DNA of 64,000 bases. It comes from Sphingomonas sp. PAMC 26621. Its GTDB lineage: Bacteria; Pseudomonadota; Alphaproteobacteria; Sphingomonadales; Sphingomonadaceae. Below are positions 1-64,000 of the stretch, in pieces (position 1 is the first letter of the stretch; every line of letters begins with the position of its first letter). Location of the stretch: positions 62,001 through 126,000 of the forward strand of contig NZ_AIDW01000014.1 of assembly GCF_000251145.1 (NCBI RefSeq), in the 5' to 3' direction. A program made the translations under genes and the position numbers. Under the pieces are notes generated by a model that was not told where the DNA came from, did not search any database, and saw nothing but the letters and a program-made list of their open reading frames with translations.

Positions 1-166
1 CCGGCAACACCTCGGTCCCGCCACGACTCTTGGGGATGCGGTGGTGCCACTCGACCTTCCGACCGAGCGGTCGTGCGCATAGCCCGCAACGTTCGGCCTC
101 GGAAGGTAGGAGCGCGCGCGCGTCCGCCTGCCGCAGTCCTTCCATCCGCTTCACCCGTCCGCCCAT
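1..166 (-). CDS. HNH endonuclease, N-terminal part (gene runs off the window)
   Basis: This is the first 55 or so residues of a protein leaving the left edge. From the ATG at 166 the frame reads a basic helix, then C-G-L-C followed by KVEWHHRIPKSRGG. A CxxC pair ahead of a WHHRIPKSRGG core is the usual layout of small HNH nucleases: zinc-binding cysteines, then the His-His metal and catalytic core. Catalytic activity itself is not shown. The start codon lies 66 bp beyond the stop of the upstream aldehyde oxidase gene on the same strand. The C-terminal half of the HNH fold is not in the window, so intactness cannot be judged. Confidence 0.75.
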   Translation of the reverse strand, partial: MGGRVKRMEGLRQADARALLPSEAERCGLCARPLGRKVEWHHRIPKSRGGTEVLP

Positions 167-232
167 TTTCCCAACATGGTAACCCCCGCGCGCGCTGCCA
201 AGGGGCGTTGAGGATGCGCCATAACCGACTGT

Positions 233-2389
233 TCAGGCTAGCGTTTCGAGTCTTATCGGCAGGTTTCGCACACGGCGGCCCGTAGCGTTGAAGACGGCGT
301 TGGCGACCGCGGCGTTGACCCCGATGATCCCGATTTCGCCGAGCCCCTTCACCCCCTCGGGGTTGACCGCGGGATCGTCGTCCTCGAGCAGGATCGCGGT
401 CATTGCGCCGACGTCGGCGGCGGTCGGCACGAGATATTCGGCAAGGTCGCGATTGAGATACGCGCCGGTCCGTGGGTCGACGATCGTCTCCTCGAGCAGC
501 GCCGCGCTCTGGCCCCAGATCATCCCGCCGAGCAACTGGCTCCGCGCGGTCAGCGGGTTGAGGATTCGGCCCGCGGCGAAGGCCCCGACATGCCGGCGGA
601 TTCGCACCTCGCGGGTATCGGCATGGACCCCGATTTCGACGAAATGCGCGCCGAAGGTCCAGGCAAGCTTGTCCTTGGGGGTGCTGGCGAGCTTGAGATG
701 GCCCTTGCGCAGGTTGTCGATCGTCGACGGCTCCGACCCCGGCGGGGTGAAGGCGACTTCCACCGACCGGTCCGCGCCCGCCGGCTGCGCCAGCAACTGC
801 CGACAGGCTTCGGCCAGCGCGTTGACCAGCGTCGTGCTCGTCGCCGATCCGCCCGAGATGCCCGCGGCGGGCAGGGCGGTGTCGCCCAAGTCGACCCGCA
901 CCTTGCCAACCGGCACGTTCAGCCGCTCCGACGCGGTCATCGCGAGCAGCGTATAGAGGCCGTTGCCGATTTCGTGATGCGCGGTTTCGACGTGGACCGC
1001 GCCGTCGGCGGTTTGCGTCACGCGGACGATCGCGGCGCCGATCTTGACCGGGCGCGCGGCGGCGGCGCAGCCGTGGCCGACCAGCCACGCGCCGTCGCGG
1101 GTTGCCCCCGGCTCGGCGGATCGTGCGGCCCAGCCGAACGCGGCGGCGCCGGCATCGAAGCAGCGCATCAGGGGGCGCGTCGTGAAGGGATCTCCCGTCA
1201 CCGGATTTTTCAAGGTATCGTTGCGGCGGCGAAGCTCGACGGGATCGATCCGCAGCGCATGCGCAAGTTCGTCGACCGCGCTTTCGAGCGCGAACAGATA
1301 CGGCACCTCAGGCGGAGCGCGCATCGGCCCCGGCGTGTTGCGGTCGACCCGCGCGACGCGTTCCGCGCTCGCGATATTGGGGCAGGCGTAGAGCGCGGTG
1401 GTGACGTCGGTGCCCTCCATCGCGAACGTGTCGAACCGCGAGGTCGCCACCTCCGCGGTGTGCGACAGCGCGACGAAGCGGCCGTCCGCATCCGCCCCCA
1501 GCCGGATCGCATGCTGCGTCTCGGTACGATGGTTGGCGATGGTGAAGCCGTCGGCGCGGCTGACCACGATCTGGACGGGCCGCTGGAGACGGCGCGCGGC
1601 GATCGCCCCCAATACCGTATGTTGCGACAGCGCGAGCTTGGACCCGAAGTGCCCGCCGATGAAATGCGCGACGACCCGGACCTTGGCGGGGTCGATCCCG
1701 AGCTGCGCCGCCAGCCCGTTGCGCGCCGCGCCCACGAAGCGGGTGGGTTCGTAGACGGTCAGCGTGTCGCCATCCCAGACGCTGGTCGTGGTCGGCAGTT
1801 CGATCGCATTGTGATGCTGGATCGGCGTAGAGTAGCGCGCGTCGACCGTCGTTGCCGCCGTGGCGTAGGCGGCGGCGAAATCGCCGACGTGCGGGTCCTC
1901 GAAGCCCTCGCGCAGCGTCGCGAGCGGGACGGCGTTCGCGCCCGGATCGCCGCGTTCACCGACATGCGGCGCGGCTTCGTAGCCGGTGCGGATCGCGTGG
2001 GCCGCCGCCTGCGCTTGTTCCAACGTCTCGGCGATGACGACTGCAACGATCTGGCCGGCATAATGGATTTCAGGCGAGGCCAGCGGGCGCAGCGTGCTGT
2101 TGGCCCAGCCGTCCGCCATCATGTGCCCGATCGGCGCTACCGCATTGCCGACGTTGCGCCACGTCAGGATGTCGAGCACGCCTGCGCCCTGCAACGCCGC
2201 CGTCGTGTCCATCCGCACGATCCGGCCCCGCGCCATCGGGCTGGTGACGAGCACGCCATACGCCATATGCTCGGGGTGGACGTCGCCCGGGAACTCGGCG
2301 GTGCCGCAGACCTTGGCGGGTCCGTCGATGCGGGCATGCGGTTTGCCGAGGGTCGCGCGGTCAGTGGATTGCGGGGCGTTGATTTCCAT
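233..2389 (-). CDS. Xanthine dehydrogenase/aldehyde oxidase family molybdopterin-binding subunit (PaoC-like)
   Basis: 718 residues, close to the length of E. coli PaoC/YagR. It begins with the family's opening, LGKPHARIDGPAKVCGTAEF, and ends with the GLGEIG segment at about 682-687, whose glutamate is the general base at the molybdenum centre in this family. In PaoABC-type enzymes this subunit holds the molybdenum cofactor and oxidises aldehydes, passing electrons to separate 2Fe-2S and FAD subunits. Those partner genes normally sit directly upstream. Here the upstream neighbour, 33 bp away on the same strand, is a secreted beta-helix enzyme, so the subunit is an orphan in this window. No clear Shine-Dalgarno precedes the ATG; translation may be coupled to the gene ahead. 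Confidence 0.9.
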   Translation of the reverse strand: MEINAPQSTDRATLGKPHARIDGPAKVCGTAEFPGDVHPEHMAYGVLVTSPMARGRIVRMDTTAALQGAGVLDILTWRNVGNAVAPIGHMMADGWANSTLRPLASPEIHYAGQIVAVVIAETLEQAQAAAHAIRTGYEAAPHVGERGDPGANAVPLATLREGFEDPHVGDFAAAYATAATTVDARYSTPIQHHNAIELPTTTSVWDGDTLTVYEPTRFVGAARNGLAAQLGIDPAKVRVVAHFIGGHFGSKLALSQHTVLGAIAARRLQRPVQIVVSRADGFTIANHRTETQHAIRLGADADGRFVALSHTAEVATSRFDTFAMEGTDVTTALYACPNIASAERVARVDRNTPGPMRAPPEVPYLFALESAVDELAHALRIDPVELRRRNDTLKNPVTGDPFTTRPLMRCFDAGAAAFGWAARSAEPGATRDGAWLVGHGCAAAARPVKIGAAIVRVTQTADGAVHVETAHHEIGNGLYTLLAMTASERLNVPVGKVRVDLGDTALPAAGISGGSATSTTLVNALAEACRQLLAQPAGADRSVEVAFTPPGSEPSTIDNLRKGHLKLASTPKDKLAWTFGAHFVEIGVHADTREVRIRRHVGAFAAGRILNPLTARSQLLGGMIWGQSAALLEETIVDPRTGAYLNRDLAEYLVPTAADVGAMTAILLEDDDPAVNPEGVKGLGEIGIIGVNAAVANAVFNATGRRVRNLPIRLETLA

Positions 2390-2422
2390 TTGATATCAAC
2401 GCGCGAACGCGGCGGAGTTCCG

Positions 2423-5400
2423 CTATCCCGCAAGCGCCACGCGGTACACCGCATGATGCGTCAGGACGAACAGCGTCCGCCCGTCCGCGCCGCCGATCAG
2501 CAGTTGCAGCGGGCGCGTGGGTATGTCGATCCGGCCCAGCGCACTGCCGTCCGCGGCGTAGACGAACACTTGTCCGTTCGCGACATAGACGCGGCCCTGC
2601 GCATCGACCGCGACGCTTTCGCCGCCACGGTTCGCAAACGGTTTGAGGTCGACCACTGCGCCTTGGGCCGCGAGCCGTCCGCGATAGGTCCTGTTCTCGG
2701 ACCCGTTGGTGACGAACACCGGTTCGCCCGGTCGCGCTACGGTGAAGCCATGCGCATCGAGCGTGTCCGAAAAGCGCCAGCCGCGGAAGGACGACGGACC
2801 CTGCTGGAAGGTGCGATAGGCGGGCAGGGCAATGCTGCCATCGGGCGAGACATACTGCTGCGGCTTGGCGAGCGCCATGTCACGCGCGTACATCTCGGCG
2901 AGGGTCGGGTAGGTGTAGCTCCTGAGGTCCAGCTGATCCTTGAATTCGCCATTGACCCAGGTGTTTACGGGCAGAACTGTCGCCGCGGTGGGATGATCGC
3001 TCGCAGGCGTTGGAGCGATCGTCACGATCGCGCCGTCGCGGGTGCGCGGGTTCAGACTGTAGACCGTCCCGTTGCGCCCATCCGACGACAGGACGAGCAG
3101 GTCGCCGGACTGCTGGACCGCGAGATTGACCGCGTCGAGCGGCGTGTCGCTGACGATCGACAGCCCGGTATCGGGCGCCCAGCGATGGATCCGCTGCGCA
3201 TGCCGGTCGACGAAATACAGCGACCCGTCCTGCCCGATCGCCCCACCCGAAGCCGAGTAGAAGCCGTCCGCGATCCGCTCGGCGGTGCCGAGCGACGGCG
3301 CTTGCGCAACGGAAGCTGCCGCCCCGGACAGGTCGAGCGCGGCGAATTCGCGTTCGCGCACCTCCTTGCCCGAGGCCATGTCCTGGATCGCGTTCTCGTA
3401 CGGAAATTTGCTGACGCGTAAATAGGTTGCACAGCCTTGCTCGTCGCAGGTGCCAAGCCCGCTCTCGGCGTTGACGTGGACGTTGCGGAACCGGACGGCG
3501 TTCGTCCCGTACAGCCGCACCGCCGTCGGCGCCGGCTTGATCGAGCGGGTAACGCGGTACGCGTGATAGTTGGCGATCAGGATATCGCGCGAATCGCGGA
3601 TCTCGAACGAGGTCGCGTCCTGGCTCTCGCCGGCTTCCTCCTCGGTCTGCGGCGCGAGGAATTCCCAGTTGGCGACGTGGTCGAGCACGAACTCGCTGCG
3701 CGCGTGGTGCTCGCTCGACATCTGATAGACGTGACCGGGCGTCGTCGTGTCGGACACCAGCATCCCCGCCGAGGCATAGGTATCCGGGGTCCACAGGTTG
3801 GCGAAGGTCCCGCCGCCGCCGCGCGTCACCCACAGGCTCGGATATTGCGCGTCCCAGCGTTTGGCGGGTTCGGCGTCGCCGCTGTGGTTGGCATTATACG
3901 GATCGAACCGCGATCCATCGGCGAGATCGGTGCCGTGACCGCCCTGGAACTTGACGTCCTCGACCAGCGACTGCGCGCCCGCCATCCACAGCAGCGCGGT
4001 CGCACGCGGGTTGATCCCGCCGGTGAACAGCCCGAGCCCGGAGACGATCGCAGTCCCGCCGTGCGCGCTCTCGATCAGCGGTTTGGCGCTGCCGACCCCC
4101 TGGAAGGCGGGCGTGCCGTCGGGGAGGATCAGCTGCGTCAGGCTCGGGTGGAGCGCGACCAGCACGCTGTCGGGCCGGAGCTTGAGCGTATCGGTGACGA
4201 CATAGCGGCCGGCAGGGAAATAGACGGTGCGGTGCGTGTCGATCGCGTGCTGGATCGCAGCGGTGTCGTCGGTGTGGTCGTCGCCCTTCGCGCCGAGCGT
4301 GCGGACGTTGGTCCACGTCGTCGTCGGGGGCAGCGCGCGGATTGCAAGCGGCGCGGGCGCTGGAAGCCGGGGGATCGGCGCGGCCTTCATCACCGTCTGG
4401 TAGGTGCCGGTCGTTCCCAGCCCGGGAACCATCAGGCCATAGCCGAAGGACGCGACGCGGTAGCTGCTGCCCGCGCCGCCGACCGTCCGCCCGCTGTCGC
4501 GGAACCGCGCGAACACCGGCGTCGCGCGCGCCAGCGCGTTCTCGAAGCCGATCTGCGTGAAGACGGTGTTCTCGTTGCTGATGACGACCGCGGCCTTGGT
4601 GATGAGATCGAACCGGACGTCCTTGCCCCACAGCCAGTCGCCATAGCCCCGGTCGATATCGATCGCGGTCGGCATGTCGCGGAACGCGACGTTGACCAGC
4701 GTGAGGTTCGCCTCATGCTCGCGGATTCCCGCCTCGCGTTGCCCGTCGAAGCTCGAATCGAGCAGCGTGAACTGCCAGGCGGGGGAGGGTTTTTCGGTCA
4801 GGATGCCATAGCGGCCGCCGTGGAAGTGCAGGTCCTGCGCCTGGTTGGCGACCTGATACAGTCCGGCGAGCCCCGACCCGATCTGGAAGTCGATATGCGC
4901 GAGATAGGAATGTTGCGCGGCGTGGAAGCGGATCGCGGTGGCGGCCGGGTTGCCCTTGCCGATCACGAAATCCACGTTCGACAGCGCGGGATAGAAGGTG
5001 CCGGGATTGGCATCCGCGATCGCGGGATTGAACGGCACGCTGCCGGGTGGCGGGAAGGGCGTGCGATAAGCGGCAGCCGTATCGACCGCGCCGGGTTTCG
5101 CGCCGGCGAAGATCACCATGTTGGCGAGCCCCTGCTGGAAGCCGGGGGTCGCATCGCCGAGCACGATCACGGGGCGAGTCGCGCCCACCCCGAACACGCG
5201 CACCCCGGGCCAGAGGAAGATCGTCCGGCTGATCCGGTAGCGCCCCGACGGCACGAACACGATCCCGCCGCCACCCTTCGCCGCCGCCGCATCGATCGCG
5301 CCCTGCAGCGCCGCCGTATCGTCCGCACGCCCGTCGCGCACGCCCGCGACGGTAACCGCGCGGGGGTCCTGCGGCGCGGTCCGATAGTAAGACGTCGAGG

Positions 5401-5473
5401 CGAACGCGGGTGCCGCCGCCCCGCACAGGCTCGCCAGCAGCGTCAGACGGAACGGGAGCGGCCTGGCGGCCAT
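2423..5473 (-). CDS. Secreted double beta-helix (pectate-lyase-3/GH55-like) protein with C-terminal gluconolactonase-like propeller
   Basis: 1016 residues from the ATG at 5473. The frame is open further upstream, but a clean signal peptide (cleavage likely after about residue 25, AFA) starts here. Two homologous beta-helix modules follow, at about 30-385 and 385-720. Each opens with a pectate-lyase-3 signature: DGRADDTAALQGAID then VFVPSGRYRISRTIF, and GDDHTDDTAAIQHAID then VYFPAGRYVVTDTL. Tandem modules of this kind are typical of GH55 exo-beta-1,3-glucanases. Residues from about 728 to the end look like an SMP-30/gluconolactonase propeller (IGQDGSLYFVDRHAQRIHRW; GGADGRTLFVLTHHAVYRV). The substrate is inferred and I cannot place the catalytic residues. 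It follows the TonB receptor gene by 85 bp and is paralogous to the gene at 8657. Confidence 0.82.
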   Translation of the reverse strand: MAARPLPFRLTLLASLCGAAAPAFASTSYYRTAPQDPRAVTVAGVRDGRADDTAALQGAIDAAAAKGGGGIVFVPSGRYRISRTIFLWPGVRVFGVGATRPVIVLGDATPGFQQGLANMVIFAGAKPGAVDTAAAYRTPFPPPGSVPFNPAIADANPGTFYPALSNVDFVIGKGNPAATAIRFHAAQHSYLAHIDFQIGSGLAGLYQVANQAQDLHFHGGRYGILTEKPSPAWQFTLLDSSFDGQREAGIREHEANLTLVNVAFRDMPTAIDIDRGYGDWLWGKDVRFDLITKAAVVISNENTVFTQIGFENALARATPVFARFRDSGRTVGGAGSSYRVASFGYGLMVPGLGTTGTYQTVMKAAPIPRLPAPAPLAIRALPPTTTWTNVRTLGAKGDDHTDDTAAIQHAIDTHRTVYFPAGRYVVTDTLKLRPDSVLVALHPSLTQLILPDGTPAFQGVGSAKPLIESAHGGTAIVSGLGLFTGGINPRATALLWMAGAQSLVEDVKFQGGHGTDLADGSRFDPYNANHSGDAEPAKRWDAQYPSLWVTRGGGGTFANLWTPDTYASAGMLVSDTTTPGHVYQMSSEHHARSEFVLDHVANWEFLAPQTEEEAGESQDATSFEIRDSRDILIANYHAYRVTRSIKPAPTAVRLYGTNAVRFRNVHVNAESGLGTCDEQGCATYLRVSKFPYENAIQDMASGKEVREREFAALDLSGAAASVAQAPSLGTAERIADGFYSASGGAIGQDGSLYFVDRHAQRIHRWAPDTGLSIVSDTPLDAVNLAVQQSGDLLVLSSDGRNGTVYSLNPRTRDGAIVTIAPTPASDHPTAATVLPVNTWVNGEFKDQLDLRSYTYPTLAEMYARDMALAKPQQYVSPDGSIALPAYRTFQQGPSSFRGWRFSDTLDAHGFTVARPGEPVFVTNGSENRTYRGRLAAQGAVVDLKPFANRGGESVAVDAQGRVYVANGQVFVYAADGSALGRIDIPTRPLQLLIGGADGRTLFVLTHHAVYRVALAG

Positions 5474-5558
5474 GATAGGTCCTTCAACAAAACGTCCCGA
5501 CCACCGGCCGGGACGAGGGGTTGCGGCGACCACCGGTCGCGGCGGGGGGAGGGTAAGG

Positions 5559-8500
5559 TCAGAAATTGTAGCGCATTCCGATCCGGAACATCCGGCCAAG
5601 CGTATCGTACAATCCCTGGTTGACGTCGATTCCGGTGTTGGTCTGCGGCGATGGTTCCGGATCGCTGTTGAGCAGATTGTCGATCTTGAAATAGGCGTTG
5701 AGCTTCTTGGTGACGTTGAACGACCCGCCGATGTCGAGATAGAAGGCACCCGGCATCGTGTTGTTGTCGATCGTCGGCCGCTGCGTGTTCTGCAGCGGGG
5801 TGCGCCCGGTCGGGCAGGTGCCCACGCTGCACACGACATATTCGTTGCTGTACACACCGTCACTGAACCAGCGCTCTTGCACGTTGAAGCTCACCCGGTC
5901 GCTGCTCCATGTCTGCGTCGCGAGGAGCTTCCACGACGGCGTGTTGCCGGCATTGACGCCCGCGCCCTGCGTCGGGATCGTGCCGGGAACGCCCGGATCG
6001 GTGATGAAGTTCTTCACGTTGGTCGCCAGCCCGCGGATCGCGATCCGCCCGGGCAGCCCGACCTTGTCGAGCGAGGTCTGGTAGCTTGCCTCGATATCGA
6101 ACCCGTCGGTGAAGATCGACGCGAGGTTGAACGCCTGGAGATTGACGAACGGCGTGCCGGTCGCGGGGGCCAGATCGAACGCACTGCACAGCGTGGTGAC
6201 GCCGTTGAAGCAGAGATTGACCTCCTGCTGCGCGTTGAGCGTCGAGATGACTCCGTTGAGCTTGATCCGGTAGTAATCGAACGAGGCGCTGAACCCGGGG
6301 AGCAGCGACGTCCGCGTCAGCACGATCCCCGCGGTTGTATTGCGCGCGATCTCGGGCTTGAGCGCGGTGTTGCCGATCGCATTCTGCAGGATGGTCAGCG
6401 CGCTGCCGTTGAACGGGTTGGTGAAGTTGGGGACGGTCGTGGTGATCGGCGCGGCGAACAGCTCGGACAGGTTGGGCGCGCGGACGTCGCGCGAGGTGAC
6501 CGCGCGCAGCCGGATGCCGTCGATCGGCGTGTCCCAGGTGCCGCCGATCTTCCAGGTATAGACCGTGCCCGACGTGCTGTAATTGGTCACGCGGCCCGCG
6601 ACGTTGAGGTTGGCTTTCCCCAGCTGTTCCGAATTGACGAACGGCAGGTTCACTTCGAGGAACCCTTCCGCGACGTGATAGCTGCCGCGGCCATTGTGGT
6701 AATTGCCCGCATACCAGTTCGCGCCATTGGTCGAGAGCAGCGGGTCGGCCGGGTAGGCAGCGGAATTCGGGCTCTCGCTCGACACGCCATTGCCGTAGGG
6801 ATCGCCGACGACATGGTAGAATTCGTTGCGATATTCCGCACCCGCCGCGACCGAGACCGGCCCCGCCCATAACGTCAGCGGCGAGCCGCTGAAGCTGAAG
6901 TTGAACGCGTCCTGCGTCTGGCGGGTATGCTGGAACGGGCCGTTCTCGGGTTCGATATAGGCAAGCGCGGCCGCGCTCGGCGTCGCCCCGCCGATGATGT
7001 TGATCGGCACGCACCCGCTCGCACGCGCTGCCGCACTCGCGCAGACGATCTCGCCGTTGAGCCGGATCGCCTGGATCGCGGCATTGTAGCGCGGGGTCAG
7101 CGTGATGTTGTCGACGTTGATGTCGGTGATGTTCTCGCCATGCTCGTAGGAGACGTCATACGACCAGTCGGTCCCGAGCACCGGCACCTTGCCCGCGGCA
7201 CCCCCGACGAAGCGATATTGCTTGCGCGACGGATAGACCGTGATGTTGCGCGGAAGCTCGCCGTTGCTCGTGCCGAACTGGAACTGCGTGATCCCCGCGG
7301 TCGCGCACGCCGCCTGGATCGAGGCAGGGACATAGGGGTTCGAACATTGCAGCGTCAGCCCGGACTTGGTCGCGCCCGGGTTGGGCTGGTTCATCGTGTC
7401 GACCTGCGCGATGTTGACCGTCGCATAGATCTCGTTGTTGGCGTCGATGTCGAACCCGACACGGCCATAGCCATTGTAGCGATCCAGCCGCGACTGGAGC
7501 GTGGTGCCGATCCCGACGTTGCCGGACAGGTCGCCGCCGAGGCAGAACCCGCCCGAGGCAAAACAGCCCGAGACGTTGCCTGCGGCATTCTTCGCGGGAA
7601 CGCCGTTCGAGCCATATTGGAACGGGAACGGGTTGCCGTTGACGTCGAACGCGGTGCCCTGCAGCGGTCCGGCGCTGATCAGCCCGTATTTGGTATATTG
7701 ATACGCCTGCGCGTGATCGCGCACGAGATATTGCGGCGATCCGTCGTTGGTGACGCCGCGGTTGACGAAGGTGGTCGTGCGATACCAGTTGCGCGACCCC
7801 GCCAGATCCTCGCCGAACCCGCCGGCGGGGACGCCATCCTCGTGATCATATTCCCCGCTGAGCTGGACATGGAGCCGGTCGTTGAAGAACGCCTTGCCGA
7901 CCGCCGCCTGGAACAGCCCCTGCTTGTTGTCGCCGTAGGTGGTGATGCCGCCCTGGACGTTCGCCTTGAACCCGACGAAGCGCTTGTCGGTGATGAAGTT
8001 GACGACACCGCCGACCGCATCCGACCCGTAGGAAGCCGACGCGCCGCCGGTCACCACGTCGACGCGCTTGACCAGCAACTGCGGGAACAGGCTGATGTCG
8101 GGCACGCCGGTCACGTTCGCCCCGACGACGCGCTGGCCGTCGAGCAGCGTCAACGTGCGGATTGTGCCCAGGCCGCGCAGCGAGAAGGAGCTCAGCCCCT
8201 GCTGCCCGCTCGAGGTGCTGTTGGTGCCGGTGGTGACCCCGCTCGACCCCTGCAGCGAGGGCAATTGCGCGATGGTGGTGAAGATGTTGGGCTGCGCGTT
8301 GCGGGCGATATCGGCGACACCGATCACGGTCGTGGGCGTCGGCGCGGTGAAGCCGCTCGCGGTGATGCGCGAACCCGTGACGACGATGTCGCCGTCCGCC
8401 GGCGACGCGTCGGGCGCGTTGGGAACCGGGGCGGGCGCGGGGACGACCGCCTGATCCGGGACCGACTGGCCCGCGTCCGGGGCGGTCTGCGCGCTCGCCG

Positions 8501-8600
8501 GGACCGCAAGTGCGATCGCGATCAGCGAGGCGACGCTCGCCCCGAGCAGGATCCCGCGGCGCCGTGCGACGGGAGAGGTGTCTGAAATGATGCTAGCCAT
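5559..8600 (-). CDS. TonB-dependent receptor
   Basis: 1013 residues. An N-terminal signal sequence (hydrophobic stretch ending VPASAQ) is followed by a Pro/Ala-rich linker, then DGDIVVTGSRI, typical of the TonB-box region. The plug domain includes SFSLRGLGTIRTLTLLDGQR and ASASYGSDAVGGVVNF. A long barrel ends in RMFRIGMRYNF, with the terminal aromatic residue expected of outer-membrane proteins. The ATG at 8600 has AGGTGGGG six bases ahead; an upstream in-frame GTG overlaps that Shine-Dalgarno and is less likely. It lies between two paralogous secreted enzymes on the same strand (gaps 56 and 85 bp). That context suggests it imports oligosaccharides released by them rather than a siderophore. 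The ligand is inferred. Confidence 0.93.
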   Translation of the reverse strand: MASIISDTSPVARRRGILLGASVASLIAIALAVPASAQTAPDAGQSVPDQAVVPAPAPVPNAPDASPADGDIVVTGSRITASGFTAPTPTTVIGVADIARNAQPNIFTTIAQLPSLQGSSGVTTGTNSTSSGQQGLSSFSLRGLGTIRTLTLLDGQRVVGANVTGVPDISLFPQLLVKRVDVVTGGASASYGSDAVGGVVNFITDKRFVGFKANVQGGITTYGDNKQGLFQAAVGKAFFNDRLHVQLSGEYDHEDGVPAGGFGEDLAGSRNWYRTTTFVNRGVTNDGSPQYLVRDHAQAYQYTKYGLISAGPLQGTAFDVNGNPFPFQYGSNGVPAKNAAGNVSGCFASGGFCLGGDLSGNVGIGTTLQSRLDRYNGYGRVGFDIDANNEIYATVNIAQVDTMNQPNPGATKSGLTLQCSNPYVPASIQAACATAGITQFQFGTSNGELPRNITVYPSRKQYRFVGGAAGKVPVLGTDWSYDVSYEHGENITDINVDNITLTPRYNAAIQAIRLNGEIVCASAAARASGCVPINIIGGATPSAAALAYIEPENGPFQHTRQTQDAFNFSFSGSPLTLWAGPVSVAAGAEYRNEFYHVVGDPYGNGVSSESPNSAAYPADPLLSTNGANWYAGNYHNGRGSYHVAEGFLEVNLPFVNSEQLGKANLNVAGRVTNYSTSGTVYTWKIGGTWDTPIDGIRLRAVTSRDVRAPNLSELFAAPITTTVPNFTNPFNGSALTILQNAIGNTALKPEIARNTTAGIVLTRTSLLPGFSASFDYYRIKLNGVISTLNAQQEVNLCFNGVTTLCSAFDLAPATGTPFVNLQAFNLASIFTDGFDIEASYQTSLDKVGLPGRIAIRGLATNVKNFITDPGVPGTIPTQGAGVNAGNTPSWKLLATQTWSSDRVSFNVQERWFSDGVYSNEYVVCSVGTCPTGRTPLQNTQRPTIDNNTMPGAFYLDIGGSFNVTKKLNAYFKIDNLLNSDPEPSPQTNTGIDVNQGLYDTLGRMFRIGMRYNF

Positions 8601-8656
8601 GATAATCCCCACCTGTTTGTTTTATCGTTGATTTAAAGTCTTTTACGATCGCCGGC

Positions 8657-11600
8657 TCATACCCTGACCGAATAGAGCGCATGGTGCGTCAGGATGAACA
8701 GCGTTCGCCCGTCCGCCCCGCCGAAGATCAGTTGCAGCGGCCGCTCGGGCACGTCGATCCGGCCGATCGCGCTGCCGTCGGGTGCATGGACGAAGACCTG
8801 CCCGTTCGCGATGAAGACGCGCCCCTCGCCATCGACCGCGACGCTTTCGCCGCCGCGTTCCGTGAACATCTTGAGATCGGTCAGCGTGCCCCCCGCGCCG
8901 ACCAGCCCACTGAGCGTACGCCCTTCGGACTCGTTGCTGACGAACACGCGCGACCCGGTCTTGCCGCGGACGAAGCCATACGCATCAAGCGTATCCGAGA
9001 AGCGCCAGCCGACATGGTCGGGCGTGCCCTGTTGCCACACCCGGAACGCGGGGAGGACGAGGCTGCCATCGGGCGAGACATATTCGAGCGGTTTCGCGGT
9101 GCCGGCGTCGCGCGCGAACATTTCGCCGAGCGTGGTGAAATGGTCGGTCTTCGCATCATATTGATCGCGGAATTCGCCGTTGTTCCACCAGTTGACCGGT
9201 AGCAGCGTGGTCGCGTCGGGATGCGCGGCGGCGGGCGTCGCCGGGATGACCTGCAGCGCGGCTTTGGGGGCGGCGGGGTCGAACGCATAGACGCTCGCCT
9301 CCGCCCCGAGCGAGGACAGGACGAGCAGCTTGCCCGATGCCTCGACCGCGAGGTTGACCGGGTCGAGCGCTGCGTCGCGCACCGTCTCGAGCCCCTTGGC
9401 CTCGGTCCAGCGATGGATCCGCTGGAAGCGATGTTCGACGAAATAGAGCGCTCCCTTCGCATCGACCGCCGCGCCCGAGATCGAGAAGAACCCGTCTTCG
9501 AGCTTGCGGACCGGACCGATGCCGGGGATCGATGCCGTCGGCGCGGCGACGATCGGGGTCGCGGGCAAGTCGAGCCGCGCGAACTCGCGCTCGCGCAGCG
9601 CGACGTGGCGGGTCTTGTCGACGATCGCATTCTCGAACGGGAACTTGCTCGCGCGGACATAGGTGCCGCAGCCCGCAGGTTCGCAACTTGCGAACGCGCT
9701 CTCGGCGTTCACATGGACGTTGCGGAAGCGGATGTCGCTGCTGTTGGTCAGCTGGACCGCGCTCGCCGCCGGGTGGAAGGTCCGCGTGACGCGATAGCTG
9801 TGGTAATTGGCGAACAGCAGGTTGCGCGAATTGCGGATCGCGAGCGACACCGCGTCCATCCCCTCGCCGACTTCCTGCTCGGTCTGCGGCGCGAGGAACT
9901 CCCAATTCTCGACCCCGTCGAGGACGATCTCGTTGCGGACGTGATGCTCCGCCGACAGTTCGTAAACGTGCCCCGGCGTCTTCGTGTCGGAGACGTAGAA
10001 GCCCGCCTGCGCGAAGGTATTCGGCGTCCACACATCGGCGAAGGTGCCGCCGCCGCCATCGGTGACCCAGATGCTCGGATATTGCGCGTCCCAGTGGTTG
10101 TCCGCGACCGGGTCGCCGCTGCGCGCGCTCTTCGCGCCGAGCGGGAGGCCGTCGGCGGTGGGGGTTCCGCCGCCGCCCATGATCTTGACGTCGTCGAGCA
10201 GCGAGTCCGCGCCCGATCGCCACAGCAGCGCCGACGCACGCGGGTTGATCCGCCCGGTGAACAGCCCGATGCCGGAGACGATGTTGCTCCCGCCGCGTGG
10301 CGTCTCGAGCAGCGGGACGACGCCGCCGAGCCCGGCGTGCGCGGGGTTGTTGTCGGGCAGGACGAGCTGCGTCAGCGCCGGATGAAGCCCGAGCAGCACA
10401 CTGTCGGGCTTAAGCTTGAGCGGCGCGGTGATCCGGTAGAATCCGATCGGCAGATACACCACGCGGTGCGTGTCGATCGCGCGCTGAAGCGCGGCGGTAT
10501 CGTCGGTCTTGCCGTCGCCGACGACGCCGAGGCTGCGCGCGTCGGTCCAGTCCTTGACCGCTGGCAAGGCGCGGATCGCTGGAGGGACGAGGGCGGGAAG
10601 CACGCGCAACGGTACGATCTGCGCGTCGGTCGCGACCGTGCCGATCGCGCCCAGCGCGGGGACCGCGACGCCGTGGCTGAATGCGGTGACGCGATAGCTG
10701 CGGCCCTTGCCCGCGATCGTCTTGCCGCTCTCGCGGAACTGCGCGAACACGGGCGTCTCGGTCGCGACCGCATTGTCGAAGCCGATCTGCGTGAAGACGC
10801 TGTTCTCGCGGCTGACGACGACGCCCGCGCGCGACACCCGCTCGAACCGGACATCCTTGCCCCACAACGAATCGCTGTAACCCGGGTCGATCTCGATCCC
10901 GACCGGCGTGTCGCGGATCGCGACGTTGACCAGGGTGAGGTCGACCTCATGCTCGCGGATCGCGGCATCGCGCTGGCCGTCGAAGCTCGAATCGATCAGC
11001 GTGAACTGCCACGCGGGCGAGGTCTTCTCGGTGACGATGCCATAGCGGCCGCCGTGGAAATGCACGTCCTCCATGACGTTGCCCGCCTGGTAGACGCCCG
11101 CGAAGGCGGAGCCGAGGCGGAAGTCCATGTGGCTGAGGAAGGCATGCTGCGCGACGTGGAAGCGCACCGCGGTCGCCGCCGGGTTCCCCGCGCCGATCTC
11201 GACGTCGACGTTGCTCATCGCCGAATAGAAGGTCGCCGAATTGGCGTCGCGCACGTCGTCGCGCGGCGGGACGACGGTGGTGACGGGGACGGGGACCTTG
11301 CCGACGTTATACTGGTCGCCGCCGGTGAAGATCACCATCGTGCCGACCCCGCTCTGGAACCCCGGCGTCGCGTCGGCGAGCACCAGCACGGGGCGTGTCG
11401 GCCCCACGCCGAAGATGCGGACGCCCGGGGGCACGAGGATGCTGCGCGACACGCGATACCGGCCCGAGGGGAGGAACACGATCCCCGCACCCTGCCCATC
11501 GGCGCGGCGCGCGGCGTCGATCGCGTGCTGGATCGCGGCGGTGGCATCGGTCTTGCCGTCCGCCGCCTGCTTGACGGTGATGGCCAGCGGGTCCTTCGGG

Positions 11601-11692
11601 GCGGTCGCCAGCGTCGAACGACCGGCCTGCGCGGCGCCGGGCAACAGCATCGCCGCCGTCGTCATCAGCCAGACTGCGCTTCTCTTGATCAC
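8657..11692 (-). CDS. Secreted double beta-helix (GH55-like) protein with gluconolactonase-like propeller, second paralogue
   Basis: 1011 residues from a GTG at 11692 preceded by GGGAGAG seven bases upstream. The frame stays open to an ATG at 11791, but only the GTG start puts the signal peptide (KRSAVWLMTTAAMLLPGAAQA) at the N-terminus. It is collinear with the protein at 2423. Module one has DGKTDATAAIQHAID and VFLPSGRYRVSRSIL. Module two starts at about 387 with GDGKTDDTAALQRAID and VYLPIGFYRITAPL. A propeller from about 727 ends with FGGADGRTLFILTHHALYSV. It is the first gene of the minus-strand run, so its upstream region (11693-11862, shared with the divergent gluconokinase) probably carries the operon promoter. 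Beta-1,3-glucan as substrate is inference from the fold. Confidence 0.82.
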   Translation of the reverse strand: MIKRSAVWLMTTAAMLLPGAAQAGRSTLATAPKDPLAITVKQAADGKTDATAAIQHAIDAARRADGQGAGIVFLPSGRYRVSRSILVPPGVRIFGVGPTRPVLVLADATPGFQSGVGTMVIFTGGDQYNVGKVPVPVTTVVPPRDDVRDANSATFYSAMSNVDVEIGAGNPAATAVRFHVAQHAFLSHMDFRLGSAFAGVYQAGNVMEDVHFHGGRYGIVTEKTSPAWQFTLIDSSFDGQRDAAIREHEVDLTLVNVAIRDTPVGIEIDPGYSDSLWGKDVRFERVSRAGVVVSRENSVFTQIGFDNAVATETPVFAQFRESGKTIAGKGRSYRVTAFSHGVAVPALGAIGTVATDAQIVPLRVLPALVPPAIRALPAVKDWTDARSLGVVGDGKTDDTAALQRAIDTHRVVYLPIGFYRITAPLKLKPDSVLLGLHPALTQLVLPDNNPAHAGLGGVVPLLETPRGGSNIVSGIGLFTGRINPRASALLWRSGADSLLDDVKIMGGGGTPTADGLPLGAKSARSGDPVADNHWDAQYPSIWVTDGGGGTFADVWTPNTFAQAGFYVSDTKTPGHVYELSAEHHVRNEIVLDGVENWEFLAPQTEQEVGEGMDAVSLAIRNSRNLLFANYHSYRVTRTFHPAASAVQLTNSSDIRFRNVHVNAESAFASCEPAGCGTYVRASKFPFENAIVDKTRHVALREREFARLDLPATPIVAAPTASIPGIGPVRKLEDGFFSISGAAVDAKGALYFVEHRFQRIHRWTEAKGLETVRDAALDPVNLAVEASGKLLVLSSLGAEASVYAFDPAAPKAALQVIPATPAAAHPDATTLLPVNWWNNGEFRDQYDAKTDHFTTLGEMFARDAGTAKPLEYVSPDGSLVLPAFRVWQQGTPDHVGWRFSDTLDAYGFVRGKTGSRVFVSNESEGRTLSGLVGAGGTLTDLKMFTERGGESVAVDGEGRVFIANGQVFVHAPDGSAIGRIDVPERPLQLIFGGADGRTLFILTHHALYSVRV

Positions 11693-11877
11693 GTCGACGC
11701 TCTCCCGGGCCCAGCGCCTGCAAGGCCGGACTGCTGCTGGATAGTCTGCGTATTCGGGCGTGCCATCCGCGACCAAGGTCGTAGTTTTCATCCGCGCAGG
11801 CGCTGCGCTAGAGCGCCATCCGGCATGGTCCGGCCTCGCGCGATCGTGGAGCGCGGGGGGCCGTGCGGTACAAGGAC

Positions 11878-12447
11878 ATGACTTTGCAACGGGTATCCGC
11901 CACCAGCACGATCGCGCCGATGGCGGTCATCATCATGGGCGTCAGCGGCAGCGGCAAATCGACGCTCGGGGCGATGCTCGCCCCGATGTTGCACGCCAGC
12001 TTCGTCGAGGGGGATTCGTTCCATGACGCGGCGGCGGTCGCGAAGATGCGCAGCGGCCATCCGCTCGACGATGCGGATCGCTGGCCCTGGCTCGACCGGC
12101 TCGGCACGGCGATCGGCGTGCGAGTGCGCCGCGATGGCGTGGCGGTGGCGGCATGCTCGGCGCTGCGCCGTGTCTATCGCGAACGGCTTTCCACCGCGAT
12201 CGGCCAGCCGACGCGGTTCATCCTGCTCGACGACAGCCGTGCGGAACTTCAGCGGCGGATGGCGGCGCGTGCCGGGCATTACATGCCGCCGAGCCTGCTC
12301 GACAGCCAGATCGCCACGCTCGAACGCCCCGCGCCCGACGAGGCCGCGACGATCCTCGACGCCAGCGCCCCGGCCGAGGACCTGAGCGCCGAGGCCGTCG
12401 AATGGCTGACGCGCGAAGCGGCACGGCTGCGCGCAACGCAGGCGTAG
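11878..12447 (+). CDS. gntK: Gluconokinase
   Basis: About 189 residues. The P-loop GVSGSGKS lies near the N-terminus, with MGVSGSGKSTLGAML and FVEGDSFHDAAAVAKMRSG typical of the GntK family, where the second segment contacts gluconate. The later HYMPPSLLDSQIATLERP segment is also a family hallmark. It phosphorylates D-gluconate to 6-phosphogluconate for the Entner-Doudoroff or pentose-phosphate route. The start is uncertain: ATG at 11878 is given, while GTG 11863 behind a G-run and ATG 11920 just ahead of the P-loop are alternatives. It is divergent from the secreted-enzyme/TonB run and convergent with the FadR-type regulator. That placement suggests it handles gluconate produced by the locus. 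Confidence 0.88.
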   Translation: MTLQRVSATSTIAPMAVIIMGVSGSGKSTLGAMLAPMLHASFVEGDSFHDAAAVAKMRSGHPLDDADRWPWLDRLGTAIGVRVRRDGVAVAACSALRRVYRERLSTAIGQPTRFILLDDSRAELQRRMAARAGHYMPPSLLDSQIATLERPAPDEAATILDASAPAEDLSAEAVEWLTREAARLRATQA

Positions 12448-12477
12448 GGTTCCCGACCCCGTCGCGCGGGCGATCCG

Positions 12478-13155
12478 CTACGGCATCAGCCGCTTGCGTC
12501 CCTCCGACAGATGCCAGCGCATCGCCAGCGCGGCGCCGTCCGGGTCCTGCACCCGGATCGCTTCCACCACCATCTCATGCTCGCGCAGCATCGCGCCGAT
12601 CACCTCGGGCGGGCGCGAGCGCGAGATGTCGACGCCCGCGCGCATGATCCGCTCGACATCCGCGAACAGCGCCTCGAACGCGATCAGGAACGCGGGGTTG
12701 GCGGTCGCCAGCATCACGCGGCGGTGGAATTCCATGTCCTCGTCATGCGCGGGTGCGCTCGACAGCAGGGCGGTGCGGAGACGGAGCAACCCGTCCTCGA
12801 TCTGCGCCATCTCCTCGTCCGAGCGCCGCGTCGCGGCAAGCCGCGCGGCTTCCGCCTCGAGCACGAAGCGGACCTCATAGGTGCCGAGCGTCGCGGACAT
12901 ATGATCCATCGGCATGAATGCGATCAACTGGTCGGACGGGCGGCGCTTGACGAACGACCCCGCGCCACGCCGCGCCTCGGTGATCCCGTCCGACGCGAGC
13001 CGAACCAACGCCTCGCGCACGATCGTCCGCGACATGCCGAAGGTCTCGGCGAGCCGCGCCTCGGACGGCAGCCGGTCCCCCACCGCCAGCGCGTCGGCGT
13101 TGATGATCTCGACGATGCCGGCATAGGCCCTGTCGGCCAGACGCCCCTCGCTCAT
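12478..13155 (-). CDS. FadR-subfamily GntR transcriptional regulator
   Basis: 225 residues. The N-terminal winged helix (about 10-75) contains the GntR signature GDRLPSEARLAETFGMSRT followed by VREALVRLASDGI. The C-terminal all-helical FCD domain (about 90-220) has D-x3-H (EDMEFHRRVM) and HEMVVEAI with a late H (RWHLSEGRKRL), the usual metal/effector-binding histidines. GGGAGA lies upstream of the ATG. FadR-type regulators near sugar-acid genes usually respond to gluconate, uronates or related acids; the ligand here is inferred from the adjacent gluconokinase. It is transcribed away from the LuxR-type gene. Two perfect 13-bp palindromes in the intergenic gap are candidate operators. Confidence 0.88.
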   Translation of the reverse strand: MSEGRLADRAYAGIVEIINADALAVGDRLPSEARLAETFGMSRTIVREALVRLASDGITEARRGAGSFVKRRPSDQLIAFMPMDHMSATLGTYEVRFVLEAEAARLAATRRSDEEMAQIEDGLLRLRTALLSSAPAHDEDMEFHRRVMLATANPAFLIAFEALFADVERIMRAGVDISRSRPPEVIGAMLREHEMVVEAIRVQDPDGAALAMRWHLSEGRKRLMP

Positions 13156-13205
13156 CGGTCTCTCCCTCGCAATCCTCGCAGCGGCCAGAGTAGCCGAAGC
13201 GTCGT

Positions 13206-13259
13206 TGCGTTCAACGCAGATGCCGGGATGGCGCGCCCGTGGTCAAGCTGTCGGACAGC
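13206..13259. promoter_or_regulatory. Two 13-bp perfect palindromes, candidate operators
   Basis: The 288-bp gap between the divergent GntR and LuxR-type genes contains TGCGTT-C-AACGCA at 13206-13218 and GCTGTC-G-GACAGC at 13247-13259. Both are perfect inverted repeats. Their centres are 41 bp apart, close to four helical turns, so dimers bound at both would lie on the same DNA face. The half-sites differ, so they may serve two different regulators. GntR-type proteins commonly autoregulate from such sites; binding here is a guess. Confidence 0.35.
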
Positions 13260-13443
13260 ATTGCGTCAAATTGGCAACAAATCGCAGAATATGACGCTTT
13301 GGAAACAATGGGGGGTTGAACCTGTCCAACCAATTTGCCTAGGATATGGATGTGAGGACTCGAAAGCGGGCCTTGCGCGACCGGCGCGTCCGGTCGGACG
13401 AAGTGCGTGCAACGTCACGCCCAACGCTACAGGGAGAGGTTGC

Positions 13444-13710
13444 GTGATAGCCGATCAATCGCATGCGCCGTCTGATGACGCCGCCCCGGACCAGCCGCTC
13501 GCGCTGCTGACGCCGACCCAGCGCAAGGTGCTCGAAGGCGTGTCCTCGGGTCAGCTCAACAAGCAGATCGCGTTCGACCTCGGGATCGCCGAGGCGACGG
13601 TCAAGGCGCACATGACCGCGCTGATGCGCAAGCTCAAGGTCCGCAACCGCACGCAACTCGCCATCACTGCGCAGTCGCTCGGGTGGCAGGGGCAGATGCT
13701 TGCGCATTGA
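13444..13710 (+). CDS. Stand-alone LuxR/FixJ-type HTH protein (88 aa)
   Basis: 88 residues from a GTG at 13444, four bases after AGGGAGAGG. Nearly the whole protein is one LuxR-type HTH: LTPTQRKVLEGVSSGQLNKQ, then IAFDLGIAEATVKAHMTALM and RKLKVRNRTQL. This matches the output domain of FixJ/NarL response regulators. No receiver domain precedes it: the upstream frame lacks the phospho-acceptor aspartate pattern and I find no start with a better Shine-Dalgarno. It is thus a single-domain regulator that would not itself be phosphorylated. The stop at 13710 is five bases before the oxidoreductase start, so the two genes are probably co-transcribed. Confidence 0.8.
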   Translation: MIADQSHAPSDDAAPDQPLALLTPTQRKVLEGVSSGQLNKQIAFDLGIAEATVKAHMTALMRKLKVRNRTQLAITAQSLGWQGQMLAH

Positions 13711-13714
13711 TGGG

Positions 13715-14826
13715 ATGGGAAAGCCGGTGATCGACTTCGGACGACGCGACGTGCTGCTCGGGTCCGCCGCGCTCCTGCTGGCGACCAGCAGCGCCGCGCG
13801 TGCGGTGCCGGGGCGCAAGCTCGGCTATGCGATCGTCGGGCTCGGCGGCTACGGCCTCGGCGTGATCATCCCGCAATTCGTCAATTGCACGCACAGCCGC
13901 CTCGCCGCGGTGGTGAGCGGCGACCGCGCGAAGGCGACGCGACTCGCCGCCGAGCATGGCCTCGGCGCGGGGGCGATCTACTCCTACGCCGATTTCAACC
14001 GGATCCGCGACAATCCCGACGTCGATATCGTCTATGTCTGTTTGCCCAATGCGATGCACGCCGAGTTCACGATCCGCGCCGCGCGCGCGGGCAAGCACGT
14101 GCTCTGCGAAAAGCCGATGGCGGTGTCGGTCGCGGAATGCGAGGCGATGATCGCGGCGTGTCGTGCGGCGGATCGCAAGCTGATGATCGGTTATCGCTGC
14201 CATTTCGAGGCGTATAATCTCGAGGCGATGCGGCTGGCGCGGAGCGGGGCGGCGGGGAAGATCCGCTACGTCCGCAGCGAGCATGGCTTCGTCCAGCACG
14301 ATCCGGCGCGTGGCGGCTCAAGCGGGCGCTGTCCGGCGGGGGCTCGCTTATGGACATGGGCATCTACAGCCTGCAGGCCGCGCGCTACATGACCGGCGAG
14401 GAACCCGTCGCGGTCACCGCGCGCGAATCGACCGACCGGCGCGACCCGCGCTTCCGCGAGGTCGAGGACATCCTCGACTGGACGCTCGAATTCCCGTCCG
14501 GCGCGATCGCGAGTTGCCAGTCGATGTACAGCGCCGCGCAGAACCACGTGCTGCTGATGGGCGACGCGGGGCGGATCGAGCTCGAACCCGCGACGCGGTA
14601 TACCGGCAACCACATGTGGGTCGGCGAGGACGGTCGCGAGAAAGCGGTCACCCCGCCGCCGGGGCCGCGCGTCACGCAATTCGCGGGGCAGCTCGACCAT
14701 ATGTCCGAGAGCGTCGTCGCCGGGCGGCAGCCGATCGTCTCGGGCGAGGAGGGCCTGCGCGACATGCGGATCGTCGAAGCGATCTACCGCTCCGCGCGTG
14801 AGGGGCGGACGATCCGGCTGGGGTAG
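13715..14826 (+). pseudogene. Tat-exported Gfo/Idh/MocA oxidoreductase (glucose-fructose oxidoreductase-like), frameshifted
   Basis: The first part (13715 to about 14310) has a twin-arginine signal (FGRRDVLLGSAALLLATSSA), a Rossmann start (YAIVGLGGYGLG) and the family motif CEKPMAVS (EKP contains the catalytic lysine). After HDPA the frame runs into unrelated sequence. The expected continuation, WRLKRALSGGGSLMDMGIYS, is in the next frame from 14311 and runs to 14826, ending REGRTIRLG. One base is missing between 14310 and 14311; an extra G there would give ARW and restore about 370 residues. Periplasmic GFORs of this type oxidise glucose to gluconolactone. The start at 13715 overlaps a weak ribosome site; a GTG at 13728 is possible. 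It may be a true pseudogene or a read error. Confidence 0.85.
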
Positions 14827-14848
14827 GAGGGCCGGAACCGCCACCTCT

Positions 14849-14919
14849 CCGTTCGTTTCGAGCCTAGTCGAGAAACTTGGCACAGCGCGGGGTTTCTCGT
14901 TTTCGCTCGAAACGAACGG
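14849..14919. repeat. 71-bp inverted repeat with 15-bp arms
   Basis: CCGTTCGTTTCGAGC at 14849-14863 is matched by its exact reverse complement at 14905-14919. Inside, GAGAAAC and GTTTCTC form a second paired block, giving a long hairpin in either strand. It lies between the oxidoreductase stop and the CoA-transferase start. A lone half-arm (TTCGAAACGAACGG) occurs at 47291-47304, downstream of the Pit transporter gene. From memory, similar TTTCGAG...GTCGAGAAAC elements are common between genes in sphingomonads. It could act as a terminator, though there is no T-tract. Confidence 0.7.
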
Positions 14920-14979
14920 GGGGGCAGGAAAATGCCGGAGCCCCTCGCCCGGCACGGAATTTCGTGGCAGCACGCGGGC

Positions 14980-16227
14980 ATGTCCGATCTTCCGCCTCTC
15001 GCCGCACCGACCCCCAAAGCGCTCGAGGGCGTCAAGGTCCTCGACCTGTCGCGCGTCCTCGCCGGCCCGTGGGCGACGCAGATGCTGGGCGACCTCGGTG
15101 CGGATATCCTCAAGATCGAGCAGCCGGGGCAGGGCGACGATACCCGCCGCTGGGGCGGACCCGCGCTCGCCGACGGCTCGGGCGATTCCGCCTATTTCCT
15201 GTGCGCGAACCGCAACAAGCGCTCGCTCGCGATCGATCTCTCGACCCCCGAGGGCGCCGCGCTGATCCGGCGGCTGGCGCTGCAGAGCGACATCGTCGTC
15301 GAGAATTTTCGCGTCGGCGGGCTCGCGAAATACGGGCTCGACCATGCCGCGCTGTCCGCGCTCAACCCGCGGCTGATCTATTGCTCGATCACCGGCTTTG
15401 GACAGACCGGGCCTTATGCCGACAAGGGCGGCTATGACTTTTTGATCCAGGCGATGGGCGGGCTGATGAGCATCACCGGCCTGCCCGATGGCGTGCCCGG
15501 CGGCGGGCCGATGAAGGTCGGCGTGCCGATCGTCGACCTGTTCACCGGCATCTACGCCACCGTCGCGATCCTCGCCGCGCTGCGCCACCGCGATGCGACC
15601 GGGCAGGGCCAGCATATCGATTGCGCGCTGCTCGATACGCAGCTCAGCATGCTGTCGAACCAGGCGTCGCGCTATCTCAACGGCGGCGCGGTGCCGGGGC
15701 GGCTGGGGAACGACCACCCCGATATCGTGCCGTATCGCGATTACGCGTGCGCGGACGGCGATATCGTCGTCGCGCTTGGCAACGACCGGCAGTTCCGCGA
15801 TTTCGCGGCGATTCTCGGGCTGGGCGCGCTGCTCGAGGATCCACGGTTCGCGAGCGTATCGCTGCGCAGCGCCAATCGCGCGGCGCTGCACGATCTGATC
15901 GGCCCGGCGGTGGCACGGTGGCACGTGGACGATCTGGTCGTGGCGATGGAGGCGGCGAAGCTGCCGGCGGGCAAGGTGCAGGGCATTCCGGAGATCCTCG
16001 CGGATCCGCAGGTTGCGGCGCGGGGGGCGGTGCAGACGCTGGCGCGCGACGACGGCACGCCGCTGCGGGTGGTCGGTTTCCCGGTGACATTGTCGGCGAC
16101 GCCGGCCCGCTACGATCGCGCACCACCGCGCGCCGGGTCGGATACGCGCGCGGTGCTGGGGGAGGTGCTGGGTGTGTCGGAGGTGGAGCTGGATGTGCTT
16201 GCGGCGAGTGGGGTGATTGGGGGTTAG
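14980..16227 (+). CDS. CaiB/BaiF (family III) CoA-transferase
   Basis: 415 residues from ATG 14980, which begins MSDLPPLAAPTPKALEG; the frame is open to 14932 but the extra residues look non-coding. The class III signature is present at the N-terminus: VLDLSRVLAGPWATQMLGDL, then GADILKIEQPGQGD and RNKRSLAIDL. An aspartate at about residue 186 in VPIVDLFTGIYA sits where the family has its acyl-anhydride-forming catalytic residue. Such enzymes move CoA between carboxylic acids; the acids used here cannot be read from sequence. No clear Shine-Dalgarno is seen. The gene stands alone between two palindromic repeats, so it gives no pathway hint. Confidence 0.9.
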   Translation: MSDLPPLAAPTPKALEGVKVLDLSRVLAGPWATQMLGDLGADILKIEQPGQGDDTRRWGGPALADGSGDSAYFLCANRNKRSLAIDLSTPEGAALIRRLALQSDIVVENFRVGGLAKYGLDHAALSALNPRLIYCSITGFGQTGPYADKGGYDFLIQAMGGLMSITGLPDGVPGGGPMKVGVPIVDLFTGIYATVAILAALRHRDATGQGQHIDCALLDTQLSMLSNQASRYLNGGAVPGRLGNDHPDIVPYRDYACADGDIVVALGNDRQFRDFAAILGLGALLEDPRFASVSLRSANRAALHDLIGPAVARWHVDDLVVAMEAAKLPAGKVQGIPEILADPQVAARGAVQTLARDDGTPLRVVGFPVTLSATPARYDRAPPRAGSDTRAVLGEVLGVSEVELDVLAASGVIGG

Positions 16228-16252
16228 AGCGCTGTTGTTGTTTAACGAATGC

Positions 16253-16358
16253 GCTTCCCCGGCGAAGGCCGGGGCCCAGTAGCGAAGGTCGCCGTTCTCG
16301 CGCGGTGCGCGCACTAACTGCTGCGCCGCTACTGGGTCCCGGCCTTCGCCGGGGAAGC
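16253..16358. repeat. Dispersed palindromic repeat, copy 1
   Basis: A 106-bp element with two 32-base arms, nearly perfect reverse complements (GCTTCCCCGGCGAAGGCC... and ...GGCCTTCGCCGGGGAAGC), differing only where CCCAGT pairs with ACTGGG around a short variable run. The centre is about 42 bp and differs between copies. Other copies are at 30733, 57075 and 63554. All four lie between genes. The arms would fold into a very stable cruciform or hairpin. Confidence 0.85.
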
Positions 16359-16419
16359 GTAAGAAGGGGGAAGAGCGGGAGGGGGAGGGTGATCGGCAAT
16401 TCCCCCACCTCCGCAGCCA

Positions 16420-18078
16420 TCACCGGCCCTTGAACAGCCCGCCCAGCACACCGCGCACGAGGCTCCCGACGATCCCGCCCGCAGCCCCGCGCGACGAGCC
16501 GAATACCGCCTTCGACACCTCGTTCGCGACCTGCCGCCCGACCGCCGAAGACGCCGACCGCGCCGCCGAGGTCGCAACCCGGTTCCACGGCGAGTTTGCC
16601 GCGGCGCGCGCGTCGTCCTTCGCCTTGCGGTCGGCCTCGCGCTGTTCGGCGACGCGCTGCTTTTCCGCAACGCGCGCGGCGACCGCATCGGCCTTCGCCT
16701 GGACCGCGGCAGCCTTGTCCGCGGCCGACTTGGCAGCGGCTTCGGCGGCGGCAGCGGCGGCTTCCTGCGCCTTGCCCGACAGGATCTCCTCGGCCGAAAC
16801 CCGGTCGATCGGCGTGTCGTATTTCGTGCCGACCGGATCGGTCTGGATCAGCACGCCGCGCTCGACCGGCGTCACCGGGCCGACGCGCGAGCCCGGCGGC
16901 GCGATCAGCGTGCGTTCGACCGGCGCGGGCGAGCCATCGGGGAGCAGCATCGAGACAAGCGCCTCGCCGACCTTCAGCTCGGTGATCGCAGTCTCGACGT
17001 CGACCCCGGGGTTCGCGCGGAAGGTCGTCGCCGCCGCGCGCACCGCCGCCTGGTCGCGCGGGGTGAAGGCGCGGAGCGCATGCTGGACGCGGTTGCCGAG
17101 CTGTCCCGCCACCGTATCGGGGATATCGATCGGGTTCTGCGTGATGAAATAGATGCCGACGCCCTTGGAGCGGATCAGCCGCACGACCTGCTCGATCTTC
17201 TCGAGCAACGCCTTGGGTGCGGCATCGAACAGCAGATGCGCCTCGTCGAAGAAGAAGCACAGCACCGGCTTGTCGGGATCGCCCACCTCGGGAAGATGCT
17301 CGAACAATTCGCTCATCAGCCACAGCAGGAAGGTGGCGTACAGCTTGGGGCTCGCCATCAGCTTGTCCGCCGCGAGGACGTTGACGATGCCGCGGCCCTT
17401 GTCGTCGAGCCCGATGAAATCGTCCATGTCGAGCGCAGGCTCGCCGAAGAAATGCTCGCCGCCCTGGCTGCGCAACTGGAGCAGCGCGCGCTGGATCGTC
17501 CCGACCGACTGTTTGGAGACGTTGCCGTAAGTGGTCGTCAGTTCCTCCGCGCGGCCCGCGCAATCGACCAGCATCGCCTGCAAGTCATCGAGGTCGAGCA
17601 ACAGCAGCCCGTCCTTATCCGCGACGTGGAAGGCGATCGTCAGCACGCCTTCCTGCACCTCGTTCAGGTCCATCAGCCGCGACAGCAGCAGCGGCCCCAT
17701 CTCGCTGACGGTGGTGCGGATCGGATGGCCTTGCTCGCCGAACAGATCCCAGAACTGCACCGGGGTATCGGCATAGGCCCAGCTCGCATCCCCGATTTCG
17801 GCGGCGCGCGCGGCGAAGGTGGCGTGGGTCTTTGCGGTGGCGGAGCCCGCCATCGCGAGGCCGGAGAGATCGCCCTTCACGTCGGCGACGAAACAGGGGA
17901 CGCCCGCCTTCGACAGGCCCTCGATCAGGCCCTGGACCGTGACGGTCTTGCCGGTGCCGGTCGCGCCCGCGATCAGGCCGTGCCGGTTGGCGCGCTTGAG
18001 GTCTAGCTGTTGGGGCTTGGTGCCGCCCGTGCCGGCGCCGATGAAAATGCCACCTGGGGCAATAGGGGTGTCGGTCAT
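16420..18078 (-). CDS. HerA-like / DUF853 (YjgR-type) ATPase
   Basis: 552 residues from ATG 18078, which follows GGGAGG by seven bases. Walker A is GATGTGKT at 38-45 ([18 protein letters not shown]). Walker B is [11 protein letters not shown] at about 277. [15 protein letters not shown] follows as a sensor-like segment. The family belongs to the HerA/FtsK superclass and is called a helicase or bipolar ATPase by homology, but its bacterial role is poorly known. The C-terminal region, from about 430, is an Ala/Lys/Glu-rich predicted coiled coil, then a Gly-rich tail ([20 protein letters not shown]) that could contact membrane. It is convergent with the CoA-transferase across the repeat. Confidence 0.88.
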
Positions 18079-18183
18079 TACAGGGCCTCCCGAGCGCGCG
18101 CTTGCGGTCAAAGCTATTGCGCGAAATCGGTGGCGGCGGAAGGAAAATCCCGCTCCCCCAGTGGGGGGAGCGGGACGTTCGTC

Positions 18184-19719
18184 TTACTTCTTGAGCTTGA
18201 CGCCGATGAACGCAGCCGGGTTGCGCCCGCGGACCAGCAACAGCGCGATCTGCGTGCGACCGGCGGCCTTGGCCTGCGCGACGGCTGCGGCGAGCGCTGC
18301 CGGGGTCGTCGTCGGCGCGCCATTAGCGGAGATGATGACATCGCCGCGCTTCAGGCCCTTGGACGCCGCGTCGCTGGTCGGATCGACCATCCCGACGACA
18401 ACGCCCTGCACCGACGAATCGATGCTGAAGGTGCGCGCGATCGGCGGGGTCAACGTCTGGACGGTGACGCCGAGCGCGTTCGGCACGGCCTTTGGCACCG
18501 TCGGCGTATCGTCGTCGTCGCTCATGTCGTCACTCTCGGCACCGCTCGCCTTTGCGATCAGCGCTTCCTCGGACGGACGCGTGCCGATCACGGTCGCGAT
18601 CGTCATCGGGCGGCCCTGCCGCAGGATGTCGATCGGGACGCGGCTGCCCGGCGTGATGTTCGCGACGAGATAGCTGAGCGACTGGTCGGGGTTGACCTGC
18701 TTGCCATCGACACGCAGCACGACGTCACCGACCTTGAGCCCGGCCTTTTCGGCGGGCTGGCCCGGCTCGATCTGGCGGAGCAGCTCGCCCTGGTTCTTGG
18801 GCAGGCCGAACGAGTTGGCGAGGTCGTCGTCGATCGGCTGCGGGCCGACGCCGAGATAGCCGCGCGCGATCGTCGTGCCCTTCATCAGCTTTTCGATGAC
18901 CGGCTTGGCGTCGTCGGCGGGAATGGCGAAGCCGATCCCGATGTTGCCGCCCGATTGCCCTGCGAAAATCTGCGAGTTGATGCCGATGACGTTGCCCGAG
19001 AGGTCGAACATCGGGCCGCCCGAGTTGCCCTGGTTGATCGCGGCATCGGTCTGGATGAAGCGGTCATACGCGCCGCCGCCCGTCACGCGGTGCAGCGACG
19101 AGACGATCCCCGCGGTCACCGTGCCGCCGAGACCGAACGGATTGCCGATCGCGACGACCCAGTCGCCGACGCGCGCCGCGTTGGAGTTGCCGAACTTGAC
19201 GAACGGCAGCGCCTTGGCGTCGATCTTGAGCAGCGCGAGATCCGACGTCGGATCGCGGCCGATCAGCTTGGCGACATATTCCTTGCGGTCGGTGAGCGTG
19301 ACGGTGATCGAATCGACCGTCGCGCCCTTGGCGCCTGCAGCGACGACGTGGTTGTTGGTGACGACATAACCGTCGGGCGAGATGATGAAGCCCGAACCGA
19401 GCGACGTCGCCTGGCGCGTCACTGGCGCGGCGCCACCGCCTTGGCTCTGGTTGAACAGACCCTCGAACGGCGTGCCCGCGAACGGGTTGGGCTGCTGTGC
19501 CTGGGTAATGTGCTGGCTGGTCGAGATGTTGACGACCGCAGGCTGCAGCTTGGCGACCAGATCAGCGAAACTCATCGGCGCGCCGGCCTTGGGCGCGGAC
19601 GCGGCCATGGCGGCGGGTTCGTTCTGCGCGGTTTGCGCACCGCTCATCGTGGGGAGCGCGATGGCGGTCGCTGTGCCGCTCAGCAACAGGGCGGCGGTGA
19701 TGGCGTAGGCGTAGCGCAC
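18184..19719 (-). CDS. Do-family periplasmic serine protease (DegP/DegQ type)
   Basis: 511 residues starting at GTG 19719, with GAGAGGA upstream. The signal peptide ends near residue 28. The trypsin-like domain shows the full triad: His in VVTNNHVV (about 122), Asp in TSDLALLKI (about 162) and Ser in GNSGGP (about 231). Two PDZ domains follow, at about 265-355 (GYLGVGPQPI...VGDVVLRVDGK) and 405-500 (GVTVQTL...GDVIISANG). A Gly/Gln-rich insert (PFEGLFNQSQGGG) lies ahead of the protease core. The enzyme degrades or refolds misfolded envelope proteins. It is downstream of hflK-hflC on the same strand (110 bp gap), a common sphingomonad arrangement linking envelope quality-control genes. Confidence 0.95.
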   Translation of the reverse strand: MRYAYAITAALLLSGTATAIALPTMSGAQTAQNEPAAMAASAPKAGAPMSFADLVAKLQPAVVNISTSQHITQAQQPNPFAGTPFEGLFNQSQGGGAAPVTRQATSLGSGFIISPDGYVVTNNHVVAAGAKGATVDSITVTLTDRKEYVAKLIGRDPTSDLALLKIDAKALPFVKFGNSNAARVGDWVVAIGNPFGLGGTVTAGIVSSLHRVTGGGAYDRFIQTDAAINQGNSGGPMFDLSGNVIGINSQIFAGQSGGNIGIGFAIPADDAKPVIEKLMKGTTIARGYLGVGPQPIDDDLANSFGLPKNQGELLRQIEPGQPAEKAGLKVGDVVLRVDGKQVNPDQSLSYLVANITPGSRVPIDILRQGRPMTIATVIGTRPSEEALIAKASGAESDDMSDDDDTPTVPKAVPNALGVTVQTLTPPIARTFSIDSSVQGVVVGMVDPTSDAASKGLKRGDVIISANGAPTTTPAALAAAVAQAKAAGRTQIALLLVRGRNPAAFIGVKLKK

Positions 19720-19829
19720 TAGTGATCTTCCTCTCGTCTACCGTGAACGGCAACGCGCATAGTCATACGACGCGATGCTGAACGACGTTTGAATATGAAC
19801 CGTTGGTCAGGCGAAATGGATGCACTCTA

Positions 19830-20687
19830 TCACTTCTTGCCCTCGAATTGGCGCAGATAGGCATTGTCGCCCGACAGGACCATCGACGTGTCGCCCTTCG
19901 CCTCTGACCCGAAGGTCGTGCGGTAGGACTGCATTGCGCGATAGAAATCGTAGAAGTCGGGGTCCTTGTTGAACGCCTCTGCGTAAATCTGCGCGGCCTT
20001 CGCGTCCGCTTCCGCGCTGATGATCTGCGCATCCTGCTGGCCCTTGGCCTGGATCGTCAGGCGCTCCTGCTGGCGCGCGGTCTTCATCCGGTCGAACGCG
20101 CTCTGCAGCGGCGTACCCGCGGGAAGATCGGTCCGCTTGATGCGGACGTCGATGATCTGCACGCCATATTGGCTGGCGAGTTTCTGCAGGCCGGCACGGA
20201 TATTGTCCATCACCTGCCCACGCTCAGGGCTGAGCAGCGACGCCGACGGGCGCTTGCCAAGCTCGTTGCGCAACGCCGAGCTCAGCAACGGCTGGAGCTG
20301 GTCGATCACGCGCTGTTCGGTCACCGAGGTGCTGCCGGTCGACGTCACCGCCTGCAGCGGATCGACGATCCGGAAGCGGGCATAGGCATCGACCTCGAGC
20401 CGCAACTGGTCGGTCGAGAGCACGGGCTGCTTGTCGAGTTCGACATCGAGGACGCGCTTGTCGACCCAGATCAGCCGGTCGACGAACGGAATCCGTGCGG
20501 CAAGGCCCGCACCGGTGCTGCCGAACACTTCGTTCGGCTTCCACCGGTTGATCGTGCGGTACGGCTGTTCGAAGCGCAGGATGACCGCCTGGCTCGTCTC
20601 GGGAACGATCGTCAGCGAACTGGCGAGCAGGATCAGCCCGACCATGGCGGCGGCGCCGAGCGTTACGGGGTTACGGGCGAGATTCAC
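19830..20687 (-). CDS. hflC: Protease modulator HflC
   Basis: 285 residues. One N-terminal transmembrane helix (about 10-28) is followed by an SPFH/band-7 domain (VPETSQAVILRFEQPYRT, then DQLRLEVDAYARFRI). The helical C-terminal region contains ISAEADAKAAQIYAEAF, conserved in HflC. With HflK it forms the large membrane cage that encloses FtsH and limits its access to substrates. The start ATG overlaps the hflK stop in an ATGA arrangement (20684-20687), so translation is coupled. The C-terminus ends QFEGKK. Confidence 0.95.
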   Translation of the reverse strand: MNLARNPVTLGAAAMVGLILLASSLTIVPETSQAVILRFEQPYRTINRWKPNEVFGSTGAGLAARIPFVDRLIWVDKRVLDVELDKQPVLSTDQLRLEVDAYARFRIVDPLQAVTSTGSTSVTEQRVIDQLQPLLSSALRNELGKRPSASLLSPERGQVMDNIRAGLQKLASQYGVQIIDVRIKRTDLPAGTPLQSAFDRMKTARQQERLTIQAKGQQDAQIISAEADAKAAQIYAEAFNKDPDFYDFYRAMQSYRTTFGSEAKGDTSMVLSGDNAYLRQFEGKK

Positions 20688-21844
20688 TGGGCTGCTCCCG
20701 GAGCGGGCGTTTGCGGGGCGAGGGCGGCGGGCGCGATCGCTTCGGGAAGCTTCTTGCCGCGCGACAGCGGCAGATAGGGCACGACGCCCGGTGCCTCGAC
20801 GATCGTCTTGTCGCTGCGCGCCAGCACCTGCTCCATGGTCTCGTAATAGAGACGGCGGCGAGTCACCTCGGGGGCGAGGCGGTATTGGGCGTACAGCACG
20901 TCGAACGAGGTCGCATCCGCCTGCGCACGCGCCAGCGTCTGCTGCGCATACCCACGCGCCCGGTTGATGTTGCCCTGCGCCTCCTGCTGCGCTGCCGAGA
21001 CCGCCTTGAAATCGTCGATCACCTGCGCCGGGGGCGCGGCGTTCTTGATCGCGACGCCCTGGATGCGGATGCCCGAATTATAGCGGTCGAGGATCGACTG
21101 CATCTGCTCCTCGGCGCGGACTTCCATCGCGTCGCGGCCGCCACCGAGCGCCTGGTCGAGCGATACGGTCGCGACGACCGCACGCATCGCGCTTTCGGCG
21201 GTCGCGCGGAGCGTCGACTTCTGGTCCTTGATCTGGAACGCGAAGTCTTGCGGGTTGCTGATGATCCAGCGCACCGAATAATCGAGATCGACGACGTTCT
21301 GGTCGCGCGTCAGCATCAGGTTCGCACCCGAGCCTTCCTCGGGGAAGGTGTCGGTGCTGATCTGCGCGACGTCGACCTTGGCGACCGACGACAGCGGCGC
21401 GGGCATCGTCAGGCGGATACCCGGCTCGAGCGTCCCGGCATAGCGACCGAGGAACGTCACGACACCGCGCTGCTGCGGCCCGATCGAATGGACCGCGGTA
21501 AAGGCGAGCCACAGCACGAGGATGATCCCGACGCCGATGATCCACAACTGCGTCGGCGAAGGCGTGCCGGGGATCCGCGGGCGACCGCCGAAGCCGCCAC
21601 CATTCCCGCCGCCGCCCCCCGAGGTGCGCGCGCGCTTGAGGAATTCGTCGAGCGCGCTCGGTCCGGTCTGTTTCCCGCGCGGCGTGCCGCTTGGCGGTTG
21701 CGCCCAGGGATTGCGCGGGCCACCCCCGCCGGGCGTGCCGCCCTTGCCGTCGTCGTCGGAACCGCTCGGAGGGCCGCCCCAGGGGCCCTTGTTGTCGGCG
21801 GTAAGGATGGAGAGGCGGCGGAACCAGCCCGAAAGGATCGTCAT
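20684..21844 (-). CDS. hflK: FtsH protease activity modulator HflK
   Basis: 386 residues from ATG 21844, with AAAGG four bases upstream. Residues beyond this start (to 21892) look non-coding. The cytoplasmic N-terminal part is Gly/Pro-rich (GPWGGPPSGSDDDGKGGTPG), typical of HflK. One transmembrane helix follows at about 95-115, then the SPFH domain with QQRGVVTFLGRYAGTLEPGI and DYSVRWIISNPQDFAF. Conserved GVAIKNAAPPAQVIDDFKAV and the Ala-rich NINRARGYAQQTLARAQADA lie C-terminal. It partners HflC, encoded immediately downstream with a four-base overlap, and is transcribed divergently from the Mrp-type gene with only 71 bp between starts. Confidence 0.95.
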   Translation of the reverse strand: MTILSGWFRRLSILTADNKGPWGGPPSGSDDDGKGGTPGGGGPRNPWAQPPSGTPRGKQTGPSALDEFLKRARTSGGGGGNGGGFGGRPRIPGTPSPTQLWIIGVGIILVLWLAFTAVHSIGPQQRGVVTFLGRYAGTLEPGIRLTMPAPLSSVAKVDVAQISTDTFPEEGSGANLMLTRDQNVVDLDYSVRWIISNPQDFAFQIKDQKSTLRATAESAMRAVVATVSLDQALGGGRDAMEVRAEEQMQSILDRYNSGIRIQGVAIKNAAPPAQVIDDFKAVSAAQQEAQGNINRARGYAQQTLARAQADATSFDVLYAQYRLAPEVTRRRLYYETMEQVLARSDKTIVEAPGVVPYLPLSRGKKLPEAIAPAALAPQTPAPGAAQ

Positions 21845-21915
21845 ATGACCTTTATAGGGGGCAAGACTTACGAAAAACAGTGGCAAGCGCACGCCACGCG
21901 CCTATCTGCACGCGG

Positions 21916-22878
21916 ATGACCGATCCAGTTTCGCTAGACGCCATGCTAGCCCCCGTTGCGGGCACCCGCGCCACCGGCCGTATCGAAGGCGATCGCGCCA
22001 GTATCGTGGTCGATGTCAGCGGTCTCGACGAGGCCGAGCGCGATTCGCTCGAAGCTAATGTCCGGGCGTTTGCGGGCGGCCTGCCGGGCGTGGCGACGGT
22101 GCGCGTCGCGCTCACCAGCCAGCGCAGCCAGCGGCTTTCGATCGCGGTGGCGAGCGGAAAAGGCGGCGTCGGCAAGTCGACCGTGTCGGCCAATCTCGCG
22201 ATCGGTCTCGCCGCGCGCGGGCGCCGCGTCGGGCTGGTCGATGCCGATATCTACGGCCCGTCGCAGCCCAAGCTGATGGGCGTGGAAGACGCCAAGCCGA
22301 CCGCGCGTAATAAAGTGTTGCAGCCGGTGCCGACCCCGTTCGGCGTCCCGATGCTGTCGATGGGGATGCTCGTCGCCGCCGACCAGGCGATCGCGTGGCG
22401 CGGGCCGATGGCTGCAGGCGCGTTGCAGCAGATGCTCGACGCGAACTGGGGCGAGGCGGATACGCTGGTGCTCGATCTCCCGCCGGGGACGGGCGACGTC
22501 CAGCTGACGATGATCCAGAAATACCGGCCGCAGGGCGCGGTGATCGTCTCGACCCCGCAGGATCTCGCGCTGATCGACGCGAAGCGCGCGATCGATCTGT
22601 TCGTCAAGGCGGGTATTCCGATCATCGGGCTGGTCGAGAACATGGCGGGCTATGTCTGTCCGTCGTGCGGGGAAGTGTCCGATCCGTTCGGCAGCGGCGG
22701 GGCGGAAGCTGCGGCGCTCGCGCTGGGGATTCCTTTCCTCGGGCGGATCCCGCTCGACATGGCCGTGCGAATTTCGTCGGACGCGGGGCGGCCGTCGGTC
22801 GCGGGTGACGGGCCGGAGGCAGTCGCGTTCGGTGCCGTTGCGGACAAGGTTGCCGCATGGATCGGGGCGCAACGCTGA
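21916..22878 (+). CDS. apbC: Mrp/ApbC-family P-loop Fe-S cluster carrier
   Basis: 320 residues from ATG 21916. A short N-terminal MIP18-like domain (about 1-70, ending FAGGLPGVATVRVALTSQ) precedes the deviant Walker A SGKGGVGKSTVSANLAIGLA (about 80). GLVDADIYGPSQPKLMG and LDLPPGTGDVQLTM are family signatures. CPSC, near residue 247, is the CxxC that bridges the 4Fe-4S cluster between two subunits. The protein carries and delivers Fe-S clusters in the cytoplasm. Its stop overlaps the next ATG (TGATG at 22877-22881), so it is co-translated with the CoA-binding protein. Confidence 0.94.
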   Translation: MTDPVSLDAMLAPVAGTRATGRIEGDRASIVVDVSGLDEAERDSLEANVRAFAGGLPGVATVRVALTSQRSQRLSIAVASGKGGVGKSTVSANLAIGLAARGRRVGLVDADIYGPSQPKLMGVEDAKPTARNKVLQPVPTPFGVPMLSMGMLVAADQAIAWRGPMAAGALQQMLDANWGEADTLVLDLPPGTGDVQLTMIQKYRPQGAVIVSTPQDLALIDAKRAIDLFVKAGIPIIGLVENMAGYVCPSCGEVSDPFGSGGAEAAALALGIPFLGRIPLDMAVRISSDAGRPSVAGDGPEAVAFGAVADKVAAWIGAQR

Positions 22879-23303
22879 TGCTGACGCAGGACGTCGAGAT
22901 CGCGACGCTGTTGCGCGAGACCCGGACGATCGCGCTGGTCGGTGCGTCGGACCGGCCGCATCGGCCATCCAATGGCGTGATGCGGTCGCTGCTGGCGCAT
23001 GGCTATCGCGTGATTCCGGTCAATCCGCAGCTTGCCGGGACCGAGATCAACGGGGTTGCCGTCGTCGCCACGCTGTCCGACATCGCGGAGCCGATCGACC
23101 TGGTCGACATCTTCCGCAATTCCGCCGCTGCCGGGGAGACGGTCGACGCGGCGATCGCGGTTGGCGCCAAGGCGGTGTGGCTCCAGCTCGGGGTGATCAA
23201 CCTGGAGGCGGCGGCGCGCGCCGAGGCGGCGGGATTGCAGGTGGTGATGGACCGCTGCCCCGCGATCGACATTCCGCGGCTGGCGATTCCGCGCATCGCC
23301 TGA
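22878..23303 (+). CDS. CoA-binding domain protein (YccU-type)
   Basis: 141 residues from ATG 22878, which overlaps the preceding stop. The Rossmann-like CoA-binding fold is recognisable from TIALVGASDRPHRPSNGVMR, VIPVNPQLAGTEINGV and KAVWLQLGVINLEAA, ending with VMDRCPAIDIPRL. It matches the small single-domain family related to the N-terminal part of succinyl-CoA synthetase alpha. The biological role of these short proteins is not known. Translational coupling with the Fe-S carrier gene is visible, but I draw no functional link from it. Confidence 0.88.
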   Translation: MLTQDVEIATLLRETRTIALVGASDRPHRPSNGVMRSLLAHGYRVIPVNPQLAGTEINGVAVVATLSDIAEPIDLVDIFRNSAAAGETVDAAIAVGAKAVWLQLGVINLEAAARAEAAGLQVVMDRCPAIDIPRLAIPRIA

Positions 23304-23336
23304 AATTCGCCATGATCGCGCCGCAGCTTGAATACC

Positions 23337-23873
23337 ATGCTGTTGCTGATCCTCGCCGCGCAGGTCGCGACATCCGCCCCGGCCGGACCGTCGTCCGCGC
23401 CGTCGAAACCCGCGTGGTCGATCCTCGATCCGGTCGGCACCGAACCGTGCAAGCCGCGTGACGGCGTCAAGGCGAAGCCCGACGACATCATCGTGTGCGG
23501 CAACCCGCTGCCCTCGCAGACGCTGCCGTATCCGAACGAGGTCGTGCTCGATCGGCCGAAGCCGTCCAACCCCTATTTGACGGGAACCGGCGCGCTCGCG
23601 GTGGAAAGCAGCGCGCCGTGCGCGACGATGCAGGGGGGGTGCCCGGGTGGCATCCAATTCTTCAGCGGCGGGACTCAGGTGGTGCGGCTGGTGCAGAAGC
23701 TGGTGTCGCCGGGGAGCTGTTGCGAGGACCCGGGGGAGGGCAAGGACCCGATCCGCCTCGGCAAGGACATTGCGCACGGGATCGGCGGCGTGTTCCGCAA
23801 GAAGCCGGACAAGTCCGGCCGCGTTGCGATTTCGCTCGAGGATAAAGCGCGACCGTCGGTGATCCTCCCCTAA
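23337..23873 (+). CDS. Secreted hypothetical protein
   Basis: 178 residues from ATG 23337; a TTG nine bases upstream is also in frame. The N-terminus (MLLLILAAQVATSAPAG) is a short signal peptide. The mature part is Pro/Lys-rich with four to six cysteines (TEPCKPRDGV, DDIIVCGNPLPSQ, SAPCATMQGGCPGG, SPGSCCEDPGEGKDPIRLG), suggesting disulphides in the periplasm. The IVCG-x-P pattern after a Cys is seen in several sphingomonad envelope proteins of unknown function. I do not recognise a named domain. A strong terminator follows directly. Confidence 0.75.
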   Translation: MLLLILAAQVATSAPAGPSSAPSKPAWSILDPVGTEPCKPRDGVKAKPDDIIVCGNPLPSQTLPYPNEVVLDRPKPSNPYLTGTGALAVESSAPCATMQGGCPGGIQFFSGGTQVVRLVQKLVSPGSCCEDPGEGKDPIRLGKDIAHGIGGVFRKKPDKSGRVAISLEDKARPSVILP

Positions 23874-23874
23874 A

Positions 23875-23902
23875 AAGCCCCTCCCCTTCAGGGGAGGGGC
23901 TT
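23875..23902. terminator. Bidirectional intrinsic terminator
   Basis: A perfect 12-bp stem (AAGCCCCTCCCC / GGGGAGGGGCTT) with a TTCA loop. It sits between convergent genes, with an A-run on the left that becomes a U-run for minus-strand transcripts. It starts two bases after the stop of the secreted protein and ends four bases before the homoserine dehydrogenase stop. Confidence 0.88.
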
Positions 23903-23905
23903 AGA

Positions 23906-25192
23906 TTACCCCAGGATATGCATCCACAACGGCTGACCGACCAGGCTCTGCGATCCGCGCAACCGCTCCAGCGCCTGCGCCACCGCGCGTTCCGGTCCCT
24001 CGTGCGTGACGATCGCGACGAGCACCGATCCGTCCGCCATCGCGCCGCGCTGCATCAGGCTCTCGATCGACACCCCCGCATCGCGCATCGCCGCCGCGAT
24101 CTCCGCCAGCACGCCGACCCGGTCCGCGACCGTGAAGCGCACATACGCGCGCCCGCGCCGGTCGCCGGTGTCGGCGGCGGTCTGCTGCGTCAGCGCATCC
24201 GCCGGCATCGCGAACGCCGGGCCGAATTCGCCGCGCGCAATGTCGATCAGGTCCGCCACCACCGCGCTCGCGGTCGGGCCGTCGCCTGCGCCCGCGCCCT
24301 GGAACAGCAGCCGCCCGACGAAATTGCCTTCCGCCACCACCGCATTGGTCGCGCCGGTGACATGCGCGAGCGGATGGCTGACCGGCACGAGATGCGGATG
24401 CACCCGCTGGAACAACCCGGCCTCGTCCGCCTCGGCGACGCCCAGCAACCGCACGCGATACCCGAGCGCCGCCGCCTCCGCGATATCGGCGGCGAGTACG
24501 TGGCGGATTCCGCTCGCGGCGACATCGGCGAAGGCGGGCTGTGTCCCGAATGCAAGGCTCGCGAGCAACGACAGTTTGTGTGCGGCATCGACCCCGTCGA
24601 TGTCGAAGCTCGGGTCTGCCTCGGCGAACCCGAGTGCCTGCGCCTCAGCGAGGACCTCGGCGAAGTCGCGGCCCTCGGCTTCCATTTTCGACAGGATGAA
24701 ATTGCACGTCCCGTTGAGAACGCCATAAACCCGCTCGATCACGTTGGCGGCAGCGCCTTCGCGCAGCCCCTTGATCACGGGAACGCCACCCGCGACCGCC
24801 GCCTCGAACTTGAGCGCGACCTGCGCGCCTTCCGCGAGCCGCGCGAGCTCGAGCCCGTGGTGCGCGAGCATCGCCTTGTTCGCGGTGACGAAGCTCTTGC
24901 CCGCCCCGAGCGTCGCGCGCGCGAGCGTCAGCGCGGGGCCATCCGACCCGCCGACCAGCTCGACCACCACGTCCGCGCCCGACTGCGCGAGCGACGTCGT
25001 GTCGTCGACCCACTGGAACCGCTCGATATCGACGCCGCGGTCCTTGGACCGGTCGCGCGCCGACACCGCGACGATCTCGATCGGCCGCCCGGCGCGCCGC
25101 GCGATCAGCGCGCCATTGGCGTCGAGCAGGCGGATCACGCCAGCGCCGACCGTGCCGAGCCCGGCGAGCGCGATGCGAAGTGGTTCGGTCAT
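23906..25192 (-). CDS. hom: Homoserine dehydrogenase
   Basis: 428 residues from ATG 25192 (MTEPLRIALAGLGTVGAGVI); the frame is open for nine more codons. The N-terminal NAD(P) domain has GLGTVG at 10-15. The central catalytic region includes ANKAMLAHHG, VAGGVPVIKGLREG and NGTCNFILSKMEAEG, the homoserine dehydrogenase signature. A C-terminal ACT domain starts near 350 (YVRFTVADRVGVLAEIAAAM), which implies feedback control, usually by threonine. The enzyme reduces aspartate semialdehyde to homoserine, the branch point to threonine and methionine. It stands alone, with the terminator at 23875 downstream. Confidence 0.96.
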   Translation of the reverse strand: MTEPLRIALAGLGTVGAGVIRLLDANGALIARRAGRPIEIVAVSARDRSKDRGVDIERFQWVDDTTSLAQSGADVVVELVGGSDGPALTLARATLGAGKSFVTANKAMLAHHGLELARLAEGAQVALKFEAAVAGGVPVIKGLREGAAANVIERVYGVLNGTCNFILSKMEAEGRDFAEVLAEAQALGFAEADPSFDIDGVDAAHKLSLLASLAFGTQPAFADVAASGIRHVLAADIAEAAALGYRVRLLGVAEADEAGLFQRVHPHLVPVSHPLAHVTGATNAVVAEGNFVGRLLFQGAGAGDGPTASAVVADLIDIARGEFGPAFAMPADALTQQTAADTGDRRGRAYVRFTVADRVGVLAEIAAAMRDAGVSIESLMQRGAMADGSVLVAIVTHEGPERAVAQALERLRGSQSLVGQPLWMHILG

Positions 25193-25288
25193 TGTTGCGG
25201 TCCCCCGTCCCCCCGGCATCGCGCCGGGGCTGTCATGGTGGACCCGCTAGCGGAGGATTAGACCGCGGAACAACCCCGAAACGACAGA

Positions 25289-26242
25289 TTATTTCTTGAT
25301 AAGCCCGATCTCGACCAGCCGCTCGTACAGATAGTCATGCGCAGTGATCGGGGTCGGATAGCGGTTCGGGTTCTCCGCGGTGATCGTCGCGGGCAGCGTC
25401 TCGATCAGGAAGTCGGGGGCGGGATGGAGGAAGAACGGCATCGAATAGCGTGAATGCCCGCGCCGCTCGACCGGCGGGTTGACGACGCGGTGAGTCGTCG
25501 AGGGAAGAACATGGTTGGTCAACCGTTGCAACATGTCGCCGACGTTGACGACCATCGCGCCTTCGGGTGGCTTGATCGCGAGCCAGTTCCCGTCCTTGTC
25601 GAGCAGTTCGAGCCCCGCTTCCTCGGCCCCGAGCAGCAGCGTGATGAGGTTGATGTCTTCATGCGCCCCGGCGCGCACCCCCGGCGCATCGGCGGGGATC
25701 GGCGGATAGTGCAGCAGGCGCAGAACCGAATTTCCGTCCTTTACCGCACGGTCGAACCAGTCGGGCGCGAGCCCGAGATGCCGCGCGATCGCCGACAGCA
25801 GCCGGTCGCCCGCGGTGTCGAACGCGGCGAACAGCTCGATGAAGGTTTCGCGGAAGCCCTCGGGCTGGTCGGGCCAGACGTTGGGGGACATCTGTTGCTC
25901 GAAGCGATGGCCCTTGGCCAGCTCGCGCCCGACGTGCCAGAATTCCTTGAGGTCGACGTGAGTCGCGCCCTTGGCGATCTCGGTCTTGAACGGCGTGTAG
26001 CCACGCGCGCCGCCACCGCCTGCACTGAAATACTGCCGCTTGGTTTCCTCGGGCAGCGCGAAGAACGCCTCGGTCATCGCCCACGCGCGCGCGATCAGGT
26101 CTGCGGGGACACCGTGATCGGATACGACCGCAAAGCCGAACCGTTCGAACGAACCGCCAAGCGCCGCGGCGAAAGCGGCGGGGTCGCCTGCTTCGTCGGC
26201 AAGCGAAAGGGCGGGTACCTGTGCGGCGGGGGAATCAGACAT
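25289..26242 (-). CDS. 2-oxoglutarate/Fe(II)-dependent oxygenase, isopenicillin-N-synthase family
   Basis: 317 residues. The N-terminal DIOX_N domain (FAVVSDHGVPADLIARAW, then FFALPEETKRQYF) precedes the jelly-roll core. Fe(II) ligands are visible as H-x-D in AGAHEDINLIT (about 195-197) and a distal His in PSTTHRVVNP (about 249). The Arg of RYSMPFF, the 2-oxoglutarate anchor, follows about 14 residues later. This family includes plant-like and bacterial oxygenases of varied substrate, so the reaction cannot be specified. It lies 96 bp upstream of the homoserine dehydrogenase gene on the same strand, but no link to threonine metabolism is evident. Confidence 0.9.
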   Translation of the reverse strand: MSDSPAAQVPALSLADEAGDPAAFAAALGGSFERFGFAVVSDHGVPADLIARAWAMTEAFFALPEETKRQYFSAGGGGARGYTPFKTEIAKGATHVDLKEFWHVGRELAKGHRFEQQMSPNVWPDQPEGFRETFIELFAAFDTAGDRLLSAIARHLGLAPDWFDRAVKDGNSVLRLLHYPPIPADAPGVRAGAHEDINLITLLLGAEEAGLELLDKDGNWLAIKPPEGAMVVNVGDMLQRLTNHVLPSTTHRVVNPPVERRGHSRYSMPFFLHPAPDFLIETLPATITAENPNRYPTPITAHDYLYERLVEIGLIKK

Positions 26243-26314
26243 GGGTAGGGTCCATCAGACGAGAGATGGCGCGCTCTACCGCCAAACCGTCGTGCGGGAC
26301 AATCGCGCCGTGCG

Positions 26315-26342
26315 GGGCCCGGCCCGTGATCGGACCGGGCCC
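26315..26342 (-). terminator. GC-rich hairpin downstream of the DUF3597 gene
   Basis: GGGCCCGG and CCGGGCCC form an 8-bp perfect stem around a 12-base loop, just past the stop of the minus-strand gene ending at 26353. There is no U-tract, so its role as a terminator is tentative. Confidence 0.5.
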
Positions 26343-26352
26343 GCGGATCAGA

Positions 26353-26757
26353 TCAGTTCGCCAGTTCGGCCGGCACCTTGCCGCCGGACTGCGCGAGCTT
26401 CGCCATCACCTGCTTGTGCAGCCAGATGTTCATCGACGCGCTGTCGTTGGTGTCGCCGGTGAACCCGAGTTCCTTGGCGAGTTCGAGCCGGTTGGCATGG
26501 CTCGAATCGAGATCGAGGACCTTCATCAGGTCGACGATCGACGTGCGCCAGTTGAGATCCTGTCCCTTGGCGGCCGCCTTCTGGGTCAGCACGGCCTCGA
26601 CGTCGACGGGGGCTGCCGGTGCTGGTGCTGCGGCGGCGGGGGTGCCCGGGTCGGACGGTGTGTTCATCTGCGGCATGTTCGGCGACGACGGCGCAGCTTC
26701 GACGGGCGCAGCCTTGTGACCCCAGATCGCGTCCTTGATCCTGCTGAAAATGCTCAT
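26353..26757 (-). CDS. DUF3597 domain protein
   Basis: 134 residues from the ATG at 26757; AGAGGA lies eight bases ahead, whereas the ATG six bases upstream would be too close. The N-terminus is MSIFSRIKDAIWGHKA. An Ala/Pro-rich linker then leads to the conserved domain (VDVEAVLTQKAAAKGQDLNW, SIVDLMKVLDLDSSHANRLE, LAKELGF), which ends in NIWLHKQVM. The domain is short and of unknown function; family members are often small cytoplasmic proteins. A poor EcfG-like match (GGAAC-N16-CATT, reading minus, 26813-26789) precedes it and might place it in the stress response. Confidence 0.85.
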   Translation of the reverse strand: MSIFSRIKDAIWGHKAAPVEAAPSSPNMPQMNTPSDPGTPAAAAPAPAAPVDVEAVLTQKAAAKGQDLNWRTSIVDLMKVLDLDSSHANRLELAKELGFTGDTNDSASMNIWLHKQVMAKLAQSGGKVPAELAN

Positions 26758-26889
26758 CGTCATGGTCCTCTTGTGGTGATGGGACCGGAATGCACTGCGT
26801 CGGGGTCCGTTCCGTCTCCAAACCGGACGCTACGGCAAATTGTTGAATTGCGGCGTGACCTGTGCGGCGTGCTGGGGCATTGGCGCGCC

Positions 26890-28122
26890 ATGTCCGATCG
26901 TGTTGTTCCCACCGAAAGGCTCGACGGCCCGCCGATCCGGCTCGTCGAGTTCGTGCCCCTTGTTGCCGCGCTGATGGCACTTGGCGCCCTTGGCATCGAC
27001 TCGATGCTGCCCGCGCTGCCCGATATCGCGCGTCGCCTCGGAGTCGACGCGATCCTCGACGGGCCGTTGATCCTCACCGTATTCGTCGTCGGGCTCGGGA
27101 TCGGGCAGTTGATCCACGGGCCACTGACCGATCGCTTCGGGCGGCGCCCGGTGCTGATCGGCGGGCTGATCTGCTACGCGCTGGGCAATCTTCTGGCGGG
27201 TCTCGCGAGCAGCTTCGCGCTCCTGCTGATCGTGCGATTCATCACCGGTCTGGCGATCGCCTCGAGCCGGGTGGTGACGATCGCGCTGATCCGCGATTGC
27301 TTCTCGGGTCGCGCAATGGCGCAGGTGACGAGCCTTGCGTTCATGGTGTTCATGGCGGTGCCGATCATCGCGCCGAGCTTCGGGCAGGCGGTGCTGCTGG
27401 TCGGATCGTGGCGGCTGATCTTCGAGGTGATCGCGGGTGCGGCGCTCGCGTGCCTCATCTGGTTCGCCGCGCGCATGCCCGAGACGCTTCCGCGCGACCG
27501 GCATATCCCGCTGTCGCTGCTGACGATGGCGCGCGGTTGGAAGACGACGCTGACCGACCGCTATTCGCTCGGCTATACCGCCGCGGCGATGATCGCGCAG
27601 GGGGCGATCTTCGGCTATCTCAGTTCGATCCAGCCGATCATGGAACACGTCTTCCATCGCCCGGCGTGGCTGGGCGCGGTGTTCGCGGCGTCGGCGGGGA
27701 CGATGGCGGTCGCCAATCTGCTCAACTCGCGGATCGTGATGCGGATCGGGATGCGGCGGATTTCGCAGACCGCGCTCGTCGTGATGATCCTCTCCTCGGG
27801 CACCGGCCTGCTGGTCGGGCGGATGGGGGACGAGCCGCTGCTCGTGTTCGTCGTGCTGCAGGCGGTCACCATGGCGTGCTTCGGCCTCGCGACGTCGAAC
27901 ATGTCCGCGATGGCGATGGAAAACATGGGTTCGATCGCGGGGACCGCGTCGAGCGTGCAGGGGTTCTTCGGAATCACGATCGGCGGGCTGATCGGCTGGG
28001 CGATCGGGCGCAGCTTCGACGGGACGACCGTCCCGCTGCACGCGGGCTTCCTCGTCGCGGGCGTAATCGGGATCGTGATCGCGGCGATCGTCGAGCGTGG
28101 GCGTTTGTTTCGACCGAGTTGA
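26890..28122 (+). CDS. Bcr/CflA-type multidrug efflux MFS transporter
   Basis: 410 residues from ATG 26890 with about 12 hydrophobic segments. The N-terminal PLVAALMALGALGIDSMLPA and LIHGPLTDRFGRRPVLIGGL are the drug:H+ antiporter signature of the Bcr/CflA group. The central MVFMAVPIIAPSFGQAVLL and late AMAMENMGSIAGTASSVQG also match. It likely exports drugs or metabolites across the inner membrane by proton antiport. It is divergent from the DUF3597 gene and closely resembles the second transporter at 55753. The substrate is not deducible. Confidence 0.9.
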   Translation: MSDRVVPTERLDGPPIRLVEFVPLVAALMALGALGIDSMLPALPDIARRLGVDAILDGPLILTVFVVGLGIGQLIHGPLTDRFGRRPVLIGGLICYALGNLLAGLASSFALLLIVRFITGLAIASSRVVTIALIRDCFSGRAMAQVTSLAFMVFMAVPIIAPSFGQAVLLVGSWRLIFEVIAGAALACLIWFAARMPETLPRDRHIPLSLLTMARGWKTTLTDRYSLGYTAAAMIAQGAIFGYLSSIQPIMEHVFHRPAWLGAVFAASAGTMAVANLLNSRIVMRIGMRRISQTALVVMILSSGTGLLVGRMGDEPLLVFVVLQAVTMACFGLATSNMSAMAMENMGSIAGTASSVQGFFGITIGGLIGWAIGRSFDGTTVPLHAGFLVAGVIGIVIAAIVERGRLFRPS

Positions 28123-28142
28123 CCTATTCCGTGCTTCGATGC

Positions 28143-28167
28143 GGAACCGATCCAATCCTGCTAGGTT
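28143..28167 (+). promoter_or_regulatory. Near-consensus EcfG-type promoter upstream of the acidic protein gene
   Basis: GGAAC at 28143-28147, 16 bases, then GGTT at 28164-28167. The alphaproteobacterial general-stress sigma factor EcfG uses GGAAC-N16/17-CGTT; here the -10 has one mismatch at its first base. It lies about 50 bp before the start at 28219. Confidence 0.45.
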
Positions 28168-28218
28168 CGCATCTGCAGCCGCCCCCCGCATCGGGCCGGG
28201 GCGGCCGGGAGACACGAC

Positions 28219-28569
28219 ATGAGCATTGGTGGCCATCAAGTGCCCGGCGAAGGCTCGGGCGACGACGGATTCGATGAAGAAGGCTATGACGAGAGCCAGC
28301 GTGCGGAGATCCTCGAGGTCACGCGCGACGGACCGACCGACGGGACGATCCTGACCGATCTCAACCCCGACATCACGTCCAAGAGCGACGACGATGACGA
28401 GGATGAGGACGACCTCGACATGGATTCGGAAGACGTCGGCGAGGAAGACGACGATGCCGACATGGACGAGGACGATCTCGACGAGGACGACGTCCAGGAC
28501 GATGTCGACGACGACGATGTCGAGGAAGACGAACTGACCGATCGCGACGACGCAGCACTGCGGCCGTGA
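28219..28569 (+). CDS. Highly acidic hypothetical protein
   Basis: 116 residues. The C-terminal two-thirds is almost wholly Asp/Glu (for example DDDDEDEDDLDMDSEDVGEE), interrupted by single hydrophobics every few residues. The N-terminus (MSIGGHQVPGEGSGDDGFDE) is Gly-rich, and there is no signal peptide or membrane segment. Composition predicts an intrinsically disordered, strongly anionic cytoplasmic protein, which might buffer cations or mimic DNA, though nothing shows this. A Shine-Dalgarno-like GGGAGA precedes the ATG. A near-EcfG promoter upstream suggests stress induction. I do not recognise a family. Confidence 0.7.
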   Translation: MSIGGHQVPGEGSGDDGFDEEGYDESQRAEILEVTRDGPTDGTILTDLNPDITSKSDDDDEDEDDLDMDSEDVGEEDDDADMDEDDLDEDDVQDDVDDDDVEEDELTDRDDAALRP

Positions 28570-28638
28570 TGGCGGGCGGCGGGCCGGGTACCGGTCCGCT
28601 GCCAGTCCCGGCCCGGTACGCCGGACCAATCGCGCGAG

Positions 28639-28663
28639 GGAACGGCGCGGGCCGATCTTCGTT
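28639..28663 (+). promoter_or_regulatory. Consensus EcfG-type stress promoter for the lipoprotein gene
   Basis: GGAAC at 28639-28643 and CGTT at 28660-28663 are separated by exactly 16 bases, matching the published alphaproteobacterial EcfG promoter GGAAC-N16/17-CGTT. The element lies about 45 bp before the ATG at 28709 on the same strand. Expected start of transcription is near 28670. Confidence 0.7.
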
Positions 28664-28708
28664 AGCCAAGCCCCCGCCGATCCCATTCCCTGTCAGTCGA
28701 GCTTGTAT

Positions 28709-29404
28709 ATGACGCGCACCCTGCTTCTGTCCGTATCCCTGCTGGTGTTGGCGGGTTGTGCCGAGAGCGAGCCGGTGACCAACACCCCGGTCGATATCAA
28801 TGCCGCCGCGATCGACGCGCAGGATGCGATCGACGCATATGGCGACAATGCGTTCGGCAATGACGATGCCGAGGTCAATCCGGCCGGCGGTGCCGACATC
28901 AACAAGACCGACGACGAAGCCCCCGACAACCGGCTGGCCTCGCTCAACCCGCCTGCCCCCGGAACTCCGGGAGGACTCTCCGACGACCGGACGCCGGTTT
29001 CCGAGGCAAGCTTCACGCCCGACAGCGCGCAGGGCGCGGCAAATGTCGTGCAGACCTATTACGCGCTGCTCGGCGCGCGCAAGTTCGCGGAGGCGCGTGC
29101 GCTGTGGCGCCCGGGCAGCGCGGCGGCGGGACGTGACCTTGCGGCCTTCACCGCTGGCTTCGATCGGTACAGCGAATATCACGCCAATATCGGCGCCCCC
29201 GGGCGGATCGATCCGGGCGCAGGTCAGCGCTTCGTGACCGTGCCGGTGCAGGTCTATGCCAGGCTCAAGGCAGACCGCGCGCCGAGCTACGAAATCGGCA
29301 GCGTGACCCTCCACCGCGTCGCCGACGTCGACGGTGCGACCGCGGAACAGCGGCAATGGAAGATCGACGCGATCGCGCTCAAGCCGACCGCTGCGACGCG
29401 GTAG
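28709..29404 (+). CDS. Lipoprotein of unknown function
   Basis: 231 residues from ATG 28709 (a TTG six bases upstream is also in frame). TRTLLLSVSLLVLAGCAESE is a lipoprotein signal peptide with lipobox LAGC; the cysteine at about residue 18 would be lipidated. The mature part starts with a long Asp/Asn/Ala-rich linker. A compact domain from about 115 (AANVVQTYYALLGARKFAEA, RALWRPG...) resembles the NTF2-like or DUF4878-type folds of exported stress proteins. It ends WKIDAIALKPTAATR. An exact EcfG-type promoter upstream places it in the general stress regulon. No enzymatic motif is visible. Confidence 0.8.
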   Translation: MTRTLLLSVSLLVLAGCAESEPVTNTPVDINAAAIDAQDAIDAYGDNAFGNDDAEVNPAGGADINKTDDEAPDNRLASLNPPAPGTPGGLSDDRTPVSEASFTPDSAQGAANVVQTYYALLGARKFAEARALWRPGSAAAGRDLAAFTAGFDRYSEYHANIGAPGRIDPGAGQRFVTVPVQVYARLKADRAPSYEIGSVTLHRVADVDGATAEQRQWKIDAIALKPTAATR

Positions 29405-29431
29405 GGCGCGTCCATCCGTCCGCCGCCGCGA

Positions 29432-29638
29432 TCAGTCATTGCGCAGGGCGTTGGCGAGCAGCGCCAGACCCTGCGCCTCGACCGGTTCGCCGTCAGCATC
29501 ATGGAATGTCCCGGGTGCCTCGGTGACCCGATGCGCCTTGTCCGGCGCGAAGCCGACAGTATCGACAGCGGTCCATATGATGCCCCCGGCCCACAACAGC
29601 GCCGACCATCGGCTCAGGAACAGTTTGCGGAACGGCAT
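29432..29638 (-). CDS. Small membrane protein
   Basis: 68 residues. One hydrophobic stretch (SRWSALLWAGGIIWTAVDTV) near the N-terminus is likely a membrane anchor. The short polar tail ends NALRND. Codon use is ordinary for the window (G/C-rich third positions). No Shine-Dalgarno is visible ahead of the ATG, and no known domain is recognised. It is convergent with the lipoprotein gene, 27 bp from its stop. Confidence 0.5.
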   Translation of the reverse strand: MPFRKLFLSRWSALLWAGGIIWTAVDTVGFAPDKAHRVTEAPGTFHDADGEPVEAQGLALLANALRND

Positions 29639-29699
29639 GCGGACACTTTGGCCGCCAGACCGTGAAGATCCGACGAGGGTACATCGTTAACGCCGGTGT

Positions 29700-29876
29700 C
29701 TAGTCGCGGTCTTCCGCGTCGCTTTCGGCATCACGCGCGGCCTCGCGCAGGCGTTCGGCCGATTTGCGCGCAGCGTCTGGCGTGAAGCTTTCGGCCAGTC
29801 CTTCCGGTCCATCGAGCAGCACCTCGCCGCCCTCGGCCACGACGTCCATCGGTTTGGAGTGCGGATCTTTTGGCAT
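29700..29876 (-). CDS. 58-residue stress-type protein
   Basis: The start MPKDPHSKPMDVV leads to EVLLDGPEGLAESFTPDAAR and a Lys/Arg/Glu/Ala-rich helix ending in EDRD. It lacks a signal or membrane segment. GAGGGAGA lies seven bases before the ATG (29876). A perfect EcfG-type promoter lies just upstream, so the transcript has a leader of about 20 bases. The gene is too short for usual length cut-offs, but codon use, ribosome site and promoter agree. I do not recognise the family. A related role to other small stress-induced proteins is inference only. Confidence 0.75.
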   Translation of the reverse strand: MPKDPHSKPMDVVAEGGEVLLDGPEGLAESFTPDAARKSAERLREAARDAESDAEDRD

Positions 29877-29899
29877 TACGGACGTCTCCCTCTGGACAG

Positions 29900-29924
29900 A
29901 ACGTCGGCATACCGGCCATGTTCC
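29900..29924 (-). promoter_or_regulatory. Consensus EcfG-type stress promoter for the 58-residue gene
   Basis: Reading the minus strand, GGAAC (29924-29920), 16 bases, then CGTT (29903-29900). This is an exact match to GGAAC-N16-CGTT. The start codon at 29876 is 24 bases further on, leaving room for the Shine-Dalgarno GAGGGAGA. The plus strand of this stretch is also the upstream region of the Crp/Fnr gene. Confidence 0.75.
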
Positions 29925-29947
29925 GGGGAAGGGGATTGATCACCAGC

Positions 29948-30655
29948 ATGTATATCGATCTGTTTTTAAAGAAGCATCGCACGCCTGTGCTGTCTGCGGA
30001 GGAAGTCGCTGCAATCGAAGCGGCGGCAATCCGCACGACGAGCTATGCCACGCGGCAGATCTTCATCCGGCAACAGACCCCGCTGACGCAATGCACGCTG
30101 CTGCTCGAAGGGTTCGTCGAGCGCTTCAAGGACACGCCCGAGGGCCGGCGGCAGATCCTCGCGATCCACGTGCCTGGCGATTTCGTCGATCTGCACAGCT
30201 ATCCGCTCAAGCGGCTCGAACATTCGGTCGCGGCGTTGACCGATATTCGTGTCGCGCTGTTTCCCCATGCCGAAGTTCGCGCGTTGACGGAGAAATCCGC
30301 GACGATCACCGAATTGTTATGGAAGTCGACGATGATCGACGCCGCGATCAACCGCGAATGGATCGTCTCGGTCGGCGCACGCGGCGCGGCAGTGCGGCTC
30401 GCGCATTTGTTCTGCGAACTGTTCGTGCGGCTGGAGCGGATCGGCCATGCCTCGGGCAACAGCTTCGCGATGCCGCTGACGCAGGTCGATCTTGCCGACG
30501 CAACCGGGCTGACCGCGGTTCACGCCAACCGGATGTTGCGGCAGTTGCGCGAGGACGGTCTCGTCACCTTCCGGCAGGGGGTCGCCGAAATCCTCGACTG
30601 GCCACGGCTGCGCGCCTTCGCCGAGTTCGACCCGGCGTATCTGTTTCTGGACTGA
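29948..30655 (+). CDS. Crp/Fnr-family transcriptional regulator
   Basis: 235 residues from ATG 29948. A GGGGAAGGGG tract lies about 12 bases upstream, slightly far; a TTG at 29937 could be the true start. The cyclic-nucleotide-binding-like N-terminal domain shows RQIFIRQQTPLTQCTLLLEG and GDFVDLHSYPL. A dimerisation helix follows, and then a winged helix with VDLADATGLTAVHANRMLRQ as recognition region. There is no cluster of cysteines for a 4Fe-4S centre, so it is not an Fnr-type oxygen sensor. The effector is unknown. Its promoter is back-to-back with that of the 58-residue stress gene. Confidence 0.9.
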   Translation: MYIDLFLKKHRTPVLSAEEVAAIEAAAIRTTSYATRQIFIRQQTPLTQCTLLLEGFVERFKDTPEGRRQILAIHVPGDFVDLHSYPLKRLEHSVAALTDIRVALFPHAEVRALTEKSATITELLWKSTMIDAAINREWIVSVGARGAAVRLAHLFCELFVRLERIGHASGNSFAMPLTQVDLADATGLTAVHANRMLRQLREDGLVTFRQGVAEILDWPRLRAFAEFDPAYLFLD

Positions 30656-30671
30656 TGCCGCGAAAGCGCGT

Positions 30672-30691
30672 GTTCCTGCATAGGCAGGAAC
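30672..30691 (+). terminator. Hairpin downstream of the Crp/Fnr gene
   Basis: GTTCCTGC and GCAGGAAC form an 8-bp perfect stem with ATAG loop, 17 bp after the stop. No T-tract follows. It may belong to the adjoining dispersed repeat rather than be a terminator. Confidence 0.4.
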
Positions 30692-30732
30692 CCAGGCGGC
30701 GTGTCTGAAGGCGTTCCCGGTTCCCGAAACGC

Positions 30733-30837
30733 CTTCCCCGGCGAACGCCGGCGCCCAGTAGCGAGGGCCGCCGCAACGGAGCGCAACGCCCGGAGATACC
30801 AGCGTTTTGCTCCTGGACCCCGGATTTCGTCGGGGAA
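30733..30837. repeat. Dispersed palindromic repeat, copy 4 (diverged)
   Basis: The left arm starts CTTCCCCGGCGAACGCCGGC and continues with GCCCAGTAGCGAGGGCCG. The right arm reads CTCCTGGACCCCGGATTTCG then TCGGGGAAC. It matches the other copies (16253, 57075, 63554) in order and spacing but has several changes in both arms. It fills most of the gap between the Crp/Fnr gene and the convergent hydrolase. Confidence 0.75.
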
Positions 30838-30869
30838 CAACCGAACCGCCGGCTCAACTGGCGTCCTGA

Positions 30870-31549
30870 CTATCGCCCCGCGTGCGGCAGGTAATGCGTC
30901 TGTGCCGCATCGGTCGCGTTGATCACGAGGATCGAGCGCGCTTCGCTTTGCGGGAGCGGTCGCCCGTGCCGGTCCGCCGCCGCGCCGATCACGCGGTCGA
31001 GCAATTCCTGCCCCTCCTGCCACCAGCCGATCCCGCTCGCGGCATTGAGATGCCCCTGCGCGCCCGCATCGACGAAATGGCTGCCCCAGCCGACCGCAAG
31101 GCTGTGCGCGCGCTCGATCGCGATCCACGGATCGTCGCGGCTGGCGACGACCAGCGAGGGGAAGGGGAGCGGCGTCGTCGGGGTCGGCCCGAACGACGCG
31201 AGTTCGGCCTGCGCGCCCGGACGGTCGACGTCCGCGGGCGCGACCAGCAGCGCGCCTGCGACCGGCCAGCCATAGGGCTGCCGTGTCATCACCGCCCACC
31301 ACGCGACCGCGAGGCAGCCGAGGCTGTGCGCCGCCAGCACGACCGGTGCCTTCGCCTGCCGGATCGCCTGGTCGAGCTTGGTCACCCAGGCGTTGCGAGC
31401 GGGGTGTTCCACATGCCGAGTTCGACGCGAACCGTATCGGGTCGCGCTGATTCCCATAAGGCCTGCCAGTGCGACGGGCCCGAGCCACCGAGGCCGGGGA
31501 CCGTCAGGATGGTCGGCTGCACGGGTTCGAAACTTGAGAAGCTACCCAT
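30870..31549 (-). pseudogene. RBBP9/YdeN-family serine hydrolase, frameshifted
   Basis: The gene starts at ATG 31549 behind GGAGAG (MGSFSSFEPVQPTILTVPGL). It has GGSGPSHWQALW, the family's early motif, then VELGMWNT. The frame then breaks, and the continuation RNAWVTKLDQAIRQAKAPVV, nucleophile VLAAHSLGCLAV, and a late His in AGAQGHLNAASGIG lie in another frame to 30870. The break falls at CCCC (minus) near 31400-31403; one more C would read NTPARNAWVT and restore a single protein of about 226 residues. The hydrolase fold triad (Ser, Asp, His) would be complete. The single homopolymer deletion is as likely a sequencing error as a true pseudogene. Confidence 0.85.
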
Positions 31550-31834
31550 CGATGCTCTCCCATTTGAGAATGGGAGACGTGACCGCCCGTGCTCTAGGGG
31601 GACGCCGCGCGGCCACGCCTCCCGGTCTCGAAAGCTATTCCTACTGGAATGGTAGGCAATAGACCTGCGCCGAATCGAAGGCCGGATGCGCCGGCCTGAA
31701 AAGACGGTTTCGACGTGTCGCGGATTTGCGTGGTTCGGGCGGACGGGGCGATCGGCGACTCGCCGCGCTTGGGGTCGGGCGCGAAGCTTGATAGGGGGTG
31801 GCGATGCCCGAATTGCCCTGCCAGCCGACCCCGC

Positions 31835-32623
31835 ATGCCCAAGCTTAGAGCAGACCAGTTGCTGGTCGATCGCGGCCTCGCCGAAAGCCGGACGCGCGCG
31901 CAGGCGCTGATCATGGCGGGGCTGGTGTTCCTTGGCCACCGCAAGATCGACAAGCCGGGGCAGGCGGTGGCGGACGATGTTGTGCTCGACGTGCGCGGGC
32001 GCGATCATCCCTGGGTGTCGCGCGGCGGGATCAAGCTGGCGCACGGGCTCGAGGCGACCGGCTGGGACGTGACCGGGGCGGTCGCGATCGATGTCGGCTC
32101 GTCGACCGGCGGGTTTACCGACGTGCTGCTCCAGCGCGGTGCGGCGCGCGTCTATGCGGTCGACAGCGGGACCAACCAGCTCGCGTGGAAGCTCCGGCAG
32201 GACGACCGCGTGATCGTCCACGAGCAAACGAGCGCGCGGATCCTGACCGCGGCGCACATCCCTGAACCGATCGACCTGATCGTCTGCGACGCGAGCTTCA
32301 TCGGGCTCGCCAAGGTGCTCGACGTGCCGATGCGCTTCGCCAAGCCCGACGCGCGGTTGCTCGCGCTGATCAAGCCGCAGTTCGAGGCGGGGCGCGGCGA
32401 GGTCGGCAAGGGCGGGGTGGTGCGCGATCCCGCGATCCACGCGCGAGTGTGCGACGAAGTGTCGGCGTGGGTCACGGGCAAGGGGTGGCGTGTCGTGACG
32501 CTGGTCGAAAGCCCGATCACCGGGCCGGAAGGCAATATCGAGTTCCTGATCGGGGCCGTTCGCGCGGACGCTGCGCCCGCGACGGCAAATAATCCCGACT
32601 CCGCCGGGGGAGTTCTCCTATAG
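31835..32623 (+). CDS. tlyA: TlyA-family rRNA methyltransferase (hemolysin A family)
   Basis: 262 residues from ATG 31835. The N-terminal S4 RNA-binding domain (about 1-62) is MPKLRADQLLVDRGLAESRT...AQALIMAGLVF. It is followed by the SAM-dependent FtsJ-like methyltransferase fold with HPWVSRGGIKLAHGLEA, AIDVGSSTGGFTDVLLQRGA (SAM site) and DLIVCDASFIGLAKVL. A KPQFEAGRGEVGKGG segment is family-typical. TlyA proteins 2'-O-methylate ribosomal RNA cytidines; the historic name hemolysin is misleading. The gene follows a 285-bp gap and has no strong Shine-Dalgarno. Confidence 0.92.
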   Translation: MPKLRADQLLVDRGLAESRTRAQALIMAGLVFLGHRKIDKPGQAVADDVVLDVRGRDHPWVSRGGIKLAHGLEATGWDVTGAVAIDVGSSTGGFTDVLLQRGAARVYAVDSGTNQLAWKLRQDDRVIVHEQTSARILTAAHIPEPIDLIVCDASFIGLAKVLDVPMRFAKPDARLLALIKPQFEAGRGEVGKGGVVRDPAIHARVCDEVSAWVTGKGWRVVTLVESPITGPEGNIEFLIGAVRADAAPATANNPDSAGGVLL

Positions 32624-32693
32624 CGGCGGCGGGGGAAGGTTCGCGCCGCCATCGGCGCGCGGATCGATAAAGCGGAACAAGGGAGTGCGCGAA

Positions 32694-33266
32694 GTGGCGA
32701 CGAACATGGCTGGCGGCATCGCATCACGGGAACAGCTTCGCGCGTCGTTCCTGCGCTGGACCGCGGTGACGATCCCCGGAATGCTGCTGCTCGGGTTCGG
32801 TGCGGCGCGACTGTCGCCAACTGGCAGCGAAAACCGCTGGTATGCCGCGCTCAACAAGCCTGCTTACAATCCGCCCGACTGGGTGTTCCCGGTCGCCTGG
32901 TCGCTGCTCTACGTCATTCTCGGCGTCGCGCTCGCGATGATCCTCAACGCGCGCGGCGCGCGGTTGCGGACCCCGGCGGTGATCGTGTTCTTCGGACAGC
33001 TCGTGCTCAACCTTGCCTGGTCGCCGCTGTTTTTCGGTCTGCATCAGGTGGTTGTCGCGCTCGTGCTGGTCGGGCTGATGTTCGGCGTGACGATGCTGAT
33101 GACGATCCTGTTCTCGCAGGTGCGCGGGCTCGCGGCGGTGTTGCTGGTGCCCTATCTTGTGTGGCTGCTGTTCGCAGCGTATCTCAACTATGAGATTCTG
33201 GCGCTCAACCCCGGGGTGGAAACCCTTGCACCGGGTTCGACGACAACCCAGATCAGAGCCAGATAG
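32694..33266 (+). CDS. TspO/MBR-family protein
   Basis: About 190 residues with five hydrophobic segments. The TspO hallmark WYAALNKPAYNPPDWVFPVA then WSLLYVILG is present, and VFFGQLVLNLAWSPLFFGLH plus LVPYLVWLLFAAYLNYEI complete the fold. These proteins sit in membranes and bind tetrapyrroles and cholesterol-like ligands; in proteobacteria they often modulate porphyrin or stress responses. GTG 32694 is chosen because AAGGGAG lies eight bases before it. GTG 32685 and ATG 32706 are alternatives. The region after the last helix carries a polar tail ending IRAR. Confidence 0.9.
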   Translation: MATNMAGGIASREQLRASFLRWTAVTIPGMLLLGFGAARLSPTGSENRWYAALNKPAYNPPDWVFPVAWSLLYVILGVALAMILNARGARLRTPAVIVFFGQLVLNLAWSPLFFGLHQVVVALVLVGLMFGVTMLMTILFSQVRGLAAVLLVPYLVWLLFAAYLNYEILALNPGVETLAPGSTTTQIRAR

Positions 33267-33285
33267 TTCGATTGGACCCTTCCGC

Positions 33286-33588
33286 ATGCAAGCCGACAAC
33301 AAGATTTTCGACGATTTCGCGAAGCTCCTCAACGGCGCGGCAGGTACGCTTGCGGGCGTCGGGCGCGAGGCGGAAGCCGGCGCGCGGGCGCGGGCGCGCG
33401 AGTGGATCGGCGGGCTCGACTTCGTCTCGCGCGACGAGTTCGAAGTGGTGAAGGCGATGGCGGTCGCGGCGCGCGACGAGGCCGATGCGCTGCGCGCGCG
33501 GCTCGACGCGCTCGAAGCCAAGGGTTCGTCGGCGTCTGCGTCGTCTTCTGCCGCAGCCTTCACCTCGCCCCCCGAAACCGGAGTCTGA
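33286..33588 (+). CDS. ubiK: Ubiquinone biosynthesis accessory factor UbiK-like (BMFP)
   Basis: 100 residues from ATG 33286. MQADNKIFDDFAKLLNGAAG leads to a Gly/Ala/Glu-rich amphipathic region and a C-terminal coiled coil (EADALRARLDALEAKG), then a Ser/Ala tail. This layout fits the brick-like membrane fusogenic/UbiK (YqiC) family that supports the soluble Ubi complex in coenzyme Q synthesis. The small size and coiled coil agree with trimer formation. It lies 19 bp after TspO, so the two may be co-transcribed. Confidence 0.85.
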   Translation: MQADNKIFDDFAKLLNGAAGTLAGVGREAEAGARARAREWIGGLDFVSRDEFEVVKAMAVAARDEADALRARLDALEAKGSSASASSSAAAFTSPPETGV

Positions 33589-33693
33589 CCTCATTTTATC
33601 CACAGCTAATTCGACGCGCATGTTCCCCTGCCGCTTGTATCGCCGCGCCGAAGCGGCCACGCTTGCTTGCGTAAAGCGGACGGGAGGCTCCGA

Positions 33694-34197
33694 ATGATGT
33701 TGGATGAAGCCGATTTCGACCGCGACGATGCCGCGCCGATCGATATGCTCGAAAGCTATTTCGCAGCGCATGGCTGGGATTACGAGCGGCAGGACGATGA
33801 GGTCATCGCTAAGGTCAAGGGCAGTTGGGCGCAGTATGAATTGCGCGCGCTGTGGCGTGACGAGGATGGCGTCATCCAGTTCCTGGCGTTCCCCGACATC
33901 AAGGTCGCCGACGACAAGCGCGCCGCGATGTATGAGGCGATCGGGCTGATCAACGAGCAATTGTGGGTCGGCCATTTCGAGCTCTGGTCGTCGAGCGGGA
34001 TCCTGCTCTACCGCCACGCCGCGATGATCGACGGCGATGGCGGCACGCTGTCGCTCGGCTCGGCAGAACTCATGGTCGAAAGCGCGATCGACGAGTGCGA
34101 GCGCTTCTACCCGGTGTTCCAGTTCATCCTGTGGGGCGGCAAGACGCCCAAGGAAGCGCTCGCCGCCGCGATGACCGAAACCCAGGGCGAAGCCTGA
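33694..34197 (+). CDS. YbjN domain-containing protein
   Basis: 167 residues from the ATG at 33694 (a second ATG follows at 33697), with GGGAGG six bases upstream. The YbjN fold is recognised by PIDMLESYFAAHGWDYERQD, the mid-region ELRALWRDEDGVIQFLAF and the C-terminal FYPVFQFILWGGKTPKEAL. Family members are sensor-like proteins of unknown mechanism, some affecting motility and stress. The protein is acidic and without a signal peptide, so it acts in the cytoplasm. The gene is five bases ahead of proC and probably in the same operon. Confidence 0.88.
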   Translation: MMLDEADFDRDDAAPIDMLESYFAAHGWDYERQDDEVIAKVKGSWAQYELRALWRDEDGVIQFLAFPDIKVADDKRAAMYEAIGLINEQLWVGHFELWSSSGILLYRHAAMIDGDGGTLSLGSAELMVESAIDECERFYPVFQFILWGGKTPKEALAAAMTETQGEA

Positions 34198-34201
34198 CCC
34201 C

Positions 34202-35008
34202 GTGACCGACGCGAGCATCGGCCGTATCTGGATGATCGGATGCGGCACCATGGGCGGCGCGATGTTGCGGCGCTGGATCGACAGCGGCGTCGTGGATGCG
34301 CGCGCCGTCCATGTCGTCAACCGGTCGGACCGTGCGTTGCCGGACGGGGTCCGGCAGGCGCGCGACCTGCCCGACGGTGCGCATCCCGATCTCCTGATCC
34401 TGGCGATGAAGCCGCAACAGCTCGACGAGATTGCGGCGCGCTTTGCGGGGCGCATCGCCGGCATACCGATCCTGGTGTCGATCCTCGCCGGCGTGGAGGA
34501 AAATGCGCTGGCAACCCGCTTTTCGGCCGGCGCGATCGTTCGCGCGATGCCCAATCTGCCGGTCGCGATCGGGAAGGGCGTCGTTGCGCTCGACAGCGCT
34601 GGCACGGACGTCACGGCGCGGGCCAGCGTCGAGCAGCTGATGCAACCGCTCGGTCTGGTCGAATGGGTCGCGCCGGCGCAGTTTGACGCGGTCACCGCGC
34701 TGGCCGGGAGCGGTCCGGCCTTCCTCTATCGCTTCATCGATTCGCTTGCCCGTGCGGGTGTCGCGCAGGGGCTGCCCGCCGATCAGGCGCAGCGGCTTGC
34801 GCTTGCGACGGTCGAGGGGGCAGGGCTGCTGGCTGCAGCGGCCGACGTCGACCCGGCTACGCTAGCGGACCGCGTGGCGAGCCCGGGTGGATCGACCCGC
34901 AAGGGGCTCGACGTACTCGATGCGGATGGCGCGCTGGATAACGTGCTGCGCGAGACGATCGCCGCTGCGACCCGCCGCAACGCCGAGATGGCGGCCGCGG
35001 CACGCTGA
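34202..35008 (+). CDS. proC: Pyrroline-5-carboxylate reductase
   Basis: 268 residues starting with GTG 34202. The NAD(P)-binding start IGRIWMIGCGTMGGAMLRRW is followed by LILAMKPQQLDEIA, AIVRAMPNLPVAIGKGVVAL and the catalytic region VTALAGSGPAFLYRFIDSLA. The C-terminal signature SPGGSTRKGLDVLDADGAL closely fits the P5CR pattern. It makes L-proline from pyrroline-5-carboxylate in the last step of proline synthesis. It follows the YbjN gene by four bases. Confidence 0.95.
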   Translation: MTDASIGRIWMIGCGTMGGAMLRRWIDSGVVDARAVHVVNRSDRALPDGVRQARDLPDGAHPDLLILAMKPQQLDEIAARFAGRIAGIPILVSILAGVEENALATRFSAGAIVRAMPNLPVAIGKGVVALDSAGTDVTARASVEQLMQPLGLVEWVAPAQFDAVTALAGSGPAFLYRFIDSLARAGVAQGLPADQAQRLALATVEGAGLLAAAADVDPATLADRVASPGGSTRKGLDVLDADGALDNVLRETIAAATRRNAEMAAAAR

Positions 35009-35027
35009 CCGCGCGAAGACCCGAACG

Positions 35028-35516
35028 CTAGTCCTGCGGCCCCGACAACCGCGCGAGATCCTCCTCGCCAATCATCCCCTCGAGGACCGACCAGAATCCG
35101 GTCACGGCGCTCTGCCCGGCCCGCGCATAGGCGCGCGACCAATGCTGCCGCACCATCTCGAACAACTCCTGCTCGAGCGCCGACCCGGCGGTCGACAGCC
35201 GCAGCAATCGTTGCCGCCGGTCCCGCTCGCCAACGCGCGTCTCGACCAGGTCGCGATCGACCAGTTCGTTGAGCACGCGCCCGAGCGATTGCTTGGTAAT
35301 GCCCAGCAAGCTCAGCAGCGCGCTCACCGTAAGATCCGGATGCCGCGCGATGAAGTACATCGCGCGATGATGCGCGCGGCCAAGCCCCATCTCGCTCAGT
35401 CGCACCTCGGTGGAGCGAGCGAGCGTGCTCTGGGCGAAGTAGAGCAATTCCATGCCGCGCCGAATTTCGGGTTCACGGAGGAAGAGCGGCGAAGCAGAGG
35501 CGATTGCGGTTGCCAT
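35028..35516 (-). CDS. MarR-family transcriptional regulator
   Basis: 162 residues from ATG 35516; the frame is open to 35846 but that extension overlaps ilvE. The winged helix includes VSALLSLLGITKQSLGRVLN ELV (recognition helix) and the wing RVGERDRRQRLLRLSTAG, the standard MarR region. An N-terminal helix (MELLYFAQSTLARSTEVRLS) and a C-terminal helix form the dimer interface. It is divergent from the branched-chain aminotransferase, so the 72-bp intergenic space may hold its operator. The ligand is unknown. Confidence 0.9.
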   Translation of the reverse strand: MATAIASASPLFLREPEIRRGMELLYFAQSTLARSTEVRLSEMGLGRAHHRAMYFIARHPDLTVSALLSLLGITKQSLGRVLNELVDRDLVETRVGERDRRQRLLRLSTAGSALEQELFEMVRQHWSRAYARAGQSAVTGFWSVLEGMIGEEDLARLSGPQD

Positions 35517-35588
35517 TGTTGACCGCGTTTGACGCGTCCCGTACACCCCTTCAACCCCCAAATTGTCGCAATATGTCGCAAGGATATC

Positions 35589-36728
35589 ATGCCGAACACC
35601 GTTACGCTCGCTGGCGGTCAGCCTGCCGATCCCGCATTGTCCGAGACACCCGGCTTCACGTTCGAGCCGAACGCCGCGCCGCTCGCCGCGAACGAACGCG
35701 CCGCGCAGCTCGTCAACCCGGGCTTCGGCCGGGTCTTCACCGATCATATGGTGACGATCCGCTACAGCGAGGCGGCGGGCTGGCACGACGCCAAGATCAC
35801 CGCGCGCGCGCCGTTCACGATGGATAGCGCGTCCGCGGTGCTGCATTATGCGCAGGAGATCTTCGAGGGGATGAAGGCGTATCGCCTGCCTGACGGCGGT
35901 GCCGCACTGTTCCGCCCGACCGCCAATGCCGCGCGGTTCCGCTCCTCGGCCGAGCGGATGGCGATGGTCCCGCTGCCCGAGGCGCTGTTCGTTGAGTCGG
36001 TCCGCACGCTCGTGCGGCAGGAAGCCGACTGGATCCCCGATATCGACGGCGGCGCGCTGTACTTGCGCCCGTTCATGATCGCGAGCGAGGTGTTCCTCGG
36101 GGTGAAGCCGTCGACCGAATATCTCTACGCGGTGATCGCCTCGTCGGTCGGCGCCTATTTCAAAGGCGGCGCGCCCGCGGTGACGCTATGGGTGTCGCAG
36201 GATTATACGCGCGCTGCACCCGGCGGGACGGGTGCTGCCAAGTGCGGCGGCAATTACGCCGCCAGCCTGATCGCCCAGGCCGAGGCGACGCGCCAGGGGT
36301 GCGACCAGGTGCTGTTCCTCGACGCGGTCGAGCGCCGCTGGATCGAGGAACTCGGCGGCATGAACATCTTCTTCGTGTTCGACGACGGCAGCCTCCAGAC
36401 CCCGCCGCTGACCGGCACGATCCTTCCCGGCATCACGCGCGATTCGCTGATCACGCTCGCGCGCGACATGGGGCTGACGGTGCGCGAAGAACCCTATGCG
36501 ATCGACCAGTGCCGCGCAGATGCGGCAAGCGGCCGGCTGCGCGAGGCGTTCGCCTGCGGGACCGCGGCGGTGGTGACGCCGATCGGGACGATGAAGCTGG
36601 CCGACGGCGGGTTCGACATCGGCGACGGCGGCGCGGGCGAGACCACGCTGCGGCTTCGCCAGGCCCTGATCGACCTCCAGCGCGGCATCGCCCCCGATCC
36701 GCACGGCTGGCTCGAGCGCGTCGTCTGA
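35589..36728 (+). CDS. ilvE: Branched-chain amino acid aminotransferase
   Basis: 379 residues from ATG 35589, four bases after AAGGA. The fold-type IV PLP site is visible: FMIASEVFLGVKPSTEYLYA, then the lysine of GTGAAKCGGNYAASL at about 218, which binds PLP. EELGGMNIFFVFDDG, LPGITRDSLITLA and FACGTAAVVTPIG are class-IV landmarks. Its length and motifs match the type II (BCAT2-like) group. It transfers amino groups between glutamate and branched-chain keto acids. It is divergent from the MarR gene, and tRNA-Gln follows 65 bp after the stop. Confidence 0.95.
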   Translation: MPNTVTLAGGQPADPALSETPGFTFEPNAAPLAANERAAQLVNPGFGRVFTDHMVTIRYSEAAGWHDAKITARAPFTMDSASAVLHYAQEIFEGMKAYRLPDGGAALFRPTANAARFRSSAERMAMVPLPEALFVESVRTLVRQEADWIPDIDGGALYLRPFMIASEVFLGVKPSTEYLYAVIASSVGAYFKGGAPAVTLWVSQDYTRAAPGGTGAAKCGGNYAASLIAQAEATRQGCDQVLFLDAVERRWIEELGGMNIFFVFDDGSLQTPPLTGTILPGITRDSLITLARDMGLTVREEPYAIDQCRADAASGRLREAFACGTAAVVTPIGTMKLADGGFDIGDGGAGETTLRLRQALIDLQRGIAPDPHGWLERVV

Positions 36729-36793
36729 GCGGCGCTCGCATTTTTTAGGTTTGCAACGGGGCACGCGCAGCTTAAAGGCCTGCGCTCCCGGAT

Positions 36794-36868
36794 TGGGGCG
36801 TCGCCAAGTGGTAAGGCAGCGGCTTTTGATGCCGCCATTCGCAGGTTCGAACCCTGCCGCCCCAGCCA
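36794..36868 (+). tRNA. tRNA-Gln (anticodon TTG)
   Basis: 75 bases with encoded CCA. The acceptor stem TGGGGCG pairs with CGCCCCA, then discriminator G and CCA. The anticodon loop is CTTTTGATG with TTG as the anticodon. D-arm GCCAAGTGGTAAGGC and T-arm CAGGTTCGAACCCTG form normal stems. The downstream gap (36869 on) shows no repeat of its 3' end. Confidence 0.95.
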
Positions 36869-36905
36869 GTTTCAGAAAAATCAACGGTCATAGCGCCGGG
36901 CAAGG

Positions 36906-37070
36906 TTACTCCGTCGTGGCGGTGATCCACTCTGCCCCGCTAAATCGGTCGGCGAATACCCTACGCCATCGACGGCCACGATCTCCACGCTCGGGTATGA
37001 GAGTGCGGTCTGGCCTGAGGGTCTTTCCACCATGATCGAAGCCCACGTCGAACGTATGCACGATGTTCAT
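36906..37070 (-). CDS. Candidate small protein (54 aa)
   Basis: The minus-strand frame from ATG 37070 reads MNIVHTFDVGFDHGG then basic, Arg-rich sequence (PDRTLIPERGDRGRRW) and ends FSGAEWITATTE. AGGG lies six bases before the ATG. Codon use is mostly G/C-ending but includes ATA and GTA. There is no recognised domain. Its reality is uncertain; it lies in the otherwise empty region after tRNA-Gln. Confidence 0.35.
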   Translation of the reverse strand: MNIVHTFDVGFDHGGKTLRPDRTLIPERGDRGRRWRRVFADRFSGAEWITATTE

Positions 37071-37628
37071 GTGTTGCCCTGATCGTGCGGGCTCGGCCTT
37101 GTCGGGCAGGCGTATCGGGAGTGCTCGAACAGATAGATATCGCTGACGTTTATCTGACGAAGCTTTCGCAAACTACGGTCAAGATACTGCGATGACAGGA
37201 TTCATGGTCATGTAGCGATCAATATTCGGATTCCAGCTTGACCTATGCCTATTCAGACAAGCATTGCGCGACACTGTAGTCGTTGGCATATCGGTAACAC
37301 ATGATCTAATCTGTTGTGAGCAGTATTAGATATTTTGCTTCAGGGCTATTGATAGGGGAATCGTCGTTTCGGAGCATCTGTAGCGCCACGTCGCCGAGAT
37401 CATGTCCATGCCACAGTCGACCAGCGGCATAACGACCGGCGGATGCTCGGCGCACGCGGTAACCGACATCACGAGATCTTCGGGCCGACGGCATCGCGAT
37501 ATGGTTCGTCGAAATCGATCGCGACTACGGCAGGTTTTTCGGTCGTCACCTGGGGGGGGTACCTGCTTTTGGCAATGACGGGTGGAATGGTTGCCGCGTG
37601 CGCCCGTAGCTTCACAAAGGGAGAGACC
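37071..37628. other. Gene-poor stretch downstream of tRNA-Gln
   Basis: About 560 bp lacking a credible gene, and visibly richer in A/T than its surroundings, especially 37190-37370. The open frames here (for example 37306-37494 minus) have weak codon use and no ribosome site. The stretch could be a remnant of an element once integrated at the tRNA, but no attachment-site repeat or integrase is present. It holds the promoter and leader of the HD-domain gene. Confidence 0.5.
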
Positions 37629-38189
37629 ATGCTGACCGATCGCTTCGATAAGGCGCTGGCCTATGCCAGCAAGTTGCATCGCGACCAGCGGCGCAAGGGG
37701 ACCGATGTTCCCTATGTGGCGCACCTGCTCGGCGTCGCATCGATCGCGCTGGAGAATGGCGCGGACGAGGATCAGGCGATCGCGGCACTTCTGCATGATG
37801 CAGTCGAGGATCAGGGTGGCGCGCCCCAACTGGCGGTGATCAGGGCGACGTTCGGCGACCGCGTCGCCGAGATCGTCGACCATTGTACCGATTCCGAAAC
37901 CGAGCCGAAACCACCGTGGCGTGCGCGGAAAGAGGCGTATCTTGCCAGCCTGGCGCACAAGCCGGTCGCGTCCCTGCAGGTCAGTCTTGCGGACAAGACG
38001 CATAACGCGCGCGCGATCGTCGCCGATCTCGCGGTCCATGGCGACGCGCTGTGGCAACGCTTCACCGGCGGCAAGGACGGGTCGCTGTGGTATTACGAGG
38101 CCTTGGCGCAGGCCTTCCGCGCCCGCATTCCCGGGCCGGCGACCGATCGACTGGCGGCACTGGTCGACGAAATGCGGCGGCTCGCCTGA
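37629..38189 (+). CDS. HD-domain protein, small alarmone hydrolase (SpoT/Mesh1)-like
   Basis: 186 residues from ATG 37629, preceded by GGGAGAG. The frame is open from 37443 but the extra part looks non-coding. The RelA/SpoT hydrolase set is recognisable: Arg/Lys region ASKLHRDQRRKGTDVPYVAH, AALLHDAVEDQGG (HD and ED motifs) and SLADKTHNARAI, which matches the (K)LADRxHNMR motif. Length equals stand-alone Mesh1-type hydrolases, with no synthetase, TGS or ACT domain. It would hydrolyse (p)ppGpp to GDP/GTP in the cytoplasm, or be a related nucleotide hydrolase; the substrate is inferred from motifs. Confidence 0.8.
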   Translation: MLTDRFDKALAYASKLHRDQRRKGTDVPYVAHLLGVASIALENGADEDQAIAALLHDAVEDQGGAPQLAVIRATFGDRVAEIVDHCTDSETEPKPPWRARKEAYLASLAHKPVASLQVSLADKTHNARAIVADLAVHGDALWQRFTGGKDGSLWYYEALAQAFRARIPGPATDRLAALVDEMRRLA

Positions 38190-38296
38190 CGCTGCCGTAG
38201 GTCGCGCAGGGTGGCGCTGTCGAACCCGGTGTTCTCCAACTTCGACCCGAACTTCTGAAGAGGCCGGGCCTCCCGTGCCGCACCGACGCGAGGGCT

Positions 38297-38322
38297 AGCC
38301 CGGTGCTTTACCGCACCGGGCT
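38297..38322. terminator. Hairpin between convergent genes
   Basis: AGCCCGGTGC and GCACCGGGCT form a 10-bp perfect stem with a TTTACC loop. It overlaps the stop codon of the MFS transporter (38308-38310) and lies 108 bp after the HD-gene stop. A U-tract is absent on both sides, so termination would rely on stem strength. Confidence 0.5.
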
Positions 38323-39702
38323 GGCCGGCTGAACATCTGCGGATTCCTCGGTTTTCGGCATCCGGATCGATGGGCGGAGCCGGGCGAGGCTGCACAGGCC
38401 CGCGACGAACGCCAGCCCCGCCGCCACCAGCGGCGGGGTCGCGCCGCCGCCCATCCCGAGCGCGAGCAACGCCGCGACCAGCGTCGCGCCGGTCGTCTGG
38501 CCGAGCAGGCGCGTGGTCGAGACAAGGCCGCCCGCCGCCGCCGCGCGCTCGCGTGGGGCGCTGCCGATGATGAGGCGCGCGTTGGGGGGCAGGAACGTTC
38601 CGAACCCGGCACCGCACAACGCCATCCGCCACGCGACGTCGAGGGCGCTGGGATGCGCCGGCATATCGGCGATCAGCACCAGCGCGACGATCGAGATCGC
38701 CATGCCGATCCCGCCCAGCAGACCGGCGGGGATCCGGCTCGACAGCCAGCCCGACAAGGGCGCGACGACGATGTTGGTCAGCGGCCAGGGCGCCATCAGC
38801 AGCCCCATTTCGGTCGGCGTAAAGCCGAACTCGCTCTGCAGCCGGAAGGGCATCGAGATGATCAGCGTCATCGAGGCGATGAACGCGGTGTAGGCGCCGA
38901 TCACCGACAGCCGCAGCACCGGACGCGCGAGAAGATCGATCGGCAGTATCGGGTCCCGCTCGCCCCGCTCGCGCCGCACGAACAGCACGCCGACCACGAC
39001 CCCGGTCAGCACGATCGCCGCCGACACCACCGGACTGTCGCCATGCACCCCGCTCTCGAGCCCGCCGATGATCAGCCCGAACATCGCCGCGCACATGACC
39101 GCGCCGACCACGTCGAACGGCGTGTCGCGGGGCGGTGTGTCGGGCAGCGCGCGGCCGAGCAACAGCGAGCCGATCGCGAACGGCACCGCGCTCGCGAACA
39201 CCCACGGCCAGGGCGCTATTCCGAGGATGAACCCCCCGAGCGACGGCGCGAGCGCCGCGCCTGCCGAGACGATCGCGGAATTGATCCCGAGCCCGCTGCC
39301 GAGCTGCTTCGCGGGATAGGTCGAGCGGATCAGCGCCGAGGAAACACTCAGCGCCGCCGCCGCGCCGATCGCCTGCGCAACGCGCACGATCAGCAGGAAC
39401 GGCAGGCTTTTCGCGAAGAAACACAGCAACGTCGCGACCTTGAACACGAGCTGCCCGATCTGGTACATCCGCTTGAGCCCGATCCGCTCGCCCAGTCCGG
39501 CGAAAGGCAGCAGCAGCATGACCAGCATCAACTGGTAGATCGTCACCACCGACACGACCGAGGACCGGTCTACCCCGAGATCGCGCGCGATCGTCGGGAG
39601 CGCGATGTTGGCGACGCCTCCGTCGATGATGATGAGCGCCGTACCGAGGCACAGCGTCGCAATCGCGGCGTAGCGCCGGGGAAGGGGAAGGCCGTCGGTC
39701 AT
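38308..39702 (-). CDS. MFS transporter, DHA2/EmrB-like
   Basis: 464 residues with about 14 hydrophobic segments. The N-terminus shows ATLCLGTALIIIDGGVANIA and LPTIARDLGVDRSSV, and motif A at AGLGERIGLKRMYQIG. The sequence GSGLGINSAIVSAGAALAPS is the DHA2 motif-C-like region. It exports or exchanges an unknown compound, probably a drug or metabolite, by proton antiport. The C-terminus ends in a short acidic tail (EESADVQPASPVR). It lies 42 bp downstream of the stress-type flavoprotein gene on the same strand. Confidence 0.88.
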   Translation of the reverse strand: MTDGLPLPRRYAAIATLCLGTALIIIDGGVANIALPTIARDLGVDRSSVVSVVTIYQLMLVMLLLPFAGLGERIGLKRMYQIGQLVFKVATLLCFFAKSLPFLLIVRVAQAIGAAAALSVSSALIRSTYPAKQLGSGLGINSAIVSAGAALAPSLGGFILGIAPWPWVFASAVPFAIGSLLLGRALPDTPPRDTPFDVVGAVMCAAMFGLIIGGLESGVHGDSPVVSAAIVLTGVVVGVLFVRRERGERDPILPIDLLARPVLRLSVIGAYTAFIASMTLIISMPFRLQSEFGFTPTEMGLLMAPWPLTNIVVAPLSGWLSSRIPAGLLGGIGMAISIVALVLIADMPAHPSALDVAWRMALCGAGFGTFLPPNARLIIGSAPRERAAAAGGLVSTTRLLGQTTGATLVAALLALGMGGGATPPLVAAGLAFVAGLCSLARLRPSIRMPKTEESADVQPASPVR

Positions 39703-39744
39703 GTGAGCATCACGCGCCGCGCCTGGCGGAAACAGGGTGCGCGT

Positions 39745-40236
39745 TCAATCGAGCGTCACCTTGGCGACCTTGTCCTTGTAGTCTTCCTTGGGATCGATCC
39801 CGAGCAGCATCTTGACCCCGGCGATCATGCTCGACGCATCGACCCAGATTTGCGCCTGGTCCGGGTCGAGCCGGATCAGCTGGAGCTTGGGGTCGTCCTT
39901 CCCGCCTTCGAACCAGGCGGCCACGAAGCGATTCCACAACCGGTCGATCAGCGCACGATCATCGTCGAGCGACAGCGTGCCGTGGACCGCCGCGAAGAGA
40001 TCGTTGCCCTTCGACGCGAACGTCGCGACCGCCCGCGCGCCGGGCTTCAGATCGGCGACGAGTTCGGTTTCCCTGGAGGTAAAGAAGTAGATCGGCCCGC
40101 GATCCTCGTCGCCATCGAGCTGGGCGGTCATCGGGCGCGTATGCCCTTCGTCGACCCCGGCGAGCCCGAGCATCATCGTCATGTCGGAACGCAATGCCTT
40201 CCAGAATTTGTGCTCGATTTCTGCCTGGTCGGTCAT
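39745..40236 (-). CDS. General-stress pyridoxamine 5'-phosphate oxidase-like protein
   Basis: 163 residues from ATG 40236, with AGGAGA five bases ahead. The PNPOx-like split barrel matches the general stress protein 26 family: IEHKFWKALRSDMTMMLG, RPMTAQLDGDEDRGPIYFFT, then AVHGTLSLDDDRALIDRLWN and DDPKLQLIRLDPDQAQIWVD. Such proteins bind flavin or F420, but no catalytic role is agreed for this group. An exact EcfG promoter lies upstream, consistent with a general-stress protein. The C-terminus reads IDPKEDYKDKVAKVTLD. Confidence 0.88.
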   Translation of the reverse strand: MTDQAEIEHKFWKALRSDMTMMLGLAGVDEGHTRPMTAQLDGDEDRGPIYFFTSRETELVADLKPGARAVATFASKGNDLFAAVHGTLSLDDDRALIDRLWNRFVAAWFEGGKDDPKLQLIRLDPDQAQIWVDASSMIAGVKMLLGIDPKEDYKDKVAKVTLD

Positions 40237-40257
40237 CACTGTCTCCTGTGGCCGTGC

Positions 40258-40283
40258 AACGGGCGGTTGCAGCGTGGGGTTCC
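40258..40283 (-). promoter_or_regulatory. Consensus EcfG-type stress promoter for the PNPOx-like gene
   Basis: Reading the minus strand, GGAAC (40283-40279), 17 bases, then CGTT (40261-40258). This equals GGAAC-N17-CGTT. The start codon at 40236 is 22 bases further on, leaving room for the AGGAGA ribosome site. Confidence 0.75.
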
Positions 40284-40397
40284 TCAGCGACATGATCGAC
40301 CGGATTGATGAGCCGCGAAAACACGGTTCGGCGTGGATCCGACGCGACGGATCGAACGTTACTTGCTGCACCGCACCATTTTTGGTACAACGTTGTC

Positions 40398-40742
40398 ATG
40401 AAATATCCCGACGAACAGGGCGAAGCTGCAATGCCTACCGGACCCACGCCGACGGTCTTCGAGGCGATCGTCCGCAAGAAGTGCCTAAGCGCGACGTATA
40501 ACAAGATGCACATCGTGCTCGCGCCGCACATTATCTATACCCGCCATGACGAACTGTACGTCGACGGCGTCGTGCTGGAACGCGACGGCAAGCCGCCGAA
40601 GGAATTCAAGGTCGGTACCTTCAAGCTGATCGGGCTGGTGGACCTTGGTCTCGTCGACCGCAATTTTCAGGTGAGTGAGCTGTTCTCGCCGACCGATCCG
40701 AAATATGCCGACACGGCGCTGATGGCGGTCGAACACGCCTGA
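40398..40742 (+). CDS. Conserved-type hypothetical protein
   Basis: 114 residues if started at ATG 40398 (MKYPDEQGEAAMPTGPTP); the ATG at 40431 is an alternative, and neither has a good ribosome site. The body is compact and mixed alpha/beta: PTVFEAIVRKKCLSATYNKM, HIVLAPHIIYTRHDELYVDG and VLERDGKPPKEFKVGTFKLI. A pattern of aromatic and basic residues with YTRHDELYVDG resembles WYL-type ligand-binding domains, but this is only a resemblance. No signal peptide or membrane helix is seen. It is divergent from the stress promoter at 40258. Confidence 0.7.
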   Translation: MKYPDEQGEAAMPTGPTPTVFEAIVRKKCLSATYNKMHIVLAPHIIYTRHDELYVDGVVLERDGKPPKEFKVGTFKLIGLVDLGLVDRNFQVSELFSPTDPKYADTALMAVEHA

Positions 40743-40862
40743 GGCGGCCGACCGCTTCCGCGCCGCTTTGCGCGCGGCCGCGGTGCTTCGTCTGTTCGTT
40801 TCGTATGATCTCGAGGAACCGGGCATAACGCACGCTTCTCGAAACGGTTGACTTCAACTGTT

Positions 40863-41831
40863 TCAGGCGTGGCCCGGCAGACGCCGGCGCACCACCGTGA
40901 CCAGGAGCACCGCCACGATCGCCACGCTGGCACCCGCCAGCATGTCGGCGAGGTAATGCGTGCCCTCGACCGGCGTCGCGACCAGCATCGCGAGATTGAC
41001 CAGCAGGATCGGCTTGCGGATCCGCGCGAACGGCCACGCCGCGGCGATATACAGGACTGCGCTGGCGGTGTGGAAGCTCGGCGCCTCGACCAGCCCGCGC
41101 AGGTTCCCCAGATCGACCTCGCGCAGGACATGGCTTCGCAGCAACGGCAGCAACTGCGATTCGTAGAGGCCGCTCTCGGTCTGATAGGGGGCGGGGCCGT
41201 GCCACAGCGTCGCGAACGGACCGTATGCCGGCCAGAAGCTGAACAGCACCAGCGCCAGCACCGCGGCGACCCAGAAGCTCGCGATCAAACCGCGCGCGGC
41301 CGCACGCTTGTCCGCCCAGGCACAATAACCGAGGATCAGCGCGGGGCTGACGTAAATGCTTTGATACGCCGCGGTCCCGAGGATCTGCAGCGCGCGATGA
41401 TCGGCCACGACCTGATACCAGGCAAGCCAGTCGAAATGGAGCGCGACGTCGATCTGCTGGAGCAGGGGGTCGATCGTGCCGCTGGTTTCCGCACCGATCG
41501 GATAGGTCGCTACCGCTCCCGTCAACGATATCGCGGTGAACAGACCAAAGGTTTCGGCGATATCGCGCGCAACGCGCTGTGCCGCGCTGCGGGGTGTGCG
41601 GAGGAAATACCGGAGGCTCGCCGCCAGCGTGAACACGCCTGCGAACACCAGCGTGCTCGGCGCGCGCGGGTCGATCGTCAGCCCGGTGTCGGTCATCAGC
41701 GCGACGAGGCACGCCAGACTCGCCACAAAGCCGATTGCCAGCCAACGTCCTGGAATCAGGCCCGTCTGCGATCGCCCGACGGGATAGACGGGGGCGGGCG
41801 GGGCGAAGGGGAAGACGACCGAGTTGAACAA
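40863..41831 (-). CDS. PAP2-superfamily membrane phosphatase/transferase
   Basis: 322 residues with about six to seven hydrophobic segments. The late PAP2 core includes PSFHTASAVLYIAAAWPFAR and PVEGTHYLADMLAGASVAIV, where the SxHT and His-Asp pairs are the active-site motifs of the inositolphosphorylceramide-synthase-like (PAP2_3) branch. An N-terminal TM pair (LAIGFVASLACLVALM and STLVFAGVFTLAASLRYFL) precedes it. The protein likely acts on lipid phosphates at the periplasmic face. In sphingolipid-making sphingomonads a lipid transferase role is conceivable, but I cannot assign the substrate. Confidence 0.85.
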   Translation of the reverse strand: MFNSVVFPFAPPAPVYPVGRSQTGLIPGRWLAIGFVASLACLVALMTDTGLTIDPRAPSTLVFAGVFTLAASLRYFLRTPRSAAQRVARDIAETFGLFTAISLTGAVATYPIGAETSGTIDPLLQQIDVALHFDWLAWYQVVADHRALQILGTAAYQSIYVSPALILGYCAWADKRAAARGLIASFWVAAVLALVLFSFWPAYGPFATLWHGPAPYQTESGLYESQLLPLLRSHVLREVDLGNLRGLVEAPSFHTASAVLYIAAAWPFARIRKPILLVNLAMLVATPVEGTHYLADMLAGASVAIVAVLLVTVVRRRLPGHA

Positions 41832-41963
41832 ATATGCTGCGCCTGGATTGGACGATCGACCCGATCGTCGCAGGATAGGGCGCTGATACCCTGATCTACC
41901 CTCTCCATGGCGTGAAGACTTTATGACGTAAAGGTTACATTCGCCCGACTACGCCAGTCGGAG

Positions 41964-41991
41964 CCGGAGGGGCGCTGGAACGCCCCTCCGG
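41964..41991 (-). terminator. Strong hairpin downstream of the RDR-rich secreted gene
   Basis: CCGGAGGGGCG and CGCCCCTCCGG form an 11-bp perfect stem with CTGGAA loop, eight bases past the stop of the minus-strand gene at 41999. There is no T-run on the exit side. Confidence 0.6.
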
Positions 41992-41998
41992 AAACAGG

Positions 41999-42262
41999 TC
42001 AGCGGCAGATCTGGACGCGACGATGGTTGCGCCAGTCGGTCCGGCAGTTGCGGCCACGGTTGTTATAGCCATTGTGGCGGCCGTGGTAGCGATTGTCATA
42101 GCGACGATCGCCACGGAAGTCGCGATGATCGCCGCGCCGGTCATCGAAGCGGCGATCGTGATGGCCCCCGCGGTCGCCGCGATAGTCCTGCGCCGAAGCG
42201 GTGGTCGAGACGCCGATCCCGGCGATCAGGCTTGCGGCGGCAAGAATGTGGGCGATCTTCAT
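41999..42262 (-). CDS. Small secreted Arg/Asp/His-rich protein
   Basis: 87 residues from ATG 42262, with AAAGGA six bases upstream. The signal peptide MKIAHILAAASLIAGIGVST ends near TASA-Q. The mature part is a low-complexity run built from RGD, HDR, RRFDD, YDNRYHGRHN and similar units, nearly all charged or aromatic. It ends with two cysteines (GRNCRTDW...VQIC). The composition suggests metal or polyanion binding in the periplasm. Similar RDR-rich small secreted proteins are frequent in sphingomonads and have no assigned function. Confidence 0.75.
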   Translation of the reverse strand: MKIAHILAAASLIAGIGVSTTASAQDYRGDRGGHHDRRFDDRRGDHRDFRGDRRYDNRYHGRHNGYNNRGRNCRTDWRNHRRVQICR

Positions 42263-42388
42263 GATGAGTCCTTTCGGCCCGGCGATCGGGCTTGTGACGG
42301 TTATGCAGTGCTGGCCGGTTATGCTTGCTGAACGTATCCGACAGCGCACGTACACTTTGAGAGCGGGATGGTTGCGCGGACTGGGATA

Positions 42389-42739
42389 CTAGAGGGCGAT
42401 GCCAAGGCGCGGGGCGAGCGCGACGAGTGCCGTGTACAGGACGATCGTCAGCGCACAGCCGATCCCGAGCGTCAGCCAGAAACCGAAGCCGTGGCGCAGC
42501 AGCACCGGCATCACCACGAACATCGGCAGCGACGGCAGGATGTACCAGAAGGTCGCGCCGATATGCGCGGCCATGTTGCCGGTGTCGGGCTTTTCGCCCC
42601 ACAGCCAGATCATCCCCAGCACCGATACCAACGGAAGCGACGCGACCAGCGCGCCGAACCCCGGATACCGCTTGGCCAGCGTCGATGCGGCGGCGATCAG
42701 GATGCCGGAGATGAGGGCTTTGAGCGCGAGGAACAGCAT
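42389..42739 (-). CDS. DUF3147 small membrane protein
   Basis: 116 residues from ATG 42739; upstream codons in frame are less likely. Four hydrophobic segments are visible: MLFLALKALISGILIAAAST, GALVASLPLVSVLGMIWLWG, TFWYILPSLPMFVVMPVLLR and FWLTLGIGCALTIVLYTALV. The pattern KRYPGFGALVASLPLVS is typical of DUF3147, a family of four-helix inner-membrane proteins of unknown function. It lies 72 bp downstream of the UvrD-type helicase gene on the same strand. Confidence 0.85.
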   Translation of the reverse strand: MLFLALKALISGILIAAASTLAKRYPGFGALVASLPLVSVLGMIWLWGEKPDTGNMAAHIGATFWYILPSLPMFVVMPVLLRHGFGFWLTLGIGCALTIVLYTALVALAPRLGIAL

Positions 42740-42811
42740 CGTGCCGCTATTCCGCACATTGTGGTGCGTCGCCAAGGACACACGTGACGGTGAACCGTAT
42801 GCCCCGCACGA

Positions 42812-45151
42812 TCAGCCGCCGAGCGTCACGAAGCTGTCCATCACGCGCTTGCGCCCGGCGCTTTCGAAGTCGATCTCGAGCTTGTTGCCCTCGATCTCCG
42901 CGATCAGGCCGTAGCCGAACTTCTGGTGGAAGACGCGCATCCCGACCGATACGTCGCTGCGACCCTTGTTGCCGAGGCTGATCGCGGATGACCGCGACTC
43001 CTGCACGCGCGACGGTTCGCGCGAGAAGGTGCGACTGGTAAAGTCCCCGCCGGGCTTGGACCCGCCGCCGACCCCGCCGCCGACCCCTGCCGCCCGCTGC
43101 CAGCCGGGGCCACGCCCGGTCCCGCGTGCGACGTCCGCGAACGGATCGGCGCGTTCGGACCAGTTGGCGCGCCACAGGCTTTCGCCGCCCGCCATGCTGC
43201 TTTCGGCCTCGATATGCTCGGGCGGGAGTTCGTTGACGAAGCGGCTCGGGATGCTGCTCGTCCACTGGCCATAGATCCGGCGGTTGGCCGCATGCAGGAT
43301 CGTCGCGCGGCGGCGCGCGCGGGTGATCGCGACATAGGCGAGGCGGCGTTCCTCCTCGAGGCTCGCGGTGCCGCCCTCGTCGAGCGAGCGTTGCGACGGG
43401 AACAGCCCTTCCTCCCAGCCGACGAGGAAGACGGTGTCATATTCCAGGCCCTTGGCGGCGTGGATCGTCATGATCGTGACCTTGGGCTCCTCGGCCGCAG
43501 CCTCATTGTCCATCACGAGACTGACGTGTTCGAGGAACGCACCGAGCGTTTCATATTCCTCCATCGCGCGCACCAGCTCGGTCAGGTTCTCGAGCCGCCC
43601 CGCCGCCTCGACCGATTTCTCGGCCTGGAGCATGCCGGTATAGCCGCTCTCGTCGAGGATGATGCGGGCGAGGTCGCCATGCGACAGCTCGGTCACCTGC
43701 GCGCGCCATCGCGCCATGTCGATCACGAGATTGCCGAGCGACTTGCGCGCGGCGCCCGTCAGCTCGTCGGTGTCGAGCAGACGCGCTGCGGCAGTAACGA
43801 GCGGGATGCCCTGCGCGCGGGCGAGCTGGTGGACCTTGGACACCGCCTTGTCGCCGAGGCCGCGCTTGGGGACGTTGACGATCCGGTCGAACGCGAGATC
43901 GTCCGCGGGCTGCGCGACGACACGCAGATACGCCAGCGCATCGCGAATCTCGGCGCGTTCGTAGAAGCGGAAGCCGCCGACGATCCGGTAATTAATCCCG
44001 GTCGCGATGAAGCGGTCCTCGAACTCGCGCGTCTGGTGCTGCGCGCGGACGAGAATCGCGACCTCGTCGAGCGAGGTACCCGCGCGCTGCGCCGATTCGA
44101 TTTCCTCGCCGACGCGGCGCGCTTCCTCGGGTCCGTCCCACACGCCGAGCACCTTGACCTTCTCGCCGACGTCGAGCTCGGTCCAAAGCTGCTTGCCCAG
44201 CCGCCCGCTGTTGTTGGCGATCACGCCCGAGGCGGCGCCAAGGATGTGCGGGGTGGAGCGGTAATTCTGCTCGAGCCGGATGATCTTCGCGCCCGGAAAG
44301 TCCTTTTCGAACTTCAGGATATTCTCGACCTGCGCGCCGCGCCACGAATAGATCGACTGGTCGTCGTCGCCGACGCAGGCGATGTTCTTGCGCTCCTGCG
44401 CGAGCAGGCGGAGCCAGAGATACTGGACGCTGTTGGTGTCCTGATACTCGTCGACCATGATGTACTTGAAGCGGCGCTGATAGTCGGCGAGCACGTCGCG
44501 ATCGCGCTGCAGGATGACGAGCATGTGGAGCAGGAGATCGCCGAAATCGCACGCGTTGAGCGCGGCGAGACGGGTCTGGTACGCGGCGTACAATTCCTGC
44601 CCGCGCCCGTTGGCGTAGAGCTCGCTCTCGCCCGCATCGATCTGCGCCGGGGTCAGCCCCTTGTTCTTCCACCCGTCGATCAGCCCCGCAAGCTGCCGCG
44701 CGGGCCAGCGCTTCTCGTCAAGGTCGGCGGCCTGGATCAACTGCTTGAGCAACCGCATCTGATCGTCGGTATCGAGGATCGTGAAGTTGCTCTGCAACCC
44801 GACGAGCTCGGCATGCCGCCGCAGCATCTTCGCGCCGATCGCGTGGAACGTCCCGAGCCATGGCATCCCTTCCACCACATCGCCGACGAGCCGCCCGACG
44901 CGTTCGCGCATTTCGCGCGCGGCCTTGTTGGTGAAGGTGACGCTCAGGATTTCGCTCGGCCACGCCTTTCGGGTGTTGAGCAGATGCGCGAGTCGCGCGG
45001 TCAGCGCCGCGGTCTTGCCGGTGCCGGCGCCCGCGAGCACGAGCACCGGGCCTTCCGTCGTCAGCACCGCGTCGCGCTGCGGCGCGTTGAGGCCCCACAA
45101 ATAGGGTGGATCATGGGGCGCAAGGGCGTCGGGGGAAACAGGGAGACTCAT
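42812..45151 (-). CDS. uvrD: UvrD/PcrA-type ATP-dependent 3'-5' DNA helicase
   Basis: 779 residues from ATG 45151 (MSLPVSPDALAPHDPPYLWG). All superfamily 1 motifs are present: LNAPQRDAVLTTEGPVLVLA (Q), AGAGTGKTAA (I), DEYQDTNSVQYLW (II), GDDDQSIYSWRGA (III), LEQNYRSTPHIL (IV), TIMTIHAAKGLEYDTVFLVG (V) and AYVAITRAR (VI). A Gly-rich segment near 680-715 precedes the PcrA-like tail VGMRVFHQKFGYGLIAEIEG. It unwinds DNA in nucleotide excision and mismatch repair and strips RecA. The name pcrA is equally fitting. Confidence 0.95.
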   Translation of the reverse strand: MSLPVSPDALAPHDPPYLWGLNAPQRDAVLTTEGPVLVLAGAGTGKTAALTARLAHLLNTRKAWPSEILSVTFTNKAAREMRERVGRLVGDVVEGMPWLGTFHAIGAKMLRRHAELVGLQSNFTILDTDDQMRLLKQLIQAADLDEKRWPARQLAGLIDGWKNKGLTPAQIDAGESELYANGRGQELYAAYQTRLAALNACDFGDLLLHMLVILQRDRDVLADYQRRFKYIMVDEYQDTNSVQYLWLRLLAQERKNIACVGDDDQSIYSWRGAQVENILKFEKDFPGAKIIRLEQNYRSTPHILGAASGVIANNSGRLGKQLWTELDVGEKVKVLGVWDGPEEARRVGEEIESAQRAGTSLDEVAILVRAQHQTREFEDRFIATGINYRIVGGFRFYERAEIRDALAYLRVVAQPADDLAFDRIVNVPKRGLGDKAVSKVHQLARAQGIPLVTAAARLLDTDELTGAARKSLGNLVIDMARWRAQVTELSHGDLARIILDESGYTGMLQAEKSVEAAGRLENLTELVRAMEEYETLGAFLEHVSLVMDNEAAAEEPKVTIMTIHAAKGLEYDTVFLVGWEEGLFPSQRSLDEGGTASLEEERRLAYVAITRARRRATILHAANRRIYGQWTSSIPSRFVNELPPEHIEAESSMAGGESLWRANWSERADPFADVARGTGRGPGWQRAAGVGGGVGGGSKPGGDFTSRTFSREPSRVQESRSSAISLGNKGRSDVSVGMRVFHQKFGYGLIAEIEGNKLEIDFESAGRKRVMDSFVTLGG

Positions 45152-45541
45152 CTGTGAACAGGTAGGGAACGCGCGCCGTGGGAGCAAGCGCGCCGTTGCA
45201 TAGGCCCCAGCGGTGCGACTCCGGACGACGTCTATCGGCCGGGGATGCCGCGCCAGGGCCGAAGGCTTGCCCCGAAGCGTTCGCAAAACAATGCCGTATC
45301 TATACTAGGAGGCAAGTCGAGCGGGGTGCCAGGTGTCGGACGGCGCCATGGGTTAGGTTGGCGACGGTTCGCGGTGGCGACCGACCGTCATAGTATTCAA
45401 CGTCTTATGGTAGGAATGGGACGCGGTTAGCATCGACCGGATGCTTCGGGGCTGGCCTTTGTCGTGCGAGGCAGCTATCGGCGCGGGACACCAGTACATC
45501 TTAAACACCCGTAACCATCCGAGTGAAGGCCTTTCAAAGCC
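45152..45541. other. Gap between helicase and phosphate-transporter genes
   Basis: 390 bp between divergent genes, lacking a credible open frame. It must hold both promoters. A ribosome-site-like CTAGGAGGC at about 45306 leads nowhere. I looked for a PhoB box in front of the Pit gene; the best match (CCGTCAT at about 45385) lacks a second correctly spaced repeat, so none is called. Confidence 0.55.
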
Positions 45542-47179
45542 ATGGCTACTACCTTGTCGGCGCCTCTCGAAGCAGAGGCAAAGAGCAGCCCCCGGTTGGA
45601 TCATCAACTGCATCCCGCTGGCCGCTGGATCTTCCTGGCGGTGATGGTGGCGGGTCTGGCCTTCGCGGGTTTCAGCATCTTCACCGATACCAAGCAGGTC
45701 GGCGAGGGCCTCGCGCTCGGGACCTTCGCGTTTCTCGCGCTCGCGCTGTTGATCGCGCTGGGGTTCGAGTTCGTCAACGGCTTCCACGATACCGCCAACG
45801 CGGTCGCGACCGTCATCTACACCCATTCGATGCCGGCCCCGCTCGCGGTGGTCTGGTCGGGCTTCTTCAACTTCCTCGGCGTGATGTTCTCGACCGGGGC
45901 GGTGGCCTATTCGATCATCACGCTGTTGCCGGTCGACCTGATCCTCCATGTCGGCAGCAGCGCCGGCTTCGCGATGATCTTCGCGCTGCTGCTCGCGGCG
46001 GTGTTGTGGAACCTCGCCACCTGGTTCGTCGGCCTGCCCAATTCGTCGAGCCACGCGCTGATCGGGTCGATCCTTGGCGTCGGTTTCGCCAACCAGCTGA
46101 TGTCCTCGGGAGTCGGCGGAACGTCGGGCGTCGACTGGAGCCAGGCGACCAAGGTCCTCACCGGCCTGTGGATGGCACCGCTGATCGGTTTCGGCGCGGC
46201 GTTCCTGCTGCTGATCGTGATGAAGTTCGTCCTCAAGAACCCCAAGCTCTACAAGGAACCCGAGGGCAATGCGCCGCCGCCCAAAGGCATCCGCGCGCTG
46301 CTAATCTTCACCTGCACCGCGGTCAGCTTCGCGCACGGCGGGAATGACGGGCAGAAGGGCATGGGGCTGATCATGCTGATCCTGATCGGCTGCGCGCCCA
46401 CCGCCTATGCGCTCAACCGCACGATGCCCGAGAGCCAGACGCCGGCGTTCGTCGCGAGCGCGAATGCTGCTGCGAACGCCTTCTCGGTCCATGCCAATGG
46501 CGGCACGGTCGCGACGATGGACGAAGCGCGCGGCGTGCTGACCAAGGCGCTCCAGACGCGCAAGGCATCCAGCCCCCAGGTCTATGCCGCGGCATCGTCG
46601 CTGTCGCGCGATCTCGGCCAGCGGATCAACGCGTTCGGCTCGCTCAACAAGGTGTCCGCTGCGGCGACCCCGAACCTGCGCAACGACATGTATCTCGTGC
46701 TCGACACGACCCGGCTCGCGACCAAGGACAAGAAGGCCGCCGCGGCGACGTTCAGCGAGCCCGAGCTGAAGGCGATCACCGGCTATCAGACCAACCTCGA
46801 GAAGGGCACGCGCTACATCCCGACCTGGGTCAAGATCACGGTCGCGCTCGCGCTGGGTCTCGGCACGATGGTCGGATGGCGTCGGATCGTGATCACCGTC
46901 GGTGAGAAGATCGGCAAGTCGCACCTGACCTATGGCATGGGCGCGTCGGCCGAGCTGGTCGCGGCGGGGACGATCATGGCGGCGGAAGTGTACGGCCTGC
47001 CGGTGTCGACGACGCATATCCTGTCGTCGGGCGTCGCGGGTGCCTCGGTCGCCAACGGTGCCGGGCTGCAGTCGCGGACCGTGATCAACATGGCGCTCGC
47101 GTGGTTGCTGACGCTGCCGGTGGCGATGGCGCTCTCGGGTGCGCTGTACGTGCTGTTCCTGACGCTGACGAAGCTCTGA
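45542..47179 (+). CDS. pit: Inorganic phosphate transporter, Pit family
   Basis: 545 residues. Two Pit repeats are clear: N-terminal EFVNGFHDTANAVATVIYT and LPNSSSHALIGSILGVGFAN, with C-terminal TYGMGASAELVAAGTIMAAE and YGLPVSTTHILSSGVAGASV. NGFHDTAN and GLP-x-STTH are the family signatures. A central cytoplasmic loop (about 300-410), rich in Ala/Thr and charge, separates the halves. The transporter brings in phosphate with divalent metal by proton symport and works at ample phosphate. The ATG at 45542 has no strong Shine-Dalgarno. A terminator follows. Confidence 0.94.
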   Translation: MATTLSAPLEAEAKSSPRLDHQLHPAGRWIFLAVMVAGLAFAGFSIFTDTKQVGEGLALGTFAFLALALLIALGFEFVNGFHDTANAVATVIYTHSMPAPLAVVWSGFFNFLGVMFSTGAVAYSIITLLPVDLILHVGSSAGFAMIFALLLAAVLWNLATWFVGLPNSSSHALIGSILGVGFANQLMSSGVGGTSGVDWSQATKVLTGLWMAPLIGFGAAFLLLIVMKFVLKNPKLYKEPEGNAPPPKGIRALLIFTCTAVSFAHGGNDGQKGMGLIMLILIGCAPTAYALNRTMPESQTPAFVASANAAANAFSVHANGGTVATMDEARGVLTKALQTRKASSPQVYAAASSLSRDLGQRINAFGSLNKVSAAATPNLRNDMYLVLDTTRLATKDKKAAAATFSEPELKAITGYQTNLEKGTRYIPTWVKITVALALGLGTMVGWRRIVITVGEKIGKSHLTYGMGASAELVAAGTIMAAEVYGLPVSTTHILSSGVAGASVANGAGLQSRTVINMALAWLLTLPVAMALSGALYVLFLTLTKL

Positions 47180-47202
47180 TCCGACCGCGTCGGGTCTGAG
47201 CA

Positions 47203-47240
47203 GGGGGCGCGGAAGTCTTACGGCTTCCCGCCCCCCTTTC
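47203..47240 (+). terminator. Intrinsic terminator after the phosphate transporter
   Basis: GGGGGCG pairs with CGCCCCC, and GGAAG with CTTCC inside, around a short loop. A CCTTTCGTTTT tail follows. It lies 24 bp after the stop and is the expected rho-independent signal for the gene. Confidence 0.75.
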
Positions 47241-47326
47241 GTTTTCCGCGACGTCGGGCAACCGGCGCGATGCCGGACCTCTCGGCTGCGTTCGAAACGA
47301 ACGGCCCGCAGGATATCGTTAAGCGC

Positions 47327-48583
47327 TTACGCCGGTTCGGCCGCCTCGGCGTTTTCCCGCTCTTCGCGTCGCGCATCGGCCTTCGCCATCAGCGGTGTCG
47401 CGGTCATCCCGTGGACGACGATCGACAACAGGATCGCCGTTCCCGCGATCGCCCAGATCTGCGAGCGCTCCCCGAACTGGGCGCGGTTGAAGGCGTATTG
47501 CAGGTAGAACAGCGTCCCGATCCCACGGATGCCGAAGAACCCCATCAGCCGCTTCGACAACCCCGGCGTATCCGACCGCGCAAACGCGACGAGGCTGGCG
47601 ACCGGGCGGATGACGAACACGATCCCCACCGCGAGCAGCGCCCCGCGCCAGTCGAGCGGCGCGAGCAGGCCCTTGCCGACTGCCCAGCCGAACAGCACCA
47701 TTACCAGCGTCATCAGCACGCGTTCGATCTGGCCCGAGAATTCCGCCATCGCCGTGTGAAATTCATTGTCGGGGCAGGTCGATCGGATCGTCAACGCCGC
47801 AATGAATACCGCGATGAAGCCGTTGCCGTGGATCAACACGGACAGGGCATAAGCGCAGAAGGTCACGCCGATCGCAACCAGTCCGTCCCCGGTGTCCGAC
47901 AGTTTGGCCGAGGGCAGGCGGAACATCAGATAGCCCGCGATGCTGCCGAGCACCCAGCCGATCAGTACGCCGAGCGCGAGGTCGCTGGCGACCTCGACGA
48001 GCGACCAGTGCAGCCAGTCGACCGCACCCTGTTGCACGCTGATCGCAAGCGCGATGAACGGGAAGGCGAGGCCGTCGTTGAGGCCGGCTTCGGACGTAAG
48101 CCCGAAGCGGGTCTCGCCATCCTCGCCCTGCGTCGGCGGGCCGGTCTGTACATCGGCGGCGAGCACCGGGTCGGTCGGCGCGATCGCGGCGGCGAGCAGC
48201 AGCGCAGCGGCGACGCTCAAGCCGACACCCCAATGCGCCGCAGCGAACACCGCAAGCATCGTCAGCGGCATCACGGCAAGCAGCAGGACCCATGTCGAGC
48301 GCCAGCGCCGCCAGCCGAACTTACGGTCGAGCCGCAGTCCTGCGCCCATCAGCGCGATCAGGACGATACCTTCGTTGAGATGTTCAAGCGTCGGGTCGTG
48401 CGTCAGGCGGGTCTGGCTCGCCTGAAACCACGGCGTCATCGACAGCAACAAACCGAGGCCGATGCAAATGATCGGCAACGACAGCGGCAGCTTCTTCAGC
48501 AGCAACGGTAGCCAGGCGGCGAGCAGGATAAGTCCGCCGATCCCAAGCAGGATCAGTTCATGAGAGAGTTGCAGCATCCGCAT
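47327..48583 (-). CDS. Cation:proton antiporter, CPA1/NhaP-like
   Basis: 418 residues from ATG 48583 (TTG 48586 and ATG 48577 are also in frame), with about 11-12 hydrophobic segments. APTDPVLAADVQTG and GLTSEAGLNDGLAFPFIALA are hallmarks of CPA1 Na+/H+ exchangers; the Asp pair is the ion-binding site. PLMAKADARREERENAEAAE is a charged cytoplasmic tail. It exchanges Na+ or K+ for H+ across the inner membrane. It is convergent with the Pit gene and lies 42 bp past the trehalose operon's last gene on the same strand. Confidence 0.9.
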   Translation of the reverse strand: MRMLQLSHELILLGIGGLILLAAWLPLLLKKLPLSLPIICIGLGLLLSMTPWFQASQTRLTHDPTLEHLNEGIVLIALMGAGLRLDRKFGWRRWRSTWVLLLAVMPLTMLAVFAAAHWGVGLSVAAALLLAAAIAPTDPVLAADVQTGPPTQGEDGETRFGLTSEAGLNDGLAFPFIALAISVQQGAVDWLHWSLVEVASDLALGVLIGWVLGSIAGYLMFRLPSAKLSDTGDGLVAIGVTFCAYALSVLIHGNGFIAVFIAALTIRSTCPDNEFHTAMAEFSGQIERVLMTLVMVLFGWAVGKGLLAPLDWRGALLAVGIVFVIRPVASLVAFARSDTPGLSKRLMGFFGIRGIGTLFYLQYAFNRAQFGERSQIWAIAGTAILLSIVVHGMTATPLMAKADARREERENAEAAEPA

Positions 48584-48625
48584 CAACGACCGGATGCTAC
48601 ATAGGCTCCCGTTGCACGACGACGA

Positions 48626-50023
48626 TCAGGCCGCCGCGGATGCCTCGGGCATGTCCGCCGCCATCAATGCGGCAAGGAACGTCTCGCGCCACCAGTCGAT
48701 GTCCTGATCCTCGATCGAATCCATGCACGCGCGCCAGCGGCGGATCCGTTCGTCCTTGCCCATCCGCAGCGCGGTCAGGATCGCATCCGCCATTTCCTCG
48801 GCGCTGTACGGGTTGACCTGGATCGCCTGGGTCAGTTGCGCCGCCGCGCCCGCGAAGCGCGACAGGATCAGCACGCCCGGATCCTCGGGGTCCTGCGCCG
48901 CGATATATTCCTTGGCAACGAGGTTCATCCCGTCGCGCAACGGCGTGACGAGCCCGATCTTCGACGCACGGTAGATCCCCGCGAGCGTATCGCGGCCATA
49001 GCCCTGGTTGACGTAGCGGATCGGCACCCAGTCGACGTCGGCATAGGCACCGTTGATCCGGCCCGACAGGCTTTCGAGCGTGTTGCGGATGCGCTGGTAA
49101 CTCCCGACCGCGCCGCGTGACGGCGGGGCAATCTGGAGCAGGAACACTTCCTTGCGCTCTTCCGGATGCTCGACCAGGAACCGCTCATAGCCGAGGAAGC
49201 GCTCCTCAAGGCCTTTGGAATAATCCAGCCGGTCGACCCCGACGATCATGTCGCGCCCGTCCGCGCTGTCGCGCATCCGGCGATAGGTCAGCCGCGCAAC
49301 GACGCTGCGCGCGAGCTCGGCGAATTCGGGCGCGTCGATCCCGATCGGGCAGGCGAGCACGCGGACGCTGCGGTCGCCGAGCGTGACGGTGCCGTCCGCG
49401 ACGGTCGCGCCCATTTCGAGCCGCGCGAAATCGAGGAAGCTCTCGAGCCACTCCTGCGTGTGGAAGCCGATCACGTCATAGGCGAACATCCGCCGCACCA
49501 GTTCCTGCGCTTCCGGCAGGATCGACAGCAGGCGACGCGGCGGCCACGGGATATGAAGGAAGAAGCCGATCCGGTTCTCGCACCCGCGTTTGCGCAGCTC
49601 GTCGCCGAGCGGGAACATGTGGTAATCCTGGATCCATACCACGTCCTCCGCCTCGATCAGCGGCTGCACCGTCTCAGCGAAACGCTCGTTGACGCGCTGA
49701 TAGCCGCCCGCAAAATCGCGTTCATATTCAGCGAGATCGACGCGGTAGTGGAACAGCGGCCACAAGGTCCGGTTGGCATAGCCGTTGTAATATTCGTCGA
49801 TGTCCTGGTCTTCGAGATCGACCGTCGCGGTCGTGACGCCATCGTTGCGATGGAAGTTGATGTCACCGGTGAAATGGTCGGTGCGTTCGCCCGACCATCC
49901 GAACCACACGCCGCGATACTGCCGCAGAGCCGATTGCAGCGCGACCGCAAGGCCACCCTGCGCGCCCGATTCCGACCCCTTGGGCGCGGACACGCGGTTC
50001 GAGATGATCACCAGACGAGTCAT
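48626..50023 (-). CDS. otsA: Trehalose-6-phosphate synthase
   Basis: 465 residues from ATG 50023, whose ATGA overlaps the preceding stop. GT20 landmarks are all visible: MTRLVIISNRVSAPKGSESG, GGLAVALQSAL, then VWIQDYHMFPLGDELRKRG, GFFLHIPWPP, DRLDYSKGLEERFLGYERFL, IAPPSRGAVGSYQRIR and TPLRDGMNLVAKEYIAAQ. It joins UDP-glucose and glucose-6-phosphate to trehalose-6-phosphate in the cytoplasm. As the third gene of an otsB/GH15/otsA run, its product is dephosphorylated by OtsB encoded two genes upstream. Confidence 0.96.
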   Translation of the reverse strand: MTRLVIISNRVSAPKGSESGAQGGLAVALQSALRQYRGVWFGWSGERTDHFTGDINFHRNDGVTTATVDLEDQDIDEYYNGYANRTLWPLFHYRVDLAEYERDFAGGYQRVNERFAETVQPLIEAEDVVWIQDYHMFPLGDELRKRGCENRIGFFLHIPWPPRRLLSILPEAQELVRRMFAYDVIGFHTQEWLESFLDFARLEMGATVADGTVTLGDRSVRVLACPIGIDAPEFAELARSVVARLTYRRMRDSADGRDMIVGVDRLDYSKGLEERFLGYERFLVEHPEERKEVFLLQIAPPSRGAVGSYQRIRNTLESLSGRINGAYADVDWVPIRYVNQGYGRDTLAGIYRASKIGLVTPLRDGMNLVAKEYIAAQDPEDPGVLILSRFAGAAAQLTQAIQVNPYSAEEMADAILTALRMGKDERIRRWRACMDSIEDQDIDWWRETFLAALMAADMPEASAAA

Positions 50024-51801
50024 CGGATCGAGCTCCACGGTTTGCTCAGCAGGGCGGCACAGTTGATCATGCCGACCAGCGAGTAGGTTTGCGGGTAATT
50101 GCCCCAGAGTTCGCCCGTCTCGGGCTCGATATCCTCGGACAGCAGCCCGGCAGCGGTCCGGCGCGCGAGCATTTCCTCGAACAGCGCGCGGGCATCCTCG
50201 CTCCGCCCGGTAAAGTGCAGCGCCTCGATCAGCCAGAAGGTGCAGACGTTGAAGGCGGTTTCGGGCATCCCGAAATCATCCTCGATCGCATAGCGCAGCA
50301 TGAACGAGCCGCGTCGCAGCCCTTCCTCCGCCGCCTTCAACGTATCGATAAAGCGCGGATCCTCGGGTTCGAGGAAGCGAAGGTCGAGCAACTGCAACAG
50401 GCTAGCGTCGAGATCGTCACCCGAGAAGGTCGCCGACATGCGCTTCGTTTCCGGCCGCCACGCGGCGGTCTCGATCCGTTCGCGGATCGTCGCCGCGCGG
50501 TCCTGCCACAGCGTCGCGCGCTCGGTCAGCCCGAGCTTGTGTGCAGCATTCGCGAGCCGGTCGCACGCCGCCCAGCACATCGCGGACGAATAGGTGTGGA
50601 CGCTCTGCCGCGTGCGCAGTTCCCACAGGCCGGCATCAGGCTGGTCGTAATTCGCCCAGGCGCGTTCGCCGACATGTTCGAGCGATTCGAAATCCTCGAT
50701 CCCCGCGAGCCGGAACAGGCGGGTGTCGAAAAAGGCGTGGACGCTGCACAGCACGATCTGGCCGTAGGCATCGTGCTGGATCTGCTCATACGCCTGATTG
50801 CCGACTCGCACCGGGCCCATCCCGCGATAGCCGGGGAGATCGGGCGCGACGCGTTCCTCGAGCTGCGCCTCGCCAAGCACGCCGTAGAGCGGCTGGATAT
50901 GGCCGCCTGCCGCCGCATCGACGATGTTGCGGAGATAGCCGAGATACCCTTCGAGCACGTCGAGCGCGCCGAGCCGGTTGAGCGCCTGGACGGTATAATA
51001 AGCGTCGCGCACCCAGCAGTAGCGGTAATCCCAGTTGCGCTGCGAACCCGCATGTTCGGGCACCGAGGTCGTCATCGCCGCGACGATCGCGCCGGTTTCC
51101 TCATGCTGGCACAGCTTGAGCGTGATCGCCGAGCGGATCACCACGTCCTGCCATTCGAGCGGGATCGCGAGGCCGCGGACCCATTCCTGCCAGTGCGCGG
51201 TGGTCTTGGCGAGCATCGCGTCGAGCGTCTCGGCGAGATCGCCTGCGAAACTCTCGTCCGGGCCGAGGAAGAAGTGCAGCGGACGCTCGACCCGGAACGC
51301 GAGTTCGTTCTGGATCATCCCGACGGGCGCGGTCGTGCTGAGCCGCATCGCCATCGTTTCGAGCAGGAAGCGGATGTGATTCGACCCGCCGATCTTCTCG
51401 TTGCAGGTGCCGCCCCAGCCGCAGGTCGGGCGAAGCTGGATGCGAACGCGCGGGCTGCCCGCGACCGGGCGGATGATCCGCGCGAATGAGACCGGGCGAT
51501 AGCTGCGGCCGTTGCTGATGAAGCGCGGGCAGAAATCGATCACTTCGATCGCGTTGCCGGCGCCGTCGGTGTGGCGCGTGACGAGGATCGGGGTGTTGCG
51601 GATGTAATGCTGCTCGACCGAGACGCTGTCCTCGATCGCGATTCCCCAATAGCCGCGCTCGGGCTTTTCGCCGCCGAGCAGCGCGGAGAACAACGGATCG
51701 CCGTCGATCCGCGGGACGCAGCCCCAGACGAAGCTGCCCGCACGGTCGACCAGCGCGCTGACCTGGCAATTGCCGATCGGCCAGAGATCGAGCGAGCTCA
51801 T
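50020..51801 (-). CDS. Glycoside hydrolase family 15 protein (trehalase/glucan glucosidase)
   Basis: 593 residues from ATG 51801, overlapping the otsB stop. The N-terminal beta-sandwich domain starts LDLWPIGNCQVSALVDRAGS with FVWGCVPRIDGDPLFSALLG. The (alpha/alpha)6 catalytic barrel follows, with HAGSQRNWDYRYCWVRDAYY, the GH15 first acid region. The late LSEDIEPETGELWGNYPQTY and PETAFNVCTFWLIEALHFTG complete the GH15 signature. Members of this subgroup, such as mycobacterial GH15 enzymes, are trehalases; others cleave alpha-1,4-glucans. The position between otsB and otsA supports trehalase, which would close a synthesis-breakdown loop. There is no signal peptide. Confidence 0.9.
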   Translation of the reverse strand: MSSLDLWPIGNCQVSALVDRAGSFVWGCVPRIDGDPLFSALLGGEKPERGYWGIAIEDSVSVEQHYIRNTPILVTRHTDGAGNAIEVIDFCPRFISNGRSYRPVSFARIIRPVAGSPRVRIQLRPTCGWGGTCNEKIGGSNHIRFLLETMAMRLSTTAPVGMIQNELAFRVERPLHFFLGPDESFAGDLAETLDAMLAKTTAHWQEWVRGLAIPLEWQDVVIRSAITLKLCQHEETGAIVAAMTTSVPEHAGSQRNWDYRYCWVRDAYYTVQALNRLGALDVLEGYLGYLRNIVDAAAGGHIQPLYGVLGEAQLEERVAPDLPGYRGMGPVRVGNQAYEQIQHDAYGQIVLCSVHAFFDTRLFRLAGIEDFESLEHVGERAWANYDQPDAGLWELRTRQSVHTYSSAMCWAACDRLANAAHKLGLTERATLWQDRAATIRERIETAAWRPETKRMSATFSGDDLDASLLQLLDLRFLEPEDPRFIDTLKAAEEGLRRGSFMLRYAIEDDFGMPETAFNVCTFWLIEALHFTGRSEDARALFEEMLARRTAAGLLSEDIEPETGELWGNYPQTYSLVGMINCAALLSKPWSSIR

Positions 51802-52550
51802 GCCGCCACCCCGCACGCGGCTTCGAGCCAGTCGAGCGTCGCCGCGACATCGGGAAGGCGATACGCCGCGCTGCTCGGGCGCGATGCCCCGATCAGGATG
51901 CCCGCGCCGCCGAGCGCCGCCGCCGCCGCCATTGCGGGCTCGTCGGTATCGTCGTCGCCAAGGAAGACGGGCGTGAACCCCGCCATCTGCGGCGTGGCCA
52001 TCAGGCGCCGCAGCGCCGAGCCCTTGTCGCCGCCGCCGACGCGGAGCTCGACCATCATCTTGCCGGTCTGCAGATGCAGCGCGCTTTCATCAGCGAGGGT
52101 CCGGGCAAGCGCGTGCGCCTGCGGTTCCATCTCGGGGCAGGCGCGATAATGCAGCGCCGCGCCAAAGGGTTTCTCCTCGACCAGCAGGCCAGGTGTCGCT
52201 TGAGCAAAATCTTTCATGATGTTCAGAATACGATCGAGTGCAGGTGGTCGTTCCGGCAGCGATCGCAATCCGTCGTGCGATTGCACCTCCAGGCCGTGAC
52301 TTCCCGCGATCGTCAGCGGTACCGGGCCGAACAGCGCGAGGATGCCGTCGACCGACCGCCCGCTGATGATCGCGACGCGGTTGTCGAGTGCGGTGCGGAG
52401 CCGCTCGAGCAGCGTTGCGAGCCGCTCGCTGACGGTCACGAGTTCGGGCCGCGCGGCAAGCTCGACCAGCGTCCCGTCGAAATCGAGGAACAGCGCCGCG
52501 CCACGCAGCAGCGTGACGGGCGGGAGCGAATCCGGGGAGGGGGTCGTCAT
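51798..52550 (-). CDS. otsB: Trehalose-6-phosphate phosphatase
   Basis: 250 residues from ATG 52550 (MTTPSPDSLPPVTLLRGAAL); a 12-codon open extension upstream is unlikely. HAD motifs: FLDFDGTLVELAARP (I, nucleophile Asp), VAIISGRSVDGI (II), KGSALRRLM (III Lys) and VFLGDDDTDEPAM (IV). It removes the phosphate from trehalose-6-phosphate to give trehalose. It is first in the operon, and its stop overlaps the GH15 start by four bases. The upstream gap (52551-52842) shows no recognisable sigma site. Confidence 0.95.
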   Translation of the reverse strand: MTTPSPDSLPPVTLLRGAALFLDFDGTLVELAARPELVTVSERLATLLERLRTALDNRVAIISGRSVDGILALFGPVPLTIAGSHGLEVQSHDGLRSLPERPPALDRILNIMKDFAQATPGLLVEEKPFGAALHYRACPEMEPQAHALARTLADESALHLQTGKMMVELRVGGGDKGSALRRLMATPQMAGFTPVFLGDDDTDEPAMAAAAALGGAGILIGASRPSSAAYRLPDVAATLDWLEAACGVAA

Positions 52551-52842
52551 GCGCGCGCGATAGCAAGGTGGGGGGGCTGGCGTCACCCGAAACCGCCGTC
52601 GTTAGCGCGGTGGGGGGGCGACATCGTTGAAGTCTGTATCCGGCGTGGCCGTGAGGATACTTCAGGGGCAGCATGGAGCAAGTCCGGTCCGTGCCCGCTG
52701 CGCGGTGAATGTTGAAACACGTTCAGCATGCGGCGGTTGGGATAGGCTCGGGCTAGGGGGTTAACCTGTAAAAGCGACCGACCGCTCTCGCCCAGTTGCG
52801 GACAAAGTGCTTTTTGTAATGATTCTCGGCTACAGACCGGTG

Positions 52843-53190
52843 ATGGATAGAACGGTCTATAAGGTCGCAGCGGTAGCGATATTCCTCGCATACCTAACGG
52901 CAGCTTTTTTCCTGCTACAGGTGTGTCTGGCTGGAATTGTTTTGATTGGCGCTGGAATTTTTAACGCGTCAGGAAGCCTGCATGCGCAACTGAGAGCGGT
53001 GTTGCTCGTGGTTTCAGGAACTGTATTTCTCTCGTCACCTTTTTTCGCGCTGCTTGGAGCAAAGTATAGCATCAGAGCCTTTGCCCAAGCCGATATCCGC
53101 AGTTTATTTCAGGCCGCGACGATTGGAAGTGTCGGTAGCGCCCTTTATCTTTTCGCGATGTATTATTCCCTATGGATTGGCAGACTTTGA
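52843..53190 (+). CDS. Small hypothetical membrane protein
   Basis: 115 residues from ATG 52843 (ATG 52819 also in frame). Three hydrophobic segments are visible: VYKVAAVAIFLAYLTAAFFL, LRAVLLVVSGTVFLSSPFFA and TIGSVGSALYLFAMYYSLWI. Codon use is clearly richer in A/T at third positions than in neighbouring genes, as is the DNA on both sides, which suggests recent arrival. No known family is recognised, and no Shine-Dalgarno is obvious. Some of the reading may be accidental, but an uninterrupted membrane-like pattern argues for a gene. Confidence 0.55.
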   Translation: MDRTVYKVAAVAIFLAYLTAAFFLLQVCLAGIVLIGAGIFNASGSLHAQLRAVLLVVSGTVFLSSPFFALLGAKYSIRAFAQADIRSLFQAATIGSVGSALYLFAMYYSLWIGRL

Positions 53191-53565
53191 CACTTTCCTC
53201 CGCGAGAGCGACGAGGGGAAGGTCGGCTTCCCACCAGATTACGACGTTCGGCCGCGATGAACGCGAACTACCCGCCTGAAAGCTGACAGTCCGCAAACGC
53301 CCATAACCCGCCGGTCGGCAAGTTAATGGAATATCTCGATATTCGCATTTAAGTTTATACTCGCCAGATCCAGATTGACCCAAATAGTTACTGTTAGTGC
53401 TGCCGACAGGCATTCAAGACAATGTGTAATTACTTTTTACAGTCTCATCTAGGCGACACCACAGCTTGTTGTGAATCCACCAGTGGCACGGTCCTTGCTC
53501 CTTTTCAGCAGGTCACAAACGAGAATAGTCAAGAGGACGATTCCGTCGACCAAGGAGAGCTCGTC
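53191..53565. other. Gap with sigma-54 promoter and possible gene remnant
   Basis: 375 bp without a convincing gene. The right half carries the sigma-54 promoter of the PEP-CTERM gene at 53484. The left half has a minus-strand open frame (53072-53413) of low-complexity, repeat-like sequence, and on the plus strand a short run ending KVGFPPDYDVRPR, reminiscent of intergenic repeat material in sphingomonads. I treat both as non-coding. Confidence 0.5.
53484..53499 (+). promoter_or_regulatory. Consensus sigma-54 promoter upstream of the PEP-CTERM gene
   Basis: TGGCACGGTCCTTGCT equals the consensus TGGCACR-N4-TTGCW, with the invariant GG at 53485-53486 and GC at 53497-53498 exactly ten bases apart. 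Transcription should start near 53510, about 55 bp before the ATG at 53566. In PEP-CTERM systems the PrsK/PrsR pair is known to drive surface-protein genes from sigma-54 promoters. Confidence 0.85.
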
Positions 53566-54225
53566 ATGAAATCTCGCCTAGCTACGATAGCTGCTGCATC
53601 CGTGATTGCTCTGTGTGCCGCAGCACCAGCATCAGCTGCAGTCACAGTTCTGACGTTTGAGGGCATTGCCGACAGCACACCAGTCGGTAACTTCTACGCT
53701 CCGAATTATACTTTCTCAGCCTCGACGCTTGCTCTGGTTGATTCCGACGCCGGCGGCAACGGTAACTTTGCAAACGAGCCGTCGGGAAACACGATTTTCT
53801 TTTTCACCGGCGCCGAGACCCCGATCCTGAACGTGACAAACGGGTTCGATACCGGATTCTCCTTTTTCTACACGTCCGCGACGGCCGCGACGGTACGCGT
53901 GTTCAGCGGTTTCAACGGAACTGGCACCCTGCTCGGGACAATCGATCTGAGCGCGCAATTTACCCAGAACTGCGGCGGTGACCCCACCGGCGATTTCTGC
54001 AACTTTACCAATGCGGGCGTCGCGTTTGCAGGTACCGCTCACTCGATCGACTTCGGTGGAACCGCGAGCCAGACCGGCTACGACGATATCACGTTCGGTT
54101 CGGACGTGGCCGGCGGCGCTGTTCCTGAGCCCGCAACGTGGGCGATGATGCTGGCAGGCTTCGGCATGATCGGTTGCACCGTTCGTCGCCGCCAGCAGGT
54201 CCGGACGACAGTTGCCTACGCCTAA
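53566..54225 (+). CDS. PEPxxWA-CTERM surface protein
   Basis: 219 residues from ATG 53566, with AAGGAG eight bases upstream. The signal peptide is MKSRLATIAAASVIALCAAA ending ASA. The mature part is a Thr/Gly/Asn/Phe-rich beta-type domain (VTVLTFEGIADSTPVGNFYA, FDTGFSFFYTSATAATVRVF) typical of secreted PEP-CTERM proteins. The C-terminal sorting signal is complete: VPEPATWAMMLAGFGMIG, then CTVRRRQQ. This signal is cut by an exosortase, which anchors or releases the protein at the cell surface, often linked to exopolysaccharide and biofilm. No exosortase is in the window. A terminator follows. Confidence 0.93.
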   Translation: MKSRLATIAAASVIALCAAAPASAAVTVLTFEGIADSTPVGNFYAPNYTFSASTLALVDSDAGGNGNFANEPSGNTIFFFTGAETPILNVTNGFDTGFSFFYTSATAATVRVFSGFNGTGTLLGTIDLSAQFTQNCGGDPTGDFCNFTNAGVAFAGTAHSIDFGGTASQTGYDDITFGSDVAGGAVPEPATWAMMLAGFGMIGCTVRRRQQVRTTVAYA

Positions 54226-54244
54226 TTTCGACTGAAATTAAAAG

Positions 54245-54274
54245 AGCCGCTGGCCGAAAGGCTGGCGGCTTTTT
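54245..54274 (+). terminator. Intrinsic terminator after the PEP-CTERM gene
   Basis: AGCCGCTGGCC pairs with GGCTGGCGGCT (two G-U pairs in RNA) around a GAAA tetraloop, and is followed by TTTTT. It starts 20 bp after the stop. Confidence 0.88.
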
Positions 54275-54357
54275 GCTATTTGACGCACAGCAGTTGACGG
54301 TCAGTACTCCGCCAAAACACGACATTCGCATGTACAAACCTACGGCGCACTACCGTC

Positions 54358-54388
54358 GCCGGGGTGACGGCACCGCCGCCACCCCGGC
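54358..54388 (-). terminator. Hairpin downstream of the alcohol dehydrogenase gene
   Basis: GCCGGGGTG and CACCCCGGC form a nine-base stem just past the stop of the minus-strand dehydrogenase. There is no U-tract, so the call is tentative. Confidence 0.45.
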
Positions 54389-54394
54389 CCGGCC

Positions 54395-55573
54395 TTACCC
54401 GTGGGGGCGCATCACCACCTTGATGACGCCGTCTTCCTTGTCGCGGAACTTCTGGTACATTTCCGGCGCATCCTCGAGCGACGCAGGATGCGTGACGACG
54501 AAGCTCGGGTCGATGTCACCCGCCTCGATCCGCGCGAGCAGCGGCTTGGTGTACGCCTGGACGTGCGTCTGGCCCGCCTTGATCGTCAGGCCCTTGTTCA
54601 TCAGCGCGCCGAGCGGGACCTTGTCGCCCATGCCGACATAGACGCCCGGGATCGATACCGTGCCGCCCATCCGGCAGCTCATGATCGCTTCGCGCAGCAC
54701 ATGGATGCGATCAGTCGCAAGGCCGACCGTCGCCTTGGCCTTGTCGAGCACCGCATCCACCGAACCGTGGCCCGAGGCTTCCGCACCGACCGCGTCGATG
54801 CAGCTGTCCGGCCCGCGGCCCTTGGTGCGATATTGCAGCTCGTCATAGACGTTCTCGACGTCGCTGAAATCGATCGTCTCCGCGCCGCCGGCTTCCGCCA
54901 TCCGCAGCCGCTCGGGCACTTCGTCGATCGCGATGACGCGCCCTGCGCCAAGCATCAGCGCCGAGCGGATCGCGAACTGGCCGACCGGGCCGCAACCCCA
55001 GATCGCGACCGTATCGCCGGGTTCGATCTGCGCGTTTTCCGCGGCCATGTAGCCGGTCGGGAAGATGTCCGAGAGGAACAGCGCCTGCTCGTCGGTAACG
55101 CTGTCAGGCACCTTGATCGGGCCGAAATCGGCCATCGGCACACGCAGATATTCCGCCTGACCGCCGCAATAACCGCCGAGCATGTGGCTGAACCCGAACA
55201 GGCCGGCGGGCGAATGGCCCATCGCCTTGATCGCCATTTCGGCATTGGGGTTGGTCGTGCAGCAGGCCGAGAACAGCCCCTTACGGCAGAACCAGCAATC
55301 GCCGCAGCTGATCGTGAACGGTACGACGACGCGGTCGCCGATCTTGAGGTTGGTCACTTCCGACCCAAGCGCGACGACTTCGCCCATGTTCTCATGGCCA
55401 AGGATGTCGCCCGATTCCATCGTGGGCTGATAGCCGTCGAGCAGGTGAAGATCCGACCCGCAGATCGCGCAGGCGGTGACCTTGATGATCGCGTCGCGGG
55501 GATGCTTGATTTCCGGGTCGGCTACGGTGTCGACGCGAACGTCGCCTTTTCCATGCCAGCATAATGCACGCAT
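54395..55573 (-). CDS. Zinc-dependent alcohol/formaldehyde-type dehydrogenase (MDR)
   Basis: 392 residues from ATG 55573 ([20 protein letters not shown]). Catalytic zinc ligands lie in [10 protein letters not shown] and GHENMGEVV. The structural-zinc loop is complete ([15 protein letters not shown], four Cys). The NAD(P) site GCGPVGQFA follows. The central [20 protein letters not shown] is typical of the branch containing glutathione-independent formaldehyde dehydrogenase and similar enzymes. The substrate is not certain. A weak EcfG-like site (GGGAC-N16-CGTT, minus, 55659-55635) lies upstream and may give stress control. The gene stands alone. Confidence 0.9.
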
Positions 55574-55634
55574 TGCTCGTCTCCGTTGGGCTGTGGATCC
55601 GCCCCGGGGGTAGGGCAAAGGATCCTGTCGCGGT

Positions 55635-55659
55635 AACGAGCGATGCCGGAAAAGGTCCC
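55635..55659 (-). promoter_or_regulatory. Weak EcfG-like site upstream of the dehydrogenase gene
   Basis: Reading minus: GGGAC (55659-55655), 16 bases, CGTT (55638-55635). One mismatch in the -35 box. Its position, about 62 bp before the ATG, is plausible. Confidence 0.25.
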
Positions 55660-55752
55660 GGTCTTTAGCCGGATGACAATAAGTAAATGTACGGGGATAC
55701 CCTGTGGTGTCTGCCGAACTAAACCTTGGTTAAGATTGCCTGGCCAACGCGG

Positions 55753-56979
55753 TTAGTCGTGCTGCATTCTTGGCTTGAACAGTGCCCCGCCCTCGACGAC
55801 CCAGATGATCCCCAACACAGCGACCCCGATCGCGAGATAGCCGATCGCGAGCGGGAAAGTCGTGCCATTGTACGATTGTCCGATCGCGGTGCCGACCAGG
55901 ACCGCGCCGACGCTGGTGATGAACCCCTGCACCGAAGACGCGGTCCCCGCGATATGCCCGACCGGTTCCATCGCCATCGCGCCGAAGTTCGATCCGCAGA
56001 GCCCGATGCAGGTCATGCTCAGCGCCTGGAACACCATGTAGGTGATAAGCGACTCCGCCCCGGTCGCGATCACCGCAAGGTGGATCAGCGACAGGCCGAT
56101 CAGGCCGAACACCGCGACCTGTGAGATCAGCCGCGTCCCCAGTCGCTCGACCAGCCGGCTGTTGGCGAAGGAGGCGCACCCCATCGAAAACGCGCAGACC
56201 GCGAACAGGATCGTGAAGCGTTCGCCCGCGTGGAATTCATCGACGAAGATCTGCTGTGCCGACGCCACGAACGCAATGATCCCGCCGAACGTCAGCGACG
56301 CGGCGAGCGCATAGCCCGCCGAATAGCGGTTGGTCAGCGTCAATCGGTAGGAGCTGGACAGCGTCGCGATGGAGATCGGCACCCGCCGCGCGACCGGCAG
56401 CGATTCGCGCAGCCGTGCGAGCGTCCACGCCAGCACGAACGCGGCGAATCCGGCGAGCGCGTAGAAGATGAAGCGCCACGGCCCCATCGTCAGCAGCACC
56501 TGCCCGAGGCTGGGCGCGAGGATCGGCACGAGGAAGAAGATCATCTGCGCGACCGACAGCGTCCGCGCCATCGTCCGCCCCGAGAAATTGTCGCGCACGA
56601 TCGCGACCGCGAGCACGCGCGTCGCCGCGGACATCAGCCCTTGCAGGATGCGCGCGCCGAGCAGCGCGCCGAACGTGCCCGAACTCGCCGCGAAGATGCT
56701 TGCCGCGACGAAGCCGAGCAGCGTGATGATGAGGATCGGCTTGCGCCCGTAACGGTCGGTCAGCGGGCCATAGGCGAGCTGGCCGGTGCCGAACCCGAGC
56801 ATGTAGGCGGTGATGATCCACTGCCGGTGGTTGGCGGTGGCGATCGACAGGTCGCGCCCGATGTCGGCGAGCGCCGGGAGCATCAGGTCGACGCCGAGCG
56901 CGTTCACCGCCATCAGCGCGGCGACGAACGCGACGAATTCATGGCGGTGCATCGCCGGGGCTGGGGCGGGGGTGGTCAT
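55753..56979 (-). CDS. Bcr/CflA-type multidrug efflux MFS transporter, second copy
   Basis: 408 residues with about 12 hydrophobic segments. It starts HEFVAFVAALMAVNALGVDL and has GQLAYGPLTDRYGRKPILII, the Bcr/CflA motif A, with FFLVPILAPSLGQVLLTMGP and AMAMEPVGHIAGTASSVQGF. It is collinear with the transporter at 26890, with many identical positions at motif sites. It probably exports a drug or metabolite by proton antiport. It is divergent from the APC permease across a gap holding a dispersed repeat. The ligand is unknown. Confidence 0.9.
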   Translation of the reverse strand: MTTPAPAPAMHRHEFVAFVAALMAVNALGVDLMLPALADIGRDLSIATANHRQWIITAYMLGFGTGQLAYGPLTDRYGRKPILIITLLGFVAASIFAASSGTFGALLGARILQGLMSAATRVLAVAIVRDNFSGRTMARTLSVAQMIFFLVPILAPSLGQVLLTMGPWRFIFYALAGFAAFVLAWTLARLRESLPVARRVPISIATLSSSYRLTLTNRYSAGYALAASLTFGGIIAFVASAQQIFVDEFHAGERFTILFAVCAFSMGCASFANSRLVERLGTRLISQVAVFGLIGLSLIHLAVIATGAESLITYMVFQALSMTCIGLCGSNFGAMAMEPVGHIAGTASSVQGFITSVGAVLVGTAIGQSYNGTTFPLAIGYLAIGVAVLGIIWVVEGGALFKPRMQHD

Positions 56980-57074
56980 GCGGGTCCGCTTAAAGGGGTG
57001 GGGCGGTATAGGCTATCTTTGATGGTGCTCGTGCGGGAGCTATAAAGGCGTATGTCCGCAGTCCCCCTCCTTTC

Positions 57075-57178
57075 GCTTCCCCGGCGGAGGCCGGGGCCCA
57101 GTAGCGATGGCCTGTGCAAGCACGTGCAGCGTCTGCCATGACCGGCCCGCGACTGGGCCCCGGCCTTCGCCGGGGAAG
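57075..57178. repeat. Dispersed palindromic repeat, copy 2
   Basis: Arms CTTCCCCGGCGGAGGCCGGG and GGCCTTCGCCGGGGAAG enclose a central run of about 45 bp, with CCCAGT/ACTGGG arm-ends as in the other copies. It lies in the 316-bp gap between the divergent MFS and APC transporter genes, so it is more than a terminator. Confidence 0.85.
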
Positions 57179-57295
57179 AAGGGGAGGTGGTGCGCGTGCA
57201 GCGAGGGCGATCGTGCTCTCCCCGCCGGCAGGGCTTTCCTCCCGCCACACTCCCGCGTTAAGGCGAACGAAAGATAAAACATTCCCGGGGGAAGC

Positions 57296-58708
57296 ATGGC
57301 CAGTCTGTTGCGCCGCAAGATCATCACCAGCGGCGCGGAGCAGCCCGCCGGACAGCAGCTCGCGCGGACCCTGTCCTGGCCGCATCTGATCGCGCTCGGC
57401 GTCGGGGCGATCGTGGGAACAGGCATCCTGACGCTGATCGGCGTCGCGTCGGATCGCGCGGGTCCGGCGGTGTTGCTGAGCTTCGCGGTCGCAGGCGCGA
57501 TCTGCGCGTGCGCGGCGCTGTGCTATGCCGAGATGGCGACGATGATCCCCGCCTCGGGCAGCGCCTATACCTATAGCTATGCGGTGCTTGGCGAGATCAT
57601 CGCCTGGGTCGTCGGCTGGAGCCTGATCCTCGAATATTCGCTCGTCGTCTCGGCGGTCGCGGTCGGCTGGTCGAGCTATGCGGTGCGCTTCCTCGCAGGG
57701 GTCGGGATCGTGCTGCCCGAGGTGCTGACGCACGGGCCGAGCGTCGGGGGCGCGTTCGGGATCAACCTGCCAGCCGTGTTCATCATCGCGGTCGTCGCCG
57801 GGCTGCTGACGCTCGGCACGCGCGAGAGCGCGCGGATCAACAGCGCGCTCGTGATCCTCAAGATCGTCACGCTCACGCTGTTCGTCATCGTCGCGCTGCC
57901 GCATTTCGACACCGCCAACCTGCACCCCTTCGCGCCCTACGGTTATGGCAGCGTGGCCGGCGCGGACGGTGTCAAATACGGCATGATGGGCGCCGCCGCG
58001 ATCATCTTCTTCGCCTTCTACGGCTTCGACGCGATCTCGACCGCGGCGGAGGAGACCAAGAACCCCGAGCGCGATCTCGCGATCGGGATCGTCGGGTCGA
58101 TGGTCGTTTGCACGATCATCTACATCGTCGTCGCGCTCGCCGCAGTCGGCGCGGTCCATTACAGCGTGTTCGGAAAGAGTGCCGAGCCACTCGCGCTGAT
58201 CCTCGTCCAGTTGCAGCAGCCCGGCATCGCGACGATCATCGCGGCGGCGGCGGCGATCGCGCTGCCGACGGTGATCCTCGGGTTCCTGTACGGGCAAAGC
58301 CGGATCTTCCTGGTCATGGCACGTGACGGGTTCCTCCCGCCCGCGCTCGCGCGCGTCTCGGCGCGCGGGACGCCGGCGCGCGTCACGCTGGTGACCGCGC
58401 TGTTCGTCAGCATCATCGCCGCGCTGATGCCGATCGACGTGATCGCCAGCCTCGCCAACGCGGGGACCTTGTGTGCGTTCGTCGCGGTGGCGGCGTGCGT
58501 GCTGGTGCTGCGGCGACGCGCGCCCGAGGCGCGGCGGCCGTTCCGGATGCCACTCGCGTGGATCATCGCGCCGCTCGCGATTCTGGGCTGCGCGTATCTT
58601 TTCACCAGCCTGCAGGTCGTAACCCAGCTTTCGTTCGTTGCGTGGAATGCGGTCGGGCTGCTGGTGTATTTCATCTACGGTCGCGCGCGCGCCACCATCG
58701 CCGCCTGA
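57296..58708 (+). CDS. APC-family amino acid permease
   Basis: 470 residues with about 12 hydrophobic segments. The APC core is LSWPHLIALGVGAIVGTGIL then AVAGAICACAALCYAEMATM and IPASGSAYTYSYAVLGEIIA, matching the cationic-amino-acid permease-like branch (YfnA/CAT-type). FFAFYGFDAISTAAEETKNP and LGFLYGQSRIFLVMARDGFL follow. It imports an amino acid, or exchanges one, by proton-coupled transport. The ATG at 57296 has GGGGGAAG upstream. It is 26 bp ahead of the CDF transporter gene, so they are likely co-transcribed. Confidence 0.92.
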   Translation: MASLLRRKIITSGAEQPAGQQLARTLSWPHLIALGVGAIVGTGILTLIGVASDRAGPAVLLSFAVAGAICACAALCYAEMATMIPASGSAYTYSYAVLGEIIAWVVGWSLILEYSLVVSAVAVGWSSYAVRFLAGVGIVLPEVLTHGPSVGGAFGINLPAVFIIAVVAGLLTLGTRESARINSALVILKIVTLTLFVIVALPHFDTANLHPFAPYGYGSVAGADGVKYGMMGAAAIIFFAFYGFDAISTAAEETKNPERDLAIGIVGSMVVCTIIYIVVALAAVGAVHYSVFGKSAEPLALILVQLQQPGIATIIAAAAAIALPTVILGFLYGQSRIFLVMARDGFLPPALARVSARGTPARVTLVTALFVSIIAALMPIDVIASLANAGTLCAFVAVAACVLVLRRRAPEARRPFRMPLAWIIAPLAILGCAYLFTSLQVVTQLSFVAWNAVGLLVYFIYGRARATIAA

Positions 58709-58734
58709 TCGGCGCGCGGAACAGGAAGTCCGAC

Positions 58735-59685
58735 ATGTCCGCTGCCAAAGAAGGCGAGTCCAACCTGGTGATCTTCGCCGCGCTTGCCGCCAATCTCGGC
58801 ATCGCGGTGGCGAAGTTCGTCGCGGCGGCGATCACCGGATCGTCGTCGATGCTGACCGAGGGGTTCCACTCGGTCGTCGACAGCTTCAACCAGGTGCTGC
58901 TGCTGTACGGCCAGCATCGCGGCAAACGCCCGCCCGATGCGGCCTATCCGTTCGGCTATGGCCGCGAACTGTATTTCTGGAGCTTCGTCGTCGCGATCCT
59001 GATCTTCGGGGTCGGCGCGGGGGTGTCGGTCTACGAAGGCTGGGTCCATCTCGAGGAACCCGAGCCGCTGCGCGACCCGCTGGTCAATTACATCGTCCTG
59101 GGGGTCGCCTTTGCGCTCGAGGGGACGTCCTGGGTCCTCGCAATGCGCGGTTTCGCCGCGGATAACCGCGGGCGTGGGTGGTGGCAGGCGGTCCGGCGGT
59201 CGAAGGATCCGGCGGGGTTCATCGTGCTGTTCGAGGATTCGGCGGCGTTGGCGGGGCTGATCGTCGCAGGCGTCGGCGTGTGGCTGAGCCATTTTCTGCA
59301 GGACCCGCGGATCGACGGGATCGCGTCGATCGTGATCGGGGGAATCCTCGGCGTGGTCGCAGCTTTGCTCGCGCGCGAGGCGAAGGGGTTGCTGATCGGG
59401 GAGGGCGCGGATCCTGCGATCGTCGCGCGCGTCCGTGCGATCGTCGACGGTCGCCCGGAGATCACCTGCGTCAACCACGTCCGGACGATCCATACCGCGC
59501 CGCAAAGCATCTTCGTGGCGATCAGCGCGGACTTCGTCGATACGCTGACGATGGGCGAGGCGGAGACATTGATCGAAACGATCGAGACCGACCTGAAGAA
59601 GGCCGAGCCGATGTTGTCGTCGATCTACATCCGGCCCGAGAAGCGCGAGAATGCCGCGGACCTGCCGGAGACCGGCAAGGCCTGA
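58735..59685 (+). CDS. Cation diffusion facilitator family transporter
   Basis: 316 residues from ATG 58735, with AGGAAG six bases upstream. The CDF fold is marked by AALAANLGIAVAKFVAAAIT, GSSSMLTEGFHSVVDSFNQV (the H-x3-D of helix 2) and FEDSAALAGLIVAGVGVWLS (D of helix 5, replacing the usual HxxxD). A cytoplasmic domain follows from about 220 (TCVNHVRTIHTAPQSIFVAI). CDF proteins export divalent metals such as zinc, iron or manganese by proton antiport. This branch is often annotated as a ZitB/FieF relative of undefined metal. Confidence 0.88.
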   Translation: MSAAKEGESNLVIFAALAANLGIAVAKFVAAAITGSSSMLTEGFHSVVDSFNQVLLLYGQHRGKRPPDAAYPFGYGRELYFWSFVVAILIFGVGAGVSVYEGWVHLEEPEPLRDPLVNYIVLGVAFALEGTSWVLAMRGFAADNRGRGWWQAVRRSKDPAGFIVLFEDSAALAGLIVAGVGVWLSHFLQDPRIDGIASIVIGGILGVVAALLAREAKGLLIGEGADPAIVARVRAIVDGRPEITCVNHVRTIHTAPQSIFVAISADFVDTLTMGEAETLIETIETDLKKAEPMLSSIYIRPEKRENAADLPETGKA

Positions 59686-59713
59686 CGGGGGAGGCGACGG
59701 CGAACGACCGCTG

Positions 59714-60364
59714 CTACTCCGCCGGCACGATCTCCACCACGTCGAGCACCGATTCGAACCGCGGCGACGGCAGCACGAGGCGCCACCGCCGGACCCCGAT
59801 CCGCTCGACATAGCCCGCAAGGTCGCGGGTCCCGTCGCGGCCATAGGCGAGCGGGCGGTGCTCGTCGCCGAACAGCATCGTGCCGAGGAAGACCGCGCGC
59901 GACGATGAATCGTCGAACAGCACGCCGACCGGGCGTTGCCCGCCGCCGACTTTCGACAGCCGGACCTGCCCGCCGTCGCGATCGACCCGGCAATCGACCG
60001 GCGGGTACATGGTCAGGTCGCGCATCGCCGTGCCGTGCGCGCCGAGTTTGGTCACGCTGCAGCGATAGGTGCCCGGCGGCGGCACCGCATCGGGTAACGC
60101 GCGGTCGGGATCGAACAGCAGTGGATCGGCGTCGATCGGTGCGATCAGGCCCGCGGCGCGGACCTTCGCCAGTGCGTCGATCCACGCCCCGCGCCACGAC
60201 CGCAAGCGCGACCGATCCGCCGGGGTCGCGACCCGGCGCCAGTCGAGATCGGTACTGACGGTGCCCGACTTCTTGGCGATGGCCTTCGCGGGCTTGCACC
60301 CGAAAGCGGTGAGCGCGGCAACGAGCATCAACCCCGAGCAGCAGGCCGGACCCTTCAGGGGCAT
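59714..60364 (-). CDS. DUF4893 exported protein
   Basis: 216 residues. The hydrophobic start CCSGLMLVAALTAFGCKP serves as a signal peptide; its Cys follows AFG rather than a standard lipobox, so lipidation is doubtful. The mature domain shows WRRVATPADRSRLRSWRGAW, LFDPDRALPDAVPPPGTYRC and RDGGQVRLSKVGGGQRPVGV with LGYARDG-like and RRWRLVLPSPRFESVLDVVE regions of DUF4893. The family is periplasmic and of unknown role. It is convergent with the CDF gene, only 28 bp from its stop. Confidence 0.82.
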   Translation of the reverse strand: MPLKGPACCSGLMLVAALTAFGCKPAKAIAKKSGTVSTDLDWRRVATPADRSRLRSWRGAWIDALAKVRAAGLIAPIDADPLLFDPDRALPDAVPPPGTYRCSVTKLGAHGTAMRDLTMYPPVDCRVDRDGGQVRLSKVGGGQRPVGVLFDDSSSRAVFLGTMLFGDEHRPLAYGRDGTRDLAGYVERIGVRRWRLVLPSPRFESVLDVVEIVPAE

Positions 60365-60463
60365 CGAAGTGCGGACGGCGGGCGGTCATGCGACATCCCA
60401 CCAATCAACCACGCCAGCCCGGGAAAGCCAAGGATAACCGTCAGGCAGTCGCCGACGGAGCGG

Positions 60464-61249
60464 TCAGGCCGCGGTCCACCCGCCGTCGACCGAGAGGTTC
60501 GCGCCGGTGATCGCCTTCGCCTCGTCGCGGCAAAGGAACAGCGCGAGCGCGGCGACCTGGTCGACCGTGACGAATTCCTTGGACGGCTGCGCGGCGAGCA
60601 GCACGTCGTCCATCACCTGCTCGCGCGTCAGGCCGCGCGCCTTCATCGTGTCGGGGATCTGCGCTTCGACCAGCGGGGTCCAGACATAGCCGGGCGAGAT
60701 GCAGTTGACCGTGATCCCGTCCGTCGCGGTCTCGAGCGCGATCGTCTTGGACAGGCCGACGAGGCCGTGCTTCGCCATGACGTAGGCCGACTTGTTCGGG
60801 CTCGCGACGAGCGAATGCGCCGAGGCGGTCGAGATGATCCGGCCCCATTTCGCGGCCTTCATGTACGGAACCGCCGCCTGCATCATGTACCAGGCGGAAT
60901 TGAGGTTGATCTGGATGATCGCCTCGAACTTGTCCGCGGGAAAGTCCTCGATCGGCGCGACATGCTGGATGCCCGCGTTGTTGACGAGAATGTCCGGCCC
61001 GCCAAACTCGCGGTGGCAGCGGTGGACCATCGCCGCGATCTGGTCGGGCCTGGTCATGTCGGCGGCATCGTACAGCGCCGTGCCGCCGCTCGCCGCTTCC
61101 AGCGCCGCACGGTCGGCTTCGATCGCGGCGGCGTCGCCGAAACCGTTGATCATCACGTTCGCGCCTTCGCGCGCGAACAGTCTGGCGTAGGCGAGGCCGA
61201 TCCCGGAGGTCGACCCGGTGACGATCGCGGTTTTGCCCTTGAGGAACAT
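60464..61249 (-). CDS. bdhA: 3-hydroxybutyrate dehydrogenase
   Basis: 261 residues from ATG 61249. The SDR elements are complete: TGSTSGIG (11-18), NNAGIQHVAPIEDFPADKF, then the active-site Ser/Tyr/Lys in STASAHSLVASPNKSAYVMA KHG (Y-x3-K). The late QPSKEFVTVDQVAALALFLC is close to that of known BdhA enzymes. It oxidises D-3-hydroxybutyrate to acetoacetate with NAD, in polyhydroxybutyrate breakdown. It follows the patatin-like phospholipase gene by 32 bp on the same strand, suggesting a shared role in carbon-store or lipid turnover. Confidence 0.93.
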   Translation of the reverse strand: MFLKGKTAIVTGSTSGIGLAYARLFAREGANVMINGFGDAAAIEADRAALEAASGGTALYDAADMTRPDQIAAMVHRCHREFGGPDILVNNAGIQHVAPIEDFPADKFEAIIQINLNSAWYMMQAAVPYMKAAKWGRIISTASAHSLVASPNKSAYVMAKHGLVGLSKTIALETATDGITVNCISPGYVWTPLVEAQIPDTMKARGLTREQVMDDVLLAAQPSKEFVTVDQVAALALFLCRDEAKAITGANLSVDGGWTAA

Positions 61250-61281
61250 GGGGAGTCTCCGTTTCGGCGGGGGAGGGGTTG

Positions 61282-62442
61282 TTAGAACGGGCGCGGGGTG
61301 ACGCGCTGGGTCAGGTCGAACGCGGCGCTCTTGCCGGTCTCGATATTCTGCGCGATCAGCTCGGCATTCGCCATCGTCTCGGCGACCGCCTTCATCCCCG
61401 CATTCCAATGCTCGCGCATCGTCCGTGCGGAAAATTCGAAATCTCGGCTCCCGCCCTCCCACGCATTGGCGCGGTGGATGAGATGGACGAGGTTGACCGG
61501 ATCGGCGTTGGTCCGTGCCGCGAGCGCCACCACGTCGGGGTCGTCGCGCATCTCCGGGGGGAGCTTCGCGAGCACGCGGCGGGCGAGTTCGCGATCCTTG
61601 CGGTCGCGCATCATCTGGTCGGAGACCTGGCGCGTGCGGCTCGAGAAGCGGATTTCCTTCTCGCGCGCCATCACGTCCATGATCGTGCGCGGGCGTTCGG
61701 TCGCGGCGGGGAACAGGTCGATCTGGAACGCGAGCAATTCGCCCTGCTGATGTTCGAGCACATGCGTCAGCGGGGTGTTGGAGACGAGCCCGCCATCCCA
61801 CCACAGCCGCCCGTCGATCTCGATCGCGGGCAACCCCGGCGGCAGCGCGCCCGAGGCCATGATATGGCGTGCGTCGATCCGCATGTCGGTCGTGTCGAAA
61901 TAGCTGAAATTGCCGCTCTCGACATCGACCGCGCCGACCGACAGCCGCACCGGCCCGTCGTTGAGCAGATCCCAGTCGATCAGCCCGTCGAGCGTCGCCT
62001 TGAGCGGGGTGCTGTCGTAGAAGCTCAGCGCGTCCGGGGTGCCGGGGAAGGCCATCGTCGGGGGAAGGAGCCGCGGCGAGAAGAACCCCGGGACCCCCAT
62101 CGACAACACGGTCGCAGCCGAGACCTCGTGGAGGAATTCGCGGATCCGGTCGTCGGGAAAGATCGGGAAGCACGGCAACGCGCCGGTCATCGTGTCCCAG
62201 AAGGCGGCGAGTTTCTCGACGCGCTGCTCCGGCGGATTGCCCGCGAAGATCGCGGCGTTGATCGCGCCGATCGAGATTCCCGAGACCCAGTCGATCTCGA
62301 TCCCGCTCGACGCGAGTCCCTCGATCACTCCGGCCTGATAACTGCCGAGCGCACCGCCCCCTTGCAGCACAAGCGCGACGCAATCGGGCAAGGGGAGCGC
62401 CTTCGCGCGCCGTTTGGGCTTGATCGACTCTGCATCCGCCAT
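61282..62442 (-). CDS. Patatin-like phospholipase
   Basis: 386 residues from ATG 62442 (MADAESIKPKRRAKALPLPD). The patatin motifs are complete: oxyanion loop LVLQGGGALGSYQAGVIEGL, nucleophile GISIGAIN and dyad Asp in LWWDGGLVSNTPL. A C-terminal DUF3734-like region (from about 240, EIRFSSRTRQVSDQMMRDRK) follows and matches the group found beside 3-hydroxybutyrate dehydrogenase in many alphaproteobacteria. No signal peptide. In this group a role in polyhydroxyalkanoate granule or lipid turnover is suspected. It is the first gene of the two-gene run with bdhA. Confidence 0.92.
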   Translation of the reverse strand: MADAESIKPKRRAKALPLPDCVALVLQGGGALGSYQAGVIEGLASSGIEIDWVSGISIGAINAAIFAGNPPEQRVEKLAAFWDTMTGALPCFPIFPDDRIREFLHEVSAATVLSMGVPGFFSPRLLPPTMAFPGTPDALSFYDSTPLKATLDGLIDWDLLNDGPVRLSVGAVDVESGNFSYFDTTDMRIDARHIMASGALPPGLPAIEIDGRLWWDGGLVSNTPLTHVLEHQQGELLAFQIDLFPAATERPRTIMDVMAREKEIRFSSRTRQVSDQMMRDRKDRELARRVLAKLPPEMRDDPDVVALAARTNADPVNLVHLIHRANAWEGGSRDFEFSARTMREHWNAGMKAVAETMANAELIAQNIETGKSAAFDLTQRVTPRPF

Positions 62443-62602
62443 GCATTCGACATGCGCGTGTTGCGGTGCGGGATCAACGACAGTTTGATGAAACGCGAGC
62501 TGGTCCGCCTGACAAAAGCGCCGCATCGGCCTGCGTGCTTGCAACAAGCGGGGCCGCCGCGCATTCATGCCGCAACGGCAACGAATCCGGAATATCTCCG
62601 CC

Positions 62603-63529
62603 ATGCGTCTCGACGATTTCGATCCCAACATCAACGTCGAGGACCAGCGCGGGCAGGGCGGCGGCGGCGGTGGCTTCGGCGGGGGCGGCGGCGGTCTGCT
62701 GCTCGGGCTGGTGCCGCTGGTGTTCAGCCGGTTCGGTTGCGGCGGTGTGGCGGTGCTGCTTGCGGTGCTGGTCTTTTTCGGTGGTGGCCTCGGCATGCTC
62801 GGTGGTGGCGGCGGGCAGGTCGGCGCGCCGACCCAGCAGGTGGGGCAACAGGGCGGGAGCGCGCGCGGCGGGACCGACGCCAAGTCGAGCTGTACGCTGA
62901 ATGCCGAAAGCCGGACCGCGTGCAACGCGTTCAGTTCGGCGGACAAGACCTGGGCGGCGATCTTCCAGCGCAACGGGCAGCAGTTCCAGCAGCCCAAGCT
63001 CGTCTTCTACGGCGGCAACGGTCGTTCGGGCTGCGGCGCGGCACAAAGCGCGATGGGACCGTTCTATTGCCCGCGCGACCAGGGCGTCTATCTCGACACC
63101 AGCTTCTTCGCAGAACTCGCCAACCGCTTCGGCGCAAAGGGCGATTTCGCGCAGGATTATGTGATCGCGCATGAATTCGGCCATCATATCCAGAACCTGC
63201 TCGGCACGTCCGACAAGGTCTCGCAGATCCAGCGGAGCGGCAACGAGGTGGAGGGCAACCAGGCATCGGTCAAGCTCGAGCTGCAGGCTGATTGCTATGC
63301 CGGCGTGTGGGCGGCGCAGAACCGCGACCGGCTCGAGCCCGGCGACGTCGAGGAAGGCATGACCGCCGCGCACGCGATCGGCGACGATACGCTCCAGCAG
63401 CAGTCGCAGGGCCGCGTGGTGCCCGACAGCTTTACGCACGGCACCTCGGCTCAGCGGATGAAGTGGTTGCGGACCGGAATGGAGAGCGGCGATCCGAATG
63501 CGTGCAATACGTTCGCAGGGGCGATCTAA
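62603..63529 (+). CDS. Neutral zinc metallopeptidase (YpfJ family)
   Basis: 308 residues from ATG 62603 (MRLDDFDPNINVEDQRGQG). A Gly-rich run and one membrane segment (GGVAVLLAVLVFFGGGLGML) lead to a periplasmic or extracytoplasmic domain with VIAHEFGHHIQNLLG, the HExxH zinc site, and KLELQADCYAGVWA, whose Glu/Asp supplies the third ligand. The C-terminal FTHGTSAQRMKWLRTGMESG and DPNACNTF match the YpfJ/neutral zinc metallopeptidase family. The substrate is unknown. It is divergent from the patatin-like gene. Confidence 0.93.
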   Translation: MRLDDFDPNINVEDQRGQGGGGGGFGGGGGGLLLGLVPLVFSRFGCGGVAVLLAVLVFFGGGLGMLGGGGGQVGAPTQQVGQQGGSARGGTDAKSSCTLNAESRTACNAFSSADKTWAAIFQRNGQQFQQPKLVFYGGNGRSGCGAAQSAMGPFYCPRDQGVYLDTSFFAELANRFGAKGDFAQDYVIAHEFGHHIQNLLGTSDKVSQIQRSGNEVEGNQASVKLELQADCYAGVWAAQNRDRLEPGDVEEGMTAAHAIGDDTLQQQSQGRVVPDSFTHGTSAQRMKWLRTGMESGDPNACNTFAGAI

Positions 63530-63553
63530 GGTCTGGGCCACCTCGTCTGGCTA

Positions 63554-63658
63554 CTTCCCCGGCGAAGGCCGGGGCCCAGTAGCGAGGGCCGAGGTAACGA
63601 GGCGCACCGGTCCAACGACGTCCGTTGCGCTCCTGGGTCCCGGCCTTCGCCGGGGAAG
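63554..63658. repeat. Dispersed palindromic repeat, copy 3
   Basis: Arms CTTCCCCGGCGAAGGCCGGG and CCGGCCTTCGCCGGGGAAG, the latter preceded by CTGGGTC. Central run of about 45 bp. It lies between the metallopeptidase and the convergent MDR gene and is nearly identical to copy 1 in the arms. Confidence 0.85.
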
Positions 63659-63738
63659 AGTCAGAGTAAGGATGTCGGAGCGGTAGACGGTTGAGAAGCT
63701 GTGGGGGCGTCGCGCCGCGACACCCCCGGCCAGAGACC

Positions 63739-64000
63739 TTACAACCGCACCAGCATCTTTCCCGTATTCCCCCCGCTGAACAGGCCGAGGAACGCGTCCG
63801 GCGTCGCGTCGAGACCGTCATGGACGGTATCCTGACTGGTCAGCGCACCCGACTTCACCATCGCCGCCATGTCCTGGTAGAATTCCTGCGCCCGCGCGAA
63901 ATACGGCGTCACGAGGAAGCCTTGAATCCGGATCCGCGCCGCGATGACGCGCATCAGATATTTCAGCTCGGTCGGCTTGCTGCTGTTATAGCCCTCGATC
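63739..64000 (-). CDS. NADP-dependent MDR oxidoreductase, C-terminal part
   Basis: About 87 residues of the C-terminal end; the start lies beyond the right edge. The visible part reads IEGYNSSKPTELKYLMRVIA, ARIRIQGFLVTPYFARAQEF and DGLDATPDAFLGLFSGGNTG, ending KMLVRL. This is the C-terminal end of the curcumin-reductase/leukotriene-B4 12-hydroxydehydrogenase-like group, in which GLFSGGNTGKMLV is the NADP-binding end. The substrate cannot be judged from this part. Incomplete only because the window ends. Confidence 0.88.
   Translation of the reverse strand, partial: IEGYNSSKPTELKYLMRVIAARIRIQGFLVTPYFARAQEFYQDMAAMVKSGALTSQDTVHDGLDATPDAFLGLFSGGNTGKMLVRL

Follow-up and report, generated by a model that had tools for sequence, protein, structure and literature searches.

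The window (the whole 64,000-nt stretch of Sphingomonas sp. PAMC 26621 DNA analyzed here) contains four small genes that each lie behind a GGAAC-type promoter-like element. A gene for a 116-aa acidic protein with a conserved N-terminal half, delineated by alignment and composition (28219 to 28569, plus strand), follows a GGAAC-N16-GGTT sequence match at 28143 to 28167 (plus), whose last base lies 51 nt from the ATG at 28219. An exact GGAAC-N16-CGTT match at 28639 to 28663 (plus) stands 45 nt from the ATG of a gene for a 231-aa putative lipoprotein (28709 to 29404, plus), so classed by Cys17 and with an NTF2-like domain predicted at about residues 105 to 226 from its model and Foldseek matches. 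A second exact GGAAC-N16-CGTT match (29900 to 29924, minus) lies 23 nt from the ATG at 29876 of a minus-strand gene (29700 to 29876) for a 58-aa protein, which is modeled as a beta-hairpin plus helix and belongs to a family without assigned function. The initial annotation had listed these two exact sites and one near match as correctly placed before small genes, and all three are indeed present with 16-nt spacers and at those distances. The fourth gene, absent from that earlier list, encodes a 136-aa DUF3597 protein (26353 to 26763, minus; PF12200, 163.7 bits), and its candidate promoter, GGAAC-N16-CATT at 26789 to 26813 (minus), ends 25 nt from the start codon. Every one of the four sites is thus on the strand of its gene and <100 nt from the start codon. 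The three originally listed sites have a 16-nt spacer between GGAAC and a (C/G)GTT-like box; the DUF3597 site has a CATT ending instead, a form also present in Table 1 of the Sphingomonas melonis Fr1 study (#1442, #1831; PMC6599016). A further exact site, GGAAC-N17-CGTT, lies at 40258 to 40283 (minus), 21 nt before a pyridoxamine-oxidase-like gene (39745 to 40236, minus). Between 26000 and 31000, predictions of sigma-70 promoters and intrinsic terminators amounted to one each, within the range of shuffled sequence. For RNA elements there was a single Rfam match, a tRNA, and ARAGORN called two tRNAs.

The sites are very probably EcfG-driven promoters of the alphaproteobacterial general stress response, as the initial annotation had proposed; that reading gains support from the regulators encoded in the genome, from the fit to published motifs, and from the retention of sites before the same genes while their spacers diverge. 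Genes for PhyR, NepR, an ECF sigma factor, and an HWE/HisKA_2 kinase stand side by side on one contig of this genome (G000:C57). PhyR passes its family model well (NF006623, 380 bits against a cut-off of 240), and NepR exceeds the cut-off of PF18557 without reaching that of the NCBIfam equivalog. The sigma factor passes the Pfam region 2 and region 4_2 models and the general ECF model TIGR02937, and none of the 24 other NCBIfam families among the matches listed (of 85) passed; we call it EcfG because of its place beside nepR and phyR. The kinase has PhyK as its best NCBIfam match, at a score far below the cut-off. A GGAAC-N16-GGTT element also precedes nepR on the nepR strand, so the GGTT form seen at 28143 recurs within this genome.

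GGAAC-like -35 boxes are common to ECF sigma factors, and in principle these could be real ECF-type promoters whose main reader is not the EcfG encoded next to nepR but a different ECF sigma or an EcfG paralogue. In Sphingopyxis granuli, two EcfG paralogues make promoter-dependent contributions, according to the published account (PMC7083833). We nevertheless consider this alternative unlikely: the spacing and -10 box of our sites fit the published EcfG motif, which in S. melonis Fr1 is GGAAC-N17-20-GTT, with enrichment in the 100 bp nearest the start (PMC6599016), and in Sphingopyxis granuli TFA is GGAAC-N16-CGTT, the -10 being flexible (PMC7083833); nepR bears the same type of site; and the genes that follow other exact sites include some that are similar to published EcfG targets. 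The genome (4.77 Mb in 68 contigs) has 37 exact GGAAC/CGTT sites at spacings of 16 and 17 combined. Among ten genes scanned from behind them, six have Pfam families and four have none; the families found were PRC-barrel, CsbD-like (E 7e-9, below cut-off), DUF5670, DUF4112, alpha/beta hydrolase, and HlyD-type. With the pyridoxamine-oxidase-like gene of the window added, 7 of 11 scanned genes have Pfam families. The type of this last gene is presumably also that of gene #1836 of S. melonis Fr1. That gene, annotated "general stress protein 26," and a PRC-barrel gene (#1478) are both EcfG-dependent in Fr1 as tabulated (Table 1 of PMC6599016). EcfG would be, as we infer, the sigma factor reading these sites in this organism.

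Conservation makes the near match at 28143 the best-supported site of the set. The acidic protein had a match in 35 of 61 genomes, comprising 35 of 37 within the genus and none of 24 outside it, and there were no matches to its gene in 72,556 plasmid records. Two sets of loci were compared: 30 genome-search loci (own locus included) drawn from the 35 matching genomes, and 80 genome-collection loci, the best 80 of 216 found; the two sets may share genomes, as the underlying collections overlap. GGAAC-N16/17-NGTT occurs upstream of the acidic gene in 30 of 30 loci of the first set (28 as [CG]GTT) and in 80 of 80 of the second (70 [CG]GTT, 10 TGTT). Five of the 80 have titles that do not name Sphingomonas: two are Sphingomonadales (L168, L201), one is an uncultured bacterium (L213), and the Arthrobacter (L208) and Microvirga (L220) titles are probably mislabeled. 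The match is nearly confined to the expected spacings. With [CG]GTT as the -10 box, a spacing of 16 or 17 occurs in 70 of the 80 upstream regions and no other spacing between 4 and 40 in more than two; in the set of 30, 28 regions have 16 or 17, and the only other spacing seen is 40, in three. The matches in the 80 loci contain 59 distinct spacers with mean pairwise identities of 0.41 (N16) and 0.52 (N17), a divergence to be read against core boxes that the search pattern itself fixes.

The lipoprotein promoter is likewise retained. GGAAC-N16/17-NGTT precedes 16 of the 20 lipoprotein homologues found in the 80 genome-collection loci; three of the four misses are alignments that start at residue 85 or later, and one locus (L179) truly lacks the motif. 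Among genome-search loci, it precedes 17 of 30 homologues, including 15 of the 16 best. For DUF3597, 13 genome-collection loci were available: the exact CATT form was present in seven, two had only CTTT at a spacing of 18, and four had neither. All four genes occur together in 7 of the 80 loci. When both strands of six of these loci were scanned whole (the seventh, L179, being left out), 24 of 25 GGAAC-N16/17-(NGTT or CATT) sites were the promoters of the four genes. L179 has no recognizable site before its lipoprotein gene and no CATT form before its DUF3597 gene. Across orthologues the motif is thus kept more than its spacer, with L179 (lipoprotein) and the 6 of 13 DUF3597 loci without CATT as exceptions.

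The 58-aa protein was matched in 33 of 100 genomes, all of one genus; at E up to 1 it matches neither a Pfam nor an NCBIfam family. Its model is of fair quality (mean pLDDT 85), and a search against solved structures gave no credible match (best E, 3.0). The motif precedes the gene in all 12 orthologues found among the 80 genome-collection loci. Of 30 genome-search loci taken from 45 matches, 10 have the strict motif, including the 8 best, and the other 20 lack one within 320 nt; in the more divergent part of the family the motif is mostly missing. On the 3′ side of the gene lies a 68-aa ORF (29432 to 29638, minus) with a homologue in 45 of the 80 genome-collection loci; it has no motif of its own and, across a gap of 61 nt, is possibly cotranscribed with the 58-aa gene. 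On the 5′ side, the site at 29900 to 29924 sits in a gap shared with a divergent Crp/Fnr-type regulator (29948 to 30655, plus; PF13545 and PF00027), and the element might instead serve mainly that regulator, as an operator or overlapping promoter. The gap is short, the two genes adjoin in 12 of 12 loci, and the motif begins GGAACATG, kept beyond the core, in 11 of 12 aligned gaps (our own and 11 loci; L212 was left out). We regard a primary role for the regulator as very unlikely, however, since the element is oriented toward the 58-aa gene and ends close to its start codon, a GGAG follows it on that side in 11 of the 12 aligned sequences, and the side facing the regulator has no GGAAC-N15-18-NGTT in any of the 12 loci. 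A promoter of the 58-aa gene is the reading we retain.

Motif abundance and motif placement give different answers. In the window, GGAAC-N15-18-CGTT occurs 5 times against 2.16 expected, a count reached in 7 of 100 shuffles. Genome-wide, GGAAC/CGTT matches total 1172 when every spacing from 6 to 36 (31 in all) is counted, and the 37 sites at spacings 16 and 17 compare with ~78 that the remaining 29 spacings would predict, a ratio of 0.47. Motif counts were accordingly dropped as proof of promoters, window and genome totals being no higher than chance. A general tendency of genomes that have this stress system to avoid the motif was also considered and dropped: the median true-spacing ratio was 1.32 in 12 NepR-positive genomes (own included) and 1.08 in 68 NepR-negative genomes (Mann-Whitney P = 0.22).

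By placement, the sites do exceed chance. Of the 37 exact sites, 27 fall outside called coding DNA, compared with 64 of 169 wrong-spacing sites (Fisher P = 0.0002), the latter from a control sample of twenty 20-kb stretches (400 kb) that used [CG]GTT, whereas the 37 sites are CGTT only. Ten of the 37 are both outside coding DNA and ≤150 nt before a called start, and 8 of the 64 outside-coding control sites precede a start. In the same 400 kb, [CG]GTT at the true spacings gave five sites, two outside coding DNA and none in promoter position. All placement counts are approximate, coming from a purpose-written rough gene caller that misses small genes: the 58-aa and DUF3597 genes escaped its first setting, and the second setting, on which the counts are based, failed to call the acidic gene as well. 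The refuting condition named in the initial annotation, a motif as frequent within coding DNA as before genes, was not borne out in this approximate comparison. By conservation, the sites clearly exceed chance, and we accept them as real because the motif is kept before orthologues, not because of counts. The idea that G+C-rich DNA produced the matches by chance, to which the unremarkable totals lend some color, is hardly credible because it is already contradicted by sites kept before the same genes (80/80, 30/30, 12/12, and 16/20), almost exclusively at a spacing of 16 or 17 and with spacers that have diverged.

The acidic protein of the window has 47% D+E and a predicted charge of -49, and no Pfam or NCBIfam family matched it at E up to 1. 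Across 18 aligned homologues, D+E ranges from 38 to 50% and net charge from about -39 to -54. All 18 have the glycine content (>6%) and hydrophilicity index (>1) by which hydrophilins are defined in the source consulted (PMC7448490), hydrophilicity being taken here as minus the Kyte-Doolittle mean. The high conservation of the N-terminal half suggests a specific binding partner, and our best guess is a hydrophilin-like protectant, presumably disordered, that would bind this partner through the conserved half. In the lipoprotein, Cys17 is invariant in the alignment and follows a hydrophobic stretch. The model has a block of pLDDT 77 to 96 over residues 101 to 230 (whole-model mean, 72; pTM, 0.56), and its C-terminal part is predicted to adopt the cone-shaped alpha+beta NTF2-like fold: the best Foldseek match has an E value of 7.3e-5 and a TM-score by target of 0.51, and several listed matches are titled NTF2-like or NTF2. 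Bd1075 and PBP3, which have NTF2-like domains and wall-linked roles, are among the matches. No Pfam family exceeds its cut-off in the window lipoprotein, and PF09864 (MliC) is absent at E up to 1. Two of three scanned homologues (L161 and L215, not L207) do have a fused MliC domain; 5 of 18 aligned rows have an extra C-terminal stretch, which is MliC in the two scanned. Because homologues carry this fusion, our best guess is that the lipoprotein protects the envelope.

Taken together, the sites would act as -35/-10 elements read by RNA polymerase carrying EcfG. By the mechanism published for relatives, EcfG would be held by NepR in unstressed cells; under stress, HWE/HisKA2 kinases would lead to phosphorylated PhyR, which would bind NepR and free EcfG. 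Free EcfG would then switch on four separate small transcription units within ~3.6 kb, for DUF3597, the acidic protein, the NTF2-like lipoprotein, and the 58-aa protein. The initial annotation had named the last three as likely members of the regulon, and conservation of their promoters (80/80 and 30/30 for the acidic protein, 16/20 for the lipoprotein, and 12/12 for the 58-residue protein) argues for all three. A bolder proposal, which we hold only tentatively and think somewhat improbable, sees in the acidic protein a genus-defining core effector of the general stress response in Sphingomonas. As a disordered polyanion, it would bind one specific partner via a near-invariant Y-D-E-S-Q-R-A-E-I-L-E and shield it, or serve as a nucleic-acid mimic, during stress; together with DUF3597, the lipoprotein, and the 58-aa protein, it would make up a compact stress island of four independent promoters kept together by one Sphingomonas clade. 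In S. melonis Fr1, some 40% of the EcfG-dependent genes are described as not tied to a specific function (PMC6599016). Footprinting places four small conserved genes in the EcfG program. Among them the acidic-protein gene stands out as a predicted target nearly throughout the genus, which makes it a good candidate for gene removal.

Compared with known systems, the acidic protein resembles hydrophilins and LEA-like proteins in its glycine content, its hydrophilicity, and its predicted stress promoter; it differs in its extreme acidity (charge about -39 to -54) and in a strongly conserved N-terminal half, which a nonspecific protectant would not need. The lipoprotein resembles MliC (PF09864, membrane-bound inhibitor of c-type lysozyme) insofar as some species have homologues with a C-terminal MliC domain, but the window protein consists of the NTF2-like part only. 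In the literature searched, no description of the acidic, lipoprotein, or 58-aa gene was found, and the three were not recognized among the 50 genes of Table 1 for the Fr1 regulon, 28 of whose 50 motifs were compared (PMC6599016). Twenty-two of the Table 1 motifs compared with the collected loci (≤2 mismatches) and 28 compared with five loci (≤4 mismatches) had no match before these genes. One genome (G185) contains both an exact Fr1 promoter and an acidic gene with a perfect motif, but the 28 of 50 Table 1 motifs compared do not include the latter. The four genes are new predicted members of a known regulon, not a new system: like the EcfG (sigma-T, ECF15-type) promoters reported for Fr1 and TFA (PMC6599016, PMC7083833), theirs combine a GGAAC -35 box, a spacer of 16 to 17, and a -10 of CGTT or close variants, and here too they lie ≤100 nt from the start codon in a genome that encodes PhyR, NepR, and EcfG. 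DUF3597 is shared with the Fr1 regulon, its Fr1 gene (#1282) being listed as EcfG-dependent (log2 ratio, -3.9) with a best motif that scored below the authors' cut-off (Table 1 of PMC6599016).

Across the whole source genome, GGAAC-N16/17-CGTT is about half as common as the same elements at other spacings (37 versus ~78), and in G010, another genome of the genus, these spacings show no comparable depletion (ratio 0.99). Another site, GGAAC-N16-GGTT, lies at 49750-49774 (+) of the window; an 88-aa ORF of uncertain reality begins 25 nt downstream.

Downstream of the 58-aa gene is a small 68-aa ORF (29432-29638, -) for which no EcfG-type motif of its own was found; homologues occur in 45 of the 80 named loci (the best 80 of 216 for the acidic-protein gene), often where no 58-aa homologue was detected. 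The lipoprotein homologues at L161 (6706-7704) and L215 (6804-7742) carry a fused C-terminal MliC lysozyme-inhibitor domain, and alignment points to the same fusion at L162, L167, and L222. L208 is labeled Arthrobacter sp. TPD3018 and L220 is labeled Microvirga sp. SRT01, names that are probably wrong because both loci are Sphingomonas-type.

An exact GGAAC-N17-CGTT (40258-40283, -) lies 21 nt upstream of a pyridoxamine-5′-phosphate-oxidase-like gene (39745-40236, -; PF16242). "General stress protein 26" of Sphingomonas melonis Fr1 is presumably a protein of this type. Its gene appears in the EcfG list of that strain (PMC6599016).
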